Origin: Aestuariirhabdus litorea
GTDB taxonomy: Bacteria > Pseudomonadota > Gammaproteobacteria > Pseudomonadales > Aestuariirhabdaceae
Reading direction: 5' to 3'
DNA length: 64,000 nucleotides
NCBI RefSeq assembly: GCF_003864255.1
Contig: NZ_QWEZ01000001.1
Coordinates: 186,001-250,000 of the forward strand
In this document: positions 1-64,000 of the stretch, one piece after another
Layout: the number at the start of each line of letters is the position of its first letter
Position numbering within the stretch: position 1 is the first letter of the stretch
The notes under the pieces: generated by a model
The model's input: the letters and a program-made list of their open reading frames with translations, nothing else
What the model was told of the DNA's origin: nothing
Database searches by the model: none
Program-made: the position numbers and the translations under genes

Positions 1-562
1 CGACGTCAACACGGGTGGCTTCGTGGGGCACCGTAACCTGGAGGAGACGATCTTCAAGACCAACCTCGAGGCCGCCACGGCCATTGCCCGCCAGCTGCGC
101 TTGAGGAACCTCGGGGGCATTATCATCCTCGACTTTATCGATATGGATGACCCCGAGCACCAGCGCCAGGTGCTGCGCACCCTGGAAAAGGCGATGGAGA
201 GGGATCACGCCAAAACCAACATCACCGGCGTTTCCGAGCTGGGGCTGGTGGAGATGACCCGCAAGCGGACCCGCGAAAGCCTGGAGAACGTGCTCTGCGA
301 AAGCTGCCCCACCTGTGAAGGGCGGGGCACCCTGAAGACCGCCGATACCGTCTGCTACGAGGTGTTTCGCGAGATTCTGCGGGAGGCTCGGGCCTACGAC
401 AGTGAGTCCTACCTGGTGCGGGCGTCGCAGTCGGTAGTGGACCGGCTGCTGGATGAGGAGTCGGGCAATGTGGCGGACCTGGAGGAGTTCATCAACCGCC
501 CCATCAAATTTCAGGTTGAGCCCATGTACTCCCAGGAGCAGTTTGATGTGGTGTTGCTATAG
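1..562 (+). CDS. rng: Ribonuclease G, C-terminal part (5' end outside window)
   Basis: This is the tail of RNase G, the endoribonuclease that matures the 16S rRNA 5' end and helps turn over mRNA. The frame is open from base 2 and reads DVNTGGFVGHRNLEETIFKT, which belongs to the catalytic core, so the gene starts upstream of the window. A Cys-x-x-Cys zinc-link motif (CPTCEGRG, about bases 305-330) is the RNase E/G dimerisation signature. The protein ends about 75 residues after this motif, without the long C-terminal scaffold of RNase E, which favours RNase G. The yhdP gene follows 36 bp later on the same strand, the usual neighbour order in gammaproteobacteria. Confidence 0.95.
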   Translation, partial: DVNTGGFVGHRNLEETIFKTNLEAATAIARQLRLRNLGGIIILDFIDMDDPEHQRQVLRTLEKAMERDHAKTNITGVSELGLVEMTRKRTRESLENVLCESCPTCEGRGTLKTADTVCYEVFREILREARAYDSESYLVRASQSVVDRLLDEESGNVADLEEFINRPIKFQVEPMYSQEQFDVVLL

Positions 563-598
563 AATAATCGGCGGTGCCCCTGCCGCGCCGGGCATGCA

Positions 599-3500
599 AT
601 GATGAAACGATTTGCCCTCCATCTCTCACGCAGTACCTGGTTTGTCGCCCTGGCGCTGGCCCTGTTACTGGGTGCCTACCTTGTGGCTGGACGCCTGCTG
701 TTACCCTTTCTGGAAAACTATCGGGGGGAGCTCGAAGCGGAGCTTTCCCGACAGCTGGGTGCCCAGGTGTCCATCGAGTCTCTGGAGGGGCAGTTCAGGG
801 GGTTTAACCCGGCCCTGGTGGCCGGTCAGGTCACGATCGCTCCCAGAGCCTCAAAGGAGGGGGTGAGCGCGAACATTTTGCTGGCATCCTTGTCGGTGGA
901 GCTGGACTTTTTTGGCTCGCTGCGGGCCCGCAGCCCTTCGGTGCGGGAGTTACTGATTGAGGGACTTGAGCTCTACCTGGCAGAGAACGAGGAGGGGCAG
1001 TGGTCCCTCGCGGGCTGGGAGCCGAGCGCGGAATCCGGTTCCGAACAGCCCCCCCTGACCGAATGGCTATCGGTCTTTGTCCAACAGGTGGAGCGGCAGG
1101 ATCATATCCAGCTCATCGACAGTCGGGTTCAGTTGCAACCCTGGCAGGCAGCGGCTCGCACCATCGACCGGCTGCAACTGGACCTGGTGGACCTGCCGCA
1201 GGGGAAAATCCAGCTCGAGCTGCGTGGCCGGGTCGGTTTCCAGCAGCGGCTGCACCTGACGGCCACCCTTGAGGGCGATTACAGTGACCTCTCCCAGCTG
1301 CGGCTCAATGCCTATCTGGGGGGGGACATGCTGGCGCTGGGGCCCTTGGCCCGGGAGGTGCTGGATCCGCGGGTGCGCGCCCTCAGCCTCAAACCCTCAT
1401 TGTGGTTGAGCTGGGATGGCCAGCGCTGGGTGGCTCGGGGGAATATGGATGTCGGGCGGCTGCAGTTTGAACTCGATGGTCGTGAACAGGTGCTGACTGA
1501 CCTGGGGGTTGAGTTAGCCGCTGATTACCGACCCGGTGATCAGTGGCGCCTGTGGCTGCAAGAGATCCACTTTGCCATGGGAGGCTACCAGTGGCCGCGC
1601 ACCGACCTGTACCTGGAGGGGGATACGGACGGAGCAGTCACCCTGGGTGTTCCCGAGCTCGATCTGGATCAAATAAAAGCGCTGCTGCTGGGTAATGCCC
1701 TGCTCAGCAAGCTCCCCCTCGATCTGCTCTCGACCCTCAACCCCTCGGGGACGCTCGAGCGGGTGCGCTTGCACTACCTGCCGCAGCAGGAGGATTTTGA
1801 GGTCAGCGCTCATCTGGTGGATGTGGCGGTGGATGCCTGGCGCAGCGCACCCTCTGGCAAGGGTATCAATGCCTTTGTTCGCGCCTCCCGCGAGTCAGGC
1901 TACATCAAACTGGATTCCAGCCAGTTTACCCTGGGCCTGACCAAGCTGTTTCGGGAGCCCTGGCACTACCGCAAAGCCCAAGGGTTCCTGTACTGGGAGA
2001 TCGCCGATAACCAGTACTCACTGATGACCGAAAATATCCACCTTGAGGGTGATGAGGGGGAGGTGCACGGTCAGTTCCGTCTCGATATTCCTTTCGACGA
2101 GCGTCCGATCGCCATGGGCTTGCAGGCGGGGATTCGCAATGGCGACGCACGCTTTGCGGGCAAGTATCTACCGGTGGGGGACAGTGGGCTCAGCGAAGCT
2201 CTGGTGGCCTGGCTCGACCGCGGGCTGGTGGCGGGTTCGATTCGTGAGGGTGCTTTCATGATGAATGGCGTCCTCGAGGATGTGGATAACGATAATGACT
2301 TCAGTGTTGGCCTGTTTTTCGATGTGGAACAGGCGACCGTTGATTACGCCCCCGACTGGCCCGCCGCCGAGGAAGTTGATGCGCTGGTGGTGATTAACGA
2401 CAGTGCCGTTCGAGTAGACAGCACCAGCGCCCGGATTTGGGGAGCACCGGTTGAGTCGTTGCAGGTGCGGGTTCCCCGCACCGTCCGGGGAGGCGTGCCT
2501 CTGCTGAGTGTTGAGGGCAAGGCCTCGAGCAGCAGTGCCACCGCATTGCGGTTGCTGCGTGAGACGCCGATCGCGACCCTGCTGGGCGGCGCTGCCGACG
2601 ACTGGCGGCTTGAGGGGGATCTGGCGGTGGATCTCGACCTGAAGATCCCCCTGGGTGAGGGCGAGGACCGCTATCGGGTGGAGGTAGGGTTCGATAACAA
2701 CCGCTTCGAGCTGGTGCCGCTGAAACTGGCGCTGGAGTCGCTGAAGGGCCGCTTGCGTTACGACACGGCTAGCGGCTTAACCAGTGACAACTTGAAACTG
2801 AAACTGCTGGGAGAGCCGGCAACCCTTAAGGCGGTGCCGACACAGCAGGACAACCAGTTCGCCCGCTTCAGCTTCTCGGGCACCCTGGTGCTCGAGCGAC
2901 TGTACCAGTGGCTGGAGCAACTTCAGGGTCAGTCCTCGCTGATCCAGCTGGCCCGCGAGCAGATCACCGGGGTGACCCCTTATCGGGGGGGAGTGGTGAT
3001 TGAGCGCAAGGGGGAGCGTGTCGTTTCGCGGACCGATATCCTGACCCAGCTGCAGGGGGTGGAGGTCCACCTTCCGGCACCACTGGGCAAACCCCCCTCG
3101 ACCTCACAGCGACTGCAGGTGAGCGTCGAGGAGGCTGGCGAGATGCGAATCGGTTGGCGCTATGGATCCCTGTTGGCGGGCCGGGTGCTCAGTCGCGATG
3201 GGCGCGTGCCGGGTGGGGCCATCACTTTCGGAGAGGGTAACCCGGTACTGCCCCCCAACCCTGAAGCCTGGGTAGTGGGTGGTCGCATTGAGCAACTGGC
3301 ACTGGAGGAGTGGCTGGAGTGGTCGGCCCCCCTGCAGCAGAGCGCTCCCGCCTCACCGGAGGTAGGGGTACCCCTGCGCATCGAAAAACTGCAGTTGGGT
3401 GTGTTGCAGGCCTTTGACCAGCAGTTTGAAGCGCTCGAGGTGGAGGGAGAGTTGTCGGCGGCTACCAAGTCGCTGAGCATTGAGTCGCCCAAACTCAGCG

Positions 3501-4483
3501 GGGAGCTGTCGATGACGACCCCGCAAGCCCCCCTCAGTGTCAGCCTGCAGCGTCTCTATCTTGGGGCGCAGGAGGTTGCGCCGGAGCCCCTCCCGGGTGA
3601 GGCTACGCCTGCGGCCGAGCCGGAAGTGGCGCCGGACCCCCTGCAAACACTCAACCCGGCTGAGTTACCGTCGCTCAACCTCTCCATTGCTGACCTGCGT
3701 TTCGGTGATGTGCCCTGGGGCAATATCGCCACCCAGGTTCGCCCCTTCGAACAGGGCGTTCGCTTCAACCAGGTCGCCGGCACCGTGCGGGGGATCAACC
3801 TGAAGGGGAGTCTGGAGTGGCAGTATGCGGATGGGGTCCACCGCACGCTGACAGAGGGCTCCCTGTTCTCCACCGATGTGGGTGGCGTGCTGGAAAGCTG
3901 GGGCGTGACCCGTTACGCAGAGGCGAGTAAGGGCGCTTATGACTTTGATATGCAGTGGCCCGGTAGTCCGGCGGCCTTCAAGGTGGCGCGCCTTGATGGC
4001 TGGGTTAAGGGGGGCATGGAGAAGGGCCGTTACCTGGGGGGTGGCCAGGCCGGTGCCCTGCGGGTATTTGGAGTGTTGAACGTCAACACCATTACCCGGC
4101 GCCTGCAGCTGGACTTTTCTGACCTGTTTTCATCAGGGGTTGCCTTTGACAAAACCCGTATCGACCTGGGCTTCGATGGGGGTCTGATTAGCACTCGCTC
4201 CCCTGCGCGGGTGGAGGGACCTGGCTCCAACTTCCGCTTAAACGGCAGCGTCGATTTGAACCAGGATCTGGTGGATGCCGAGCTGGTGGTCACCTTGCCC
4301 TTGACGGCCAACCTGCCCCTGCTGGGGCTACTGTTGGCCAATCCCGTGGTGGGAGGGGGGCTGTTTGTGTTCGATAAGCTGCTGGGGGACCAGGTACAAC
4401 AATTTGCCAGCGTGAAGTACAGTATTGAAGGTAATGCCAATAACCCGAGCGTTAAAGTGGAACGACTTTTCGGTCGCCAGTAG
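599..4483 (+). CDS. yhdP: YhdP family AsmA-like inner-membrane protein
   Basis: This very large protein (1294 aa) has one N-terminal membrane segment (about residues 12-34), then a long periplasmic body of beta-rich AsmA/DUF3971-type repeats. Family members bridge the envelope and are thought to move phospholipid to the outer membrane with TamB and YdbH; that role is inferred from the family. The C-terminal part has the AsmA-like block (RLQLDFSDLFSSGVAFDKT region) and the motif LPLLGLLLANPVVGGGLF typical of the family end. A proline/alanine-rich linker lies near residues 1000-1020. Two adjacent ATG codons occur at 599 and 602, neither with a strong ribosome site. Its position between rng and a nitrilase gene supports the call. 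Confidence 0.93.
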   Translation: MMKRFALHLSRSTWFVALALALLLGAYLVAGRLLLPFLENYRGELEAELSRQLGAQVSIESLEGQFRGFNPALVAGQVTIAPRASKEGVSANILLASLSVELDFFGSLRARSPSVRELLIEGLELYLAENEEGQWSLAGWEPSAESGSEQPPLTEWLSVFVQQVERQDHIQLIDSRVQLQPWQAAARTIDRLQLDLVDLPQGKIQLELRGRVGFQQRLHLTATLEGDYSDLSQLRLNAYLGGDMLALGPLAREVLDPRVRALSLKPSLWLSWDGQRWVARGNMDVGRLQFELDGREQVLTDLGVELAADYRPGDQWRLWLQEIHFAMGGYQWPRTDLYLEGDTDGAVTLGVPELDLDQIKALLLGNALLSKLPLDLLSTLNPSGTLERVRLHYLPQQEDFEVSAHLVDVAVDAWRSAPSGKGINAFVRASRESGYIKLDSSQFTLGLTKLFREPWHYRKAQGFLYWEIADNQYSLMTENIHLEGDEGEVHGQFRLDIPFDERPIAMGLQAGIRNGDARFAGKYLPVGDSGLSEALVAWLDRGLVAGSIREGAFMMNGVLEDVDNDNDFSVGLFFDVEQATVDYAPDWPAAEEVDALVVINDSAVRVDSTSARIWGAPVESLQVRVPRTVRGGVPLLSVEGKASSSSATALRLLRETPIATLLGGAADDWRLEGDLAVDLDLKIPLGEGEDRYRVEVGFDNNRFELVPLKLALESLKGRLRYDTASGLTSDNLKLKLLGEPATLKAVPTQQDNQFARFSFSGTLVLERLYQWLEQLQGQSSLIQLAREQITGVTPYRGGVVIERKGERVVSRTDILTQLQGVEVHLPAPLGKPPSTSQRLQVSVEEAGEMRIGWRYGSLLAGRVLSRDGRVPGGAITFGEGNPVLPPNPEAWVVGGRIEQLALEEWLEWSAPLQQSAPASPEVGVPLRIEKLQLGVLQAFDQQFEALEVEGELSAATKSLSIESPKLSGELSMTTPQAPLSVSLQRLYLGAQEVAPEPLPGEATPAAEPEVAPDPLQTLNPAELPSLNLSIADLRFGDVPWGNIATQVRPFEQGVRFNQVAGTVRGINLKGSLEWQYADGVHRTLTEGSLFSTDVGGVLESWGVTRYAEASKGAYDFDMQWPGSPAAFKVARLDGWVKGGMEKGRYLGGGQAGALRVFGVLNVNTITRRLQLDFSDLFSSGVAFDKTRIDLGFDGGLISTRSPARVEGPGSNFRLNGSVDLNQDLVDAELVVTLPLTANLPLLGLLLANPVVGGGLFVFDKLLGDQVQQFASVKYSIEGNANNPSVKVERLFGRQ

Positions 4484-4517
4484 AGACCGTTGAACCACTG
4501 GCCGAGAGGAGCCGTAG

Positions 4518-5390
4518 ATGAAAGCGTGCCGAGTAGCCCTGCTGCAGATGAGCTCCGGGGTGGACCTGGAAACCAATATGGGGACGGTGGAGCAGGCCCT
4601 TAAGGAGGCGGCCGCCCAGGGCGCTGAGCTGGTGGTGTTGCCGGAGTGCGTGGCCAGCTTCGGTGGGGGCAAGGTGAGCCGGGCCGTAGAGCAGGTTCGC
4701 CAGGGGGCGGTTCGGCAACGCCTGGGGGCGCTTTGTGCGACCCACGCACTCTGGCTGGTGGCCGGCACCTTGCCCGTGGTTGATGCCGCCAGCGGGGATC
4801 CGCGCGCCTTCTCTCGCTGTTTCGTATTTGACAGCCGGGGGCAGGAGGTGAGTTACTATGACAAGATCCATCTGTTTGATGTGGATGTGGCCGATACCAC
4901 AGGCCGCTACCGGGAGTCTTCGGACTACCAGCCCGGCCGGCACCTGACGCTGATCGATACCCCCTGGGGGCGTTTGGCGCCCCTGGTTTGTTACGATCTC
5001 CGCTTCCCCGAACTCTTCAGGGCGCTGGCGCTTCAGGGTGCCGAGATATTCAGCTTGCCCTCGGCCTTTACCGCAGTGACCGGGCAGGCGCACTGGGAAC
5101 CCCTGATCCGTGCCAGGGCGATCGAAAATGGTGCCTATCTACTGGCGGCCAACCAGTGTGGCCAGCAGGGGGCAAGGGCTACCTGGGGCCACTCGATGGT
5201 GGTGGACCCCTGGGGCAAACTGTGTGGCAGTGCAGGGAGCACTCCCCAGCTGCTGGTGGTTGACCTGGAACCCGCCATCCTGCAGCAGGCTCGCCAGTCG
5301 ATACCCAGCCTGCAACACCATCAACTGCCACCGGGGTGGTACCCATTGCCGACCCGACTCTGGACCCCCAACGGGTCCATCAACGACTAA
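4518..5390 (+). CDS. Carbon-nitrogen hydrolase (nitrilase superfamily amidase)
   Basis: This 290-aa cytoplasmic hydrolase belongs to the Nit1/Nit2-like branch of the nitrilase superfamily. The Glu-Lys-Cys triad is visible: E43 in LPECVASF, K116 in [11 protein letters not shown] and C158 in [10 protein letters not shown]. Relatives act as omega-amidases or repair deaminated glutathione; the substrate cannot be read from the sequence. The ATG at 4518 follows a good GAGAGGAG ribosome site, and tldD begins 10 bp after the stop, so the gene is probably co-transcribed with yhdP and tldD. The same order occurs in pseudomonads. Confidence 0.9.
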
Positions 5391-5400
5391 GAGCTGTACT

Positions 5401-6840
5401 ATGACCGATATTCTGGATACCGCTAAGGAGCGTTTGCTACTGCCGACCGGGCTGTCGGAGCACCACCTTCAAGGGGTGCTCGATAGCATGCTGGGCCGTA
5501 ATCTGGATGCCGCCGATCTCTATTTCCAAAACTCGCGCCACGAGTCCTGGGTGCTGGATGACGGTATCGTACGCGAGGGTAGTTTTAACGTGGACGGCGG
5601 TGTCGGGGTGCGGGCGATTAGCGGGGAGAAGACCGGTTTCGCCTACTCCAACGAGATTGTGCTGCCTGCCCTGCAGCAGGCCGCCGGGGCGGCGCGCAGC
5701 ATCGCGGCCCAGGGTCAGCAGCGGCAGGTATCGGTATGGCGTCGAAGCCAACCCCTGGACCTGTACGCGCCCGCCAACCCCCTTGATTCCATTGCCCAGC
5801 AGGACAAGGTGGATCTGCTGAAGCGTCTGGATGCGGAGGCCCGGGCGCTGGATCCGCGCATTAAAAAGGTGACCGTGGGGCTCTCCGGTTTGTTTGAAAC
5901 CATCCTGGTGATGGCCAGTGACGGTACCCTGGCCGCCGATGTCCGCCCCCTGGTACGCCTCAACGTCAGTGTCATCGCCGAGCAGGAGGGGCGTCGGGAG
6001 CGAGGTTCGAGTGGTGGCGGTGGACGCTGCAGCTATGAGTATTTCCTGCAGGAAGGCAGAGCTTCGCAGTATGCCAGGGAGGCGGTACGCCAGGCGCTGG
6101 TGAACCTGGAAGCGGTCCCAGCACCGGCCGGTGCCATGCCGGTGGTGCTGGGGCCTGGTTGGTCCGGGGTGTTGCTTCATGAAGCGGTAGGACACGGCCT
6201 GGAGGGAGACTTCAATCGCAAGGGCAGCTCGGCCTACGCCGGGCGCATCGGCGAGCAGGTGGCCTCGTCGCTCTGTACCATCGTCGATGACGGTACCCTG
6301 GCCGGTCGCCGGGGCTCCCTGAATATGGACGATGAGGGGACCCCGACCGAGTGCACCATGCTGATCGAGAAGGGGATCCTCAAGGGCTATATGCAGGACA
6401 AGCTCAATGCCCGCCTCAGCGGTGGTGCCTCCACCGGCAATGGTCGGCGCGAGTCCTATTCACACCTGCCGATGCCGCGCATGACCAATACCTATATGCT
6501 GGCCGGGCAGAGCGATCCCGCAGAGATCATCGCCTCGGTCGAGCGCGGGATCTATACCGCCCACCTCGGGGGCGGCCAGGTCGACATCACCTCGGGCAAG
6601 TTTGTCTTCTCCACCAGTGAGGCCTACCTGATCGAAAAGGGACGCATCACGACGCCCATCAAGGGGGCCACCCTGATTGGCAATGGCCCTGAAGCGATGA
6701 ATCGGGTCAGTATGGTCGGCAATGACCTGGAGCTGGATACCGGTATCGGCGTGTGCGGTAAGGAGGGTCAGTCGGTACCGGTGGGGGTCGGCCAGCCCAC
6801 CCTGAAGATCGACGAGCTGACCGTCGGCGGGACCGGCTGA
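5401..6840 (+). CDS. tldD: Metalloprotease subunit TldD
   Basis: TldD is the catalytic subunit of the TldD/TldE (PmbA) zinc metalloprotease, which processes microcin-type peptides and helps degrade the CcdA antitoxin in E. coli. The protein is 479 aa, and the zinc-binding HEAVGH (HExxxH) motif is at residues 260-265. The open frame continues upstream inside the nitrilase gene, but the ATG at 5401 gives the family N-terminus and an AAGAG ribosome site, so I start there. Its partner pmbA lies 725 bp downstream, with yjgA inserted in the opposite direction. Confidence 0.96.
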
Positions 6841-6860
6841 TACGGGTTGCGGGGTTTTCT

Positions 6861-6881
6861 GGCCCGGGGGCTTCCCGGGCC
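6861..6881. terminator. GC-rich hairpin between tldD and yjgA
   Basis: A perfect 8-bp inverted repeat (GGCCCGGG / CCCGGGCC, 5-base loop) lies 20 bp after the tldD stop and just before the stop of convergent yjgA. Neither side has a U-run, so it may block read-through from both genes only weakly or act as a 3' end stabiliser. Confidence 0.45.
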
Positions 6882-6889
6882 GGTGCGCT

Positions 6890-7456
6890 CTACTCTGCCA
6901 ACTCCGACTGCTCCCGCAGGTAGCGGAACAGCTTACGGCTGCTGGCGGGAGGCTTTTGTAACTCCAGCTCTTTACGGCTGTTACGGATCAGCTGTCGCAG
7001 ATACTGAATATCGGCACTGGGGTAGGCCTGCAGATAGGCCTGCAACGCCTCATCACCCTCGCCGATCAGGCGTTCACGCCAGCGCTCGAGCTGGTGAAAA
7101 ATACGGTTGTATTCGGCGCTGCTGCTGTCCTGGCGATCGACCGCCTTTTGCAGGGGCTCAATATCCTCATCCCGCATCAGTTTGCCAATGAACTGGCGGT
7201 GGCGCTTGAGGGCGTTGTTGCTCTTGATGCGGCGCGTCTCCTCCAGCGCCTTACGCAGGCGCTCGCTGATCGGGAGCGCGGCCATCACGTCCGCTTTCAG
7301 GTCGAGCAGGCGCATCCCCAGATCCTGCAGTGCATGCATCTCATTCTTGACCTGGGTTTTGCTTTTGTACTCTTCGTCGTCAAACTCAACGGCGTCGTTG
7401 TCGTGATCTGGGCGCATGGGAGAGGCTATCGGGGTTCCTGGTGGGTGGGTATCCAT
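6890..7456 (-). CDS. darP: Ribosome biogenesis factor DarP/YjgA (dual-action ribosomal maturation protein)
   Basis: This 188-aa helical, highly charged protein is of the YjgA family (DUF615), which binds late 50S ribosomal precursors and supports peptidyl-transferase centre maturation. Family features include DEEYKSKTQVKNEM near the N-terminus and RRIKSNNALKRHRQFIGKLMRDED in the middle. I chose the ATG at 7456 (MDTHPP) because a GAGG site lies 11 nt before it; an alternative ATG is at 7420 (MRPDHDND). An upstream in-frame extension to 7564 is open but would run into the pmbA start region. It is divergent from pmbA, sharing about 110 bp of intergenic DNA. Confidence 0.92.
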   Translation of the reverse strand: MDTHPPGTPIASPMRPDHDNDAVEFDDEEYKSKTQVKNEMHALQDLGMRLLDLKADVMAALPISERLRKALEETRRIKSNNALKRHRQFIGKLMRDEDIEPLQKAVDRQDSSSAEYNRIFHQLERWRERLIGEGDEALQAYLQAYPSADIQYLRQLIRNSRKELELQKPPASSRKLFRYLREQSELAE

Positions 7457-7565
7457 TGTAAACCGATCCTCGGAGAATGTCTGTTTTGGTCTAAGCACTT
7501 GTTCATGGATACCCGGCAGGTAGAATGGTTCGTTAACCCTTCCCATTTTCAATAGCGTAGCCATT

Positions 7566-8924
7566 ATGACCTCAACCGCCGATACCGCCTCACTCGATCT
7601 CTGTCAGGAGCAGCAGCGCCTGCAGCAGCTGGTGGAGGATATTCTCCGTGAAGCGAGAAAAAAAGGGGCGTCCGGAGCCGAGGTGGGTGTCAGCCTGGAC
7701 AGTGGGCTGACCGCCAGCGTGCGTCGGGGGGAGGTGGATACGGTCGAATTTAATCGCGACCAGGGGTTCGGCATTACCCTCTACTACGGGCAGCGCAAAG
7801 GGTCCGCCAGTACCTCGGACAGTAGCCCCCAGGCGATCATCGACACGGTCGAGGCGGCGAGCAATATTGCGCGCTACACCTCTGAAGACCCCTTTGCGGG
7901 GCTGGCGGATGCCGAGCTGATGGCCGCCGACCTGCCCGACCTTGACCTCTATCACCCCTGGGAGCTGGAGGTGGAGCAGGCGCTGGAGATCGCTACCCGC
8001 TGCGAACAGGCCGGCTTTGAGCGCTCCGACCGGATTACCAATTCGGAGGGTGCCAGCCTCTCTAATCACCAGAGTTGCCGCGTATACGGTAACAGTCATG
8101 GCTTTATCGGCAGCTATCTGGCCTCCCGCCAGAGCCTCAGCTGTGTGTTGATCGCCGGAGCCCAGGAGCGGATGCAGCGGGATTACTGGTACTCGGTAGC
8201 TCGCCGGGGAGCCGACCTGGAGTCCGCCGAACAGGTTGGTGTTCGTGCCGCCAACCGTACCCTGCAGCGCCTCGATCCCCGCAAGCTAAAAACCTGTCAG
8301 GTACCGGTACTTTTTTCATCGGATGTGGCCGGGGGGCTGCTTTCGCACCTGCTGGGCGCGATCAGCGGCTCCAGCCTCTACCGGGAAGCCAGCTTTCTGC
8401 TGGGGCAGCTGGATAAGCCCCTGTTTCCGGACTTCGTCACCATCTACGAACAGCCACGCCTGAAGGGAGGGTTGGCCAGTGCCTCTTTTGACAACGATGG
8501 CCTGGCCACCTACGACAAGGCGTTTGTGCGTGACGGGGTGCTCTGCAGCTACCTGCTGGGGGTCTACTCAGCGCGTAAACTGGGGATGACCAGCACGGCG
8601 AATGCCGGTGGAGTACATAACCTGCGTATCAGCGACAGTGGCCTCGACGAGTCGGCGTTGCTGGCTGAGATGGGTAGCGGTTTGCTGGTGACTGAGCTGC
8701 TGGGGCAGGGGGTTAACCTGGTGACCGGGGACTACTCTCGCGGCGCCAGCGGGTTCTGGGTTGAGCAGGGGGTGATCCAGTATCCGGTGTCGGAGATCAC
8801 CATTGCCGGTAATCTGCGGGACATGTTTGCGAATCTGGTGGCCGTGGGTAACGATGTGGACCGCCGCGGCAATGTGCAAACCGGATCGATCCTGATTGAC
8901 GGGATGATGGTGGGGGGTAATTAA
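7566..8924 (+). CDS. pmbA: Metalloprotease subunit PmbA/TldE
   Basis: PmbA (TldE) is the non-catalytic partner of TldD, and the pair forms the hollow protease that matures peptide antibiotics. The 452-aa protein has the family landmarks GITLYYGQRKGSAST, VLFSSDVAGGLLSHLLGAISG and GDYSRGASGFWVE-GVIQYPV. As expected for TldE it lacks the HExxxH zinc motif of TldD. The ATG at 7566 opens a frame divergent from darP. The gene ends only 7 bp before the stop codon of convergent npr. Confidence 0.96.
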   Translation: MTSTADTASLDLCQEQQRLQQLVEDILREARKKGASGAEVGVSLDSGLTASVRRGEVDTVEFNRDQGFGITLYYGQRKGSASTSDSSPQAIIDTVEAASNIARYTSEDPFAGLADAELMAADLPDLDLYHPWELEVEQALEIATRCEQAGFERSDRITNSEGASLSNHQSCRVYGNSHGFIGSYLASRQSLSCVLIAGAQERMQRDYWYSVARRGADLESAEQVGVRAANRTLQRLDPRKLKTCQVPVLFSSDVAGGLLSHLLGAISGSSLYREASFLLGQLDKPLFPDFVTIYEQPRLKGGLASASFDNDGLATYDKAFVRDGVLCSYLLGVYSARKLGMTSTANAGGVHNLRISDSGLDESALLAEMGSGLLVTELLGQGVNLVTGDYSRGASGFWVEQGVIQYPVSEITIAGNLRDMFANLVAVGNDVDRRGNVQTGSILIDGMMVGGN

Positions 8925-8931
8925 CGGGGCG

Positions 8932-9201
8932 CTACTCGCCCTCTCCAAAAAAGTCGTTGACCAGGTCGCTGATGGCCTGCAGGGCGCGCTCCTCATCGTC
9001 GCCACTGATGCGCAGGGTCAGTTCGGTGCCCTGACTGGCCGCCAGTAGCATGACCGACATGATGCTTTTGCCATCGACCAGACTGTCCCCCTTGCCAACC
9101 TCTACTTTGCTGCCAAAGGCGGCCGCAGTGGTGACAAACTTGGAGGCGGCGCGGGCGTGAAGCCCCAGTTTGTTGATGATGGTGATCTTGGTTTCAATCA
9201 T
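8932..9201 (-). CDS. ptsO: Phosphocarrier protein NPr (nitrogen PTS HPr-like)
   Basis: This 89-aa HPr-fold protein is the phosphocarrier of the nitrogen-related phosphotransferase relay (PtsP-NPr-EIIA-Ntr). The phosphorylated histidine is H15 in NKLGLHARAAS, and the conserved serine region (DGKSIMSVM, S46) is present. It regulates rather than transports sugar, passing phosphate to PtsN, whose gene is in the same cluster. It is the last gene of the minus-strand block that begins near 17 kb, 11 bp after rapZ. Confidence 0.96.
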   Translation of the reverse strand: MIETKITIINKLGLHARAASKFVTTAAAFGSKVEVGKGDSLVDGKSIMSVMLLAASQGTELTLRISGDDEERALQAISDLVNDFFGEGE

Positions 9202-9212
9202 GGTCGCTGTGT

Positions 9213-10079
9213 TTATTGTTCTTGTGCCGGGTGCAGTTCACGATGGCGAACCTGGACATTGCTAATTCGCTTGCTGAAACGCTGGGTTAGCTGCTCGCTG
9301 ATGTACACCGAGCGGTGGTGTCCACCGGTGCAGCCAATCGCAACGGTCATATAGCTGCGGTTTCCCGCCTCGAAGGCCGGTAGCCAGCGCTCCACAAAAT
9401 CCCCGATATCCACCATCATCTGCTGCACTTCGGGCTGTTCCGCGAGGAACTCCTGCACGGGACTGTCGAGTCCGCTGAAGCCCCTGAGATGAGGGACCCA
9501 ATAGGGGTTAGGCAAACAGCGTACATCAAATACGTAATCGGCATCAATCGGGATACCGCGCTTGAAACCAAAGGACTGGAACAGCAGGGCCAGGCTGCCA
9601 TCCTTGCGCCCGGCGACTCGGGTGCGGACCAGATCCCGTAGCTCATGCAACGACAGCGAGCTGGTGTCCAGCGTGAGCTTGGCCCGGTTTTTAAGCGGTG
9701 ACAGCAACTCGCTTTCGGCGCGGATCGCCTCTTCAAGTGAGCATTTTTCGTTGGACAGGGGGTGACGTCGGCGCGTTTCGCTGAAGCGCTTGAGGAGGGT
9801 TGCGGGGTCCGCATCCAGGTAGATCACTTCGCACTGTACGCCGCTCTCTGTGAGCTGGGTAAGGATTTGGGGGAAGCGCTTGAGGTCGGCGTGCATATTG
9901 CGCGCGTCGATACTGACGGCGGCGTTCCTGAGCGCCTGCTCCCGGGAGATCTCTTCGGCCAGCGAGCCCAGCAGCCCGGCGGGCATGTTGTCGACACAAT
10001 AAAAGCCCTGATCCTCCAGCACATGGAGGGCACTACTCTTACCGGATCCGGATCGTCCACTGATAATGACTAGTCGCAT
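9213..10079 (-). CDS. rapZ: RNase adapter protein RapZ (nucleotide-binding)
   Basis: RapZ is an RNA-binding adapter that in E. coli delivers the GlmZ small RNA to RNase E, controlling glucosamine-6-phosphate synthesis. The sequence has an N-terminal P-loop (GRSGSGKS, residues 8-15) and the conserved C-terminal block containing [15 protein letters not shown] start at the ATG at 10079 because homologues begin [15 protein letters not shown]. An in-frame ATG 30 bp upstream (10109) has a better ribosome site (AGGGG, 4-nt spacing), so the protein could carry ten extra residues. It lies between ptsN and npr, as in other gammaproteobacteria. Confidence 0.95.
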
Positions 10080-10211
10080 GTTGGCTACTTCGCTCGCTGC
10101 TCCCTGCATGATACCCCTGGAGTGGGGTAGGAATGTCAGGGGAGATTCTTCCTTAAGGGCTCTGCGCAGTCAGTATATCAGTTGTGTTGGGTACGGTCTG
10201 TGGTTTGAGGG

Positions 10212-10667
10212 TCAGTCGAGGGGGGCAATGGCCATCTGGTAGAGTTCGCTGCTGGTTTTCGCCGTGCGCAGGCGGTTCCGGTAGCTGGCGTTGTCGAGAC
10301 GGCCAGCCAGTTCCTGCAAAATCGCCAGGTGCTCACTGGTGGCCTCATTGGGTACGACCAGCGCAAAGATGATATCCACCGGTTGGTCGTCCATGGCATC
10401 GAAGTCGACCCCGTCGGAAAGCTTGAGCAGTGCGGCAATCGCTTCGGTGCAGGACTCGAGACGACAATGGGGGATAGCGATCCCCTTACCGAACCCGGTA
10501 CTGCCGAGGCGTTCCCGCTCAATCAGCCCGTTAAACAGCTCTCCCGCTGAAATCTCCTGTCCCGAGTGGGAAAGGGCTTCGGCGAGGGTTTCTAATACGC
10601 GTTTTTTGCTGCCGCCTTCCGCAGCACAGAGGCTGCGGTCGGGGCTAAGGAGGGATATGAGGTTCAT
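10212..10667 (-). CDS. ptsN: PTS IIA-like nitrogen-regulatory protein PtsN (EIIA-Ntr)
   Basis: This 151-aa protein is the terminal phosphoacceptor of the nitrogen PTS. In other bacteria it controls potassium uptake and links to sigma-54 and nitrogen status. The active-site histidine is H67 in GIAIPHCRLE, and the PTS EIIA type-2 fold motifs (LGSTGFGKG, ALVVPNEATSEHLAIL) are clear. The ATG at 10667 is 9 bp past the hpf stop; a TTG two codons upstream is also open. It is co-directional with rpoN and hpf, the classic sigma-54 cluster. Confidence 0.96.
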   Translation of the reverse strand: MNLISLLSPDRSLCAAEGGSKKRVLETLAEALSHSGQEISAGELFNGLIERERLGSTGFGKGIAIPHCRLESCTEAIAALLKLSDGVDFDAMDDQPVDIIFALVVPNEATSEHLAILQELAGRLDNASYRNRLRTAKTSSELYQMAIAPLD

Positions 10668-10676
10668 GGCCAAGGG

Positions 10677-10964
10677 TTAGCGGGCTAGACTCTTTTCCTT
10701 ATGTTTCATTAGCTGGCGGTCGAGCTTGTCGGCCAGCATATCAATGGCGGCATACATGTCTTGATGAACGGAAGTGGCATGAATGTCAGCGCCACGTACA
10801 TGGAGGTTGGCTTCCGCCTTTTGGCCCTCTTTCTCGATGCTGAGGGTAACGTTGACGCTGGTGATGGTGTCAAAATGGCGCTCCAGGCGGTCAACTTTGG
10901 TTGCTACATATTCACGCAATGCCTCGGTTACATCAACATGATGTCCACTGATATTGATTTGCAT
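10677..10964 (-). CDS. hpf: Ribosome hibernation promoting factor (short HPF)
   Basis: This 95-aa protein belongs to the HPF/YfiA family, which binds the 30S decoding region and helps form inactive 100S ribosomes in stationary phase. The N-terminal MQINISGHHVDVTEALREYV and the VNVTLSIEKEGQKAEANLHV strand are family signatures. The length is that of short HPF, without the dimerisation tail of long HPF. A 124-bp gap separates it from rpoN upstream, while ptsN follows within 10 bp. Confidence 0.96.
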   Translation of the reverse strand: MQINISGHHVDVTEALREYVATKVDRLERHFDTITSVNVTLSIEKEGQKAEANLHVRGADIHATSVHQDMYAAIDMLADKLDRQLMKHKEKSLAR

Positions 10965-11088
10965 GCGTCTTTCTCCTGATCTGTTTTACGTGATACTGAA
11001 CCCATCGTGCGATGGACTCATGCGTTTGCCTCTGTTACCGATCATATCCGAGGCTCGATATCTCTATGTTGCCGTCAATCAATATAAC

Positions 11089-12627
11089 CTATACCAGACG
11101 TTTTCTTTCGTTAGAAGGTGCGATTGAAAGGGATTCACGGTACTTGGCGATGGTGCGCCGTGCGACCTTGATCCCCTGCTCGGCGAGCAGGCCGGCTATT
11201 TTACTGTCACTCAATGGTTTTTTCGGGTTCTCTGCCGCCACCAGCTTTTTGATGATGGCCCGAATGGCGGTCGATGAGCACTCCCCACCACTGGCGGTGC
11301 TGACGTGGCTGGAGAAGAAATACTTAAGCTCAAAAATACCCCGCGGGGTGTGCATGTATTTTTGCGTCGTCACCCGTGAAATGGTCGATTCGTGCATGCT
11401 GACCGCTTCGGCGATGTCATGCAAGACCAGGGGCTTCATCGCCTCGTCGCCATATTCCAGGAACCCCCGTTGGTGCTCCACGATCTGGGTGGCCACCTTC
11501 ATCAGGGTTTCGTTCCGGCTCTGCAGGCTTTTGAGAAACCAGCGCGCCTCCTGCAGGTGGTTTTTGAGGTAGGTGTTGTCTGCGCTGTTGTCGGCACGTT
11601 TCACCAGTGAGGCGTACCCGGAGTTGATTCGCACCCGAGGTACGGCGTCAGGGTTGAGCTCAACGGTCCAGCGGCCATTGACCTTCTTGACCGTGACATC
11701 GGGAATAACGTACTCCGGTTCACTACTCTGGATGCTGTCCCCGGGCTTGGGGTTCAGGGTCTGGATCAACTCAATGGCGGCCTTAAGGTCGGCCTCCTTG
11801 AGTCGGGATTTGCGCATCAGCTGGGCATAATCGTGGGTGCCCAGAAGATTGATGTACTTTTCCACCACCAGTCGCGCCGAACCCAGGTGGGGTGTGCTCT
11901 CGGGGAGTTGCGCAAGCTGGATCAGCAAACATTCGGTAAGGGAGCGTGCGGCCACCCCCACCGGGTCAAATTGCTGGATGCGGCGCAGTACGGCTTCCAC
12001 CTCATCGAGCTCAATCTCCAGCTCCTCCTCGATCCCCTCCAGCAGCTCTTCGCAGCTGCAGCTGAGGTAACCATCTTCGGTGAGCGCGTCAATAATGGTG
12101 ACGGCGATCGCCCGGTCCGTATCGGACATCGGGGTGAGGTTGAGTTGCCACTCCAGGTGCGATTGCAGTGACTCGGTGGTACTGGCACGTGCGGCCGGGT
12201 TGTAGTCGTCATTGTCCCCTCCACCGGAGCCGGAAGAGGGGGGCAGGCTGGACTGGTAAACGTCATCCCAGGCGGTGTCCACCGGGAGGTCCTCTGGGAT
12301 GTTGTCCTGCCAGTCGTCGGACATCACCTCATTTTCGTTGTTGGCGCTGTCGACGCTCTGCTGCTCCTGCTTGCGCTGTTCACCCTCGCTCAGGGTGTTG
12401 TAATCGGTAGCGCTGTCAAACTCGTTATTGTCGCCACTTTGGTCGTGATCGGATGAGGATTCGCTGTCTGAGCCCTCTTCGGCTTCCAGCATGGGGTTGG
12501 ACTCAAGGGCTTGCTGAACCTCCTGTTGCAGGTCCAGGGTAGACAGTTGAAGGAGCTTGATGGCTTGCTGCAGCTGAGGGGTCATGGTCAGCTGCTGGCC
12601 CATTTTCAGGACTAAGGATGGTTTCAT
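11089..12627 (-). CDS. rpoN: RNA polymerase sigma-54 factor RpoN
   Basis: RpoN is the alternative sigma factor that reads -24/-12 promoters with NtrC-type activators. The 512-aa protein has region I (glutamine-rich, [19 protein letters not shown]), a long acidic serine/aspartate-rich region II (about residues 45-150), the core-binding domain, the HTH, and the C-terminal RpoN box [12 protein letters not shown]. It follows lptB and precedes hpf on the minus strand, the widespread order in proteobacteria. A candidate target promoter lies in this window, upstream of aapJ at 29.24 kb. Confidence 0.98.
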
Positions 12628-12739
12628 AGATAAAAGAGTGTCCGGTCCATAATCTGCCTGTCTTCTTGAGGAGGGCCGCTCTGTTGGTCACGGCAAAATT
12701 CTTGCATGGCCCATTATAGGGCTGAACGGGGCCCAATGC

Positions 12740-13465
12740 CTATATGCGGAACTGATGTCCTAGGTAGACATCCTTGACCTTCTGGTTGTTCATCACGGTT
12801 TCGGGATCGCCCTCGGCAATGATCTTGCCCTCGCTGACGATATAAGCCAACTCACAGATGTCCAGGGTTTCGCGTACGTTGTGGTCAGTAATCAGGACCC
12901 CTATACCTATGTTGCGCAGGTGGCGAACCACCTCCTTGATGTCGTTGACCGAGATAGGGTCAACGCCGGCGAAGGGCTCATCCAGCAGGATAAAGGCGGG
13001 TTCCATGGCCAGTGCGCGGGCGATCTCGACCCGGCGCCGCTCACCACCGGAGAGGCTGATACCTGTGCTGTTGCGAATATGGGTGATATGGAACTCCTGC
13101 AGCAGCTCCTCCAGTTTCTCCAGTCGCTGTTTACGGTTGAGATCCTTGCGGGTCTCCAGGATGGCGAGGATGTTCTGGGTGACGCTGAGCTTGCGAAAGA
13201 TGGAGGCTTCCTGGGTGAGATAGCCGATCCCCTTGCGGGCGCGCCCGTGCATGGGCAGGCGGGTGATGTCCTCGCCGTCGATCAGGATCTGGCCGTCATC
13301 CGCGTTAACCAGGCCGACGATCATGTAGAAGCTGGTGGTTTTGCCAGCCCCGTTGGGGCCCAGCAGCCCGACAATCTGGTTGCTGCTGATGCTGACCGAG
13401 ATGTCCTCGACCACCTTTCTTCCGCGGTAGCTTTTCGCCAGATGGAGTGCTTTTAGGGTCGCCAT
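12740..13465 (-). CDS. lptB: LPS export ABC transporter ATPase LptB
   Basis: This is the cytoplasmic ATPase of the LptB2FG complex that extracts lipopolysaccharide from the inner membrane. The 241-aa protein has Walker [10 protein letters not shown], the signature [15 protein letters not shown], Walker [13 protein letters not shown] and the switch histidine in ITDHNVRET. It starts 8 bp after lptA on the minus strand. The partner permeases lptF and lptG are not in the window, as usual. Confidence 0.97.
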
Positions 13466-13473
13466 GGGTCGCG

Positions 13474-13983
13474 TTACTGCTTGCTCTTGGGCTGGATAAT
13501 CATCTCGACACGACCGCCGGTGTCAGCGCGGTCGCTGCTCTGGGCGCTCACCGTCTGGGTGACCGTATTGTAATGGATGGTGTCTCCGCTGAAGGAGTTG
13601 CCCTCCTGCAGCAGCTGTGCATTGTGTTGCAGGGTCACCTGCTCTCGAGCGATGGCGTAGTCGATGGTGTGGCCATAGGCCTTGATGATCTCTTTGTCGG
13701 CAGCGGGCTTTTCCCGGTAGTGGGCCGGACTCCCCTCGGCAACCATACGGGTAACGGTTCCATCCGTGGTGAATACGGTGATTTTGTCGCCGCTGATGTG
13801 AATGGAGCCCTGGTCCATGGTCACATTACCGCTGTATACCGCACGTCCCATGCCCTCGTTGATATCCGCAGAGTCGGCCTTGATGCGGATCGGCTGCCCG
13901 CGATCCTCTGGCAATGCCCAGGCGGATGCACTGAACAGCACGCTGGTGGCCAGGGTAAGGAGCAGGGAGCTATTGAACTTCAT
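13474..13983 (-). CDS. lptA: LPS transport periplasmic protein LptA
   Basis: LptA forms the periplasmic bridge that carries LPS from LptC to LptD. The ATG at 13983 gives a 169-aa protein with a clear signal peptide ([20 protein letters not shown], cleaved after about residue 23), followed by the OstA-type beta-jellyroll ([21 protein letters not shown]). An upstream in-frame extension lies inside lptC and lacks a signal peptide at its start, so I reject it. The gene overlaps the lptC end by 14 bp. Confidence 0.95.
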
Positions 13984-14539
13984 AGGTGCCTCTGACATTG
14001 GATAACAGCTGAACGCGATTCTGGTCAAGGTGGGCGTTTAACCCGACCGCTCGGGTGACGCTCTGGGGGGTGGTGATTATAACCGGACGGCTGGTTGATG
14101 CCAGTTCCTGACCAGAGTATAGAGTGATGAAATCAGTATCAAGGCGTCCCTGTTCACTGCCGTCCCTGGCTCGCGCCACTATCAGCACCTCGTCCCACAG
14201 CTCCAGGTCCTTACTGCCGGGCAGGAGCTTTCCATTACTGGCGCTGATGTGGCGCTCGCCCTGTTCCCGGTAGAGCACCATGCGGGGTTGCCGGATGATA
14301 GTGGTGTCATCAAGCGGGTAGTGGTTGACCTCTTGCGCGTGCATCCGGTGATCCAGCTCACCCTGCTGGTTGAAGCGAACCAGGCGGGCGTTGGTCAGGT
14401 AGAAGTCCGCCTCCTGGCGTTCGCTGGGGTCAGTATCCGGTGGGGTAAGTGCCTGTCGGAGAGGCGTGTTCTGGTAGAGGTAAAAGCCGCCGTAGGCCAG
14501 CAGGGCGCTAACCAGCAGGGAGATCAGGGCGGCTCTCAC
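13970..14539 (-). CDS. lptC: LPS export protein LptC
   Basis: LptC is a bitopic inner-membrane protein that receives LPS from LptBFG and hands it to LptA. The chosen GTG start at 14539 (MRAALISLLVSALLAYGGFYLY) puts the single membrane helix at residues 3-20 and gives 189 aa, the normal family length. The rest is the periplasmic jellyroll, with the family motif ADFYLTNARLVRFNQQGELDHRM. It starts 11 bp after the kdsC stop and overlaps lptA at its 3' end, so translation is probably coupled. Confidence 0.93.
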   Translation of the reverse strand: MRAALISLLVSALLAYGGFYLYQNTPLRQALTPPDTDPSERQEADFYLTNARLVRFNQQGELDHRMHAQEVNHYPLDDTTIIRQPRMVLYREQGERHISASNGKLLPGSKDLELWDEVLIVARARDGSEQGRLDTDFITLYSGQELASTSRPVIITTPQSVTRAVGLNAHLDQNRVQLLSNVRGTYEVQ

Positions 14540-14549
14540 AAGGGGGTAC

Positions 14550-15074
14550 TCACAGGTAGCTGTCCAGCGCTTCCTGCAGCTTCCCCTGGGCGTCCAGCAG
14601 GGCATCGCAGAACTCGCGGGCGGCGCCCTGGCCGCCGGGCTTCAGGGTAACAGCGCAGGCGTGCTGTTTGACGAAATCGTGGGCGTTGGCCACCGCCGCC
14701 CCTAACCCCACGCGGCGTATTGCAGCGAGGTCGGGGAGGTCGTCACCGAGGTAGGCAACCTCCTCAAGGGCCAGCCCCAGCTGGGGCAGCAGCTCCTGCA
14801 GGGCGACGAGTTTGTCCTCACGGCCCTGATAGAGGTGGGCGATCCCCAGGTTTTGAGCCCGCCGGGCCACCAGTTGCGATTCGCGCCCGGTGATGATGGC
14901 GGTCTCGATGCCGGCACGCTGCAGCATCTTGATGCCCTGGCCGTCGAGGGTGGAGAAGGCCTTCAGCTCCTCGCCGTTTTCGCTGAACAGTAGCTGGCCG
15001 TTGGTGAGCACGCCATCCACATCGAACACTGCCAGGCGAATGCGTTGTGCGCGCTCTTTCAGGTGGCTGAACAT
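14550..15074 (-). CDS. kdsC: 3-deoxy-D-manno-octulosonate 8-phosphate phosphatase KdsC
   Basis: KdsC dephosphorylates Kdo-8-phosphate in the synthesis of the LPS inner-core sugar Kdo. The 174-aa HAD-superfamily protein has the nucleophile motif FDVDGVLTNG (D18, D20), ITGR (motif II) and the motif III/IV region YLGDDLPDLAAI. It is a C0-type tetrameric HAD with no cap domain, as expected. It overlaps kdsD by one base (kdsD ends and kdsC starts at 15074), indicating translational coupling. Confidence 0.96.
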   Translation of the reverse strand: MFSHLKERAQRIRLAVFDVDGVLTNGQLLFSENGEELKAFSTLDGQGIKMLQRAGIETAIITGRESQLVARRAQNLGIAHLYQGREDKLVALQELLPQLGLALEEVAYLGDDLPDLAAIRRVGLGAAVANAHDFVKQHACAVTLKPGGQGAAREFCDALLDAQGKLQEALDSYL

Positions 15075-16048
15075 CAGACGACCCCCGCGCGCAGCAGGTC
15101 GTGCATATTGAGTGCGCCAACCGGTTTCTGCTCGGCATTGATGACGATCAGGCCATTGATTTTGGTCTCCTCCATGATATGCACCGCCTCGGCGGCCAGA
15201 ACCCCCTGGGTGACGGTTTTGCAGCGGCGGGTCATCACCTCGTCGATGGCGGTGGTGGCCATGTTGAGCTCATGGTCCAGGGAGCGGCGCAGGTCGCCAT
15301 CGGTGAAGACGCCGCTGAGGGTGCCGTCACTGGCAACGATGGCGGTCATCCCCAGCCCCTTGTGGGTCATCTCCAGCAGCGCATCGCGCAGCAGGGTGCC
15401 TTCGCTGACTATGGGGAGCCGTTCGCCGCTGTGCATCACATCATCCACCTTCAGTAGAAGGCGTCGGCCAAGGGCGCCGCCGGGGTGGGAGAAAGCAAAG
15501 TCTTCTGCACTGAAACCGCGTCGCTCCAGCAGGGCGATCGCCAGTGCATCGCCCATCACCAGGGAGACGGTGGTACTGGAGGTGGGGGCCAGGTTGAGGG
15601 GGCAGGCCTCCTGCTTGACGCCGGTATTGAGGTTGACATTGGCGGCTTGCGCGAGCGCGGAATCGGGGTTCCCTGTCATACTGATCATCGGCACGCCCAG
15701 GCGCTTGAGGAGGGGGATCAGGGTGATCATCTCGCCGGTGTTACCCGAGTTGGAGAGGGTGATGACCACATCGTCCACGGTGATCATGCCTAAGTCGCCG
15801 TGGCAGGCCTCACCCGGGTGGACAAAGAAGGCGGGGCTGCCGGTGCTGGCCAGGGTGGCGGCCATCTTGGTGCCAATGTGTCCGGACTTGCCCATGCCGA
15901 CAACCACAATCCGGCCGCGGCAGTTCATCAGCAGCTCGCAGGCACGCTCGAAATCCTCGTCGATCCGCTGCAGAAGCTCACCGATCGCCTCCTGTTCCAT
16001 GCGTACGGTACGCAGGCCCGATTCCTTGAAACTGATGGGGTGGCTCAT
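15074..16048 (-). CDS. kdsD: D-arabinose 5-phosphate isomerase KdsD (KpsF/GutQ family)
   Basis: KdsD converts ribulose 5-phosphate to arabinose 5-phosphate, the first step toward Kdo. The 324-aa protein has an N-terminal SIS sugar-isomerase domain (GRIVVVGMGKSGHIGTK; PGEACHGDLGMI) and two C-terminal CBS domains (about residues 205-324). It is followed directly by kdsC, lptC, lptA and lptB, coupling Kdo synthesis to LPS export. Confidence 0.96.
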   Translation of the reverse strand: MSHPISFKESGLRTVRMEQEAIGELLQRIDEDFERACELLMNCRGRIVVVGMGKSGHIGTKMAATLASTGSPAFFVHPGEACHGDLGMITVDDVVITLSNSGNTGEMITLIPLLKRLGVPMISMTGNPDSALAQAANVNLNTGVKQEACPLNLAPTSSTTVSLVMGDALAIALLERRGFSAEDFAFSHPGGALGRRLLLKVDDVMHSGERLPIVSEGTLLRDALLEMTHKGLGMTAIVASDGTLSGVFTDGDLRRSLDHELNMATTAIDEVMTRRCKTVTQGVLAAEAVHIMEETKINGLIVINAEQKPVGALNMHDLLRAGVV

Positions 16049-16066
16049 ATCGCTGTTACCAAAGCC

Positions 16067-17032
16067 CTATATAGTGAAGTACAAGGCGACATAATACGCG
16101 CTATAGCACGCAAATAGAATGCTGCCACTCAGGCGCCCGATTCCGCCTCGGCGCAGCGCCAGCCAAGCCATCGCGGCCAGCAGCAGGGTGAAACCGAGCA
16201 TGCTGAGGTAGTCGCGCATCAAGATCTCGGGCCCGAAACTGGAGGGGGAGATCAATCCGGGCACCGCCAGTACCGTCAACAGGTTGAACAGGTTGGATCC
16301 GACCACGTTGCCCAGCGCAATCTCGTGATGCTTCTTGAGGGCGCTGGCAATGGAGGCCGCCAGTTCAGGCAGGCTGGTACCGACCGCGACAACGGTCAAT
16401 CCGATGACCAGGTCGCTGACCCCAAACATCAGAGCCATCTCCGTAGCGCCCCACACCAGCGCACGGGAGCTGATTATCAGTACGACCAGGCCGATCAGCA
16501 GGATGCCCAGTGCGCGGGGCAGTGGCATTTCCGGAATCTCATCGGCCTCCGCCTGCGCCAGCTGCTGGTCGGCATTGGCCAGGGGGGGCTTTTGCCAGCG
16601 AAACAGCAGGTAGAGGGTGACCAGCATGGCCGACAGCAACAGCAGGCCGTCGCTGACGCCGAGGTGGAGGTCGAACAGGCAGGCACCGGCCAGCAGGGTG
16701 ACAACCACCAGTAAGGGGATCTCCCGCAGGATCAGCGAGTTTTTGACCGGCAAGGGGGCGATCAGGGCGGTGATGGCCAGCACCAGGCCGATGTTGGCAA
16801 TGTTGGAACCAATGGCGTTGCCAGCGGCCAGCCCTGTGTGATCATCGAGTGCTGCCATGACCGATACCAGGATTTCAGGGGCCGATGTACCGAGGGCAAC
16901 CACCGTCAAGCCGATCAGCAACGGAGACATGCCGAGCTGCCGTGCGGTGGCGGCGGCCCCTTCGACAAAGCGGTCGGCGCTCCAGATCAGGGCGGCGAAT
17001 CCCGCTGCGATGGAAAGCAGTGCCAGTAACAT
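16067..17032 (-). CDS. yrbG: Calcium/sodium antiporter, YrbG-type (CaCA superfamily)
   Basis: This is a polytopic inner-membrane cation exchanger of about 321 aa. The two inverted alpha repeats that define the superfamily are visible: GNAIGSNIANIGLVLAIT in the first half and GNVVGSNLFNLLTVLAVP in the second, each preceded by a G-T-S-x-PE motif (ALGTSAPEI and AVGTSLPEL). I start at the ATG at 17032 because the upstream in-frame extension is proline/histidine-rich and not membrane-like. It is the first gene of the minus-strand LPS/rpoN block and is divergent from mlaF. Confidence 0.93.
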   Translation of the reverse strand: MLLALLSIAAGFAALIWSADRFVEGAAATARQLGMSPLLIGLTVVALGTSAPEILVSVMAALDDHTGLAAGNAIGSNIANIGLVLAITALIAPLPVKNSLILREIPLLVVVTLLAGACLFDLHLGVSDGLLLLSAMLVTLYLLFRWQKPPLANADQQLAQAEADEIPEMPLPRALGILLIGLVVLIISSRALVWGATEMALMFGVSDLVIGLTVVAVGTSLPELAASIASALKKHHEIALGNVVGSNLFNLLTVLAVPGLISPSSFGPEILMRDYLSMLGFTLLLAAMAWLALRRGGIGRLSGSILFACYSAYYVALYFTI

Positions 17033-17256
17033 AAGGGTGTCCGTCAAAAAAGGGGGGGTAATTAAAGAGATTATGCCATGGGAATGCAAGCGTGGCCGGG
17101 GCAATGCACAGACAGCTATACATACAGCTATAAGGTATGGTGGCGACAGCGTCCATAAGTGATTAGAATGCGCTGAAGTCCCTGTATTGAGTCTGCTGTC
17201 CATCCCGGTCTGGATATAGCTTGAGTGTGTTGGATGCCAAGGAGTCGGCTGGCGCT

Positions 17257-18072
17257 ATGAAGGTTTTTGATAACCCCTATGTGGAGATGTGCGGACTCAG
17301 CTTCCGGCGGGGAGAGCGTGTCATTTTTGACTCGATCGATATCAAGATCCCCCGGGGTAAAATCACCGGTATCATGGGGCCGAGCGGGACCGGCAAAACC
17401 ACCCTGCTGAAACTGATCGGTGCCCAGCTCAGGCCCGACAAGGGCATTGTCAAGGTGGACGGACAGGACGTGACCACCATGGCCCGCGGTGACCTGTTCC
17501 GGGTGCGCAAAAAGATGGGAATGCTGTTCCAGAGCGGAGCGCTGTTCACAGACCTGAGCGTATTCGAAAACGTGGCCTTTCCCCTGCGGGTGCACACCCA
17601 GCTGAGCGAGTCCCTGATTCGGGACCTGGTGTTGATGAAACTGCAGGCCGTGGGTTTGCGCGGTGCAAGGGATCTGATGCCAAGTGAGTTGTCCGGGGGG
17701 ATGGCGCGGCGGGTTGCCCTGGCCCGCGCGATTGTGCTGGATCCGCAGATGATGATGTACGATGAGCCCTTTGTGGGGCAGGACCCCATGGCAATGGGGG
17801 TGCTGGTGCAACTGATTCGAATGCTCAATGATGCCCTGCAGCTGACCAGCGTGATTGTCTCCCACGATGTACATGAAACCGCCAGCATCGCGGACTATAT
17901 CTATGTGGTGGGGGATACCCATGTGCTGGGGTTCGGTACCCCCAAGGAGATGCTCAACTCCACCGACCCGCGCATTCGCCAGTTTATGCAGGGGCTGCCC
18001 GATGGCCCGGTGCCGTTCCACTACCCTGCCCAGGAGTACCTGAGGGATCTGATCGGTGAGCCCAATGCATAG
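17257..18072 (+). CDS. mlaF: Phospholipid ABC transporter ATP-binding protein MlaF
   Basis: MlaF is the ATPase of the MlaFEDB complex that moves phospholipids between the inner membrane and the periplasmic carrier MlaC, keeping the outer membrane asymmetric. The 271-aa protein has Walker [10 protein letters not shown], signature [15 protein letters not shown] and Walker [14 protein letters not shown]. The ATG at 17257 matches the family start; a TTG at 17221 would add 12 residues. It overlaps mlaE by 8 bp. Confidence 0.96.
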
Positions 18073-18856
18073 CCTTCTTGCCAAGCTTCGCCTGTTGGGG
18101 CGCGCCGGTCTCGAGCGCCTGGAGGCGCTGGGACGCGCCTTTATCATGCTGCTTCGCGCGATCTTCGGTCGCTCGCTGTTTGGCTCCCGCTTTCAGCTGC
18201 TACTGGCGCAGATCTACTCTGTGGGGGTGCTGTCGCTGATTATTATCACGGTGTCGGGGCTCTTTATCGGCATGGTACTGGGGCTGCAGGGGTACAATAT
18301 CCTGGTCAAGTATGGCTCTGAGCAGGCGGTTGGGCAGATGGTGGCCTTGACACTGGTTCGCGAGCTGGGTCCGGTGGTAACGGCTCTGCTGTTTGCCGGC
18401 CGGGCGGGCTCTGCCCTCACCGCCGAGATCGGTTTGATGAAAGCCACCGAACAGCTCTCCAGTATGGAGATGATCGGTGTGGACCCCCTTAAGCGGATCG
18501 TGGCCCCCCGCTTCTGGGCCGGCTTTATCTCCATGCCCCTGCTGGCGTTGATCTTCAGCTGCGTGGGGGTGATTGGCGGTGCCATGGTGGGGGTGAACTG
18601 GCTGGGCATCTACGAAGGCTCTTTCTGGGGAGTGATGCAAAACTCGGTGACCTTTGAGGGGGATGTGCTCAACGGTATTATCAAGAGCATTGTGTTTGGT
18701 TTTGTGGTGACCTGGATTGCGGTGTTTCAGGGATACGATTGTGTGCCCACCTCCGAGGGAATCAGCCGGGCGACAACCCGGACCGTGGTTTACTCCTCTC
18801 TGGCGGTGCTGGGGCTGGACTTTATTTTGACCGCAGTGATGTTTGGAGAACTGTAA
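18065..18856 (+). CDS. mlaE: Phospholipid ABC transporter permease MlaE
   Basis: This is the integral membrane permease of the Mla system (263 aa), with about five to six hydrophobic helices and the MlaE signature region [27 protein letters not shown]. It carries the family motif around the coupling helix ([15 protein letters not shown]). The ATG at 18065 overlaps the end of mlaF; a GTG three codons upstream is also possible. The gene order mlaFEDCB is complete. Confidence 0.96.
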
Positions 18857-18858
18857 GC

Positions 18859-19314
18859 ATGCGCATGAGAACGGTGGAGATCAGTGTTGGCGCCTTTATT
18901 GTGGCAGGGATATTGGCACTGGTGATGGTGGCTCTGCGGGTGAGCGGTCTGACCATCTCGGCCGCCGATAACGACTATCGCCTGATCGCCCATTTCAGCA
19001 ATGTGGGAGGGTTGGGCCTGAGGGCCAAGGTCTCCATGAGTGGCGTGGCCATTGGTAAGGTAGTGGCCATCGAGTACGACCGTGATGCCTACGATGCCAA
19101 GGTGACCATGGAGATCAGTGGCTACTACGACAACATTCCCTACGACAGTACGGCCTCCATTCTGACCTCTGGCCTGCTGGGCGAGCAGTATGTAGGGATC
19201 AGTGTGGGTGGTGATAGCGAATACCTGGCCGATGGCGACGAGTTTGAGGATACCCAGTCGGCAATGGTGCTGGAGGAGTTGATTGGAAAGTTCCTCTTGA
19301 ATTCGGTTGAGTAG
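18859..19314 (+). CDS. mlaD: Mla system MCE-domain lipid-binding protein MlaD
   Basis: MlaD is anchored in the inner membrane by one N-terminal helix (about residues 8-28) and forms a hexameric periplasmic ring through its MCE domain (DYRLIAHFSNVGGLGLRAKVSMSGVAIGKV). The 151-aa length and the ASILTSGLLGEQYVGIS pore-loop region are typical. The ATG at 18859 is two bases after the mlaE stop. Confidence 0.96.
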   Translation: MRMRTVEISVGAFIVAGILALVMVALRVSGLTISAADNDYRLIAHFSNVGGLGLRAKVSMSGVAIGKVVAIEYDRDAYDAKVTMEISGYYDNIPYDSTASILTSGLLGEQYVGISVGGDSEYLADGDEFEDTQSAMVLEELIGKFLLNSVE

Positions 19315-19370
19315 GATTAAGGGGTTGCGAGATAATGGGGGCTCTGCATAGGCGCAAAGAGGGTCGAAGT

Positions 19371-20015
19371 ATGAAATGGCTATTATCAACCAGCCTGGTG
19401 TTGTGGCTGCTCTCCCCCCTTGCCATGGCGACCGAGTCGGGTCCCGAGCAGGTGGTGCGCGATATCACCGATCGTATGCTGGTGTTGCTCAAGGAGCAGC
19501 GCGCCCTTTATCACAGTGACCCGGAGACCCTCTACCGGGCGCTGGATGAGCTGCTTACGCCGGTGGTGGCCTTTGATGCCATCGCCAGCAGTGTGGTCAG
19601 CGCCAAATACAATCGTGATGCTACGCCGGAGCAGATGCAGCGCTTCGAAGGCGTTTTCAAGCGCAGCCTGGTGGAGTTCTACGGCAAAGCGATCAGCCAG
19701 TTTGACGACAGCCAGTTCAATATCACGATCGTGGTCAAGCCGGTGGATCCCGGTAAGTTGGACAAGCGCCGGGTGCCCGTCGATATGGATGTGACCACCG
19801 CTAATGGCACCCTGATCCCACTGACCTACACCATGTTTCAGGACGACAACGGAAACTGGAAGATGCGCAATGTGATCGTTAACGGAATCAATATCGGTAA
19901 GTTGTTCCGCACCCAGTTTGACCAGGCGATGCAGGATAACAACAAGAACCTGCAATACGTCATTGATAACTGGGGTGCCATCCTGTCCCAGAGCAACGAG
20001 CTCCAGTCCAGCTGA
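19371..20015 (+). CDS. mlaC: Periplasmic phospholipid-binding protein MlaC
   Basis: MlaC shuttles phospholipid across the periplasm between the MlaA/OmpC outer-membrane complex and MlaFEDB. The ATG at 19371 has an AGAGGG ribosome site and opens a signal peptide (MKWLLSTSLVLWLLSPLAMA, cleaved near residue 20). The mature Tol-tolerance/Ttg2 domain has the segment YHSDPETLYRALDELLTPVVAFDAIA. The length is 214 aa, and the stop overlaps the mlaB start (TGATG). Confidence 0.95.
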   Translation: MKWLLSTSLVLWLLSPLAMATESGPEQVVRDITDRMLVLLKEQRALYHSDPETLYRALDELLTPVVAFDAIASSVVSAKYNRDATPEQMQRFEGVFKRSLVEFYGKAISQFDDSQFNITIVVKPVDPGKLDKRRVPVDMDVTTANGTLIPLTYTMFQDDNGNWKMRNVIVNGINIGKLFRTQFDQAMQDNNKNLQYVIDNWGAILSQSNELQSS

Positions 20016-20317
20016 TGCGTGCCCAGGCCTGGCTGTCGGGGCGGCAGGAGATCTCCCTTTCGGGTGAGATTGACTTCGACAGTGCCCCGGCTCTCGATGG
20101 GCTGGTCAAATCCCTTCTGGCGCAAGCGCCCGGCATCACCTGGACCCTCAATATGGACGGGGTGTTGCGGGTAAACAGCGTGGGGCTGGCTCTGCTGGTG
20201 GAGTGGAAGCGTTTTCTGGAGGGGCAGCAGGGCTCCATCCAGGTGCTGGAGATACCGGCCGAGCTGGTGGACCTGGCACGGGTCTGTGGCCTCGATGAGA
20301 TCCTGCGCGTCCTGTGA
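20015..20317 (+). CDS. mlaB: STAS-domain protein MlaB
   Basis: MlaB is the small cytoplasmic STAS-domain regulator that stabilises and activates MlaF. The 100-aa protein has the STAS core LNMDGVLRVNSVGLALLVEWKRF, including the conserved serine near the helix start. Its ATG overlaps the mlaC stop in a TGATG junction, implying coupled translation. It completes the mlaFEDCB operon. Confidence 0.93.
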   Translation: MRAQAWLSGRQEISLSGEIDFDSAPALDGLVKSLLAQAPGITWTLNMDGVLRVNSVGLALLVEWKRFLEGQQGSIQVLEIPAELVDLARVCGLDEILRVL

Positions 20318-20403
20318 CCCCGGCCACTGTCCGCCCTTTCGCACTAGTGCGTATTCTTATATCATGAGCGCCCTTTTTTATACCGCACAGGATGAGGTGA
20401 TCA

Positions 20404-20643
20404 ATGGCGCCCGATGAGATCAAGCAGCTACTGGAATCCCGGCTCGATGGCGTAGAAGTCCAGGTGGAGGGCGAGGGGTGCGATTTTCGCCTCAACCTGA
20501 TCGGTGATGAACTGGCCAGCCTGAGCCCCGTTAAGCGTCAGCAGCTGGTCTATCAGCACCTCAATGAACTGATCGCCAGTGGCGTGATCCACGCCGTCAA
20601 TATGAAATTCTACAAGCGCGAGCAGTGGCAAGCTGGCCAGTAG
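20404..20643 (+). CDS. ibaG: BolA-family protein IbaG (YrbA)
   Basis: IbaG is a small BolA-like protein (79 aa) that works with monothiol glutaredoxins in iron-sulfur cluster handling and acid resistance. It has the BolA helix-turn-helix-like core LVYQHLNELIASGVIHAVNMKFY, and C22 and H59 are candidate cluster ligands. It sits between mlaB and murA, as in E. coli and pseudomonads. Confidence 0.94.
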   Translation: MAPDEIKQLLESRLDGVEVQVEGEGCDFRLNLIGDELASLSPVKRQQLVYQHLNELIASGVIHAVNMKFYKREQWQAGQ

Positions 20644-20662
20644 TCGCTCTATCCGCCCTTAA

Positions 20663-21952
<1,290 letters not shown>

Positions 21953-21967
21953 GGGGAAGGGAGCCGG

Positions 21968-22624
21968 ATGAGTCAATCACAGCACCTTACTATCGCGCTC
22001 TCCAAGGGGCGGATACTCGACGATACCCTGCCGCTTCTGAAAGAGGCGGGTATCGAGCCGCTGGAGGACCTGAACCGCAGTCGAAAACTGATCTTCGACA
22101 CCACCCGTGAAGACGTCAAACTGGTGATTATCCGGGCCACCGATGTGCCGACCTATGTCCAGCACGGCGCGGCCGACCTCGGGGTGGCGGGCAAGGATGT
22201 GCTGATGGAACATGGCGGTAAGGGGCTCTATGAGCCGCTGGACCTGAACATTGCCCGCTGCAAGCTGATGACCGCAGGCCCCGTGAGCGGTGAGCCGGTC
22301 AATGGGCGGCTGCGGGTCGCCACCAAGTTCGTCAACGTGGCCCGGCGTTACTACGCCGAGCAGGGGCAGCAAGTGGATATCATCAAGCTGTACGGGTCCA
22401 TGGAGCTGGCTCCCCTGGTAGGGCTGGCCGATCGCATCATCGATGTGGTGGATACCGGCAATACCCTGCGTGCCAACGGTCTCGAGCCGCAGGAGCTGAT
22501 CGCCATGATCAGCTCACGACTGGTGGTCAACAAGGCGTCGATGAAGCTGAAGCATGCCAAGGTGCAGGCGTTGATTGAGCGTCTCGGTGAAGCGGTCAGC
22601 AGGGCCCGGGAGTCCTTGTCATAG
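21968..22624 (+). CDS. hisG: ATP phosphoribosyltransferase, short form HisG
   Basis: HisG condenses ATP and PRPP in the first step of histidine synthesis. At 218 aa it is the short form, which lacks the C-terminal regulatory ACT-like domain and normally needs the HisRS-like partner HisZ. No hisZ is in the window. The PRPP-binding segment [18 protein letters not shown] is intact. The murA-hisG-hisD arrangement is typical for pseudomonad-like gammaproteobacteria, in which the other his genes are elsewhere. Confidence 0.96.
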
Positions 22625-22710
22625 TGGCTCCAAGGGGGCATCAATCGTCGTTTATGCGGATATGGGTCAATCGTTTTTGAATCGCGCCAAAGGGCCAAAG
22701 GAGAATATCC

Positions 22711-24024
22711 ATGTCGAATACCCCCGTTGATATCACCCGCCTGGATGCCAGTGCGGAAGGGTTTCGTGAGCGGCTGGACAGCATGCTGGCCTGGGAAGGG
22801 GTGTCGGATGACGCCGTTGTCAGCATCGTCACCGAAGTGATCCGGGAGGTTCGTCGTCGTGGCGACGAGGCGTTGGTTGAGTACAGCAACCGGTTTGACC
22901 GTCTGGACGTGACCGACATGGAGCAGCTGAGTATCGGAGCCGACCGATTCAAGCAGGCCTATGAGGGCTTGCCGGAGGGGCAGCGGGAGGCGTTACGGGT
23001 CGCTGCACAGCGTATTCGGGATTATCACCAGCGCCAGCTGCAGGAGTCCTGGCAGTATCGGGAGAGCGATGGCACCCTGCTGGGCCAGCAGGTGACGGCG
23101 ATGGACCGGGTCGGCATCTATGTGCCCGGCGGTAAGGCGGCTTATCCCTCCTCGGTACTGATGAACGCCTTGCCCGCCAAGGTGGCCGGTGTCGCCGAGA
23201 TTATCATGGTGGTGCCGACCCCGGCCGGCGAGGTCAACGAACTGGTGCTGGCAGCGGCTTACCAGTCCGGGGTGGACCGGGTGTTTACCATCGGTGGGGC
23301 GCAGGCGGTTGCGGCCCTGGCCTACGGCACCCAGAGTGTTCCCCGCGTCGACAAGATCGTTGGCCCAGGCAATATCTATGTGGCCACCGCCAAGCGGATG
23401 GTGTTTGGCCAGGTGGGCATCGACATGATCGCCGGCCCCTCGGAGATCCTGGTGGTGTGCGATGGTCAGACCAACCCCGATTGGATTGCCATGGACCTCT
23501 TCTCCCAGGCCGAGCACGATGAGGACGCCCAGTCGATCCTGGTATCGACCGATGAGGAGTTTCTGGACCGGGTGCAGGCCAGTATCGAAAAGTTGTTGCC
23601 CACCATGGAGCGGGCGGAGATTATCCGCACCTCGCTGGAGTCAAGGGGCATGCTGATCAAGGTCTGCGATCGTGAACAGGCCCTGGAGGTGACCAACCGC
23701 ATCGCTCCCGAGCACCTGGAGTTGTCGGTTGAGAATCCGGAGTCCTGGGCTCGGGAGGTTCGCCATGCCGGTGCCATCTTTATGGGGCGCTACACCGCTG
23801 AGGCGCTCGGCGATTATTGTGCCGGGCCTAATCACGTGCTGCCCACCTCATCCACCGCTCGCTTCTCCTCACCGCTGGGTGTCTATGACTTCCAGAAACG
23901 CTCCTCGCTGATCCAGTTCTCGGCTGAGGGCGCCTCGGAGATGGGCAAGGTGGCGTCGGTGCTCGCACGGGGGGAGGGGCTGACGGCCCATGCCCGCTCT
24001 GCGGAATACCGTATTCGCAAGTAG
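22711..24024 (+). CDS. hisD: Histidinol dehydrogenase HisD
   Basis: HisD carries out the last two NAD-dependent oxidations of histidine synthesis, from histidinol to histidine, using zinc. The 437-aa protein has the family motifs [49 protein letters not shown] (with the catalytic Glu/His region) and [18 protein letters not shown]. It follows hisG by 86 bp and converges on the DegS-like gene. Confidence 0.98.
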
Positions 24025-24074
24025 TTGACCGCGCTCGCGGCGGGTTCCCGTCCAGGGGCCGCCATCCGAGAGTT

Positions 24075-25244
24075 TCAGGGGGTGAGGATTCGGGGGCGTT
24101 CACCCACCACCGTGGTCAGGGTGTGCTCTTCGCTTTGGCGCAGCACCTTGATCACTACCTGCTCCCCGGGGCGCTGGCGAGCCACCTGATCCATGACGGT
24201 ACGGCCATCACCGGCCTCAACGCCGTTGATGGCGATAATCACATCCCCCCGTTGCAGTCCGGCCTTCGAGGCTGGGCTGTTTTTATAGACCCCCGAGATC
24301 AGGATGCCATCGCGCAGGGAGATGCCGAACGATTCGGCCAGCTCCGGGGTCAGCGGCTGCGCTTCGATCCCCAGCCAGCCACGGATCACCCGCCCCTGCT
24401 TGATAATCGACAGCATCACGCTGCGCGCGAGATCGGTAGGGATCGCAAAGCCGATCCCCTGGGAGCCGCCGCTGCGGGAAAAAATGGCGGCATTGATGCC
24501 CAGCAGGTGGCCCTCGGCGTTGACCAGGGCACCACCGGAATTGCCGGGGTTGATCGCCGCATCGGTCTGGATGAAGTCTTCGTAGGTATTGATGTTGAGT
24601 TCGTTGCGCCCGGTGGCGCTGACGATCCCCATGGTGACCGTCTGGCCCACCCCGAAGGGGTTGCCGATCGCCAGCACTACATCGCCCACCCGGGCGCTAC
24701 TGGAGTTGGCCAGGGTGATGGTCGGCAGGTTGTCGAGCTCAATCTTAAGCACGGCCAGGTCGGTCTCGGGGTCATCACCGATCACCCGCGCACGGGTATC
24801 ACGACCGTCGCGTAGAGCCACTATGATCGTGGAAGCCTCCTTGATCACATGGCTGTTGGTGAGGATATAGCCCTCCGGGCTCATGATCACCCCCGAGCCC
24901 AGGCTCGACTGCATACGCCGGTTGCGGGGGATACCATCATAGCCCCGCAGCCCTTCCATTTCGTTCTGTGGTAAGAGTGGGTTGGTTTCGTCGGCGATCT
25001 TGGTGGTGTAAATGTTCACTACCGCTGGAGCTGCCGTCAAAACAGCACTGCTATAGGAGGACCTAAAGCCTTGCTCGGTGGTTTGGGGGGGGACGGTTTG
25101 CAGGGTAATGGCCGGCTGTGCAGGGCGTTGGCCTCCCACCAGCTGGGGAAACTGTTGAACCAGCAGCAGTGCGAGCAGAACGCCGCACACCACGGGCCAG
25201 CTGATATAGGAGAGCAGACGATTCAAGCGCAGATCCCTGTGCAA
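24075..25244 (-). CDS. degS: DegS/AlgW-type periplasmic serine protease
   Basis: This is a site-1 protease of the envelope-stress (sigma-E/AlgU) pathway, which cleaves the anti-sigma factor when its PDZ domain senses misfolded porins. The 389-aa protein has one N-terminal membrane segment (about residues 14-30). The trypsin-like triad is H132 (NSHVIKEA), D162 (ETDLAVLK) and S236 (NPGNSGGAL), and a single C-terminal PDZ domain (about residues 285-385) follows. One PDZ and a membrane anchor favour DegS/AlgW over DegP. Its position next to hisD is conserved in pseudomonads (algW). Confidence 0.92.
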   Translation of the reverse strand: MHRDLRLNRLLSYISWPVVCGVLLALLLVQQFPQLVGGQRPAQPAITLQTVPPQTTEQGFRSSYSSAVLTAAPAVVNIYTTKIADETNPLLPQNEMEGLRGYDGIPRNRRMQSSLGSGVIMSPEGYILTNSHVIKEASTIIVALRDGRDTRARVIGDDPETDLAVLKIELDNLPTITLANSSSARVGDVVLAIGNPFGVGQTVTMGIVSATGRNELNINTYEDFIQTDAAINPGNSGGALVNAEGHLLGINAAIFSRSGGSQGIGFAIPTDLARSVMLSIIKQGRVIRGWLGIEAQPLTPELAESFGISLRDGILISGVYKNSPASKAGLQRGDVIIAINGVEAGDGRTVMDQVARQRPGEQVVIKVLRQSEEHTLTTVVGERPRILTP

Positions 25245-25348
25245 TGATGGTGGCTGTGCAAAAGTAGGCAGGATTATACGCAGCCTTTGAGGGGCATTCC
25301 ACGCTTTGCTATGCTGCGGCCACTCACCCGAACGCTCTGGAGTATTTC

Positions 25349-26110
25349 ATGACCCCCTCTCTCACCCACCTGATTGACCGGCTCGATAGCGAACTGCAGG
25401 TTGCCCTGTTCTCGGACTACTGCCCCAACGGATTGCAGGTTGAGGGGAGGGATAGGGTAGCGACCCTGGTCACCGGGGTCAGCGCCAGCCAGGCCTTGAT
25501 TGATGAAGCGATCGCCCTTAAGGCCGACCTGTTGTTGGTCCACCATGGCTTTTTCTGGAAAGGGGAGGCGCAGCCGATCACCGGCATCAAGCGCAAGCGT
25601 ATCAAGGCCCTGATGGATCATGATATCAGCCTGGCGGCTTACCACCTGCCCCTCGATGCCCACCCCCAGCTGGGTAATAACGCCCAGCTGGCTCGCCTGC
25701 TGGGCGTTCAGGGAGCAACCCCCCTGGATCCCAACGACACCCGCTGCCTGGTCTGGCGTGGTGCGCTGAAGGAACCCTGCAGCGCCCAGGAACTGGTCCG
25801 CCTGCTGGCCGCCAAACTGGGGCGCTCACCCCAGCTGATTGAGGGAGGAGATCATCCCGTCAGACAGCTGGCCTGGTGTACCGGCGCCGCCCAGAGCTAC
25901 ATTGACCAGGCCGCCGCCGCCGGTGTTGACGCGTTCATCAGCGGAGAGATCTCCGAACCTACGGTACACAATGCCAGGGAGATGGGGATCCATTACTTTG
26001 GTGCCGGTCACCACGCCACCGAGCGTTACGGGGTCAAGGCGTTAGGGGAGTGGTTGGCAGAGGAGGAGGGGCTGGTCCACCATTTCGTAGATATCAATAA
26101 CCCGGTATAG
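25349..26110 (+). CDS. Nif3-like dinuclear metal-centre protein (YbgI family)
   Basis: This 253-aa protein belongs to the Nif3/YbgI family, whose members form toroidal hexamers with a two-metal site; in some members GTP cyclohydrolase I type 2 activity or lysidine-related functions are suspected, but the physiological role is unsettled. The metal ligands are visible in LLVHHGFFW, the AYHLPLDAHPQLGNNAQLA stretch and the C-terminal GAGHHATERYGVKAL. It is divergent from degS with a 104-bp gap. The same pair is found side by side in many pseudomonads. Confidence 0.92.
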   Translation: MTPSLTHLIDRLDSELQVALFSDYCPNGLQVEGRDRVATLVTGVSASQALIDEAIALKADLLLVHHGFFWKGEAQPITGIKRKRIKALMDHDISLAAYHLPLDAHPQLGNNAQLARLLGVQGATPLDPNDTRCLVWRGALKEPCSAQELVRLLAAKLGRSPQLIEGGDHPVRQLAWCTGAAQSYIDQAAAAGVDAFISGEISEPTVHNAREMGIHYFGAGHHATERYGVKALGEWLAEEEGLVHHFVDINNPV

Positions 26111-26185
26111 GCGAGGGAACCTCGCTGCAGGGTTAGCCCGCTTCGTCATATTAATAGTCTTTTTTATTCTTAATTTTGGTCTACT

Positions 26186-26191
26186 TATAAT
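26186..26191 (+). promoter_or_regulatory. Candidate -10 element upstream of cysD
   Basis: A TATAAT hexamer lies 110 bp before the cysD start in an AT-rich stretch (26150-26225) that stands out from the GC-rich surroundings. At 17-bp spacing the -35 position reads TTTATT, far from consensus. That fits an activator-dependent promoter, as expected if CysB controls it; the CysB link is inference. Confidence 0.4.
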
Positions 26192-26300
26192 CAGCCCCGA
26201 TTTGATATAGTAGCCTGCCATTTTAAGTATCGGCGCCCTCTCCCCGAGCGACTCATACCCGAGTACTCGATTGGCCCAGGTGCACAGTACGGAACACTCC

Positions 26301-27209
26301 ATGTCGGACAGAAAACTAACCCATCTTAAGCAGCTCGAAGCGGAAAGTATCCACATCATCCGTGAGGTGGCTGCAGAATTCGATAACCCCGTGATGCTCT
26401 ACTCCATCGGTAAGGATTCGGCGGTCATGCTGCACCTGACGATGAAGGCCTTCTATCCGGGCAAGCCCCCCTTCCCGCTGATGCACGTCGACACCACCTG
26501 GAAGTTCAAGGAGATGATCCAGTTCAGGGACCGGCTCGTTAAGGAGCTGGGGCTGGAGCTGATTGTCCACACCAATCAGGAGGGGGTGAAGCAGGGTATC
26601 GGGCCCTTCACCCACGGCAGTGCCAAGCATACTGACGTGATGAAGACCGAAGCCTTGAAGCAGGCCCTGGACAAGTACGGCTTCGATGCCGCCTTTGGCG
26701 GTGCCCGTCGGGACGAGGAGAAGTCGCGGGCCAAGGAGCGGGTCTACTCCTTCCGCGATAAAAATCACCGCTGGGACCCCAAGAACCAGCGCCCCGAGCT
26801 ATGGAACATCTACAACGGCAAGGTCAACAAGGGGGAGAGTATTCGCGTCTTCCCGCTCTCCAACTGGACCGAGCTGGATATCTGGCAGTACATCCACCTG
26901 GAGGGGATCCCCATCGTACCGCTCTACTTTGCCAAGCCGCGACCGGTGGTGATGCGTGATGGCGTCAAGATCATGGTGGATGACGAGCGTATGCCCCTGG
27001 AGCCGGGTGAAGAGCCGGTGATGGAGATGGTGCGCTTCCGTACCCTGGGCTGTTACCCGCTCACCGGTGCGGTGGATTCCAACGCCACGACCCTGCCCGA
27101 GATCATCCAGGAGATGCTGCTGACCACCAGCTCCGAGCGCCAGGGTCGTGTAATCGACCATGACAGCGCCGGCTCCATGGAGAAGAAAAAGCAGGAAGGC
27201 TATTTCTAG
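26301..27209 (+). CDS. cysD: Sulfate adenylyltransferase small subunit CysD
   Basis: CysD is the catalytic ATP-sulfurylase subunit that makes adenosine 5'-phosphosulfate (APS) from sulfate and ATP, driven by GTP hydrolysis in CysN. The PP-loop-like motif [13 protein letters not shown] is at residues 34-46, and the [13 protein letters not shown] block is intact. The ATG at 26301 gives 302 aa, the E. coli length. cysN follows 58 bp later. Confidence 0.97.
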
Positions 27210-27267
27210 CCCCTTTTGTTCGTGGGTCGCCGCGGCGGCCCGACTGTAACCACTAGCAGAAACCGCC

Positions 27268-28905
27268 ATGTCTCACCAATCAGATCTGATCGCTACCGAT
27301 ATTAACGAATACCTGGCCCAGCATGAGCGCAAGGAGCTGTTGCACCTGCTCACCTGCGGCAGTGTGGATGATGGCAAGAGCACCCTTATAGGTCGCCTGC
27401 TGCACGACTCAAAAATGATCTATGAGGATCAGCTGGAGGCCGTCCGCGCTGATACGGTCAAGCACGGGACCACCGGAGGCAAGCTCGACCTGGCGCTGTT
27501 GGTTGACGGCCTGCAGGCCGAGCGGGAGCAGGGCATCACCATTGATGTGGCCTACCGCTACTTCTCCACCGCACGCCGCAAGTTCATCATCGCCGATACC
27601 CCCGGGCATGAGCAGTACACCCGCAATATGGCCACCGGGGCATCCACCTGCGAACTGGCCATCATCCTGATCGACGCCCGTCACGGTGTAATGACCCAGA
27701 CCCGTCGCCACAGCTTTATCGCCTCCCTGCTGGGTATTCGGCACGTGGTGGTGGCGATCAACAAGATGGACCTGATGGATTTCAGCGAGCAGGTCTACAA
27801 CGATATCCGTGAACAGTACCTGACGTTTGCCGACCAGCTCGGCATTGAGGATCTGCGCTTTATCCCCATCTCGGCCCTCGAGGGGGACAACGTGGTGAAT
27901 CGCAGCGAGAAGAGCCCCTGGTACACCGGGCCCTCCCTGATGGAGATTCTTGAGACCGTAGAGCTGTCCGGTGATCGCAATATGGAAAATTTCCGCTTCC
28001 CGGTGCAGTACGTCAATCGACCCAACCTCAATTACCGTGGCTTCTGCGGTACCGTTGCGTCAGGGGTGGTAGCGCCTGGCGATGAGGTAGTCGCCCTGCC
28101 CTCGGGTAAGCGCAGCCGGGTAAAAACCATCGATACCTACGATGGGACACTACAGGAGGCGTTTGCGTCCCAGGCCGTGACCATCACCCTGGAGGATGAG
28201 ATCGACGTCAGCCGTGGCGATATGCTGGTCAAGAGCGACGACCTGCCACTATCGGCCAACCATTTCGAGGCAACCCTGGTGTGGATGAGCGAGGGGGCCC
28301 TTAAGTGCGGGCGCCAGTACGACTTCAAGTTCTCCTCCAACCTGACCACAGGGGCGGTCACTGACATTCTCTACAACATCGACGTCAACACCCTGGAGCA
28401 CAAGGGGGCAGAGCAGCTGCAGCTCAATGAAATTGCGCGCTGTCGTGTGAGTGTCAACAAGCACGTCGCCTTTGATCCCTACCACAAGAGTCGCACAACC
28501 GGCGCCTTTATCGTCATTGATCGCCTGACCAACGTCACGGTCGGTGCGGGGATGATCAATGGCATCGGCAGCGAGGAGCGTAACCATCAGCCGGTCAGCG
28601 CCAGCGAGCGCAGCTTGCGACTGGACCAGAAGCCGGCCCTGATCGAGTTGGTGGGTGAGCAGATTGAGGAGCGCCTGGTGACCCTTGAGCGCGGCCTCTT
28701 CGAGCGCGGCAAGACGGTTCTGCTGCTGCCCCAGGATGCCGAGCTTAACGCCGCCATGGTGAATGCCCTGGGCAACGCCGGGCTGGTGGTGTTGGCACCG
28801 GTCAGCACCCCGCGGACCGCCGATGCGCTGCTCAGCCGGGCGATCGACTCCGAGCGATCCGTAGATGAGGCGCTGGAAGAGATTCTTGCGCTGACTTCGC
28901 GCTAA
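27268..28905 (+). CDS. cysN: Sulfate adenylyltransferase large subunit CysN with C-terminal extension
   Basis: CysN is the GTPase subunit of ATP sulfurylase. G1 [10 protein letters not shown]3 [18 protein letters not shown] and G4 NKMD are all intact, followed by the EF-Tu-like beta domains. The protein has 545 aa, about 70 more than E. coli CysN. The extra tail (about residues 444-545) reads like an APS kinase (CysC) domain: [25 protein letters not shown] and [20 protein letters not shown] match CysC strands in order. The GxSGSGKS P-loop has been lost, so I read it as a CysNC fusion whose kinase half has decayed. A strong terminator follows. Confidence 0.95.
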
Positions 28906-28927
28906 TCCGGCGTAGCGTGCCTGAATG

Positions 28928-28958
28928 AACGGCAGCCATCGGCTGCCGTTTTTTTTTT
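28928..28958 (+). terminator. Rho-independent terminator after cysN
   Basis: A 10-bp perfect stem (AACGGCAGCC / GGCTGCCGTT, loop ATC) lies 22 bp after the cysN stop and runs directly into an uninterrupted stretch of ten T residues. This is a textbook intrinsic terminator ending the cysDN transcript. Confidence 0.95.
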
Positions 28959-28987
28959 GCCAGTGAAAGGACCTGTCTGGCGCATTA

Positions 28988-29097
28988 TTAAAATGGTGCG
29001 CATTGTTGGTGCGGGACGACCAGGGCGAGTCACCATTTTAAGCCGTTGAGTGCCCCGAAACTGGTCTATTGTTGGTGCAAGTGGTTTTTTTGGGTGC
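28988..29097 (+). repeat. GGTGC repeats and 11-bp inverted repeat upstream of aapJ
   Basis: Four copies of GGTGC occur at 28995, 29008, 29074 and 29093. The stretch TGCGCATTGTTGGTGCG (28998-29014) resembles the NtrC consensus TGCACCA-N3-TGGTGCA at 11 of 17 positions by eye. A perfect 11-bp inverted repeat, TTAAAATGGTG (28988-28998) and CACCATTTTAA (29031-29041), encloses the first two copies. The arrangement looks like an enhancer with several activator half-sites; the protein bound is inference. The remainder of the 465-bp gap from cysN to aapJ holds the sigma-54-like promoter listed separately and no gene I can support. Confidence 0.5.
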
Positions 29098-29238
29098 AAA
29101 TTTTTTCCTGTGGCCCGCAAAAGGCCAGCAAAGCAACTCGGCAGCTCCCTTTCGATTGCACTGCTCTGGAAAACTTGTTTTAGTTGAGCCATAAGTACGA
29201 GGGGCCATGCGCTATCGTACTGAGTCTTGAGAGTGACC

Positions 29239-29252
29239 GGATCGACCGTTGC
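29239..29252 (+). promoter_or_regulatory. Candidate sigma-54 (-24/-12) promoter for aapJ
   Basis: The sequence CGGATCGACCGTTGCA has GG at 29239-29240 and GC at 29251-29252, with exactly 10 bases between them. The -12 part, TTGCA, is consensus; the -24 part, CGGATCG, is degenerate. The predicted start near 29263 lies about 108 bp before the aapJ ATG. The GGTGC repeats lie 165-270 bp upstream, a normal enhancer distance for NtrC. I assign it by spacing and match only. Confidence 0.45.
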
Positions 29253-29370
29253 ATGAAAAAGGGGCGGTCCTTGTTGCTTGCAATATCACGGAGTTTCGAA
29301 AGGGCCCCATCGGGTTGAGAAGCTTCGTTTGAAGATAAAAAAACGATCAGTAACCAATTAAGGATAGGAT

Positions 29371-30393
29371 ATGAAAAAGCTAGGAATCTTTGCAGCAGCG
29401 GCTGCCATGGGTCTTACTTTCGCCCAGAGTGCTCTTGCTGAGGACGTGACCCTCAAGGCCGTCAAAGAGCGTGGTTTTTTGCAGTGTGGTGTGAGTACGG
29501 GTCTGCCCGGTTTCTCCAACCCCGATGAGAAGGGTAACTGGACCGGTATGGACGTCGATGTCTGTCGTGCCGTTGCCGCAGCTACTCTGGGAGATGCCAG
29601 CAAGGTTAAGTACACCCCGCTGACCGCCAAGGAGCGCTTTACCGCCCTTCAGTCCGGCGAGATTGACGTGCTGTCCCGCAATACCACCTGGACCCAGACT
29701 CGGGATACTTCCCTCGGCCTCAACTTTGCCGGCGTCAACTACTACGATGGTCAGGGCTTCATGGTTTCCAAGTCTCTGGGCGTGAAGAGCGCGCTGGAGC
29801 TGGACGGTGCGGCTGTCTGTATCCAGGCGGGTACCACCACCGAACTGAACCTGGCTGACTACTTCCGCGAAAACAACATGAAGTACCAGCCGGTGGTATT
29901 TGATACCTCCGACCAGACTGTAAAGGGCTTTGAAGCGGGCCGTTGCGATATTCTCACCTCCGATGCCTCCCAGCTGTATGCCTTGCGCATCAAGCTGGCC
30001 AACCCCGACAGCGCCGTGGTACTGCCAGAGATCATCTCCAAGGAGCCCCTTGGCCCCGTGGTACGCCAGGGTGACGACCAGTGGTTCAATATCGTCAAGT
30101 GGAGCATGAACGCGCTGATCAACGCGGAAGAGCTGGGACTGACCTCCGCCAATATTGACGAGAAGAAGATGGGCGACAACCCTGGGGTGATGCGCTTTGT
30201 TGGTATCGATGGACCCAAGGGTAAGGGTATGGACCTGGCCGACGACTGGGCTTACCAGATCGTCAAGCAGGTGGGTAACTACGGTGAGGTCTTCGACCGC
30301 AACGTTGGTGCCGGCTCTGCGCTCAACATCGAACGTGGCGTGAACGCATTGTGGAGCAAAGGTGGGTTTATGTACGCACCGCCCATGCGCTAA
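29371..30393 (+). CDS. aapJ: Amino-acid ABC transporter substrate-binding protein (AapJ type)
   Basis: This is the periplasmic binding protein of a general L-amino-acid (glutamate/glutamine/aspartate-type) importer. A signal peptide (MKKLGIFAAAAAMGLTFAQS, cleaved after SALA near residue 23) precedes a type-3 solute-binding fold with GFLQCGVSTGLPGFSNPD, MDVDVCRAVAAA and LSRNTTWTQTRD, which are characteristic of AapJ/BztA. The 340-aa length fits. It is separated from aapQ by a 12-bp stem-loop that could leave the binding protein in excess over the membrane components. Confidence 0.95.
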   Translation: MKKLGIFAAAAAMGLTFAQSALAEDVTLKAVKERGFLQCGVSTGLPGFSNPDEKGNWTGMDVDVCRAVAAATLGDASKVKYTPLTAKERFTALQSGEIDVLSRNTTWTQTRDTSLGLNFAGVNYYDGQGFMVSKSLGVKSALELDGAAVCIQAGTTTELNLADYFRENNMKYQPVVFDTSDQTVKGFEAGRCDILTSDASQLYALRIKLANPDSAVVLPEIISKEPLGPVVRQGDDQWFNIVKWSMNALINAEELGLTSANIDEKKMGDNPGVMRFVGIDGPKGKGMDLADDWAYQIVKQVGNYGEVFDRNVGAGSALNIERGVNALWSKGGFMYAPPMR

Positions 30394-30406
30394 GCCGCTT
30401 GTTTGG

Positions 30407-30440
30407 AACGGCTACAGCCACAAGCTGTGGCCGTTTCTTG
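30407..30440 (+). terminator. Stem-loop between aapJ and aapQ (attenuator or mRNA stabiliser)
   Basis: A 12-bp stem (AACGGCTACAGC / GCTGTGGCCGTT, with one T-G pair and a CACAA loop) is followed by TCTTGTTGTT. The broken U-run suggests partial termination or 3' protection of the aapJ message, a common device in binding-protein operons. Confidence 0.7.
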
Positions 30441-30474
30441 TTGTTAACTCCTGACTATCCTGGGGAGTATATTG

Positions 30475-31662
30475 ATGCCGGAAGAGACAAAATATTCGGC
30501 GAATTCCAAGCCAAAGTTCTGGAATGATCCCGAAAAGCGGGCCCTCCTGTTCCAGGTGCTGATGGTTGGAACCGTTATCCTGTTTATCCTTTATATCGTC
30601 AGCAACACCCTTTCAAACCTTGAGACCCGAGGCATTTCAACCGGTTTCGACTTCCTGAGTCAGACGGCGGGTTTTGATATTTTGCTGACGCTGATTCCCT
30701 ACGACGCGACCTACAGCTTTGGGCGTACCTTCGTGGTGGGATTGATGAACACCATGCTGGTGTCATTTTTGGGTGTTGTTTTGGCGACCCTGCTGGGATT
30801 CATTGTAGGTATTGCCCGCTTGTCCCATAACTGGCTGATTGCCAAGATGGCCGCCATTTATGTAGAAGTGTTCCGCAATATCCCGCTCCTGCTGCAGATC
30901 TTTTTTTGGTACTTCGCTGTGCTGCAGGTGCTTCCATCTCCGCGCCAGAGTATTGAGCTGTTTGGTGGTGTTCAGCTCAACGTGAGGGGGTTGTACCTTC
31001 CCGAACCTGTTGCCGGCAATGGCTTTGGCTGGGTGGTGCTGGCTTTTGTAGCCGCCCTTATCCTCTCTTTTTTCCTGGTTCGCTGGGCCAAGAAACGGCA
31101 GGATCAAACCGGTCAATACTTTCCCGCCTACTGGGCTTCCATCGGTCTTGTTCTGGGTATGTCGGGCCTTACCTTCCTGTTGGCAGGCTCTCCCATCACC
31201 TGGGTCGACCCTGAACTGGTAGGATTTAACTTCAAAGGGGGGATTACCATTATCCCCGAACTCAGCGCCCTGCTGCTGGCACTGAGTATCTACACCGCTG
31301 CCTTTATCGCCGAGATCGTACGTTCGGGCATCGAGGCTGTTGACCATGGCCAGACCGAAGCCGCATCGGCCCTGGGGCTGCCCCGTTCGCGTGTTCTGCG
31401 GCTGGTGGTAATTCCGCAGGCGATGCGTGTTGTGATTCCACCCCTCACCAGTCAATACCTTAACCTGATCAAGAACTCGTCGCTGGCCACCGCCATCGGC
31501 TACCCCGATCTGGTCAGCGTATTTGCCGGTACCACACTCAACCAGACCGGCCAGGCAATAGAAGTGATTGCCATGACCATGGGGGTTTACCTCCTGTTGA
31601 GCCTTTTGGTATCGCTGTTCATGAACTGGTACAACAAGCGCGTGGCGCTGGTGGAGCGATAG
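30475..31662 (+). CDS. aapQ: Amino-acid ABC transporter permease AapQ
   Basis: This is the first membrane subunit of the Aap/Bzt-type importer, 395 aa. It has the permease features of the His/Glu/Gln family: GLMNTMLVSFLGVVLATLLGFIVG near the N-terminus, and the EAA loop (EAASALGLPRSRVLRLVVIPQAMR) that contacts the ATPase. The large insert between helices (about residues 190-265) is typical of AapQ. The ATG at 30475 has a TGGGGAG site 8 nt upstream; a TTG one codon earlier is less likely. aapM starts 3 bp after the stop. Confidence 0.94.
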   Translation: MPEETKYSANSKPKFWNDPEKRALLFQVLMVGTVILFILYIVSNTLSNLETRGISTGFDFLSQTAGFDILLTLIPYDATYSFGRTFVVGLMNTMLVSFLGVVLATLLGFIVGIARLSHNWLIAKMAAIYVEVFRNIPLLLQIFFWYFAVLQVLPSPRQSIELFGGVQLNVRGLYLPEPVAGNGFGWVVLAFVAALILSFFLVRWAKKRQDQTGQYFPAYWASIGLVLGMSGLTFLLAGSPITWVDPELVGFNFKGGITIIPELSALLLALSIYTAAFIAEIVRSGIEAVDHGQTEAASALGLPRSRVLRLVVIPQAMRVVIPPLTSQYLNLIKNSSLATAIGYPDLVSVFAGTTLNQTGQAIEVIAMTMGVYLLLSLLVSLFMNWYNKRVALVER

Positions 31663-31665
31663 TCG

Positions 31666-32763
31666 ATGCTACATAACGATCATAAACTGCCTGACCTGCC
31701 AGCCCCGATCAGTAACCGCGGTCCTGTTGGCTGGTTACGGGAAAATCTGTTCAACAACTGGTTCAACTCCATTCTCACCGTCGTGGCGATTTATTTTATC
31801 GCCACCACCATCGGGCCCCTGTTGAACTGGGCTTTCCTGAGTGCCGACTTTACCGGCGACTCCAAGGACGCCTGTACCAGCGAAGGGGCGTGCTGGGTGT
31901 TTGTTACGGTGCGTATTAACCAGTTTATTTACGGTTTCTACCCGGAAGCCGAAATCTGGCGGATCAATTTACTGTTTGCGCTCTTTGCCCTGCTGATCGC
32001 CGCCCTGGTGATTGAGCGTACCCCTCGTCGGGGCTGGATTGCCCTCTTCACCTTAACGGTGTTTCCTGTCATTGCCTTCTTCCTCCTTTACGGTGATGCC
32101 TTTGGTCTAGAGAAGGTGGAAACCCACAAGTGGGGTGGGCTGATGCTGACCCTGGTTCTGGCGGTGGTAGGGATAGTGGCGGCGCTTCCCTTCGGCATCC
32201 TGCTGGCACTCGGCCGGCGCTCCCATATGCCGGTCGCGCGCAGCTTTTGTACGGTCTTTATCGAGGTATGGCGGGGGGTTCCGCTGATCTCGGTGCTCTT
32301 CATGGCCTCGGTGATGTTCCCGCTGTTTGTGCCGGAAGAGATCTCCTTCGACAAGCTGCTCAGGGCACTGATCGGGATTGTGATGTTCCAGTCGGCTTAT
32401 ATGGCTGAGGTGATCCGGGGGGGGCTGCAAGCGATTCCCAAGGGACAGTATGAAGCCGGTGAAGCGATGGGCCTCAGCTACTGGAAGCTGATGGGGCTGA
32501 TCATTCTCCCCCAGGCCTTGAAGATTGTAATTCCCGGTATAGTGAACACCTTTATCGCCCTGTTTAAGGACACCTCGCTGGTGCTGATCATCGGCCTGTT
32601 CGATGTGCTGGCAACGGTGCAGGCGGCGATCACCGATCCGGCCTGGCCCAGGGTATCGACCGAAGGCTACGTGTTCGTTGCCTTTGTGTTCTGGGTTTTC
32701 TGTTTCAGCATGTCCCGCTACAGCCAGGCGCTGGAGCGCAAACTGAATACCGGACACCGCTAG
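31666..32763 (+). CDS. aapM: Amino-acid ABC transporter permease AapM
   Basis: This is the second permease subunit (365 aa), pairing with AapQ. It has about eight hydrophobic segments and the EAA loop EAGEAMGLSYWKLMGLIILPQALKIV. The segment WRGVPLISVLFMASVMFPLF is characteristic of AapM. It is tightly linked to aapQ (3 bp), with aapP 34 bp downstream. Confidence 0.94.
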   Translation: MLHNDHKLPDLPAPISNRGPVGWLRENLFNNWFNSILTVVAIYFIATTIGPLLNWAFLSADFTGDSKDACTSEGACWVFVTVRINQFIYGFYPEAEIWRINLLFALFALLIAALVIERTPRRGWIALFTLTVFPVIAFFLLYGDAFGLEKVETHKWGGLMLTLVLAVVGIVAALPFGILLALGRRSHMPVARSFCTVFIEVWRGVPLISVLFMASVMFPLFVPEEISFDKLLRALIGIVMFQSAYMAEVIRGGLQAIPKGQYEAGEAMGLSYWKLMGLIILPQALKIVIPGIVNTFIALFKDTSLVLIIGLFDVLATVQAAITDPAWPRVSTEGYVFVAFVFWVFCFSMSRYSQALERKLNTGHR

Positions 32764-32797
32764 GTGCGGTCCGAAAAAGAGTTGAGAGGAAATATCG

Positions 32798-33583
32798 ATG
32801 TCAGACCAAACTAACGGGACCGCCCCGAAAGACCCAGGGGTTTCCAATGAGTTGATGATTGAGCTCAAAGGGGTCAACAAGTGGTACGGTGATTTTCATG
32901 TGCTCAAGGATATAAACCTGAAGGTTTACAAAGGGGAGCGTATCGTCGTGTGCGGCCCCTCCGGATCGGGTAAGTCCACCATGATTCGTTGCATTAACCA
33001 TCTGGAGGAGCACCAGAAAGGGGATATCATCGTATCGGGTACCCCCCTTACCAATGATCTGAAAAACATTGAGGCGATCCGCAAAGAGGTGGGCATGTGC
33101 TTTCAGCACTTCAACCTCTTCCCCCACCTTACGGTGTTGGAAAATTGCTGCCTGGCGCCCATCTGGGTGCGGAAAATGTCACGCTCCGAGGCAGAAGCGG
33201 TAGCCATGAAGTACCTGGAACGGGTACAGATTGCCGAGCAGGCGCTCAAGTATCCGGGGCAGCTGTCCGGAGGGCAGCAGCAGCGGGTGGCGATTGCACG
33301 CAGCCTCTGCATGAGTCCGCAGATCATGCTGTTTGACGAGCCCACCTCAGCACTGGACCCCGAGATGGTTAAGGAGGTGCTGGATACCATGGTGGAACTG
33401 GCCGAGGATGGCATGACCATGATCTGCGTGACCCACGAGATGGGTTTTGCCAAGACCGTAGCCAACCGGGTGATCTTTATGGATGCCGGGCAGGTGATTG
33501 AGGAGAATGAACCCCATGAGTTCTTCGAAAATCCGCAGTCCGAGCGCACCAAGCTGTTCCTGAGCCAGATTCTGCAGCACTAG
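32798..33583 (+). CDS. aapP: Amino-acid ABC transporter ATPase AapP
   Basis: This is the ATPase of the Aap importer (261 aa), with Walker [11 protein letters not shown]-loop [15 protein letters not shown], signature [15 protein letters not shown], Walker [14 protein letters not shown] and the switch histidine in [15 protein letters not shown]. It closely resembles GlnQ/AapP and follows aapM. A strong terminator ends the operon 20 bp after its stop. Confidence 0.96.
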
Positions 33584-33603
33584 GCTTGCGGTCCGGTCTT
33601 ATA

Positions 33604-33632
33604 AAAACGCCTCTTTTGAGGCGTTTTTTTTT
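33604..33632 (+). terminator. Rho-independent terminator of the aap operon
   Basis: The stem AAAACGCCTC / GAGGCGTTTT (10 bp, TTTT loop) continues into a run of T residues to 33632. The A-rich upstream arm means it could also act on the opposite strand, but no gene converges here. Confidence 0.95.
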
Positions 33633-33734
33633 GCAACCGGGGAAGAATTGCGCCCTTTCATATAGATATCACGGCGGTTGGCGATAGCTTTTCTATACTG
33701 AGAAAACTGTGGTTTCACCAATGAGGGTAAGAAG

Positions 33735-34289
33735 ATGAGAGCGCTGTTGATACAGATGATGGGCGTTGTGCTGGTGTTGGTGAGCAGTTGGAGCCTGGCT
33801 GAAGAGGTTCCTCCAGCCGTGCTGGAGATTGCCCCAGAACTCCAGAAGATAGGTCTGGACCCGGTACTGGTGGCGGCGGTTAAAGCCCAAAATTCCAAAG
33901 GGAGAAGCCTGGATGCAATCAAGCAGGCCGATGCCAAGTGGCGGGGAACGGAAGGCATCGACAGCTTTATGCAATCGCTGATGGACAATGAGGCCGCGCA
34001 GGCCCTGCGCAAGATCGAAAAAAGCCAGAGCTACTATCTGGAACTGTTCCTGATGGATAACCAGGGGGCCAATGTCGCCATGACCGGCAAAACGTCCGAC
34101 TACTGGCAGGGTGACGAGGCCAAGTGGACCGAGTCCTTCAAAGGGGGCGCCGGAGCGGTCCACGTCGGCGAGGTCGAATTCGATGAGAGCGCCCAGGCCT
34201 ATCTGGTGCAGGTGTCAGTGCCGGTTATGGATGCGGGTGTTGCCATTGGCGCAGTCACCATTGGCATCAACCTGGATGAGTTGGAGTAG
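33735..34289 (+). CDS. Secreted single PDC/Cache-like sensor protein
   Basis: This 184-aa protein has a signal peptide (cleaved after about residue 22, SWSLAEE) and a PDC/Cache-type sensor fold: the helix around residues 75-95, then the strand LELFLMDNQGANVAMT, the YWQGDEAKW segment and the final VSVPVMDAGVAIGAVTIGINLDELE strands. It has no membrane anchor at the C-terminus and no output domain, so it is probably a free periplasmic ligand-binding protein. It lies 74 bp upstream of a chemoreceptor gene and may feed that receptor; this is inference from neighbourhood. A TATACT -10 hexamer lies at 33694-33699. Confidence 0.8.
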   Translation: MRALLIQMMGVVLVLVSSWSLAEEVPPAVLEIAPELQKIGLDPVLVAAVKAQNSKGRSLDAIKQADAKWRGTEGIDSFMQSLMDNEAAQALRKIEKSQSYYLELFLMDNQGANVAMTGKTSDYWQGDEAKWTESFKGGAGAVHVGEVEFDESAQAYLVQVSVPVMDAGVAIGAVTIGINLDELE

Positions 34290-34363
34290 TCTCAAGCCCC
34301 TGAGTTGAGCGGGCGGGTGGCGTCCAAACCCTCAGGTGAGTGGCAAGGTATAGGAGTAAGGCG

Positions 34364-36010
34364 ATGCAATGGATAAACAATTTAAGCTTCCGAATGAAGC
34401 TGGCAATTCCGGTTGCGCTGCTGGCGCTGCTCCTGATGGTCATTGCGATCATGGGAATCAACAATATCGGCCGCGTAACCGGCTCCACCGAAGGCCTTGC
34501 TCAGCGGCTGCTGCCCAAGATCAACCTGTTGTTGCAGGCGGACCGTGATCTTTACCAGGCTCAGGTCGCCGAGCGAAGTTTGATCTTCGTCAACGTAGGA
34601 ACCGATGAATACAAGGCGCTGCAGAAAATGCACAGTGAAAATATTCAGCAGGTTGCTGAGCGGATGGCGAAGTTCGATGCCCTGGAAGATCATCCTGAAG
34701 ATAAAAAAATGGTGCAGCAGTTTGGCGAACTCTTTGCCCAGTGGCGAATGACCACGGAGGAGATCAATAAGCAGCGGACCGAGGGTGAGCGGACGGGGCG
34801 TCGCATAGCGATCGATCTCAGCTTTGGTAAGGGGGCGGAGCAGTTTGACGCGGCGCGTGAGCTGATTGACAAGCTTACCGAGTCCGTCGAAGAGGAGATC
34901 GCCACCGAGGTGGCGGTGGCCGAAGAGGTGAGTGCAACCAGTCAAAGTGCGCAGATGATTTCCATGTTGGTGGGTTTGGTGGTGTGTGGGGCGGTGGGAT
35001 TGTTTTTTCCCCTGTTGATCACCGGACCTCTTAACCAGCTGCTGACCCGGGTGCAGGATATCTCACACGGTGAGGGGGACCTGACCCAAAGGGTACCGGT
35101 CGCAGGGCGTGATGAGTTGGGGCGTCTTGCGAGTGCCTTCAATCTTTTTCTGGAAAAACTGCAAACCATCATGGGCCAGGTTTCCGGGTCGACCACCCAG
35201 TCGGCTACCGCGGCGGAAGAGCTTTCCAGTATCACGACCGATGCCCGAAAAAATGTGGATGAGCAGCACCGGGTGATTCAGGAGGTCGCGGCGGCGGTCA
35301 GTGAGATGGCCGCTACTGTACAGGAGGTTGCACGTAACGCCGCCGATGCCGCAAGTGCGGCCCGCGATGCTGACGAAAATGCTCGGGAGGGGCAGCAGGT
35401 GGTCCAACAGGCGATCAGCTCCATCGAACGACTGGCCAGCGATGTGAACAGCGCCGCCGAAGTCATACGAAAGGTCGAGCAGGATAGCAACACCATCGGA
35501 GGTGTACTTGATGTAATTCGAGGGATCGCCGAACAGACCAACTTGCTGGCCCTGAACGCTGCGATCGAGGCCGCCCGCGCCGGCGAGCAGGGGCGTGGGT
35601 TCGCGGTGGTTGCCGATGAGGTTCGTACACTGGCGAGCCGTACCCAGCAGTCTACCGAAGAGATACAGCAGATGATTGAAAAGCTGCAACAGGGTGCCGC
35701 CGAAGCGGTACGGGTCATGGAGGTGGGGCAGAATCGCGCCAACGAAAGCGTCGAGCGCGCCACGGGGGCAGGCGCCGCGCTGGGAGCTATTACCGATGCG
35801 GTGGCGGCGATCAGTGATATGAATACACAGATCGCCAGTGCGGCCGAAGAGCAAACCGCTGTGACGGAGGAGATCAACCGCAACATTACCAACCTCAGCG
35901 ATTTCTCCGATCGCTCCAACGAGAGTGCCGGTCATGTTAATGAGGCCAGTTCTGAGTTGGCTCGCTTGGCTGCCGACCTGCAGGTAGAGGTCAGTAAGTT
36001 TAAGGTTTAA
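34364..36010 (+). CDS. Methyl-accepting chemotaxis protein
   Basis: This is a transmembrane chemoreceptor of 548 aa. It has an N-terminal helix (about residues 12-35), a helical-bundle periplasmic sensor of the 4HB type (about 36-195), a second membrane helix (about 198-220), a HAMP domain and a long cytoplasmic signalling coil. The highly conserved CheA/CheW-binding tip ([19 protein letters not shown]) is intact. The sensor carries no obvious ligand motif. I chose the ATG at 34364, preceded by TAGGAG; an earlier GTG-type start at 34340 adds 8 residues. The upstream secreted PDC protein and the aap transporter suggest an amino-acid-related stimulus, which is inference. Confidence 0.93.
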
Positions 36011-36078
36011 TGGGGTTCCGCTATCGGTCCCAAACGGCCTGGTGTAGAGTGAGGAGTGCCAACCGCTAGCGGAATTTT

Positions 36079-37572
36079 ATGAGTACCATTCATTTGGCTG
36101 AAGCCCACGACCAGTCTTCCGAGTCCCCCAGGATCCTGGTGTTGGGGGCCAGTGGCTACGTGGGGTCACATCTGGTCCCACGGCTGGTGGAGAGCGGTTA
36201 TCAGGTGCGGGCCGCAGGGCGTAACAGTGCGGAGCTTAAAGCCCGCTTTGGGTCCACAGTGGAGCTGTGCACCCTGGATCTGCTTCAACCCGATACACTG
36301 GCAGGGCCGTTGGAGGGGGTAGAGGTTGTCTACTACCTGGTCCACTCGATGCTGAGCGGCGATGATTTTGCGGCCCGGGATCTGCGTGCGGCCCGTATCC
36401 TTGCTGCGGCCGCAGAGCAGGCGGAAGTCGGTCTGATTGTTTACCTGGGTGCTGCCTGCCCCGACAACACCCGCTCTGAGCACCTGATTTCACGGCGTGA
36501 GACCGGTGCGGCCCTGGCATCAGGTGCGGTACCGGTGGTCGAACTGAGGGCTCCGGTGGTGGTGGGTGCCGGCTCGGTGCCCTTCGAAGCCATTCGCGAT
36601 ATGGTCAACCATCTGCCGGCCATGGTGCTGCCGATGGCGGTGCGCCATACCAGCGCTCCTCTGGCGCTGGGCAACCTGCTCTACTACCTGGTGGCCCTGG
36701 CGGGCAAGCGCTCGATTAAGCCCGGCGTCTACCTGCTGGCGGGCCCCGAAAGGCTGAGCTACGAGGAGCAGATCCATCGTTATGCCAGGGTGGTTGGCAA
36801 ACGCTTTTATACCCTGCGGATTCCCGGGTTATGGTTAGGCCTGGTGCGCCTGGCAATGCCGCTATTCAGCTCCGCCCCCTCGTCCATCGTGCGGGCTCTG
36901 TTGGGAGGGCTGAGTGACCACATGCCCTCCAACGCTGAGGCGATCCGCGAGTGCTTGCCCCAGCGGTTGCTGAGTTACGAGGAGGCGGTCAGTGAAGCGA
37001 TAGAGGAGGAGAGCCGGCAGCCGGGTTCGCTCTATTGGTATCAGGGTAATCCCCGTTTTCGCGAGGGGTGGCCCAATGCGGCCTATTACGGAGACTGTTT
37101 AGTGATAGCGCGGGAAACGGCGTTGCCTGCCAGCGCCCTGTGGCGGGTATTGAGTCGTATCGGTGGCCGCCAGCGCTTTTTTACTATGAACGGAATCTGG
37201 GCCATACGGGAGTGGATCGACTTCTGTGTCGGCGGGCCGGGCCGACAACTCGGGCGGGATACCCCCGATCGCCTGGTGGTGGGAGAGCGGGTAGACTCCT
37301 GGCAGATTCTGGATGTGGTCGATGAACAGCGGGTTCTCCTTGGGTTTCGGATGAGGGGACCGGGTGCCGGTACCCTCGAGTTTCGCCTGCAGCCCCTGGC
37401 GGGGGGAGGCACCGAGATTCAGATGCTCGCCTATTGGCATCCAGCCGGACTCTGGGGGCAGCTTTACTGGTACACCATGATGCGCCCCCACAGTTTCCTG
37501 TTCCGGCGCATGTTGAAGGCGATCGAACGCATCGCTCGGGCGGAATTGAAGGGGACGCCAGCCCGCCCTTAA
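36079..37572 (+). CDS. NAD(P)-binding oxidoreductase with C-terminal DUF2867 domain
   Basis: This 497-aa two-domain protein has an N-terminal atypical short-chain dehydrogenase fold with the nucleotide motif VLGASGYVGSHL (GxxGxxG, near residues 22-33) and YYLVHSMLSGDDFAARD, followed by a DUF2867 domain (about residues 335-490, FFTMNGIWAIREWIDFCVGG onward). The substrate is unknown. Related proteins are annotated as complex I NDUFA9-like or YbjT-like. The next gene, on the same strand 82 bp downstream, encodes a winged-helix regulator. Confidence 0.85.
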   Translation: MSTIHLAEAHDQSSESPRILVLGASGYVGSHLVPRLVESGYQVRAAGRNSAELKARFGSTVELCTLDLLQPDTLAGPLEGVEVVYYLVHSMLSGDDFAARDLRAARILAAAAEQAEVGLIVYLGAACPDNTRSEHLISRRETGAALASGAVPVVELRAPVVVGAGSVPFEAIRDMVNHLPAMVLPMAVRHTSAPLALGNLLYYLVALAGKRSIKPGVYLLAGPERLSYEEQIHRYARVVGKRFYTLRIPGLWLGLVRLAMPLFSSAPSSIVRALLGGLSDHMPSNAEAIRECLPQRLLSYEEAVSEAIEEESRQPGSLYWYQGNPRFREGWPNAAYYGDCLVIARETALPASALWRVLSRIGGRQRFFTMNGIWAIREWIDFCVGGPGRQLGRDTPDRLVVGERVDSWQILDVVDEQRVLLGFRMRGPGAGTLEFRLQPLAGGGTEIQMLAYWHPAGLWGQLYWYTMMRPHSFLFRRMLKAIERIARAELKGTPARP

Positions 37573-37654
37573 TGGGTGCCCGGTGGATTGGTCTATAGTT
37601 CATTGACCAACCTCCACGGACTGGCCAACCAGGCTCATTCGGGCTGTTGATCCT

Positions 37655-39202
37655 ATGTTGTATCGCTTTTCCAATATTCAGATCGATAGTGAGCGCTTTG
37701 AGTTGCTTCGCGATGGGGTGCCCGTTGCGGTAGAGCCGCGGGTGTTTGACCTGCTGCTTCACCTGGTGGCTCACCCGATGGTCCTCTTTAGCCACGATGA
37801 GCTGGTCGCTGCCGTCTGGGAGGGGCGCTGTGTTTCCGATGCCACGGTGGCCTCTGCGCTCAAAAACGCGCGCAAGGCCCTGGGGGACGATGGTCGCACC
37901 CAGCGCTACATTAAAACGGTTCACGGGCGAGGCGTGCGCTTCCAGCTGGCCCCCGATGAGGTGGCCTCTACCGATGGCTCCCCGCCATCGAAGACATCGG
38001 CGGAGGTCTCCGGTACCGCTACCCCCTCCCTGCTGGTCATGCCCTTCGCCCACGACACCCAGGTGTTGCCAATGACCCACTGCGCTCAGGGGCTACAGGC
38101 TGACCTGCAAGCGTTGTTGACCCGCATTCCCCTGCTCAGGATCCACACCCTGGGGCGAAGCGAGGTACCTGAAGCGAGCGCTCGGCAGTGGTGCCAGCGG
38201 CAGGGGGTGGACTTTTTGTTGGAGGGCAGTGCCCGCCAGACCCATGAAGGGGTCAGGGTCAACCTCTCGCTGACCGATGTAGCATCGGGTTGCCTGCTGT
38301 GGGCCGAGCCCTTCGAGGTGCGGCTCAGCGAGAGGGGGGTTCCGGAGAGGGAGTTGTCGAACTCGGTGCTGGCCAAGCTGGAACCTCAATTGGTGAAGGC
38401 GATGTTGTCCGCCACCTCTAGCGCGGGTGAGCTGAGCCCTACCGGGCTTTATATCAGGGCCAGCGGCGAGCTGGCCACCCGGGGCTGGCATCGCGACACC
38501 TTCGAGGAGGCAGCTGGTCTGCTGCGTCGCTGCCTGCAACAGCAGCCTGGGTTTACCCTCGCCAGAAGCTACCTGGCGCTGGTGTTGGCGCTGGGGGGGC
38601 GGTTTGGTCTCCTTGAGGACTCGGAGGCGCTCCGCCAGGAGGCGCTGGCCGCCGCAGAGCGCTCGATGGACGAGGAGAATAGCGACTCTACCGTGCTGGG
38701 GTTTGCCGGCTGTGCATTGGCGGACCTGGGGCATGTCGATCGGGCCAAGCGGATCTTGCACAATGCACTGGATATCTCCGCGGCCAATGCCCAGGCTTGG
38801 GCGGCTCTCGGCTCTGTGTTTTTAATGCAGCGTAACCCCTCCGAAGCGGTACGCTGCCTGCGCAAGAGTATCGAACTCAGCCCATTGGATAGCCGGCTGT
38901 CCCTGTGGGGCTCGGTGCTGGCCCTGGCCCTGTTTTTAAACAATGAGCCCCAGGCGGCAATGGAGCAGGCGGAGTGGGCCTGTCGGCGCGATGACCGCAT
39001 CTACTTTCCCCATGTGGTGCTGGCGGCGGTGGCATCGTTCAGCGATGAGCTGCCGCGTATGCAGCGGGCGTTGAAGGAGGCTCGGCGCATCAAGCCGGAC
39101 CTGAGTGCCCACGAGGTGAGCTGCTTGCTGGGGCGGCAGCTGGGGCAGGCGCTGCTGGCCGCCGAAGCTGCCTACTCGCGCTCGTCACCCGAGCTTCATT
39201 GA
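37655..39202 (+). CDS. Winged-helix (OmpR/CadC-type) regulator with TPR domain
   Basis: This 515-aa soluble protein has an N-terminal Trans_reg_C DNA-binding domain (residues 1-100: VAVEPRVFDLLLHLVAHPMVLFSHDELVAAVW, ending with the wing YIKTVHGRGVRFQ). A TolB-like region follows (about 125-245: LLVMPF, DFLLEGSARQTHEGVRVNLSL), then several TPR-like helical repeats (about 265-480). Unlike CadC it has no evident membrane helix, so it probably senses a cytoplasmic partner. Its target is not known. The upstream DUF2867 gene and the downstream small membrane protein are candidates by position only. Confidence 0.85.
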   Translation: MLYRFSNIQIDSERFELLRDGVPVAVEPRVFDLLLHLVAHPMVLFSHDELVAAVWEGRCVSDATVASALKNARKALGDDGRTQRYIKTVHGRGVRFQLAPDEVASTDGSPPSKTSAEVSGTATPSLLVMPFAHDTQVLPMTHCAQGLQADLQALLTRIPLLRIHTLGRSEVPEASARQWCQRQGVDFLLEGSARQTHEGVRVNLSLTDVASGCLLWAEPFEVRLSERGVPERELSNSVLAKLEPQLVKAMLSATSSAGELSPTGLYIRASGELATRGWHRDTFEEAAGLLRRCLQQQPGFTLARSYLALVLALGGRFGLLEDSEALRQEALAAAERSMDEENSDSTVLGFAGCALADLGHVDRAKRILHNALDISAANAQAWAALGSVFLMQRNPSEAVRCLRKSIELSPLDSRLSLWGSVLALALFLNNEPQAAMEQAEWACRRDDRIYFPHVVLAAVASFSDELPRMQRALKEARRIKPDLSAHEVSCLLGRQLGQALLAAEAAYSRSSPELH

Positions 39203-39347
39203 ATCGCCATAAAACCTCCATGGAAAGCCCCGATAATGGCCAAGGTCGGGCGGCGGGAGTGAAGTAGCCTGTCTCCATGTTCTGGAGATAAGCATTTCAG
39301 CTTAATCCTTAGCAATATTTCTACAGAGCATTATCGCCAAACAGTAT

Positions 39348-39406
39348 TAGTTTGATAGTTTTATAGTTTGACACTAATCGAAATGAGGTATAGTTTTATA
39401 GTTGTC
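39348..39406 (+). repeat. Tandem octamer repeats TAGTTTGA/TAGTTTTA over a promoter
   Basis: Three perfect back-to-back 8-mers (TAGTTTGA, TAGTTTTA, TAGTTTGA at 39348, 39356 and 39364) are followed after 19 bp by two more (TAGTTTTA, TAGTTGTC at 39391 and 39399). Seen another way, the 14-mer ATAGTTTTATAGTT occurs twice, 35 bp apart (39355 and 39390). The array is AT-rich against a GC-rich background and covers the promoter of the small membrane-protein gene at 39439, so it looks like an iterated operator. The nearby ArsR-family regulator is the obvious candidate to bind it. Confidence 0.75.
39368..39394 (+). promoter_or_regulatory. Candidate sigma-70 promoter embedded in the octamer repeats
   Basis: A consensus -35 TTGACA (39368-39373) overlaps the third octamer, and TATAGT (39389-39394) overlaps the fourth, with a 15-bp spacer; ATAGTT one base later gives 16. 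The predicted start near 39401 is about 38 bp before the ATG at 39439, which has a CGGAGG ribosome site. Repeats overlapping both hexamers imply repression by whatever binds them. Confidence 0.55.
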
Positions 39407-39438
39407 GAAACATAAAATAGCAATCCACGGAGGATTCT

Positions 39439-39753
39439 ATGAAAACCAAGCTCGCAATCAATATCTTCTACCTGGCCCTCTATGCCGGCTTTAACGGTCT
39501 GGTCTGGCTGCTGTTTCAACAGATTCCCTTCAGCGTGGCCGCACAGTTCCTGGCAGCACCGCTGGTCATCATGGTTGGGGCAGTGCTGATCTACCTGCCC
39601 TATGAGAGCGCGCTAAAAAAGCTGGAAGCGTCTTCGCAGCCGCTAGATGAAACGGCCACCGTCGTCACCCTAGCCGCTGCGCGCACCAGCAAAGTCCAGC
39701 GTCCTGCCGCAACCGTAGCCGGTGCAGCCCCTGCGTCGCTGGCCGCTCATTGA
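39439..39753 (+). CDS. Small two-helix membrane protein, paralog of the 40394 gene
   Basis: This 104-aa protein of unknown function has two predicted membrane helices (about residues 7-27 and 34-53) and a polar Ala/Thr-rich C-terminal tail (about 55-104). Its first 60 residues align without gaps to the gene at 40394: both read MK-x-L-x-x-(N/D)-I-F-L-x-L-F/Y-x-GF, then WLL(F/Y)(Q/K)Q(I/V)P, then QF-x-x-APL. No catalytic or metal motif is visible. The start has a strong GGAGG site. It is followed 13 bp later by an ArsR-family regulator and preceded by the octamer operator, so it is likely autoregulated with that gene. Confidence 0.8.
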   Translation: MKTKLAINIFYLALYAGFNGLVWLLFQQIPFSVAAQFLAAPLVIMVGAVLIYLPYESALKKLEASSQPLDETATVVTLAAARTSKVQRPAATVAGAAPASLAAH

Positions 39754-39766
39754 GCGAGGGTGGGAG

Positions 39767-40168
39767 ATGACACTTAATCAAGGGGCGTTTACTATGCAAG
39801 TTGATCGGTCCGAGGAGATTGTTTTGAATACCCATCAGCTTGCCAAGGCATTTAAAGCCCTGTCCAATGAAAACCGCCTGGCTATCTATCTGGAGATCCT
39901 GCGCCACCGTGAGGGGCTGTTGAAGCCCGATGCCCCTCAGTGCGGTGGCGGTTGTATGTTGGCCGATATCATCAGCTCCCTCAATATTGGTGCCCCAACG
40001 GTGTCGCACCACATGAAGGAGTTGATTAATGCCGACCTGATAGAGGTTGAGAAACAGGGCAAGTTTCTACTCTGTCGTATCAATGCCGACACCCAGCTCG
40101 AGCTGGAGCAGTTTTTCTCCCTCTCCGGGCAGATTCAGCTGGAGTCGGAACTAACCCCGGCGCGCTAG
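39767..40168 (+). CDS. ArsR-family transcriptional regulator with Cys-rich loop
   Basis: This is a 133-aa winged-helix repressor of the ArsR/SmtB class. The core runs from LAKAFKALSNENRLAIYLEIL through LNIGAPTVSHHMKELINADLIEVEKQGKFLLCRI. The recognition helix is APTVSHHMKEL. The loop before it contains PQCGGGCMLADI: two cysteines three residues apart, placed where other ArsR members bind metals or sense sulfane or redox signals. A third cysteine is in FLLCRI. The inducer cannot be told. I use the ATG at 39767; the ATG at 39794, with AAGGGG 8 nt upstream, is an equally good start. It is flanked by two paralogous membrane-protein genes. Confidence 0.88.
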   Translation: MTLNQGAFTMQVDRSEEIVLNTHQLAKAFKALSNENRLAIYLEILRHREGLLKPDAPQCGGGCMLADIISSLNIGAPTVSHHMKELINADLIEVEKQGKFLLCRINADTQLELEQFFSLSGQIQLESELTPAR

Positions 40169-40325
40169 TTTTCCTCTCCTGAAGTGCAGTGTTTTCCGCA
40201 TCGGCAGCAGCACCCATGGGGCTTTTGATGAGTTGCTGAAGCGGGCGTGCGCTGGCCTTTCGGTGGCGATATCGTGAGAGCGACTTTCCACTTGCAGCTA
40301 ATCCCAAAACGGTCTTGGCTGTTTA

Positions 40326-40339
40326 TTGATCTGGATCAA
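40326..40339. promoter_or_regulatory. Consensus FNR/Anr box upstream of the second small membrane-protein gene
   Basis: TTGAT-CTGG-ATCAA is a perfect match to the FNR/Anr consensus TTGAT-N4-ATCAA, centred 61 bp before the ATG at 40394. A TGATAAC stretch follows at 40354-40360 as a possible -10. This suggests induction or repression at low oxygen. Confidence 0.75.
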
Positions 40340-40393
40340 TGATCGGCGTAGTGTGATAACTCATCCAAGCCATTCGACCGCAGGGAGTTAAGC

Positions 40394-40735
40394 ATGAAAA
40401 AGGATCTGTTAGTCGACATTATATTTTTGAGTTTGTTTACCGGCTTTGGTGCCCTGCTCTGGCTCCTGTATAAGCAGGTGCCGATGAGTTTTCCCCACCA
40501 GTTTATGACCGCGCCCCTGCTCCTGTTACTCGGGGCCAGCCTGCTCTATTACAGCAGTGTGCAGCTGGCAAACTCGCTGGGAGTCGTAGCCCAGGGGCTA
40601 TCGGATGCGATCTATCGAGTGGGAGGTACCCTGCCCGGTGCCATGCTGCTCGATCGTCGCCATGAGAACCGGGGATTACCCACCGGGTCAGCCGGGCATC
40701 CCATCCAGGAGCGTCGTCACTCGATGATGACCTGA
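40394..40735 (+). CDS. Small two-helix membrane protein, paralog of the 39439 gene
   Basis: This 113-aa protein of unknown function has two predicted membrane helices (about residues 7-27 and 34-55) and a longer polar, arginine/histidine-containing tail that ends HSMMT. It is clearly homologous to the 104-aa protein at 39439 across the membrane part, with divergent tails, so the locus arose by duplication around the ArsR gene. The ATG follows a CAGGGAG site. A perfect FNR/Anr box lies upstream, unlike the octamer operator of its paralog, so the copies appear to be under different control. Confidence 0.8.
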   Translation: MKKDLLVDIIFLSLFTGFGALLWLLYKQVPMSFPHQFMTAPLLLLLGASLLYYSSVQLANSLGVVAQGLSDAIYRVGGTLPGAMLLDRRHENRGLPTGSAGHPIQERRHSMMT

Positions 40736-40740
40736 GCCTT

Positions 40741-40772
40741 TCCCGCAGCCTGAGGTCACCCTGGCTGCGGGA
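40741..40772. terminator. Hairpin between convergent genes (40394 gene and yaaA)
   Basis: A perfect 10-bp inverted repeat (TCCCGCAGCC / GGCTGCGGGA, 12-base loop) lies between the stops of two convergent genes. There is no U-run, so it is probably a bidirectional, weak or Rho-assisted terminator. Confidence 0.55.
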
Positions 40773-40777
40773 CCACC

Positions 40778-41554
40778 CTACTCCGCGCTATCGCGGGTAA
40801 ATACCCACTCATCGCCCCGACTGAGGTCGGGGTTGTACTCGTAGCCGGCGTAGTCGAATCCCTTGAGGGCGTTGGCGTTATCGATGCGCTGGTCGATGAT
40901 AAAGCGGGCCATCAGTCCCCGAGCCTTCTTGGCATAGAAACTGATTATCTTGTATTGGCCGTTTTTCAGGTCTTTGAAGACCGGTGTAACGATACGGGCA
41001 TTGATCTGGCGGGGTTGGACCGACTTGTAATACTCATTGGAGGCGAGGTTGATCAGTTCGCTCATCTCCTGTTCCCTGAATTCAAGGTTTAACTGCTCGG
41101 TCAGGGTGCTCCCCCAGAAGGCGTAAAGATCCTTACCGCCCGAGTTGGCGAAGCGGGTGCCCATCTCCAGCCGGTAAGGTTGCATCAGGTCCAGAGGCTT
41201 CAATAAGCCGTAGAGGCCTGAAAGAATCCTGATGTGCTTCTGTGCAAATCCCAGCCCCTCCTCGGACAGGGTCTCGGCGTCGAGGCCCGTGTAGACATCC
41301 CCCTGAAAGGCCAGCACCGCCTGCTTGGCGTTGTCGGGGGTAAAGGGCTGGTGCCAGCTGGCGAAGCGAGCGACGTTGAGGGCTGCCAGTTTGTCGCTGA
41401 TCTTCATCAGCTGGCTCACCGCATCCGGAGTCAGGGATCGCAACTCATCAATCAACTGTTGCGATCGCTCCAGAAACAGGGGGGTGCTGTAGTGATCGGT
41501 AATGGACGGCGTATCGAAGTCCAGGGTTTTGGCGGGGGAGAGCAGAATCAGCAC
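40778..41554 (-). CDS. yaaA: Peroxide stress protein YaaA (DUF328/UPF0246)
   Basis: YaaA lowers free iron and protects against peroxide damage in E. coli; it is a DNA-binding protein of the UPF0246 family. The sequence starts [15 protein letters not shown] and has the family motifs [23 protein letters not shown] and [16 protein letters not shown]. The GTG start at 41554 gives 258 aa, exactly the E. coli length, with a GAGG site; longer upstream starts are not conserved. Confidence 0.94.
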
Positions 41555-41663
41555 GGCGACAAACCTCGGCTTGGTGTGGCCCATCATGGTAATACGAACG
41601 GGCACCGGGAACAAAACCGAACAGTAGGGGGTGCACCCAAAGCGCTGGAGAGGGTCAAGAGCA

Positions 41664-41687
41664 CCCCGACCGAGGGGCCGGTCGGGG
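41664..41687. terminator. Hairpin downstream of the PIN-PhoH gene
   Basis: CCCCGACCG and CGGTCGGGG form a perfect 9-bp stem with a 6-base loop, 22 bp past the stop of the minus-strand PIN-PhoH gene and upstream of yaaA. It lacks a U-run on the minus strand. Confidence 0.45.
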
Positions 41688-41708
41688 CGGTAGAAGCCTG
41701 AGGGCTAG

Positions 41709-43109
41709 CTAGAGGTGGGACTCGGCAAACTCAGCCAGCAGTGAACGGGGTACCCCCTGCAGCTTGACGTTGCCTCCGTGGCTGAAGTCCTTGAAACGCT
41801 CGGTCATGTAGGTCAGCCCGGAGCTGGTTGCTCCCAGATAGGGGGTGTCGATCTGCGCCAGGTTGCCAAGGCAGATCACCTTACTGCCGTTCCCGGCCCG
41901 GGTAATGATGGTCTTGATCTGGTGCGGGGTCAGGTTCTGGGACTCGTCAATAAGGATCAGGCTGTGCTGGAAGCTGCGCCCACGGATGTAGTTGAGTGAT
42001 TTGAAGTGCAAAGGCACCTTGTTGAGGATGTAATCCACACTGCCGTGGGTGTTTTCATCGTCGCAGTGGAGGGCTTCGAGGTTGTCGGTGATGGCCCCCA
42101 GCCAGGGCTCCATCTTCTCCGCCTCGGTGCCGGGCAGAAAGCCGATGTCCTCATCCAGCCCCTGGGTGCTGCGGGTCGCGATGATGCGTCGGTAGAGTTT
42201 GTTGGCTACGGTCATCTCTATGGCAGCCGCGAGCGCGAGGATGGTTTTACCGGAGCCTGCCGAACCGGTCAGGTTCACCAGGTGAACATCGGGGTCAAGT
42301 AAAAGGTGCAGCGCGATGGCCTGGTAAATATCCTGCGGGTGTAATCCCCAGGCCTCCTGGTGCATGAGTCCGTCATAACTCAGGTGGAGCAGAGTAACCT
42401 GGGATTCGCTTACCTCTATCGCGCGTCCGACAAAACCCTGTTCGTCGATAATAAAGGTGTTGGGATAGACATCCTTGAGAATGCCACAGCGCTGCAGGCG
42501 ATGGTGGGTTTCGCCATCGAGCTGCGAGGTTTCAACGTTGTCGATCAGGTCCCAGAAGCTGCCTTCGACCTCAATGTAGCCCTTGTTCAGCAGTTCTACA
42601 TCACTCACCAGTTTGTCGTTTTCGTAATCTTCGGCCTGCAGGCCACAGCCCCGGGCCTTGAGGCGCATATTGATGTCTTTGGTGACCAGCACCGCCTTCT
42701 CGTTGGGGTGTGAGGCCTGCCATTGACAGATGTCGTTGATGATCTTGTTGTCGTTAATATGGCTGGGCAGATAACTGAGGTTGCTGGCGGGGGTAGAGGT
42801 GAGGATCGACATACAGCCCATAAAGGCCTCTTTGTCCGCGCGGGGGATGGGAACCCCCTGGTCGATCTCTTCCGGCGTCGAGTTACCGACAATACTGTCG
42901 ATCTGGCGAATCGCCTGCCGGCAGTCGGCTGCGATGGTGTGTTTTCCCGTCTTCAGCTTATCCAGCTCCTCCAGCACGATCATGGGGATCATGACGCGGT
43001 GCTCTTCAAAGTTGAAAATGGCGTTGGGGTCGTGGATCAGTACGTTGGTATCGAGGATATAGCAGATGTTTTCAGAGGGGATAAGGTCAAGCTTGATCGC
43101 ATCGTCCAT
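41709..43109 (-). CDS. PIN-PhoH ATPase (PhoH2-like RNA helicase/ribonuclease)
   Basis: This 466-aa protein fuses an N-terminal PIN-type ribonuclease domain (YILDTNVLIHDPNAIF, with acidic residues D at ILDTN and later EELDKLK and RQAIRQID) to a C-terminal PhoH ATPase. The ATPase has Walker A LTGSAGSGKT near residue 268 and ILIDESQNLTPHQIKTIITRAG. Mycobacterial PhoH2 with this architecture unwinds and cleaves RNA; that activity is inferred here. I chose the ATG at 43109 because it has an AAGAGG site 11 nt upstream, whereas a GTG at 43121 overlaps that site. The region upstream to 43519 is gene-free. Confidence 0.9.
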   Translation of the reverse strand: MDDAIKLDLIPSENICYILDTNVLIHDPNAIFNFEEHRVMIPMIVLEELDKLKTGKHTIAADCRQAIRQIDSIVGNSTPEEIDQGVPIPRADKEAFMGCMSILTSTPASNLSYLPSHINDNKIINDICQWQASHPNEKAVLVTKDINMRLKARGCGLQAEDYENDKLVSDVELLNKGYIEVEGSFWDLIDNVETSQLDGETHHRLQRCGILKDVYPNTFIIDEQGFVGRAIEVSESQVTLLHLSYDGLMHQEAWGLHPQDIYQAIALHLLLDPDVHLVNLTGSAGSGKTILALAAAIEMTVANKLYRRIIATRSTQGLDEDIGFLPGTEAEKMEPWLGAITDNLEALHCDDENTHGSVDYILNKVPLHFKSLNYIRGRSFQHSLILIDESQNLTPHQIKTIITRAGNGSKVICLGNLAQIDTPYLGATSSGLTYMTERFKDFSHGGNVKLQGVPRSLLAEFAESHL

Positions 43110-43519
43110 AGCAAAGAGCACCTCTTGTCGGTCCGGGCGGAGGGGCTGCCAGAGGTTGAAGGGCGGAGAGTTTCGCGTCCCTCAACAATCGCAGCCTTAA
43201 CTCGATACTAGCGCTGCAGGGGGGGGAGACAAGCAGAAAATAGGGGTGATGGGCTTTTTTTGCACAATCGGAGTTGAGGGCTTTGACGCGGCCAAAAACT
43301 GTCTTATAGTGGAGGGCCACCCCTGCAGAAAATCTCCGTTTTTTATCCTCTTTTGGGCGTTAACTCGCGCTCCCTTAGCAACTGAACCGATAGCCCGGGC
43401 GTCTCTCGCTGGTAAGAATTTGGCGTAATTTTCAGTTTCTGGCGTATTTATCCGCCTGTGAAGGGGGACCGGGATGGCTGGATATAACCGCCACCCATCC
43501 CGGAACAGGGGCGGTGCGT
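43110..43519. other. 410-bp gene-free region between the PIN-PhoH gene and rhlB
   Basis: No convincing protein gene lies here. The phoH promoter must be on the minus strand. On the plus strand there is a good promoter (43283-43310) without a matching gene. A 9-bp inverted repeat (CCGGGATGG 43469-43477 / CCATCCCGG 43495-43503) lies just past the rhlB stop and may end that transcript, though it has no U-run. Confidence 0.6.
43283..43310 (+). promoter_or_regulatory. Strong sigma-70-like promoter without a downstream gene
   Basis: TTGACG (43283-43288) and TATAGT (43305-43310) are spaced by 16 bp and point away from the PIN-PhoH gene into the gap before rhlB, whose coding strand is opposite. The predicted start is near 43317. 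A transcript would be a small RNA or run antisense into the rhlB 3' end. No clear terminator was found. Confidence 0.5.
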
Positions 43520-44848
43520 CTAGCGGGCCAGCAGCTCCGCAGGAGGCGGGGTGCAGTTGAGCTTTTTGCCCAGCAGCGACTCCAGCTCCGGCAGCAGGAA
43601 GGAGTCCTCCTCGCCCGCCAGGGTGATGGCGATACCGCTGGCTCCAGCGCGACCGGTGCGGCCGATGCGGTGCACGTAGTCATCGCTCTCCTCAGGAAGG
43701 GTGTAGTTCACTACGTGGGAGACCCCGTCGATATGGATACCCCGACCCGCAACGTCGGTGGCGACCAGTACCTTGATCTTGCCCGAACGGAAATCCTCAA
43801 GGGTGCGCACCCGCTTTTTCTGGGGCACTTCGCCCGATAGCATGTCGACGCTGACACGATCCTTTTGCAAGCGCTCGGTCAGGCGACGCACCTGGTCCCG
43901 GCGGTTGGTAAATACCATCACCCGCTCCAGCGCATCGTCTCGCAGGAGGTTTCGCAGTACCCGGTATTTATCCCGGTCCGACACCAGGTACACCCGCTGC
44001 TCAACGGTTTCAGTGGCGACATTTTCCGGCTCGATCTCGACAGTGATGCAACGGTAGGTCCACTGCCGGGTCAGGTCGATCACCTCGGGGGTGAAGGTGG
44101 CGCTGAACAGGAGGGTCTGGCGATCACCGCGCCGGGGGGTGGCCCGGATGATGCGACGCACCTGGGGGATAAAGCCCATGTCGAGCATACGGTCGGCTTC
44201 GTCGATCACCATCACCTCAACCAGGTCGAGGAAGAGGTCGCGTTTTTCGTAAAAGTCGAGCAGCCGGCCCGGGGTTGCCACCAGGATATCCACGTAATCG
44301 GTGTGCAGGTGCTGCTGCTGCTTGGTGTAATCCATGCCGCCGACCACTTCGGTGACGTTGATGTTGCAGTACTTTGTGAGGGCGCGGGCATCCTTGGCGA
44401 TCTGCAGCGCCAGCTCACGGGTCGGAGCTATCACCAGCGCGCGGGGTTCGCCCACATAGCGCTCGTCAGGAGCCGGGGTCTCCATCAACTGCTTGATGGT
44501 GGAGATCAAAAAGGCGGCGGTTTTACCGGTGCCGGTCTGGGCGCGGCCCAGGGCATCACGTCCGTTAAGAGTGGCTCCCAGCACCTCGGCCTGAATGGGA
44601 GTGCAGTACTCAAACCCCGATTCCTGAATGCCTCGCATCAGCGCATCGGGCAGTTCGAAGTCGTGAAAACGGACCTTCCCCGGCTGCTCCGGCACGCTGA
44701 ACTGGCTGATATCCCAGGGTGGCGGTGCGGCCTGCCTGCGGCGCTTGTTTCCCTTCTGCTGGTGGTTTCGCGGAGTGGTGCTTTTGCTGTGCGGGGGCAG
44801 TTCCGGCTTGGGGGTTTCCTGCTTTTTCTTGAAGAATTTGCCTAGCAA
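43520..44848 (-). CDS. rhlB: DEAD-box ATP-dependent RNA helicase RhlB
   Basis: RhlB is the degradosome-associated RNA helicase that opens structured mRNA for decay. The 442-aa protein has a basic N-terminal tail, the Q motif, motif I AQTGTGKT, Ia [10 protein letters not shown], Ib TPGRLLD, II DEAD (VIDEADRM), III SAT, and the helicase C-domain motifs ([22 protein letters not shown]). The start is TTG at 44848, supported by AGAAGG 6 nt upstream. It is divergent from the PdsR-type regulator. Confidence 0.92.
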
Positions 44849-44909
44849 CTTATACCTTCTCGGTTACGGGTTGTTCAATCAGCGCTAATAGTAATCGCTT
44901 TGCCCCTGT

Positions 44910-44948
44910 AGTGGAACGGTTGCGGCGCAGTGGAACGGGTTGCGGAGC
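44910..44948 (+). repeat. Two-copy tandem repeat in the rhlB-pdsR intergenic region
   Basis: AGTGGAACGG-TTGCGG-CGC (44910-44928) is followed at once by AGTGGAACGGGTTGCGGAGC (44929-44948). The copies differ by one inserted G and one substitution. They lie 62-100 bp upstream of rhlB and about 180 bp upstream of the response-regulator gene. A spacing of 19-20 bp puts both copies on the same DNA face. Confidence 0.65.
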
Positions 44949-45027
44949 CTGGCGGGAGGGCAGACAACCCGCCCGAATCGCCGGCGATGCTGCCGCTGAT
45001 GGGATTGTGATCAATTGTGGCAACCGC

Positions 45028-45056
45028 TTGTAGGATCGGGGGAGCCCCTCGATAAT
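45028..45056 (+). promoter_or_regulatory. Candidate promoter of the PdsR-type response regulator
   Basis: TTGTAG (45028-45033) and GATAAT (45051-45056) are separated by exactly 17 bp. The predicted start near 45063 leaves a 63-base leader before the ATG at 45126. This is assigned on match and spacing only. Confidence 0.5.
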
Positions 45057-45125
45057 GGATGACTCAGAGTGAAGGCGATGGCGCCGGCGCGGAGCCGGCA
45101 TCCAGTGTGAGTGTGAGGGTGAATT

Positions 45126-45821
45126 ATGGGTCGCAGGGTGGCGCTGGTGGAGGATGATGCAGCGATTCGGGAAAACTACCGAGCGGTCCTGAGCCGGCAG
45201 GGCTATCGGGTTGAGATCTACGCCACCCGCTTTGATGCCCTGGCGGCGTTTCGCCAGCGGCTGCCGGAGCTGGCCGTGATCGATGTGGGGCTTGGCGATG
45301 AGGTGGAGGGGGGCTTCGACCTGTGTCGCGAGCTGCGCACCCTGGCACCGCAGTTGCCGATTATCTTTTTGACCGCTCGCGACGATGAGATTGATGCCAT
45401 TACCGGGCTGCGCCTGGGCGCCGATGACTACCTCACCAAAGATATAAGTAGTGCTCATATAGTGGCTCGTATCGTGGCGCTGTTCCGGCGTGTGGATGCC
45501 TTGCGTCAGTTGCCAGAGCAGACAAGCCGTATTGAATGTGGTTCGCTGGAGCTGGATGGCGATTGCATGGAAGCGCGCTGGCAGGGTGTGGCGGTGAAAC
45601 TGACCCTGACGGAGTTTTGGCTGGTCGACTGCCTAGCTCGCCATCCGGGCCACGTGAAGAACCGCCAGCAGTTGATGGACGCTGCCAATGTGGTGCTGGA
45701 CGACAACACCATCACCTCCAACATCAAGCGCATCCGGCGTAAGTTCCAGCAGGTGGACGCCGGTTTTAACGCCATTGAAACGGTCTACGGTTTTGGTTAC
45801 CGCTGGATCCCGGGCCTTTAA
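45126..45821 (+). CDS. pdsR: Response regulator of a dedicated sortase-type two-component system (PdsR-like)
   Basis: This 231-aa OmpR-family regulator has a receiver domain (VALVEDDAAIRENYRAVL; phospho-acceptor D53 in AVIDVGLGDE; T in FLTARDD; K in YLTKD) and a C-terminal winged helix ending ETVYGFGYRWIPG. The fused look of the linker and its pairing with a 714-aa kinase carrying a long extracytoplasmic region match the family known as proteobacterial dedicated sortase system response regulator. In other genomes that family sits beside a class GN sortase and its target protein; neither is here. Confidence 0.85.
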   Translation: MGRRVALVEDDAAIRENYRAVLSRQGYRVEIYATRFDALAAFRQRLPELAVIDVGLGDEVEGGFDLCRELRTLAPQLPIIFLTARDDEIDAITGLRLGADDYLTKDISSAHIVARIVALFRRVDALRQLPEQTSRIECGSLELDGDCMEARWQGVAVKLTLTEFWLVDCLARHPGHVKNRQQLMDAANVVLDDNTITSNIKRIRRKFQQVDAGFNAIETVYGFGYRWIPGL

Positions 45822-45857
45822 CCAGCAACATAATCCGCAGCACGGGAGAGGGCCGGG

Positions 45858-48002
45858 ATGAGGTTACGCTCACAATTGGCAGTATTGGCGCTGGTGACCC
45901 TGGCCCTGCCCTGGGCGGGTTGCCAGTACGTGCAGCAGATGGAGCAGGTGCTGCGCAAGGGGCAGGAGGCGACGGTACTGGCCAGTGCCCGGATGCTGGG
46001 GGAGAGCCTGGCCGAAACCCGCGCCTTCTATGCCGATGAGGCCTACCTTGAGCAGGGGGGGGCAGCTGACAGTTACGCCGCTTTGCTGAGAACCCCCATA
46101 CTGATCGATGGTTACCAGGACGACTGGAGTGAGCGGATCGGTACCCGCCATTTTAGCGCGGCGGAGGGGGTGCCCTTCGCGGCGCAGGTCAAAATCGGCA
46201 TCAAGCGGGATGCCGCTAGCGGCGACAACGGTCTCTATCTCTACCTCTCGGTGGAGGCGCCCGGCAGGCGGTACGCGGTGCCCAAGGTCATCTACAGCGA
46301 CCCGGTGGCGGGGTTTTCCAATCTGCAGCGGGCCGCCCTGTTCGAGGCCGACACTCTCTGGTTACAGCTGGTCCAGGCCGATGGGACGCCGCTTCACCTG
46401 GTGGTGCAGACCGCCGCCCCCGGAGAGGTGAGCGCCCAGCGGCTCAGCTTCGCCAGAAATGACCCACCCCTTAGCCCCTATCCGGCTCTGCGCGGACACT
46501 GGCAGGATACCCCGCAGGGGTACAACCTGGAGCTGTTTATTCCCATTGACCGACTGGGGAAGCGCTTCGCCTACAGCCTGCTGCACCCTACCGCCGAGGG
46601 GGTGCAGGCGATCGGTACGGCGCTGGAGGGTCGATACTCTCCGCGCCAGCTGGTGGCGGAGATTGCCCGCCAGCAACAGCCGCCGGGTTACCTGGTTGAG
46701 CCCTCATTGCTGCTGCAGCAGCGCATCGCGGGGCTGGGGATGGCCGACAGTCGACTGCTATTAACGGACCCCTACCACTGGGTGTTGGCGCGTCAGGGTC
46801 GGCTTTCCGACCTGGTACTGCCCGGCTACGACAGTGCCGAGGGGATCATGGCGATCATCTACCGCTGGATTCTGGATGATACCAACCGCCTGCAGCTGAT
46901 CGAACAGGATCCCGGTCGTCTCAAGGTACCGGAGGTGAGCCAAGCCCTGGCGGGGGAGGCGGCGGTGGGTTGGTACCGCTTTGCCGATAACCGCGCCGTA
47001 GTGTTGGCGGCCTATCCGGTGAGGGAGCAGGGGCGGGTTGTGGGGGCGGTGGTGGTGCAAAAAGGCACCGGGGATATTCTATTGCTGGCCAATGAGGCCT
47101 GGGGTGGGTTGGTGCGAATCAGCCTGCTGGTGGCGGCCCTGGTGCTGGTGGTGCTGGTGGGCTTTGCGGCACTGCTGGGTTGGCGGATTCGGCGCCTGAG
47201 CCGCCAGGCGGAGCAGGTGATCAGCGAGGGTGGTCGCCTGGCAGAGGCGTTTCGGGCATCGCGTTCAGCCGATGAGATCGGTGAGCTGTCCCGCAGTTTC
47301 GCTCGCCTGCACCGCCGGGCCAGCCAGTATACCCAGTACCTGCAGGGACTCTCGAGCAAGCTTGCCCACGAGCTGCGTACCCCCCTGGCGGTGATACGTA
47401 CCTCGCTGGAAAACCTGCCCGCCGAAGGGGAAGGGGCGGAGCGGGAGGCTTACCGCCAGCGCGCGCTGTCGGGCGTCGACCGGCTGCGCTCGATCATCGA
47501 TGCCATGAGCGAAGCGCGGCGGGTGGAGCAAAGCATCGCCAATGCAGAGCAGCTCTCCTTTACCCTGGATGAGCTGGTGGCGGGGATGGTGAGCGCTTAC
47601 GCCGATGTCTATGGGAAGCACCGTTTCCAGTACCATCCCCCCGTCGCTCCCCTGCCGATGCGAGGGGATCCTGACCTGCTGGTACAGCTGCTCGACAAGC
47701 TGGTGGACAACGCTACCGGGTTTGCCCCGGCCGGTGCCACCATCCAGATCGGACTGCGCTCAGCGGGGGGCGAGTACGAGCTCTCGGTTACCAATCCGGG
47801 CCCCCTCTTGCCCGACACCATGCAACAGCAGCTGTTTGATTCCATGGTCTCCCTGCGACCCTCCAGCCCCGAGCGCCACCATCTGGGATTCGGTCTCTAC
47901 ATTGTGCGCCTTATTGCCGAGTCCTTTCGGGGGCGGGTTGAGGCACAGAACCTTGGCAGTGGCGACGGGGTGGTTTTCCGTGTATTTTTTGCGGCACCCT
48001 GA
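45858..48002 (+). CDS. pdsS: Sensor histidine kinase of a dedicated sortase-type system (PdsS-like)
   Basis: This is a membrane sensor kinase of 714 aa. An N-terminal hydrophobic segment (residues 5-20) is followed by a very long extracytoplasmic region (about 25-410), including a carbohydrate-binding CBM9-like stretch (PILIDGYQDDWSE onward). A second membrane helix (about 415-440), HAMP, HisKA with H504 in AHELRTPLAVIRTSLENL, and HATPase_c (N box LVDNATGFAPAG; G box LGFGLYIVRLI) complete it. Length and layout match the dedicated-sortase kinase family. It lies 36 bp after pdsR. The signal sensed is not known. Confidence 0.87.
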   Translation: MRLRSQLAVLALVTLALPWAGCQYVQQMEQVLRKGQEATVLASARMLGESLAETRAFYADEAYLEQGGAADSYAALLRTPILIDGYQDDWSERIGTRHFSAAEGVPFAAQVKIGIKRDAASGDNGLYLYLSVEAPGRRYAVPKVIYSDPVAGFSNLQRAALFEADTLWLQLVQADGTPLHLVVQTAAPGEVSAQRLSFARNDPPLSPYPALRGHWQDTPQGYNLELFIPIDRLGKRFAYSLLHPTAEGVQAIGTALEGRYSPRQLVAEIARQQQPPGYLVEPSLLLQQRIAGLGMADSRLLLTDPYHWVLARQGRLSDLVLPGYDSAEGIMAIIYRWILDDTNRLQLIEQDPGRLKVPEVSQALAGEAAVGWYRFADNRAVVLAAYPVREQGRVVGAVVVQKGTGDILLLANEAWGGLVRISLLVAALVLVVLVGFAALLGWRIRRLSRQAEQVISEGGRLAEAFRASRSADEIGELSRSFARLHRRASQYTQYLQGLSSKLAHELRTPLAVIRTSLENLPAEGEGAEREAYRQRALSGVDRLRSIIDAMSEARRVEQSIANAEQLSFTLDELVAGMVSAYADVYGKHRFQYHPPVAPLPMRGDPDLLVQLLDKLVDNATGFAPAGATIQIGLRSAGGEYELSVTNPGPLLPDTMQQQLFDSMVSLRPSSPERHHLGFGLYIVRLIAESFRGRVEAQNLGSGDGVVFRVFFAAP

Positions 48003-48033
48003 TGTGTCCCCTGTATGAACCCTGGAGAAAACC

Positions 48034-48393
48034 ATGTTGAAACCCCTGAGTGAATTGGTCGCTGACGCCCGTCGTCAATGTCGCACTGTCGACCCGGAGG
48101 AGGCCCGTGCGCTTCTGGCCGCTGACCCCGTGCCGCTGCTGATCGATGTGCGCGAGCCCGAAGAGGCCGTGCAACATGCGGTCGAGGGGGCGATCAACAT
48201 TCCCCGCGGTGTGCTGGAGATGAAGTTGATGGCGATGTGTCACAACCCCATGCAGCCAATTCTGATCTACTGTGCCACCGGTGGCCGGGCTGCCCTGTCG
48301 GCGGTTGCGCTGCAGGCGGTGGGCTATCGCGATGTCAGGGTCATCCTGGGGGATTGTGAGTCGATCGCTTGCACCCTGAACCAGGGGGCGTGA
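48034..48393 (+). CDS. Rhodanese-like sulfurtransferase
   Basis: This 119-aa single-domain rhodanese has LLIDVREPEEAVQHAVEGAINIPRG and the active-site loop YCATGGRA, with catalytic cysteine C80. It probably carries persulfide sulfur in the cytoplasm, since no signal peptide is visible. It is 31 bp downstream of the histidine kinase gene and is followed after a single base by a DsbA-fold gene, so the two are likely one transcript and may form a thiol-handling pair. Confidence 0.9.
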   Translation: MLKPLSELVADARRQCRTVDPEEARALLAADPVPLLIDVREPEEAVQHAVEGAINIPRGVLEMKLMAMCHNPMQPILIYCATGGRAALSAVALQAVGYRDVRVILGDCESIACTLNQGA

Positions 48394-48394
48394 T

Positions 48395-49096
48395 ATGAGT
48401 CAGCCGTTACCTATCTCATATTTCTCCGACACCCTCTGTGTCTGGGCTTACGTCTCCCAGATTCGGTTGGATGAGCTGCGTGCCAACCTGGGTGATCAAA
48501 TTGAGCTCAGTTACCACTTTATTTCGCTTTTTGGCTGCACCCCCAAGCGGCTGGCCGAAGGGTGGAAGGATCGGGGCGGATATGCGGGGTTCAACGAGCA
48601 TGTACTGGGGGTGGGGGCCCAGTTCGACCATGTCCGGATTCATCCCCAGGTTTGGAAAGAGTGCCGCCCCTACAGTTCCGCCATGAGTCACCTGTTCCTT
48701 AAAGCGGTCCAGCTGCTGGAGAGGGGAGGGGAGATCTCCGATGCCCCTCAGGAGGAGTTTAACGGTCGTACCCTGTTTGAGGAGACCGCCTGGCAGGTGC
48801 GGGTGGCTTTTTTCGAGCAGGCCAGGGACATCGGTCGCCGTGAGGTACTGCTGGGGGTGGCCGAACAGATGCAGCTTCCCCTCGCCTCCATCGAGCACTC
48901 CCTGAACAGTGGAGAGGCGATGGCGGAACTGTTCCGTGACCAGGAGATGAAGGAGAGCTTTCGTCTCGAAGGAAGCCCCACCTACCTGCTGGATAACGGT
49001 CGCCAGAAACTCTACGGCAACGTCGGCTATCGCATTATCGAAGCCAATGTGCAGGAGCTTTTGAAAAAGCCCCAGGGGCAGGCCAGCTGGTGCTGA
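48395..49096 (+). CDS. DsbA-family (FrnE/HCCA isomerase-like) thioredoxin-fold protein
   Basis: This 233-aa cytoplasmic protein has the DsbA fold with a helical insert. The N-terminal site is FSDTLCVWAYVSQIRLDEL, so only the first cysteine of a CxxC is present (C-V-W-A), as in glutathione-transferase kappa and FrnE-like proteins. The cis-proline loop near the C-terminus is EGSPTYLLDNGRQKLYGNVGY. The C-terminal residue is Cys (SWC). The substrate is unknown. It starts one base after the rhodanese stop, so translation is coupled, and it converges on the leucine-degradation cluster. Confidence 0.85.
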   Translation: MSQPLPISYFSDTLCVWAYVSQIRLDELRANLGDQIELSYHFISLFGCTPKRLAEGWKDRGGYAGFNEHVLGVGAQFDHVRIHPQVWKECRPYSSAMSHLFLKAVQLLERGGEISDAPQEEFNGRTLFEETAWQVRVAFFEQARDIGRREVLLGVAEQMQLPLASIEHSLNSGEAMAELFRDQEMKESFRLEGSPTYLLDNGRQKLYGNVGYRIIEANVQELLKKPQGQASWC

Positions 49097-49104
49097 TGGC
49101 CAAG

Positions 49105-49133
49105 GCTAAAAGCGACATCTAGTCGCTTTTAGC
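49105..49133. terminator. Bidirectional hairpin between the DsbA-fold gene and the HMG-CoA lyase gene
   Basis: A perfect 12-bp inverted repeat (GCTAAAAGCGAC / GTCGCTTTTAGC, loop ATCTA) lies between convergent genes. Its right arm is the last codons of the minus-strand lyase gene, whose TAG stop is in the loop. Four T residues lie within the stem on each strand. Confidence 0.7.
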
Positions 49134-50030
49134 GAGCAGTGCACGCCCGGCGCGGGAGCCATTTGGACGCCCCAGGGCCTGGGTAATGAAGTGGCCGGCC
49201 TCGGCCACTGCCTGCAGGTTGATGCCGTGCTCAATGCCCAGCCCGTCGAGCAGGTAGAGCACATCCTCGGTGGCTACATTGCCTGAAGCGCCGCGAGCGT
49301 AGGGGCAGCCGCCCAGGCCTGCCACCGAACTGTCAATCACCCGGACCCCCCTCAACAACGAGGCGTAGATGTTGGCGATCGCCTGCCCGTAGGTGTCGTG
49401 CAGGTGGACCGCCAGCAGGTCGATGGCCACCTCCTCGGCCACCGCATCGAGCATGCGGGTGATGGACGCGGGGGTGCCCACGCCGATGGTGTCGCCAAGA
49501 GAGATCTCGTAGCAGCCCAGGTCGAGCAGCTGGCGCGATACCTGCGCCACCACCTGCGGTTCAACCTCGCCTTGGTAGGGGCAGCCCACCACACAGGAGA
49601 CATAGCCACGTACCGGAATGCCAGCCGTGTGCGCCAGCTCCATTACCGGCTTGAAGCGCACGAGACTCTGTTCGATGGAGCAGTTGATGTTCTTCTGGCT
49701 GAAGGCCTCTGAGGCGGCGGCAAAGATGGCCAGCTCCGAGGCGCCCGCTTCCAGAGCCCGCTGGGCACCCTGCAGGTTGGGGGTCAGCGCGGCGTACTGA
49801 ACGCCGGGAGTGCGCCCCATCTGGCGAAACACCTCATCGCTGCCGGCCATCTGTGGCACCCATTTTGGATTCACAAAACTACCGGCTTCGATGGTGGCGA
49901 TGCCGGCGTTGGCCAGTCGCTCGATCAGCTCCACCTTGAGGTCGGTACTGATCGGTTGCTGTTCGTTCTGCAGGCCGTCGCGAGGGCCGACCTCGACGAT
50001 ACGTACCCTGGTGGGCAATCGGTGGCTCAT
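49119..50030 (-). CDS. liuE: Hydroxymethylglutaryl-CoA lyase (LiuE)
   Basis: This enzyme cleaves HMG-CoA to acetoacetate and acetyl-CoA, the last step of leucine breakdown. The 303-aa TIM-barrel protein has VGPRDGLQNEQQPI (substrate and metal end), the SLGDTIGVGTPA region, the metal-binding HLHDTYGQA and the cysteine motif GLGGCPYARGASGNVATED. The ATG at 50030 has GGGGAG 7 nt upstream. It is the final gene of the minus-strand liu cluster, 16 bp after the carboxylase alpha gene. Confidence 0.95.
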   Translation of the reverse strand: MSHRLPTRVRIVEVGPRDGLQNEQQPISTDLKVELIERLANAGIATIEAGSFVNPKWVPQMAGSDEVFRQMGRTPGVQYAALTPNLQGAQRALEAGASELAIFAAASEAFSQKNINCSIEQSLVRFKPVMELAHTAGIPVRGYVSCVVGCPYQGEVEPQVVAQVSRQLLDLGCYEISLGDTIGVGTPASITRMLDAVAEEVAIDLLAVHLHDTYGQAIANIYASLLRGVRVIDSSVAGLGGCPYARGASGNVATEDVLYLLDGLGIEHGINLQAVAEAGHFITQALGRPNGSRAGRALLAKSD

Positions 50031-50046
50031 GGTGTCTCTCCCCGGG

Positions 50047-52068
50047 TCAGGCTTCATGGTCTTGCTCGAACTCTAGCAGCTCGCGGCCACCGTCCACCAG
50101 ATCGCCGGCCTGGTAATAGAAGGAGACCACCCGTCCGTCGGCGGGGGCGCGTAGGCTGTGTTCCATCTTCATCGCCTCCATCACCAGCAGGGCATCGCCC
50201 TTGGCGACCTTGCTGCCGGGCTCCACCAGCAGGGCGACGACGGTGCCGTTCATGGGGGCGTTGAGGGCGCCGGCACTACCGGCATCCTGCTGCTCCCCCA
50301 GGTCGGGGCGCTGCAGGCGGAAGCTGAGGGCGCTGTCGGCAGTGTAGAGGCTGATGATGCCATCGTGCTCACTGACGGTGGCGTTGAGCTGGTAGCCATC
50401 GAGGTTGGCGCGCAGCTGGCTACCCTCCAGCCGCCCGCGGGCATCCTGGCAATAGACGGTACCCGCTCCCTCGATGCGGTAGCCGCAGGCGGCACCCGAG
50501 CGGCGCTCCTCGACCACCAGCGGATAGGCCTGCTCGTGCAGCAGCAGGCTGAAGTGGCGCTGGCTGGGGGCGTTGAGTCGCCAGCCCTGTGTCTGGTGCC
50601 AGGGGGAGAAGGGGTCCCGTGAGTGGCGGGCCGCCTGCTCGGCCTGCTGTTGTTGGCGCAGTACCAGGTAGAGCGCGGCCAGGGGCAGGTCGCGGGCTAG
50701 CCGCTCCTCCCCCTCGAGGAAGATCTCAGCGTGGTGTTTGTCGATAAAGCCGGTATCGAGCTCGGCCGCACGGAAGGCCGGGCAGTTGGCGAGGTTGTAG
50801 AGAAACTCGAGGTTAGTGGTCATGCCGCTGATGCGGTACTCGGCCAATGCCCGTGTCAGGCGCGTTAAAGCCCGCTCACGATCCTCATCCCAAACCACCA
50901 GCTTGGCGATCATGGGGTCGTAAAAAACGCTCACTTCGTCCCCCTGACGAACGCCGGTATCGACCCGCACATGGTGGCCGGTGGCGGGGGGCTGCAAGAA
51001 ACGCAGGGTGCCGGTTACCGGCAGGAAGTCGTTGTCCGGGTCCTCGGCGTAGATGCGTGCTTCGAAGGCGTGCCCGCGGATCTCAAGCTGCTCCTGCGGG
51101 CAGGGCAGGTGCTCACCGCTGGCGACCCGCAGCTGCCATTCCACCAAGTCCTGGCCGGTGATCATTTCGGTCACCGGATGTTCCACCTGCAGGCGGGTGT
51201 TCATCTCCATAAAGTAGAAGGAACCATCGCTATCGAGCAGGAACTCGACGGTACCGGCTCCCTCGTAGTCGATCGCCTGGGCGGCGCGAATGGCAGCCTC
51301 ACCCATCTGCTGGCGCAGGGCCTGGCTCATTCCCGGCGCCGGTGCCTCCTCGATTACCTTCTGGTGGCGGCGCTGCACCGAGCAGTCCCGCTCGAACAGG
51401 TAAACGGCTCTGCCCTGCTGGTCGCAGAACACCTGGATCTCTACGTGGCGGGGCTGGGTGAGGTATTTTTCCACCAGCATGCGCTCATCGCCAAAGGCGT
51501 TGAGGGCTTCGCGTTTGGCGGCGGCCAGGGCCTCGTCGAACTCCTCGGCGCGCCACACCTGGCGCATCCCCTTGCCGCCCCCTCCGGCAGTGGCTTTGAG
51601 CAGCACCGGGTAACCCATGGAATCGCTGGCCTGCCTGAGGACGGCAGGGTCCTGGTCATCGCCGTGGTAGCCGGGAACCAGCGGTACACCGGCCGCCTCC
51701 ATAATCTGTTTAGCCGCTGACTTCGAACCCATCGCCTTGATCGCTTTAACCGGTGGTCCGATAAAGACGATATTTTCTCGCTTACAGGCGTTACAGAATT
51801 CTGCATTCTCCGACAGGAAGCCGTAGCCCGGATGGATCGCCTGGGCACCGGTGCGGCGGGCGGCCTCAATCACACGTTCGCCGAGCAGGTAAGACTCCCG
51901 TGAAGGGGAACCGCCAATGTGGATCGCTTCATCCGCCATGGTCACGTGCAGGGCGTTACGGTCGGCGTCGCTGTAGACTGCCACCGTGGCGATCCCCATC
52001 CGCCGCGCTGTACGGATCACCCGGCAGGCGATCTCTCCCCGGTTGGCAATCAGTATCTTATTGAACAT
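50047..52068 (-). CDS. liuD: Methylcrotonyl-CoA carboxylase alpha subunit, biotin-containing (LiuD)
   Basis: This subunit carboxylates its own biotin, which the beta subunit then uses to make 3-methylglutaconyl-CoA. The 673-aa protein has a biotin carboxylase part (FNKILIANRGEIACRVIRTA; ATP-grasp TAGGGGKGMRQV; EMNTRLQVEHPVTE), a BT linker domain, and a C-terminal biotinyl domain with VMEAMKMEHSL. The liuB and liuE neighbours identify the methylcrotonyl rather than the propionyl or geranyl form. Confidence 0.95.
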   Translation of the reverse strand: MFNKILIANRGEIACRVIRTARRMGIATVAVYSDADRNALHVTMADEAIHIGGSPSRESYLLGERVIEAARRTGAQAIHPGYGFLSENAEFCNACKRENIVFIGPPVKAIKAMGSKSAAKQIMEAAGVPLVPGYHGDDQDPAVLRQASDSMGYPVLLKATAGGGGKGMRQVWRAEEFDEALAAAKREALNAFGDERMLVEKYLTQPRHVEIQVFCDQQGRAVYLFERDCSVQRRHQKVIEEAPAPGMSQALRQQMGEAAIRAAQAIDYEGAGTVEFLLDSDGSFYFMEMNTRLQVEHPVTEMITGQDLVEWQLRVASGEHLPCPQEQLEIRGHAFEARIYAEDPDNDFLPVTGTLRFLQPPATGHHVRVDTGVRQGDEVSVFYDPMIAKLVVWDEDRERALTRLTRALAEYRISGMTTNLEFLYNLANCPAFRAAELDTGFIDKHHAEIFLEGEERLARDLPLAALYLVLRQQQQAEQAARHSRDPFSPWHQTQGWRLNAPSQRHFSLLLHEQAYPLVVEERRSGAACGYRIEGAGTVYCQDARGRLEGSQLRANLDGYQLNATVSEHDGIISLYTADSALSFRLQRPDLGEQQDAGSAGALNAPMNGTVVALLVEPGSKVAKGDALLVMEAMKMEHSLRAPADGRVVSFYYQAGDLVDGGRELLEFEQDHEA

Positions 52069-52074
52069 GGTGAT

Positions 52075-52881
52075 TTACTCCTTGATCCAGGGCGGCGATT
52101 GCTTGTCGAGAAACGCACCCAGTCCAGCCTGTCCCTCCTCGGATACACGAATGCTGGCAATGCGTTCGCAGGTGTCGGCGATCACCTCGTCGTCAATGGG
52201 GCGACCCGATACATCGAACAGCAGCTCCTTGGCGAGGGCAACAGCGCGGGGTCCATTGCCCAGTAGCTGCGTCAGCAGCCGCTCCAGCTCGGTGTCCAGC
52301 TCCTCCTCGTCCACCACCTCGCTGACCAGCCCCAGCGTCTGGGCGCGCTGTGCGCTGAAGCGTTCGGCGGTGGTGAAGTAGCGGCGTGCGGCGCGTTGGC
52401 CGATGGCGTTGATGACGTAGGGGGAGATGGTGGCCGGGACCAGCCCGATGCGCACCTCGCTGAGGCAGAAGCTGGCACGACTGGAGGCGACCGCCATGTC
52501 GCAGCAGCTGACCAGGCCGACAGCACCGCCAAAGGCGGCACCCTGTACCCGTGCGATGGTGGGCTTGGGCAGGGTGTTGAGCGTTTGCAGCATATTGGCC
52601 AGCGCATTGGCATCGCGCAGGTTCTCCTCAAAACTGTAGCTGGCCATGCGCTTCATCCAGTTGAGGTCGGCTCCGGCAGAGAAACTGCGGCCGCAGGAGG
52701 CCAGTACCACCACACGAACTCCGTTATCCTGTGCCAGTGTGTGGAAGTGGTCACTGAGGGCGGCGATCATGGCGTCGTCAAAGGCGTTGTGTTTGTCCGG
52801 GTTATTAAGGGTAACGGTGGCCACTCCCCGCTCATCGATGGAGCAGGTGACGGCGGTGCAGGAAGTCGGGTTGCTAGACAT
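52075..52881 (-). CDS. liuC: Methylglutaconyl-CoA hydratase, crotonase family (LiuC)
   Basis: This crotonase-fold enzyme (268 aa) hydrates 3-methylglutaconyl-CoA to HMG-CoA. The oxyanion-hole elements (SCGRSFSAGADLNWMKRM and RVQGAAFGGAVGLVSCCDMAVAS) and the catalytic glutamate in LSEVRIGLVPATISPYV are present. It lies 6 bp before liuD and 40 bp after liuB in the operon, which fixes its role better than the sequence alone. Confidence 0.93.
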   Translation of the reverse strand: MSSNPTSCTAVTCSIDERGVATVTLNNPDKHNAFDDAMIAALSDHFHTLAQDNGVRVVVLASCGRSFSAGADLNWMKRMASYSFEENLRDANALANMLQTLNTLPKPTIARVQGAAFGGAVGLVSCCDMAVASSRASFCLSEVRIGLVPATISPYVINAIGQRAARRYFTTAERFSAQRAQTLGLVSEVVDEEELDTELERLLTQLLGNGPRAVALAKELLFDVSGRPIDDEVIADTCERIASIRVSEEGQAGLGAFLDKQSPPWIKE

Positions 52882-52921
52882 AATGGTTACTCATATTGTT
52901 CGCAGATAACTCCATGCAGGG

Positions 52922-54529
52922 TCACATGCGGAAAATGCCGAAGCGGGTCTCTTCGATGGTCTGGTTCATTGCCGCCGAGATCGACAAGCCCAGCACCATG
53001 CGGGTGTCTGCCGGATCGATTACGCCGTCGTCCCACAGTCGGGCCGAGGCAAAATAGGGGTGGCCCTGCTTCTCGTAGGTGTCGATGATCGGTTGCTTGA
53101 AGGCAGTCTCGGCCTCCTGGCTCCAGGATTCACCGGCCCCCTCCTTCTGGTCCCGTTTAACCTGCGCCAGCACCCCGGCAGCCTGCTCTCCGCCCATCAC
53201 CGAGATTCGCGCGTTGGGCCACATGAACAGAAAGCGGGGATCGTAGGCGCGGCCACACATTCCGTAGTTGCCGGCGCCGAAGGAACCGCCGATCAGCACC
53301 GTAAACTTGGGTACCCGGGCGCTGGCCACTGCGGTCACCATCTTGGCGCCGTGCTTGGCGATACCGCCCTGTTCGTACTGGGAACCCACCATGAAGCCGG
53401 TGATGTTCTGCAAAAACAGCAGGGGAATCTTGCGCTGGGCACAGAGCTCAATAAAGTGAGCCCCCTTCTGGGCCGATTCGCTGAACAGGATGCCGTTGTT
53501 GGCAACGATGCCCACCGGGTAGCCAAAGATGCGGGCGAAGCCGCACACCAGTGTGGTGCCGAACAGCGCCTTGAACTCATCCAGCTCGGAGCCGTCCACC
53601 AGGCGGGCAATCACCTCGCGCACATCGTAGGGTTGGCGGGTATCCCTGGGGATGATGCCGTAGAGCTCGCTACTGTCGTAAAGGGGGTCGACCACCTCGG
53701 CGATATCCGCCTGCAGGGGTTTGACCCGGTTGAGGCGCGACACCGCCTGGCGCGCGAGGTGCAGGGCGTGGTGATCGTTCTGTGCGTAGTGGTCAGCCAC
53801 CCCCGAGGTACGGCAGTGGACATCCGCCCCCCCGAGATCCTCGGCGCTCACCACCTCTCCGGTGGCCGCTTTCACCAGCGGTGGCCCGCCGAGGAAGATG
53901 GTGCCCTGCTCGCGCACGATGATCGACTCATCGGCCATCGCCGGCACGTAGGCACCACCGGCGGTACAGGAGCCCATGACCACCGCGATCTGGGGAATCG
54001 CCTGGGCGGACATATTGGCCTGGTTGAAGAAGATGCGCCCGAAATGTTCGCGGTCGGGGAATACCTCATCCTGCTGGGGCAGGTTGGCACCACCGGAGTC
54101 CACCAGGTAGATGCAGGGGAGGTTGTTCTCGCGGGCGATGGCCTGGGCACGCAGGTGCTTTTTCACGGTCAGGGGGTAGTAGGTGCCGCCTTTGACCGTG
54201 GCATCGTTGGCCACGATCATGCACTCCTGGCCGCTGACCCGGCCGATGCCGGTGATGATACCGGCCCCCGGCACCGGCTCGGGGTAGACCTCAAAGGCGG
54301 CCAGTTGCGACAGTTCAAGAAACGGGGTGCCTGGGTCGAGCAGGGCATTGACCCGCTCCCTAGGTAGCAGCTTGCCTCTTGCGAGGTGACGCTGCCTGGC
54401 TTTTTCCCCACCGCCGAGGGCGATCGCGTCGAGTTTCGCCTTGAGGTCATCCACCTGCGACTGCATATGCTCGCGGTTGTTGGCAAACGCTTCGCTGCGC
54501 GTGTTGATGCCGGATGTCAGTATCGTCAT
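52922..54529 (-). CDS. liuB: Methylcrotonyl-CoA carboxylase beta subunit (LiuB)
   Basis: This is the carboxyltransferase subunit of the methylcrotonyl-CoA carboxylase, 535 aa. It has the acyl-CoA- and biotin-binding crotonase-type halves: [29 protein letters not shown] and [22 protein letters not shown], the second typical of the methylcrotonyl form. It follows liuA by 25 bp and precedes liuC. Confidence 0.95.
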
Positions 54530-54554
54530 GGTAACGGCTCCCCGACTGGCTGTG

Positions 54555-55724
54555 TTACTTGGTTTCGTTAAAGAGTTCGCGGCCGATCAGCATGCGACGA
54601 ATCTCGCTGGTGCCGGCGCCGATCTCGTAGAGTTTGGCATCGCGCAGCAGCCGGCCGGTAGGGAATTCATTGATGTAGCCGTTGCCCCCCAGGGCCTGGA
54701 TCGCCTGCAGCGCCATCTGGGTGGCCCGCTCGGCGGTGTAGAGGATAACGGCGGCGGCGTCCTTGCGGGACTCCTGGCCGCGGTCGCAGGCCTTGGCCAC
54801 CGCATAGAGGTAGGCCCGGGAGGCGCTCAGCTCGGTGTACATATCAGCCACCTTGCCCTGCATCAGCTGGAACTCCCCGATCGACTGGCCAAACTGCTTG
54901 CGGTCGTGGACGTAGGGAACCACCACATCGAGGCAGGCCTGCATGATCCCCACGGGACCACCGGAAAGCACGGTGCGCTCGTAGTCGAGGCCACTCATCA
55001 GCACCTTGACCCCCTCACCCTCCTTGCCGAGGATGTTCTCCACCGGCACCTTGCAATCCTGGAACACCAGCTCGCAGGTATTGGAGCCACGCATGCCGAG
55101 CTTGTCGAGCTTCTGGTGTCGACTGAAGCCGGGGAAGTCGCGCTCGACGATAAAGGCGGTCATCCCCCAGGCCCCCTTGCTGGTGTCGGTCTTGGCGTAG
55201 ATGACGTAGGTGTTGGCGTCGGGCCCGTTGGTGATCCACATCTTGTTGCCATTAAGCAGGTAATGATCCCCCTGGCGTTCGGCGCGCAGCTTCATGCTCA
55301 CCACGTCGCTACCGGCGTTGGGCTCGGACATCGCCAGCGCACCGATGTGTTCGCCGGAGCAGAGCTTGGGCAGGTACTTGCGCTTCTGCTCCTCGCTGCC
55401 GTTCTTGAAGATCTGGTTGACGCAGAGGTTGGAGTGGGCGCCGTAGGAGAGACCGACCGAGGCGGACGCGCGGGAGATCTCCTCCATTGCCACGGTGTGG
55501 GCCAGGTAACCCATGTTGCTGCCGCCGTACTCCTCCGAAACGGTGATCCCCAACAGCCCCATGTCGCCGAACTTGCGCCACATATCCATCGGAAACTCGT
55601 TGTCACGGTCGATCGCGTCAGCGCGGGGGGCCAGTTCGGCCTGGCTGAACTGGTAAACCGCATCGCGCAGCATGTCGATCTCTTCGCCCAGGTCGAAGTT
55701 GAGGGTGGGGTAGCCAACGTTCAT
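54555..55724 (-). CDS. liuA: Isovaleryl-CoA dehydrogenase (LiuA)
   Basis: This FAD-dependent acyl-CoA dehydrogenase oxidises isovaleryl-CoA to methylcrotonyl-CoA, the first committed step of the cluster. The 389-aa protein has the acyl-CoA dehydrogenase signatures [17 protein letters not shown] and [33 protein letters not shown]. The catalytic glutamate is likely the one in the [13 protein letters not shown] segment, the position used by isovaleryl-CoA dehydrogenases. The ATG at 55724 has a GGAGACACC site. Confidence 0.95.
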
Positions 55725-55779
55725 GGTGGTGTCTCCTTGCGGGAGTCCGGAGACTCCGGTCTCCACAGTCGAGTGGTGT

Positions 55780-55810
55780 GTTTGGTTATTGTTTGTTTGG
55801 TTATGGTTTG
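55780..55810 (-). repeat. Two-copy 15-bp tandem repeat upstream of liuA
   Basis: GTTTGGTTATTGTTT (55780-55794) and GTTTGGTTATGGTTT (55795-55809) are back-to-back and differ at one base. They lie in the 144-bp liuR-liuA gap, 56 bp before the liuA start on the minus strand. A GGAGTC/GACTCC hairpin (55742-55757) lies between them and liuA. Confidence 0.6.
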
Positions 55811-55868
55811 TTGTGCCGGGTGGTTGCTTGGCGATGTTTCCGCCGGGGGCGCCTTGGCTGGCCCCCCC

Positions 55869-56273
55869 TTAGACCGTCTCAACCCCCAGCTCGCGCAGGG
55901 CATCCAGGCAGCGCTGCTCCGACTCCTGCAGGTCCAGCATCATCACCTCGATATCGTGCAGCTGCTGCTCAAGGGTCTCCTTGCGCCCGCGAATGCGCTC
56001 AACCAGGGTTTTGAGCTGCTGTTCGTTGCTCTGCCCGGGGCTGTACATTCCGATAATATCCCGGCTCTCCTCCAGGCTCAGGCCGAGCCGTTTACCCCGC
56101 AGGATCAGCTTCAGCTTGGTGCGGTCGGCGGGGGAGTAGATTCGGGTCTGCCCGCGTCGCTCGGGGCTCATCAGCCCCTTGTCCTCGTAGAAACGGATGG
56201 TACGGGTGGTAATATCGAACTCTTTGGCCAGCTCGGAGATGCTGTAGGTAGTGGGGCGCTTGGCTGTGGTCAT
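55869..56273 (-). CDS. liuR: MerR-family regulator of leucine/isovalerate utilisation (LiuR)
   Basis: This 134-aa MerR-type regulator controls branched-chain acyl-CoA catabolism in many proteobacteria, releasing DNA when pathway intermediates accumulate. It has the N-terminal wHTH (YSISELAKEFDITTRTIRFYEDKGLMSPER, then the wing RIYSPADRTKLKLILRGKRLG) and a C-terminal dimerisation coiled coil; no metal-binding cysteines lie at the expected positions. It is the first gene of the cluster, with a palindromic operator 41 bp upstream of its ATG. Confidence 0.92.
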   Translation of the reverse strand: MTTAKRPTTYSISELAKEFDITTRTIRFYEDKGLMSPERRGQTRIYSPADRTKLKLILRGKRLGLSLEESRDIIGMYSPGQSNEQQLKTLVERIRGRKETLEQQLHDIEVMMLDLQESEQRCLDALRELGVETV

Positions 56274-56301
56274 TGGGGTCGCCTGCTAGGGAGATCAACC
56301 C

Positions 56302-56331
56302 ATTCTAGGGCTGCTTTACGTTAACGTAAAG
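56302..56331 (-). promoter_or_regulatory. LiuR operator and liu promoter
   Basis: CTTTACGTTAACGTAAAG (56314-56331) is an 18-bp perfect palindrome. On the minus strand it spans the -35 TTTACG (56325-56330) and most of the 17-bp spacer; the -10 TAGAAT is at 56302-56307. Such an operator inside the spacer is the usual MerR-family layout, and the sequence resembles the LiuR motif reported in gammaproteobacteria. Confidence 0.85.
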
Positions 56332-56396
56332 GTAAAAAAGGCGGGGCGGGTCACTGCTCGCCAAACCGGCGGCCTGTGGCACTCTCGAGTGTTGTT

Positions 56397-56410
56397 TTGA
56401 TATTTATCAA
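56397..56410. promoter_or_regulatory. Consensus FNR/Anr box upstream of the diguanylate cyclase
   Basis: TTGAT-ATTT-ATCAA matches the FNR/Anr consensus exactly, centred 70 bp before the GTG start at 56474. A candidate -10, TACACT, is at 56440-56445. It is also about 130 bp upstream of liuR on the other side, but that gene has its own promoter nearer. Confidence 0.7.
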
Positions 56411-56473
56411 ATGGAGGCGTCGGTGAGCCGTTTGCGGTGTACACTAACAGCGAAGCCTTGAGGGAGCGAAGGC

Positions 56474-57583
56474 GTGCGGCGGATACTTTATGCATGGTGG
56501 TTACGGGGGAGCCTGATTGGCGCCCGCGGCCTCGCATCGCCCGCTCGGGAACGGGTGGTGGTGATCAACCAGTTTATGTTGCTGGTGCTGTTGGTGACCC
56601 TGGCGTATCAGATGCTCTACCTGTTGACCGATGCCGAGCGCATGCGCCCGGTGATGATGGTGCACGGCCTCAGTATTCTTGGTTTTCTGCTGGCCCTGCT
56701 GGCCAACTACCGCCGTCACTACCTCAGCGCGGCCCTGCTCTCCCTTGGGGTGCCGATGATGATCCAGGTGCCGGGGGTCACTTACATGATCAGTGCCGAC
56801 TCGGGGATGCACCTGTTTCTGCTCAGTAGCGGTGTGCTCACCTTCCTGGTCTTTTCCAACCAGCTGCGCTGGCTGCGCTACCTGTTCCTGGTGGTGTCGA
56901 CCCTTCTGTTCGTGCTGCTCGATAGTTTCTGTACCCCCGAGATCGCAGCGGTCACACTGCCCGCTGAGCAGCTGCGGGTGATGTTTCTGTTGAACCTGGT
57001 CAGTTTTGTGTTGCTGCTCTATGCCCTCTCCACCCTGTTCCATGGGCAGCTGATATTGCAAGGCGGTCGCATCGAGCGCCAGGCTCGGGACCTGGCCCAT
57101 CTGGCCAATACCGACCTGTTAACCCAGCTGCCCAACCGGCGCCGCATTATTACCGAGGCGCAGCGCAGCGGGCTCTTTCAGGGGGTGGTGGCGATTGCCG
57201 ACATCGACCACTTCAAGGCGGTCAACGACCGCTACGGTCATGCCTGCGGCGACGCCATCCTGCAGAAGGTAGCGCAGGTGCTGCAACACTCGATACGGGA
57301 GGTGGACCGGGTCGGGCGCTGGGGGGGAGAGGAGTTTATTTTCCTGCTCAGCTACAGCTCCGCGGAGGAGGCGTTGCGGGTGCTGGAGCGGGTGCGCGAG
57401 CAGGTGGAGGCGACCGAGGTCCAGTTTGAAGGGCATGCGTTTCGCGTCACCATCTCCATCGGCATGGCGGTGATGGATGCCGAACGCAGCTTCGATGAGG
57501 CGTTGCGCGAAGCCGACAACGCGCTTTATCGGGGTAAGCGCCAGGGACGTAACTGCGTGGTGACCGAAGCGATCGCTTACTGA
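56474..57583 (+). CDS. Membrane-bound diguanylate cyclase (GGDEF domain)
   Basis: This enzyme makes the second messenger cyclic di-GMP. The 369-aa protein has an N-terminal membrane part with about five helices (residues 30-200) and a C-terminal GGDEF domain with an active site GGEEF (WGGEEFIFLL). An inhibitory I-site RxxD (REVD) lies five residues before it, so product inhibition is likely. The sensor part has no recognisable ligand motif. The GTG at 56474 follows AGGGAG. A perfect FNR/Anr box upstream suggests control by oxygen. Confidence 0.92.
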   Translation: MRRILYAWWLRGSLIGARGLASPARERVVVINQFMLLVLLVTLAYQMLYLLTDAERMRPVMMVHGLSILGFLLALLANYRRHYLSAALLSLGVPMMIQVPGVTYMISADSGMHLFLLSSGVLTFLVFSNQLRWLRYLFLVVSTLLFVLLDSFCTPEIAAVTLPAEQLRVMFLLNLVSFVLLLYALSTLFHGQLILQGGRIERQARDLAHLANTDLLTQLPNRRRIITEAQRSGLFQGVVAIADIDHFKAVNDRYGHACGDAILQKVAQVLQHSIREVDRVGRWGGEEFIFLLSYSSAEEALRVLERVREQVEATEVQFEGHAFRVTISIGMAVMDAERSFDEALREADNALYRGKRQGRNCVVTEAIAY

Positions 57584-57596
57584 CCCTGAACGCCGG

Positions 57597-58586
57597 TCAA
57601 GCGACAGGCTTCTTGCTCTCCAGGGGTGACCTGACCGCCCGGGTACGTGGGGGTGTGGCGCGCCAGAGGCGGGCAATCAGGGCCATCACCAGTACGGCAA
57701 AGGCAAAGCGGGCCCAGAGGATGGCGTAGAGATCAGCCCCCAGCAGCAGCACCAGCAGGGTGTCTTCGATCAGGCTGTGGGCCAGCCCCAGAAAACAGAT
57801 CGTTAGCACCATATCGCGTTTGCTGATCTGCCCGCTGCGGGCTTCCGCAACCAGCAGCCCCGCACCAAAGCTGAGCCCCAGGGTGATGCCAATAATGGTG
57901 ACGTTGGTTGCCTCACGCCCCACCTGCAGCACCCTCAGTAACGGCGCCAGCAGCCAGTGCATCAGGCGTTCGATGCCCAGCCAGCGCAGCAGGCGCAGGA
58001 GACTCATGAGCGCGCTGATGACCAGCAGGATGGTGGCGAACAGCAGCAGCTGGTCGAGTATCCAGGCCGCTAACCCGGGATCGCTTGAGGCCGGGCGCCA
58101 CAACATCTGGGCTGGCTGCTGCTGCCAGTCGCCGAGGCGGTAGAGCTGATGGACCAGTACCGCGAGCAGGAAGGCGCCCCCCAGGCGTAACACCAGTGTG
58201 ATGCGCCAACGTACCCCCACCAGTTTAGCCACCGCTCCTTCGGTAGGCAGCGAGTGGGCCACCAGTATCAGGAGGCCCAGTACGCTCACCTGAGCCACGC
58301 TCAGGCTGTGGCCGGCGGACAGCTCATAGAACACCACCATGGCGGTATAGAGGTTGGTCAGAATGGCCGCCGCCCACACCAGACCCATCTCGGCGGGCAG
58401 GCCCACCAGTGACATCAAGGGGGAGAGCAGCTTGCCCAGCCACTGGGTAGCCCCCAGGCTGTCGAGCAGTTTAACCAGCACAACGGCGGGCAGCATCACC
58501 TTTACCAGCACCCAGTAAACCCGAAGAATCTCGAGGCAGTGGTCCCCTAGCTGTCGGGGCAGGCGTTTGAGGTCGATGCGGTTCAC
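57597..58586 (-). CDS. Nucleoside-recognition (Gate) domain membrane protein
   Basis: This 329-aa polytopic membrane protein of the nucleoside recognition/Gate family has two homologous halves, each with an AAILTNLYTAM- or GITLGLSFGAGL-type helix pair. Family members include spore maturation proteins SpmA/B and a part of concentrative nucleoside carriers. The substrate is not known. It converges on the diguanylate cyclase gene, 13 bp apart. Confidence 0.85.
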   Translation of the reverse strand: MNRIDLKRLPRQLGDHCLEILRVYWVLVKVMLPAVVLVKLLDSLGATQWLGKLLSPLMSLVGLPAEMGLVWAAAILTNLYTAMVVFYELSAGHSLSVAQVSVLGLLILVAHSLPTEGAVAKLVGVRWRITLVLRLGGAFLLAVLVHQLYRLGDWQQQPAQMLWRPASSDPGLAAWILDQLLLFATILLVISALMSLLRLLRWLGIERLMHWLLAPLLRVLQVGREATNVTIIGITLGLSFGAGLLVAEARSGQISKRDMVLTICFLGLAHSLIEDTLLVLLLGADLYAILWARFAFAVLVMALIARLWRATPPRTRAVRSPLESKKPVA

Positions 58587-58688
58587 TGGGGGCCCTGCTG
58601 GCGAAAAAGGCGCCAGTATAGCGAGTATGCGGTTAATAGCGAGTCACGTGGGGGCGAAACAGGGTGCTATAGCTCAGTCTCGAGGCCG

Positions 58689-59138
58689 TCAGGGCTTGCG
58701 GTTGGGCGCGCGGTTGAGGGCCGCAAAGAGCCCGCCGGCCACCGCCCCCGCCAGGCACTGGCCAATAAATCCGCCTGCGCTGCGGGCGCCGGCGATCAGG
58801 GTGATCTCCAGGATCGGATGCATCAGCAGCAGCATGGCCGCAAAGGCGACCGCCCCCGCCAGCGGGTAGAGCAGGGCAGGGGTGCCCAGCCCGCGGCGCA
58901 GCAGCCAGGCGGTGAGGGCGAAGGCCAGCCCCAGCCCCAGGGTGATCACCACCCCGTAGCTGGGCAGCAGCCCCAGCAGGTCATCAAGGGAGACGAGTGC
59001 CCTCACATCGGCCGGGATCACCACCCCCAGGTTCGCCAGCCGGTTGAGCACAAACTGGCTGTGGCTGACGCTGGCCAGCACAATGGCGCACAGGGCAGCG
59101 GCTACAAAGGCAAGCAGGGATCGGCGGCGAGGTGTCAC
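58689..59138 (-). CDS. Hypothetical membrane protein with about four helices
   Basis: This 149-aa protein has hydrophobic segments at about residues 8-25, 56-78, 85-108 and 120-140. A basic N-terminus (MTPRRRSLL) and a basic C-terminal end (NRAPNRKP) point to a cytoplasmic location of both ends. I do not recognise a family motif. It lies between the Gate-domain gene and a divergent dehydrogenase gene, with the two minus-strand genes about 100 bp apart. Confidence 0.7.
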   Translation of the reverse strand: MTPRRRSLLAFVAAALCAIVLASVSHSQFVLNRLANLGVVIPADVRALVSLDDLLGLLPSYGVVITLGLGLAFALTAWLLRRGLGTPALLYPLAGAVAFAAMLLLMHPILEITLIAGARSAGGFIGQCLAGAVAGGLFAALNRAPNRKP

Positions 59139-59319
59139 GGGTTGGCTCCATCGGGTGAGTTACTTCATTCAGCCACAGCGCCGGCGCGATGCCAAGTACT
59201 GCCCCTCGCGTCCGGCCCGGCCTGTGGGGGTAAAACGGTAGTCGAAGCGGGTGCGCTCTGGCATTATTGGCCTGTTAAGCGCCCCCCTATGCCCACCTTT
59301 AGCTTTCAGGAGACCTTTC

Positions 59320-60438
59320 ATGTCCGCCACAGCAACCGCTTTGCGACACCTTGCCCTGTTAACAGGACTGGTCAGTAGCCTGCTGTGGGCTGCAGATGAG
59401 GTCAAGTATGAATTGCAGGTGGTGGCCGATGGGCTCGACCACCCCTGGTCCCTCTCCTTCCTTCCCGATGGGCGGATGCTGGTGACCGAACGGGCTGGCC
59501 GCCTTCGGATGATCAGTGCCAGCGGCATCATGGATTCGGCGCCCGTGCGGGGGGTGCCGCGGGTGTTTGACCGCAGCCAGGGCGGTCTCTTCGAAGCCGT
59601 TCCCCATCCCGATTTTGCCAACAACGGTCTCATCTACCTGAGCTACGCCTGGGGCGACGGTGACGCCAACGGCACCCGCCTGGCGCGGGCTCGCCTTGAA
59701 GGCAACGCCCTGCGTGACCTGGAGGTGCTCTTCACCGTGGAGCCGCTGAAAGACACACCGGTACACTACGGTGGCCGGCTCGCCTTTATGCCCGATGGTA
59801 CCCTGCTGCTGACCACTGGCGATGGTTTCGACTACCGCGAGCAGGCGCAGAAGCTGGATAGCCTGCTGGGCAAGGTGGTGCGCCTCAACGATGACGGCTC
59901 CATTCCCGCCGATAACCCCTTTGTGGGGCAGGCGGATGCCCGTGGGGAGATCTATAGCTACGGTCACCGCAACCCCCAGGGGCTGCTCTACGATGAGGAG
60001 TCGGGCACCCTCTACCTGCACGAACACGGCCCCAAGGGGGGAGACGAGATCAATATCCTGGAGCCGGGCAACAACTACGGCTGGCCCGTGATCACCTACG
60101 GGCGAGATTACTCCGGCGCCACCATCAGCCCCTACACCGAGTACGAGGGGATGGAGCAGCCGCTGATCTACTGGACCCCCTCCATTGCCCCCTCCGGGGT
60201 GACCATCTACCGTGGCAACGAGTTCCCCCAGTGGCAGGGTGACCTGCTGGTGGGGGCCCTGGCCGGTCGGCAGGTGCGCCTGGTGGAGCTGGACCAGGGG
60301 CGCGTAGTGGGTCAGCAGCCGTTGTTTACCGAGCTGGGGGAGCGCATTCGCGATGTGCGCAGCGGGCCCGATGGCCGTCTTTACCTGATCAGTGACAGCA
60401 GCAACGGCACCCTCTATCGTGTGGTGCCCAAGCCCTGA
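59320..60438 (+). CDS. Periplasmic PQQ-type sugar (aldose) dehydrogenase, YliI/Asd family
   Basis: This 372-aa soluble beta-propeller dehydrogenase uses PQQ to oxidise sugars in the periplasm. A signal peptide (SATATALRHLALLTGLVSSL, cleaved near residue 26) precedes a six-bladed propeller with the GSDH motifs DHPWSLSFLPDGRMLVTERAGRLRM, YGHRNPQGL and LYLHEHGPKGGDEINILEPGNNYGWP. The ATG at 59320 has CAGGAG upstream. Whether it is active depends on PQQ supply; no pqq genes are in the window. Confidence 0.9.
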   Translation: MSATATALRHLALLTGLVSSLLWAADEVKYELQVVADGLDHPWSLSFLPDGRMLVTERAGRLRMISASGIMDSAPVRGVPRVFDRSQGGLFEAVPHPDFANNGLIYLSYAWGDGDANGTRLARARLEGNALRDLEVLFTVEPLKDTPVHYGGRLAFMPDGTLLLTTGDGFDYREQAQKLDSLLGKVVRLNDDGSIPADNPFVGQADARGEIYSYGHRNPQGLLYDEESGTLYLHEHGPKGGDEINILEPGNNYGWPVITYGRDYSGATISPYTEYEGMEQPLIYWTPSIAPSGVTIYRGNEFPQWQGDLLVGALAGRQVRLVELDQGRVVGQQPLFTELGERIRDVRSGPDGRLYLISDSSNGTLYRVVPKP

Positions 60439-60452
60439 ACGGGCGGATCACC

Positions 60453-61445
60453 ATGCCCCGCCCTCCGCATAAACCCAAGCCCGCCCGCTCGGCGGGTGGC
60501 GCAGGTCTGCATCCCCGCAATCTGCACCAGGGGCGCTACGACCTGGCGGTGCTGGTTAACCACAGTGGGGAACTGGCCGCCCATCTCACCCGCAACCCCC
60601 GTGGTGAGACCACCATCGATTTCTCCGATGCCGATGCGGTGCGCTGCCTCAACCAGGCGCTACTGGCCCACTATTACGGGATTCAGCATTGGCAACTGCC
60701 ACCGGGCTATCTCTGTCCGCCGATCCCCGGGCGGGCGGACCTGGTGCATCATGCCGCCGACCTGCTGGCGCGCAGTTGCGATGGCACACCCCCCACAGGC
60801 CGGCGGATACGGGTGCTGGATATAGGTACCGGCGCCAACTGTATCTACCCCCTGCTCGCCAACCGCAGCTATGGCTGGCGGGTGACCGGCAGCGACATCG
60901 ATCCGGTATCGATCGCGGCGGCGCAGGCGATTGTGGAGGCCAACCCCTTGGTGCGGGGTAATATCGAGCTGGTATTGCAGCGGGAGGGGGCGATTTTCGA
61001 GGGGCTGCTGGCGTCGGGTCAGCGCTTTCACCTGAGCCTGTGCAACCCTCCTTTTTATGCATCCGAGGCGCAGGCCCGCGCCGCCAACCAGCGCAAGCGC
61101 GACAACCTGGCCCGCCATCGGGGTGAGCGCGGGAGCCCGGCCCGGCGTAACTTCGGCGGGCAGCGAGCCGAACTCTGGTGCCCCGGTGGGGAGCGCCGAT
61201 TCCTGCAGCAGATGATCACCGAAAGCCGGGCGTTCGGCGAACGGCTCTGCTGGTTTTCCAGCCTGGTCTCCAACGGCGACAACTTGCACCCCCTCAAGCG
61301 CCAGCTGCGGGCCGAGGGTGTCCGCCAGCTGGAGGTGATTCCCATGGGGCAGGGGCAGAAACAGAGTCGCCTGTTAGCCTGGAGTTTCCTGACCCCCGAG
61401 CAGCAGCGCGACTGGGTTCGGGAGTCGCTGCAGGCAAGCGGATAG
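60453..61445 (+). CDS. rlmF: 23S rRNA (adenine-1618-N6)-methyltransferase RlmF
   Basis: RlmF (YbiN) methylates A1618 of 23S rRNA with S-adenosylmethionine. The 330-aa protein has the SAM motif VLDIGTGANCIYPLLANRSYGWRVTGSDID and the catalytic NPPF motif (LCNPPFYAS). The basic N-terminus is typical. It lies 14 bp after the dehydrogenase on the same strand and may be co-transcribed with it; no functional link is apparent. Confidence 0.95.
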   Translation: MPRPPHKPKPARSAGGAGLHPRNLHQGRYDLAVLVNHSGELAAHLTRNPRGETTIDFSDADAVRCLNQALLAHYYGIQHWQLPPGYLCPPIPGRADLVHHAADLLARSCDGTPPTGRRIRVLDIGTGANCIYPLLANRSYGWRVTGSDIDPVSIAAAQAIVEANPLVRGNIELVLQREGAIFEGLLASGQRFHLSLCNPPFYASEAQARAANQRKRDNLARHRGERGSPARRNFGGQRAELWCPGGERRFLQQMITESRAFGERLCWFSSLVSNGDNLHPLKRQLRAEGVRQLEVIPMGQGQKQSRLLAWSFLTPEQQRDWVRESLQASG

Positions 61446-61609
61446 CCCCTCCTGCAGGTGAATCGAGGCGCGTTGACTGCCCCTTTTGTCGAGTGGGACG
61501 AAGCCCGATAAACCTGCTACATTGCAGCCTTTCTTTCCTCGCTCTGAGCCACGCACCCGGCTGGCCAGGAGGGGGCGCTTAACCTCAACCCGGAGAGTGT
61601 TATCCCGTT

Positions 61610-62800
61610 ATGGACAGTTTTTTTTCCGACCGCATCAGTGATGTGCCGCGCTCCTTTATCCGCGAAATTCTCAAGGTCGCGATCGACCCGACCATCATCT
61701 CCTTTGCCGGGGGGCTGCCGAATCGCCAGTTCTTCCCCGCAGAGGAGCTGCAGCGGGCGACCCAGCAAGTGTTCGAGCGCTACGGTCGGGATCTGTTTCA
61801 GTACAGCAACTCCGAGGGCTTCCTTCCCCTGCGCCAATGGATCGCTGAGCGCTACCGGAAGACCCAGGGGCTGGAGATCTCCCCCGAATCGATCCTGATC
61901 ACCAGCGGCTCCCAGCAGGGGCTCGACCTGCTTGGTAAAGTGCTGCTCAACGAGGGTGAGGGGGTGCTGATGGAGGCGCCAGGCTATCTTGGAGCGATCC
62001 AGGCGTTCTCCATCTACCGGCCCGAGTTTATGAACGTGGCGGTGGATGAGCAGGGAATGGTGCTGGAGGAGCTGGACCACCAGCTGGCCCGAGGTAACCC
62101 CAAGCTGGCCTACAGCGTGCCCAACTTCCAGAATCCGGCGGGCATCAGTTACAGCGATGCCAATCGCGAGGCGGTGGCGCAGCGGTTGCGGGGCAAGAGA
62201 TGTGTGCTGGTCGAGGATAACCCCTACGGCGACCTGCGCTTCTCGGGGACTCCGGCGCGCTCCTTCTATGAGCTGCTGCCCGGGCAGACGGTGCTGCTGG
62301 GCTCCTTCTCCAAATGCGTGATTCCCGGCTTCCGCCTGGGCTGGCTGGTGGCGCCGGAGGCGTTGATGCAGAAGCTGTTGGTGGCCAAGCAGGCGACGGA
62401 CCTTCATACCAGCCACTTTACCCAGTGCATCGTCCATCAGTACCTGATGGATAATGATATCGACGCGCATATTGCCACCATCGTGGATGCCTACGGCGAC
62501 CAGTGTCGCGCCATGATGGAGGCGATGGATCGTCATTTTCCCTCCTCGGTGCGTTATACCCGTCCCGATGGTGGGATGTTCCTGTGGGTGACCCTGCCGG
62601 GCAAACTGTCAGCGATGGCGCTATTTGAGGAGGCGGTAAAACAGCAGGTGGTGTTTGTGCCCGGAGATCCCTTTTACACCGACCAGCAAAGCCACTCGAC
62701 CCTGCGCCTGAGCTTCTCCTGTGTGGATGCCGCCACCATAGAGGTGGGCATAGAACGGCTGGGGCTGGCCATCAAAAAAATGCTGGGAGAGGCCTCCTGA
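61610..62800 (+). CDS. PLP-dependent aminotransferase, class I/II (2-aminoadipate/MocR type)
   Basis: This 396-aa fold-type I aminotransferase resembles LysN/ARO8-type enzymes. It has the PLP-binding GSQQGLDLLGKVLL, the substrate-loop GYLGAIQAF, NFQNPAGISY, the aspartate-bearing VEDNPYGDLRFSG and the Schiff-base lysine K235 in SFSKCVIPGFRLGW. The N-terminus (FFSDRISDVPRSFIREILK) is that of 2-aminoadipate transaminases. No wHTH domain is fused, so it is a stand-alone enzyme. The substrate could be an aromatic, branched-chain or alpha-aminoadipate amino acid. Confidence 0.9.
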   Translation: MDSFFSDRISDVPRSFIREILKVAIDPTIISFAGGLPNRQFFPAEELQRATQQVFERYGRDLFQYSNSEGFLPLRQWIAERYRKTQGLEISPESILITSGSQQGLDLLGKVLLNEGEGVLMEAPGYLGAIQAFSIYRPEFMNVAVDEQGMVLEELDHQLARGNPKLAYSVPNFQNPAGISYSDANREAVAQRLRGKRCVLVEDNPYGDLRFSGTPARSFYELLPGQTVLLGSFSKCVIPGFRLGWLVAPEALMQKLLVAKQATDLHTSHFTQCIVHQYLMDNDIDAHIATIVDAYGDQCRAMMEAMDRHFPSSVRYTRPDGGMFLWVTLPGKLSAMALFEEAVKQQVVFVPGDPFYTDQQSHSTLRLSFSCVDAATIEVGIERLGLAIKKMLGEAS

Positions 62801-62824
62801 GAGCCTGCCGGGAGGGCGTTGGCT

Positions 62825-62857
62825 AAAAAAAGGCAAGGAGGCTGGGTTCACGCCTCC
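62825..62857 (-). terminator. Rho-independent terminator of the minus-strand NAD(P)-binding gene
   Basis: On the minus strand GGAGGC (62852-62857) and GCCTCC (62837-62842) form a 6-bp stem; the loop contains the TGA stop region, and the run TTGCCTTTTTTT follows (T-run at 62825-62831). The stop codon lies in the hairpin. Confidence 0.7.
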
Positions 62858-63540
62858 GTTGGGGGAGGGTTGCTGCGCGCGGCCCCCTGCATCGATTCGG
62901 AACGGATTACCACCGTTCCTTGAAAGGCCTGCTGTGACTGGCGGTGCATGGCTGCCGCCAGGTCCTCCACCGGCAGGGGGCGAAAGCGGCGCAACCCCGG
63001 CAGCCGGCACAACAGACGGACCAGAGGAAAGCTGAGGGTCTCGTTCAGTCGGGGTGGGTCGCGATGGGCGTGCAGCATGGAGGGGTGATAGATCGCCAGT
63101 GCCGGTAACGCAAGTGCCCGTAATGCCTGCTCCATCTCGCCTTTGGTGCGGCTGTAGTAGTTGGGGGAGCGGGCACGGCTGCCCAGCGAGCTGATGACGT
63201 GGAACTGCTCGACCTGCTGCTGTTGCGCCCAGCGACCCAGCGCAACGACGTAGTCCCTGTCCACCCGCACGAAGGCTGCGACCGACCCGGCCCGCTTGAG
63301 GGTGCTCCCCAGGCAGCAGAAGACTCGCTCGATGGTGCCTTCGATCTCCAGGTTTTCCAAGTCCTCCATGGCGAGCAGGTGCTCACTGACCTTGGGGTGG
63401 TCGGTGAAGCCGGTGGGGCGGTAGTGGATAAGGTGAAGCCGCTGGCAGTGGGGGTCCTCCAGCAGGCGCTGGACCAGCAATCGGCCGGTGGCGCCGGTGG
63501 CGCCCGCCACCAGGGCGCTATAGGGGGCGGTGTCCGTCAT
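62848..63540 (-). CDS. NAD(P)-binding oxidoreductase, atypical SDR (YbjT/TIP30-like)
   Basis: This 230-aa NAD(P)-binding Rossmann protein has ALVAGATGATGRLLVQRLLE at the N-terminus (GxxGxxG) and FHVISSLGSRARSPNYYSRTKGEMEQAL, which resembles the SDR YxxxK site. It resembles proteins annotated as NAD-dependent epimerase or TIP30-like in gammaproteobacteria. The substrate is unknown. It is 9 bp from the upstream Lrp/AsnC regulator gene on the same strand, so the two are likely co-transcribed. Confidence 0.85.
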   Translation of the reverse strand: MTDTAPYSALVAGATGATGRLLVQRLLEDPHCQRLHLIHYRPTGFTDHPKVSEHLLAMEDLENLEIEGTIERVFCCLGSTLKRAGSVAAFVRVDRDYVVALGRWAQQQQVEQFHVISSLGSRARSPNYYSRTKGEMEQALRALALPALAIYHPSMLHAHRDPPRLNETLSFPLVRLLCRLPGLRRFRPLPVEDLAAAMHRQSQQAFQGTVVIRSESMQGAARSNPPPTEA

Positions 63541-63549
63541 GGCGGGCTC

Positions 63550-64000
63550 CTAGCGAATATGGTCCAGCGGCAGTTCGGTCTTGTCGATCACCCGGCGCAT
63601 CACGAAGCTTGAATGGACGCCACTGACCCCCTTGATGCGGGTCAGGGTGTTGAGCAGGAACTCCTGATAGTGGTCCATGTCAGCGACGATCGCCTTGACC
63701 AGGTAGTCGGCCGACTGGCCGGTGATCAGGCAGCATTCGAGGACTTCGGGGCATTTGGCGAGGGTGCTTTCAAACTGCTCAAAGCGGTCCGGCGTGTGCC
63801 GGTCCATGCTCACCTGTATGTAGGCGGTGAGCTTGAGCCCGAGGGCGGAGCGGTCGAGCAGGGTGACGTGCTTCTCGATGATGCCCGAGTCTTCCAGCTG
63901 CTTGACCCGGCGTGAGCAGGGGGAGGGGGAGAGGCCGATCTTCTCCGCCAGCTCGAGGTTGCTGATACGGCCGTTGCGCTGCATCTCCTGCAGGATGCGC
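63550..64000 (-). CDS. Lrp/AsnC family transcriptional regulator (5' end outside window)
   Basis: This is a leucine-responsive-type regulator. The frame is open to the window edge, and the first residues visible are RILQEMQRNGRISNLELAEKIGLSPSPCSRRVKQLEDSGII, the Lrp helix-turn-helix, so only the first few codons are missing. A C-terminal RAM ligand-binding domain follows (TAYIQVSMDRHTPDRFEQFES; CCLITGQSADYLVKAIVADMDHYQEF). It resembles Lrp/AsnC members that bind amino acids; the effector is not determined. Confidence 0.93.
   Translation of the reverse strand, partial: RILQEMQRNGRISNLELAEKIGLSPSPCSRRVKQLEDSGIIEKHVTLLDRSALGLKLTAYIQVSMDRHTPDRFEQFESTLAKCPEVLECCLITGQSADYLVKAIVADMDHYQEFLLNTLTRIKGVSGVHSSFVMRRVIDKTELPLDHIR

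Follow-up and report, generated by a model that had tools for sequence, protein, structure and literature searches.

We identified in Aestuariirhabdus litorea an ArsR-type gene and an adjoining gene for a small membrane protein, TM1, that would form a single operon under the control of its own ArsR product. The segment analyzed, referred to below as the window, is a stretch of 64,000 nucleotides (G000:C1:186001-250000) in a genome of 3.66 Mb. On balance, and with limited confidence, we favor a reading in which the TM1-ArsR operon is autoregulated and answers to a thiol-type inducer, TM1 acts with a neighboring regulator combining an OmpR-type winged helix with TPR repeats, and a TM1 paralogue, TM2, is controlled by FNR. 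In this scheme an ArsR dimer would repress transcription by binding two tandem palindromes spread over the −35-like motif and the −10/start region. The inducer would probably be an oxidant or electrophile that reacts with thiols, here those of C54 and C94 in ArsR, and derepression would lead to more TM1 in the inner membrane. Once there, we would guess from an adjacency conserved within one genus, TM1 most likely serves as membrane partner or modulator of the soluble winged-helix/TPR regulator. TM2 would be an extra copy moved to oxygen control of the FNR type, as one box upstream of it suggests.

Table 1. Features of the TM1-ArsR region, in window coordinates.
Feature	Position	Strand	Basis and remarks
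Regulator with N-terminal OmpR-type winged helix and TPR repeats, 515 aa	37655..39202	+	Trans_reg_C 51.8 bits, TPR matches (Pfam)
Weak third operator-like copy	39345..39372	+	10.6 bits, below highest null value (11.1)
Predicted operator site A	39361..39388, core 39365-39384	+	26.9 bits; kept in G001 and G002
Predicted operator site B	39388..39415, core 39392-39411	+	30.4 bits; kept in G001 and G002
TM1, 104 aa, putative two-helix membrane hairpin, orphan family	39439..39753	+	Open reading frame
ArsR-type repressor (predicted)	39767..40168	+	Start ATG 39767 or 39794; HTH_20 and HTH_5 matches, structure model
Perfect FNR/Anr box TTGATCTGGATCAA	40326-40339	+	5′ of TM2; ends 54 bases before the start codon
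TM2, 113 aa, TM1 paralogue	40394..40735	+	Open reading frame; present in 1 of 3 genus genomes

The frames of 104 and 113 codons on either side of the ArsR-type gene, pointed out in a preliminary description of this DNA, were confirmed as open. The layout drawn there, two paralogues around an ArsR gene, is correct for these genes but left out the TPR regulator. Three genomes of the genus were compared (the window genome, G001 and G002), and of their five TM copies all except TM2 have this regulator or a homologue of it directly 5′. The order regulator-TM-ArsR is kept in all three genomes and is followed in G001 and G002 by a convergent YaaA gene. Within this unit, the products of G001 and G002 share 77-78% identity with the window proteins for ArsR, 50-56% for the regulator and 27-40% for TM. 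Regulator homologues with 45-56% identity lie directly 5′ of TM genes at three further places in two genomes. In a tree of ArsR relatives based on few columns and showing long branches, the three genus ArsRs formed one group. Since the frame between the two candidate ArsR start codons is maintained in G001 and G002, translation may begin at ATG 39767 instead of 39794; residue numbers used here (C50, C54, C94) are counted from the latter. In G002 the TM stop codon abuts the longest ArsR frame. A gene for an NAD(P)-binding/DUF2867 protein (36079-37572) lies 5′ of the TPR regulator, an order also seen in G001.

The two membrane protein genes had been credited with separate upstream controls, an array of octamers for TM1 and an FNR box for TM2. 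The box is perfect; the octamers (39345-39415) are best read not as an array but as parts of two 20-bp palindromes at a distance of 27 bp, with a weaker copy preceding them. The palindromic operator thus defined, about aTTCGATAnnTATCGAAt, is present as two tandem copies over the TM1-ArsR promoter. A −35-like TTGACA (39368-39373) lies inside site A, and a −10-like TATAGT (39389-39394) lies at the start of site B; with one site over the −35-like motif and the other over the −10/start region, this is the layout that would suit a dimeric, self-blocking repressor. The stretch TTGACA, 15 nt, TATAGT is conserved in the regulator-TM gap of all three genomes, as is the pair of sites 27 bp apart. A consensus promoter scan did not call the TM1-ArsR promoter (−35/−10 spacing of 15 nt). 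At the place of the weak third copy, G001 reaches 2.7 bits and G002 19.4.

This element is also present in the promoters of ArsR relatives, where it forms a dyad of roughly AGTTYGATANNTRTCRAACT. When regions of about −300 to +100 were scanned, a match with three mismatches at most was found in 60 of 79 promoters from named genomes outside the genus (L157 left out), as opposed to 3 of 395 mononucleotide-shuffled regions. A matrix built from those 60 promoters placed the site at 39388 first in the 64-kb window (30.4 bits), the one at 39361 second (26.9) and a site at 56390-56417 third (24.4), followed by the overlapping copy at 39345 (10.6) and a next value of 3.5; the consensus had been drawn up with the window repeats in view, so that this test is largely, not wholly, independent. 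Maxima in 30 first-order Markov sequences averaged 4.0 and reached 11.1 at the highest. Of 19 loci examined outside the genus (L023, where an operator-like site precedes an Old Yellow Enzyme (OYE) gene, left out), 14 have two sites, and 10 of these repeat the 27-bp spacing; it also recurs in 9 of the 18 two-site promoters among the 79, a count made with a uniform background on genomes that overlap with the 19-locus set. In the whole genome, the operator pattern with one mismatch at most matched two sites, both at the TM1 promoter, and the reversed control none; with up to three mismatches, none of the three genomes showed enrichment of the pattern over its reversed control. The conservation of the operators at its own promoter argues strongly that ArsR very probably represses TM1-ArsR. 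Further targets in the genome are possible, since the one-mismatch pattern misses the 56390 site and the matrix scan covered the 64-kb window. That site also contains a perfect FNR box, TTGATATTTATCAA (56397-56410), just 5′ of an ORF (56474-57583) which, by reading, we take to be GGDEF-like.

The ArsR protein exceeds the cut-offs of HTH_20 (28.8 bits; cut-off 27) and HTH_5 (23 bits; cut-off 22) and was modelled with an ArsR fold, which places it in the ArsR/SmtB superfamily. The model, made from 46 sequences (pLDDT 75, pTM 0.70; residues 44-51 below pLDDT 50), comprises helix 26-39, strand 53-55, helix 56-62, recognition helix 67-79, wing strand 91-96 and helix 98-109, and a fold search with it returned general ArsR proteins as PDB neighbors. 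The CGGGC loop, said in the preliminary description to precede the recognition helix, is placed by the model before helix 3, with C54 in strand 53-55 and C94 in the wing strand. The first cysteine of the loop, C50, is unconserved among relatives. C54 and C94 are invariant in 23 of 23 sequences of a first set; in the named set of 80, C54 occurs in 73, C94 in 72 and both in 65. Some cysteine lies between −5 and +2 of position 54 in all 80, and six of the seven relatives without C54 are from Paenibacillus, with the cysteine one place on. All eight relatives that lack C94 have alanine there, and a disulfide between C54 and C94 can therefore not be general in the group. Strands like 53-55 and the wing strand pair in winged-helix folds, and for this reason the two thiols may be close together. 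The cysteine pair of persulfide sensors, in helices 2 and 5, is absent, C54 and C94 falling outside helices 26-39 and 98-109.

Relatives of this ArsR are widespread in Gammaproteobacteria, Firmicutes and other groups. Within the order, a profile of five ArsRs matched in 30 genomes out of 390, which represent 13 of 142 genera. Twenty-three of these genomes were inspected, comprising the window, G001, G002 and 20 loci outside the genus; the latter have in the adjoining or same gene run an OYE-type gene in 12 cases, an SDR gene in 3 and a serine hydrolase gene in 5. In named genomes the scan turned up 380 relatives, and among the best 80 of these a gene for an OYE, SDR, KPR, serine hydrolase or flavodoxin/ferredoxin lies within 1.5 kb in 52; the OYE gene accounts for 15, and 27 have none of the neighbor types searched. 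Seven of the 80 (L157, L158, L161, L173, L174, L185 and L194) repeat genomes already covered and were kept in the counts. Neighbor labels came from BLAST to reference proteins first named by reading; eight representatives were checked against Pfam, with matches over the cut-offs to Oxidored_FMN (two), adh_short, Beta-lactamase, ApbA, Fer4 and Lactamase_B_2. The neighbors to which Pfam gives Fer4 and Lactamase_B_2 we take to be EFR1 and UlaG, respectively. In Clostridium, Desulfosporosinus and Sporomusa (L189, L182, L195, L163 and similar loci) the ArsR relative is followed by such an EFR1-like gene for a flavodoxin/ferredoxin, and the operator there often resembles TTCGATAnTTATCGAA; a gene of this type lies within 1.5 kb in 17 of the 80 loci. 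One archaeal relative, L236, falls among Clostridium in the tree and may reflect transfer or contamination. In Aestuariirhabdus itself (window, G001, G002) there is no OYE gene beside ArsR. The best OYE match has 35% identity in the window genome, whereas the top four of G001 and G002 reach 42-50%. No site above 12.0 bits was found near the 8 OYE-like matches whose surroundings were scanned, out of 13 listed for the three genomes. In the absence of an operator near these OYE-like matches, the TM operon is, as judged from these scans, the only clear ArsR target in this genus.

Both the conservation of the cysteines and the redox-enzyme neighbors of the relatives speak, with moderate force, for thiol or redox sensing as more likely than metal sensing. 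The alternative of a metalloregulator, whose CGGGC dithiol would bind a metal or metalloid and whose membrane proteins would be export or envelope parts, appears decidedly unlikely. It draws on the ArsR fold and on the best NCBIfam profile being that of a metalloregulator subfamily, NF033788, which also matches all 46 sampled relatives at E ≤ 0.001 (one at 6e-19), some of which may pass its cut-off; the window protein scores 51.2 bits against a cut-off of 55 and exceeds no NCBIfam cut-off. Moreover, 18 of the 80 relatives, including a congener, have a CxC ending at C54, which favors a metal or dithiol site in some of these proteins, and the nearest solved chains by sequence include Lmo1102, CzrA, SmtB and an As(III)-type ArsR. 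However, 62 of the 80 relatives have no CxC there, the window itself has CxxxC with an unconserved first cysteine, and its model is devoid of the metal-type CxC in helix 3 (56-62). The motif of ars-type ArsR proteins is CVCDL; in an alignment by eye, the CxC of the present group lies three residues farther from the helix-3 Asp. In addition, no metal transporter was recognized when the neighbors of the window gene and the 20 loci outside the genus were read through. The compact envelope or redox/metal response unit proposed in the preliminary description thus survives in part: the operator, the gene order in three of three genomes and the unnamed membrane proteins agree with it and a redox role fits neighbors and cysteines, but metals are less supported and TM2 falls outside the unit.

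TM1 and TM2 share 46% identity across 41 residues (E 3e-14, two-sequence test), rather than the common first 60 residues claimed for them; their tails diverge, as described. Neither belongs to a Pfam or NCBIfam family, in line with the statement that no function could be recognized. Transmembrane helices were predicted by hydropathy and from a low-confidence model of TM1 (pLDDT 61; helices 2-28 and 33-65, tail poorly modelled) that was too poor for the fold search, carried out with the ArsR model only. By its charges (N-in/C-in), TM1 is probably a helical hairpin of the inner membrane with both ends cytoplasmic. It evolves fast, with 24-41% identity to its relatives as against the 77-78% among the genus ArsRs. 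A profile of the family matched the 3 genus genomes among 390 of the order, another 11 genomes giving E values of 0.006-0.05; in 369 genomes of the class, the matches at E ≤ 0.01 were the window genome and two weak ones (5e-4, and 7e-4 with four stops). The match at 5e-4, L237, is a two-helix ORF of 91 aa that may or may not be akin to TM1. Peptide patterns in genome contigs gave 295 stretches, none confirmed as TM1, and nothing convincing came from outside the genus in the order and class profile searches or, for plasmids, by tblastn. At the sensitivity used, the hairpin family of TM1 and TM2 appears to be an orphan one confined to Aestuariirhabdus. No TM1 counterpart was seen beside 11 of the 19 TPR-regulator matches outside the genus. 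Two loci, L117 and L118, have 5′ of the regulator a short ORF whose product contains two hydrophobic stretches; judged by eye, it is unlike TM1 and was set aside.

Whether the membrane proteins travel with ArsR genes, a question raised in the preliminary description, received a split answer. Three of the five TM copies are followed by the window-type ArsR, but no TM1/TM2 homologue was found in 79 of the 80 named loci (blastp at 1e-8, at most 4 kb on each side); the one locus with the TPR/TM set, L157, is G002. The same description had named TM homologues without any ArsR neighbor, together with unchanged expression in a regulator mutant, as evidence against a common unit, and the first of these is found in part at L022 of G002: a second regulator-TM pair lies there without window-type ArsR, and a different ArsR gene, paired with a permease gene ending 164 bp from TM, is 1.2 kb away.

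The narrow distribution of the family, with weak matches outside its 3 genomes, and the divergence of the tails could mean that ArsR autoregulation is real and that TM1 and TM2 are fast-evolving passengers with no part in a redox response. We consider this unlikely, because TM-ArsR order and promoter element are kept in all three genomes, with abutting frames in G002, and because the regulator-TM pairing is retained at a second place, L022. A further alternative assigns the octamers to the TPR regulator instead of ArsR, with TM1 as its target. OmpR-type proteins often bind direct repeats, and the position of this regulator directly 5′ of four of the five TM copies would suit such a role. The dyads, however, are common to ArsR promoters in other phyla, and a regulator of this kind near the 80 loci, outside the genus's own, is represented by one weak partial match (L219). 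Furthermore, the dyads are missing at the regulator-TM pair without window-type ArsR, the gap at L022 containing nothing above 4.9 bits. These points make the assignment very improbable and leave ArsR as the presumptive ligand of the operator. At L022 the TPR gene and the TM gene each have a CTTATAAGAATCA-like sequence 5′ of them (L022:3700-3994 and 5575-5800), which is a possible site for the TPR regulator.

The closest described analogues, compared by description, appear to be CyeR and PyeR. CyeR, a redox regulator of the ArsR family in Corynebacterium glutamicum, acts on cye1, which codes for an Old Yellow Enzyme, and its inactivation is reported to rely on a cysteine at the position of RexT Cys41, a second cysteine lying seven residues away (PMC8960804). 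Like CyeR, the window protein is of ArsR type and a share of its relatives have an OYE neighbor; unlike CyeR, it has its second conserved cysteine in the wing (C94) and a membrane protein, not an OYE, as predicted target. PyeR of Pseudomonas aeruginosa is reported as an ArsR-family autorepressor of pyeRM-xenB, an operon with an MFS protein and a xenobiotic reductase that is upregulated by HOCl and whose deletion mutant is HOCl-sensitive (PMC7950407). The predicted autorepression and the presence of a membrane protein in the operon recall the present case, whereas the operon of PyeR includes a transporter and a reductase. RexT, the H2O2 sensor of Nostoc, has a helix-3 cysteine that touches wing residues (PMC8960804) and belongs to cluster 6 of the ArsR sequence similarity network (SSN; PMC10509353). 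It differs from the window ArsR by its vicinal Cys40-Cys41 disulfide and its trxA2 target, and RexT (7txm) scored only E 0.28 against the profile of the window ArsR subfamily. The persulfide sensors SqrR, BigR and HlyU form SSN cluster 4 and share ArsR fold and dithiol logic (PMC10509353); they carry the cysteines in helices 2 and 5, the window protein before helix 3 and in the wing.

Among open-licence PMC papers, no title dealing with the operator of this ArsR subfamily or with TM1 was found. We tentatively suggest, as an idea more doubtful than probable, that these proteins constitute a widespread unnamed subfamily of thiol-switch ArsR regulators, with a helix-3/wing cysteine pair and a deeply conserved palindromic operator, which governs flavin and Fe-S redox enzymes from Firmicutes to Gammaproteobacteria and has been rewired in Aestuariirhabdus to a lineage-specific membrane hairpin coupling redox state to a winged-helix/TPR regulator. 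What is gained is a testable regulon: an operator, a set of relatives (best 80 of 380 examined), two cysteines as candidate sensors and, in this genome, one clear target. If the suggestion is right, the operator should mark inducible genes under an uncharacterized redox regulator in many Gammaproteobacteria as well as in Clostridium, Desulfosporosinus and Paenibacillus, and the TM1 operon would exemplify how a new gene can take the place of the targets that such a regulator usually has.

TM2 has no counterpart at the matching place in G001 or G002 and, by this comparison, is a species-specific extra copy outside the conserved TPR-TM-ArsR unit. Its FNR box is one of two perfect ones in the window (0.01 expected); the pattern TTGAYN4RTCAA found no box in L020, L021 or L022. 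Six candidates out of 11 Crp/Fnr-type matches in the genome were inspected, and two of them have CxxCx5C. Read by eye against a possible extended −10 motif, the box lies near −34 and not at the classic −41.5, so that activation and repression are both possible. Its likeness to the ArsR consensus made it a candidate ArsR operator, which was rejected, the best score in the region upstream of TM2 being −9.2 bits. Between YaaA and PhoH, G001 and G002 encode a further small protein with two helices and the motif WEFSxxxQYLxFP (L020:8339-8638 and L021:5985-6296); in the window this gap is too small to accommodate it. Compared with the TM family by hhalign, the protein gave a probability of 76% (E 2e-5) and is possibly a distant TM paralogue.
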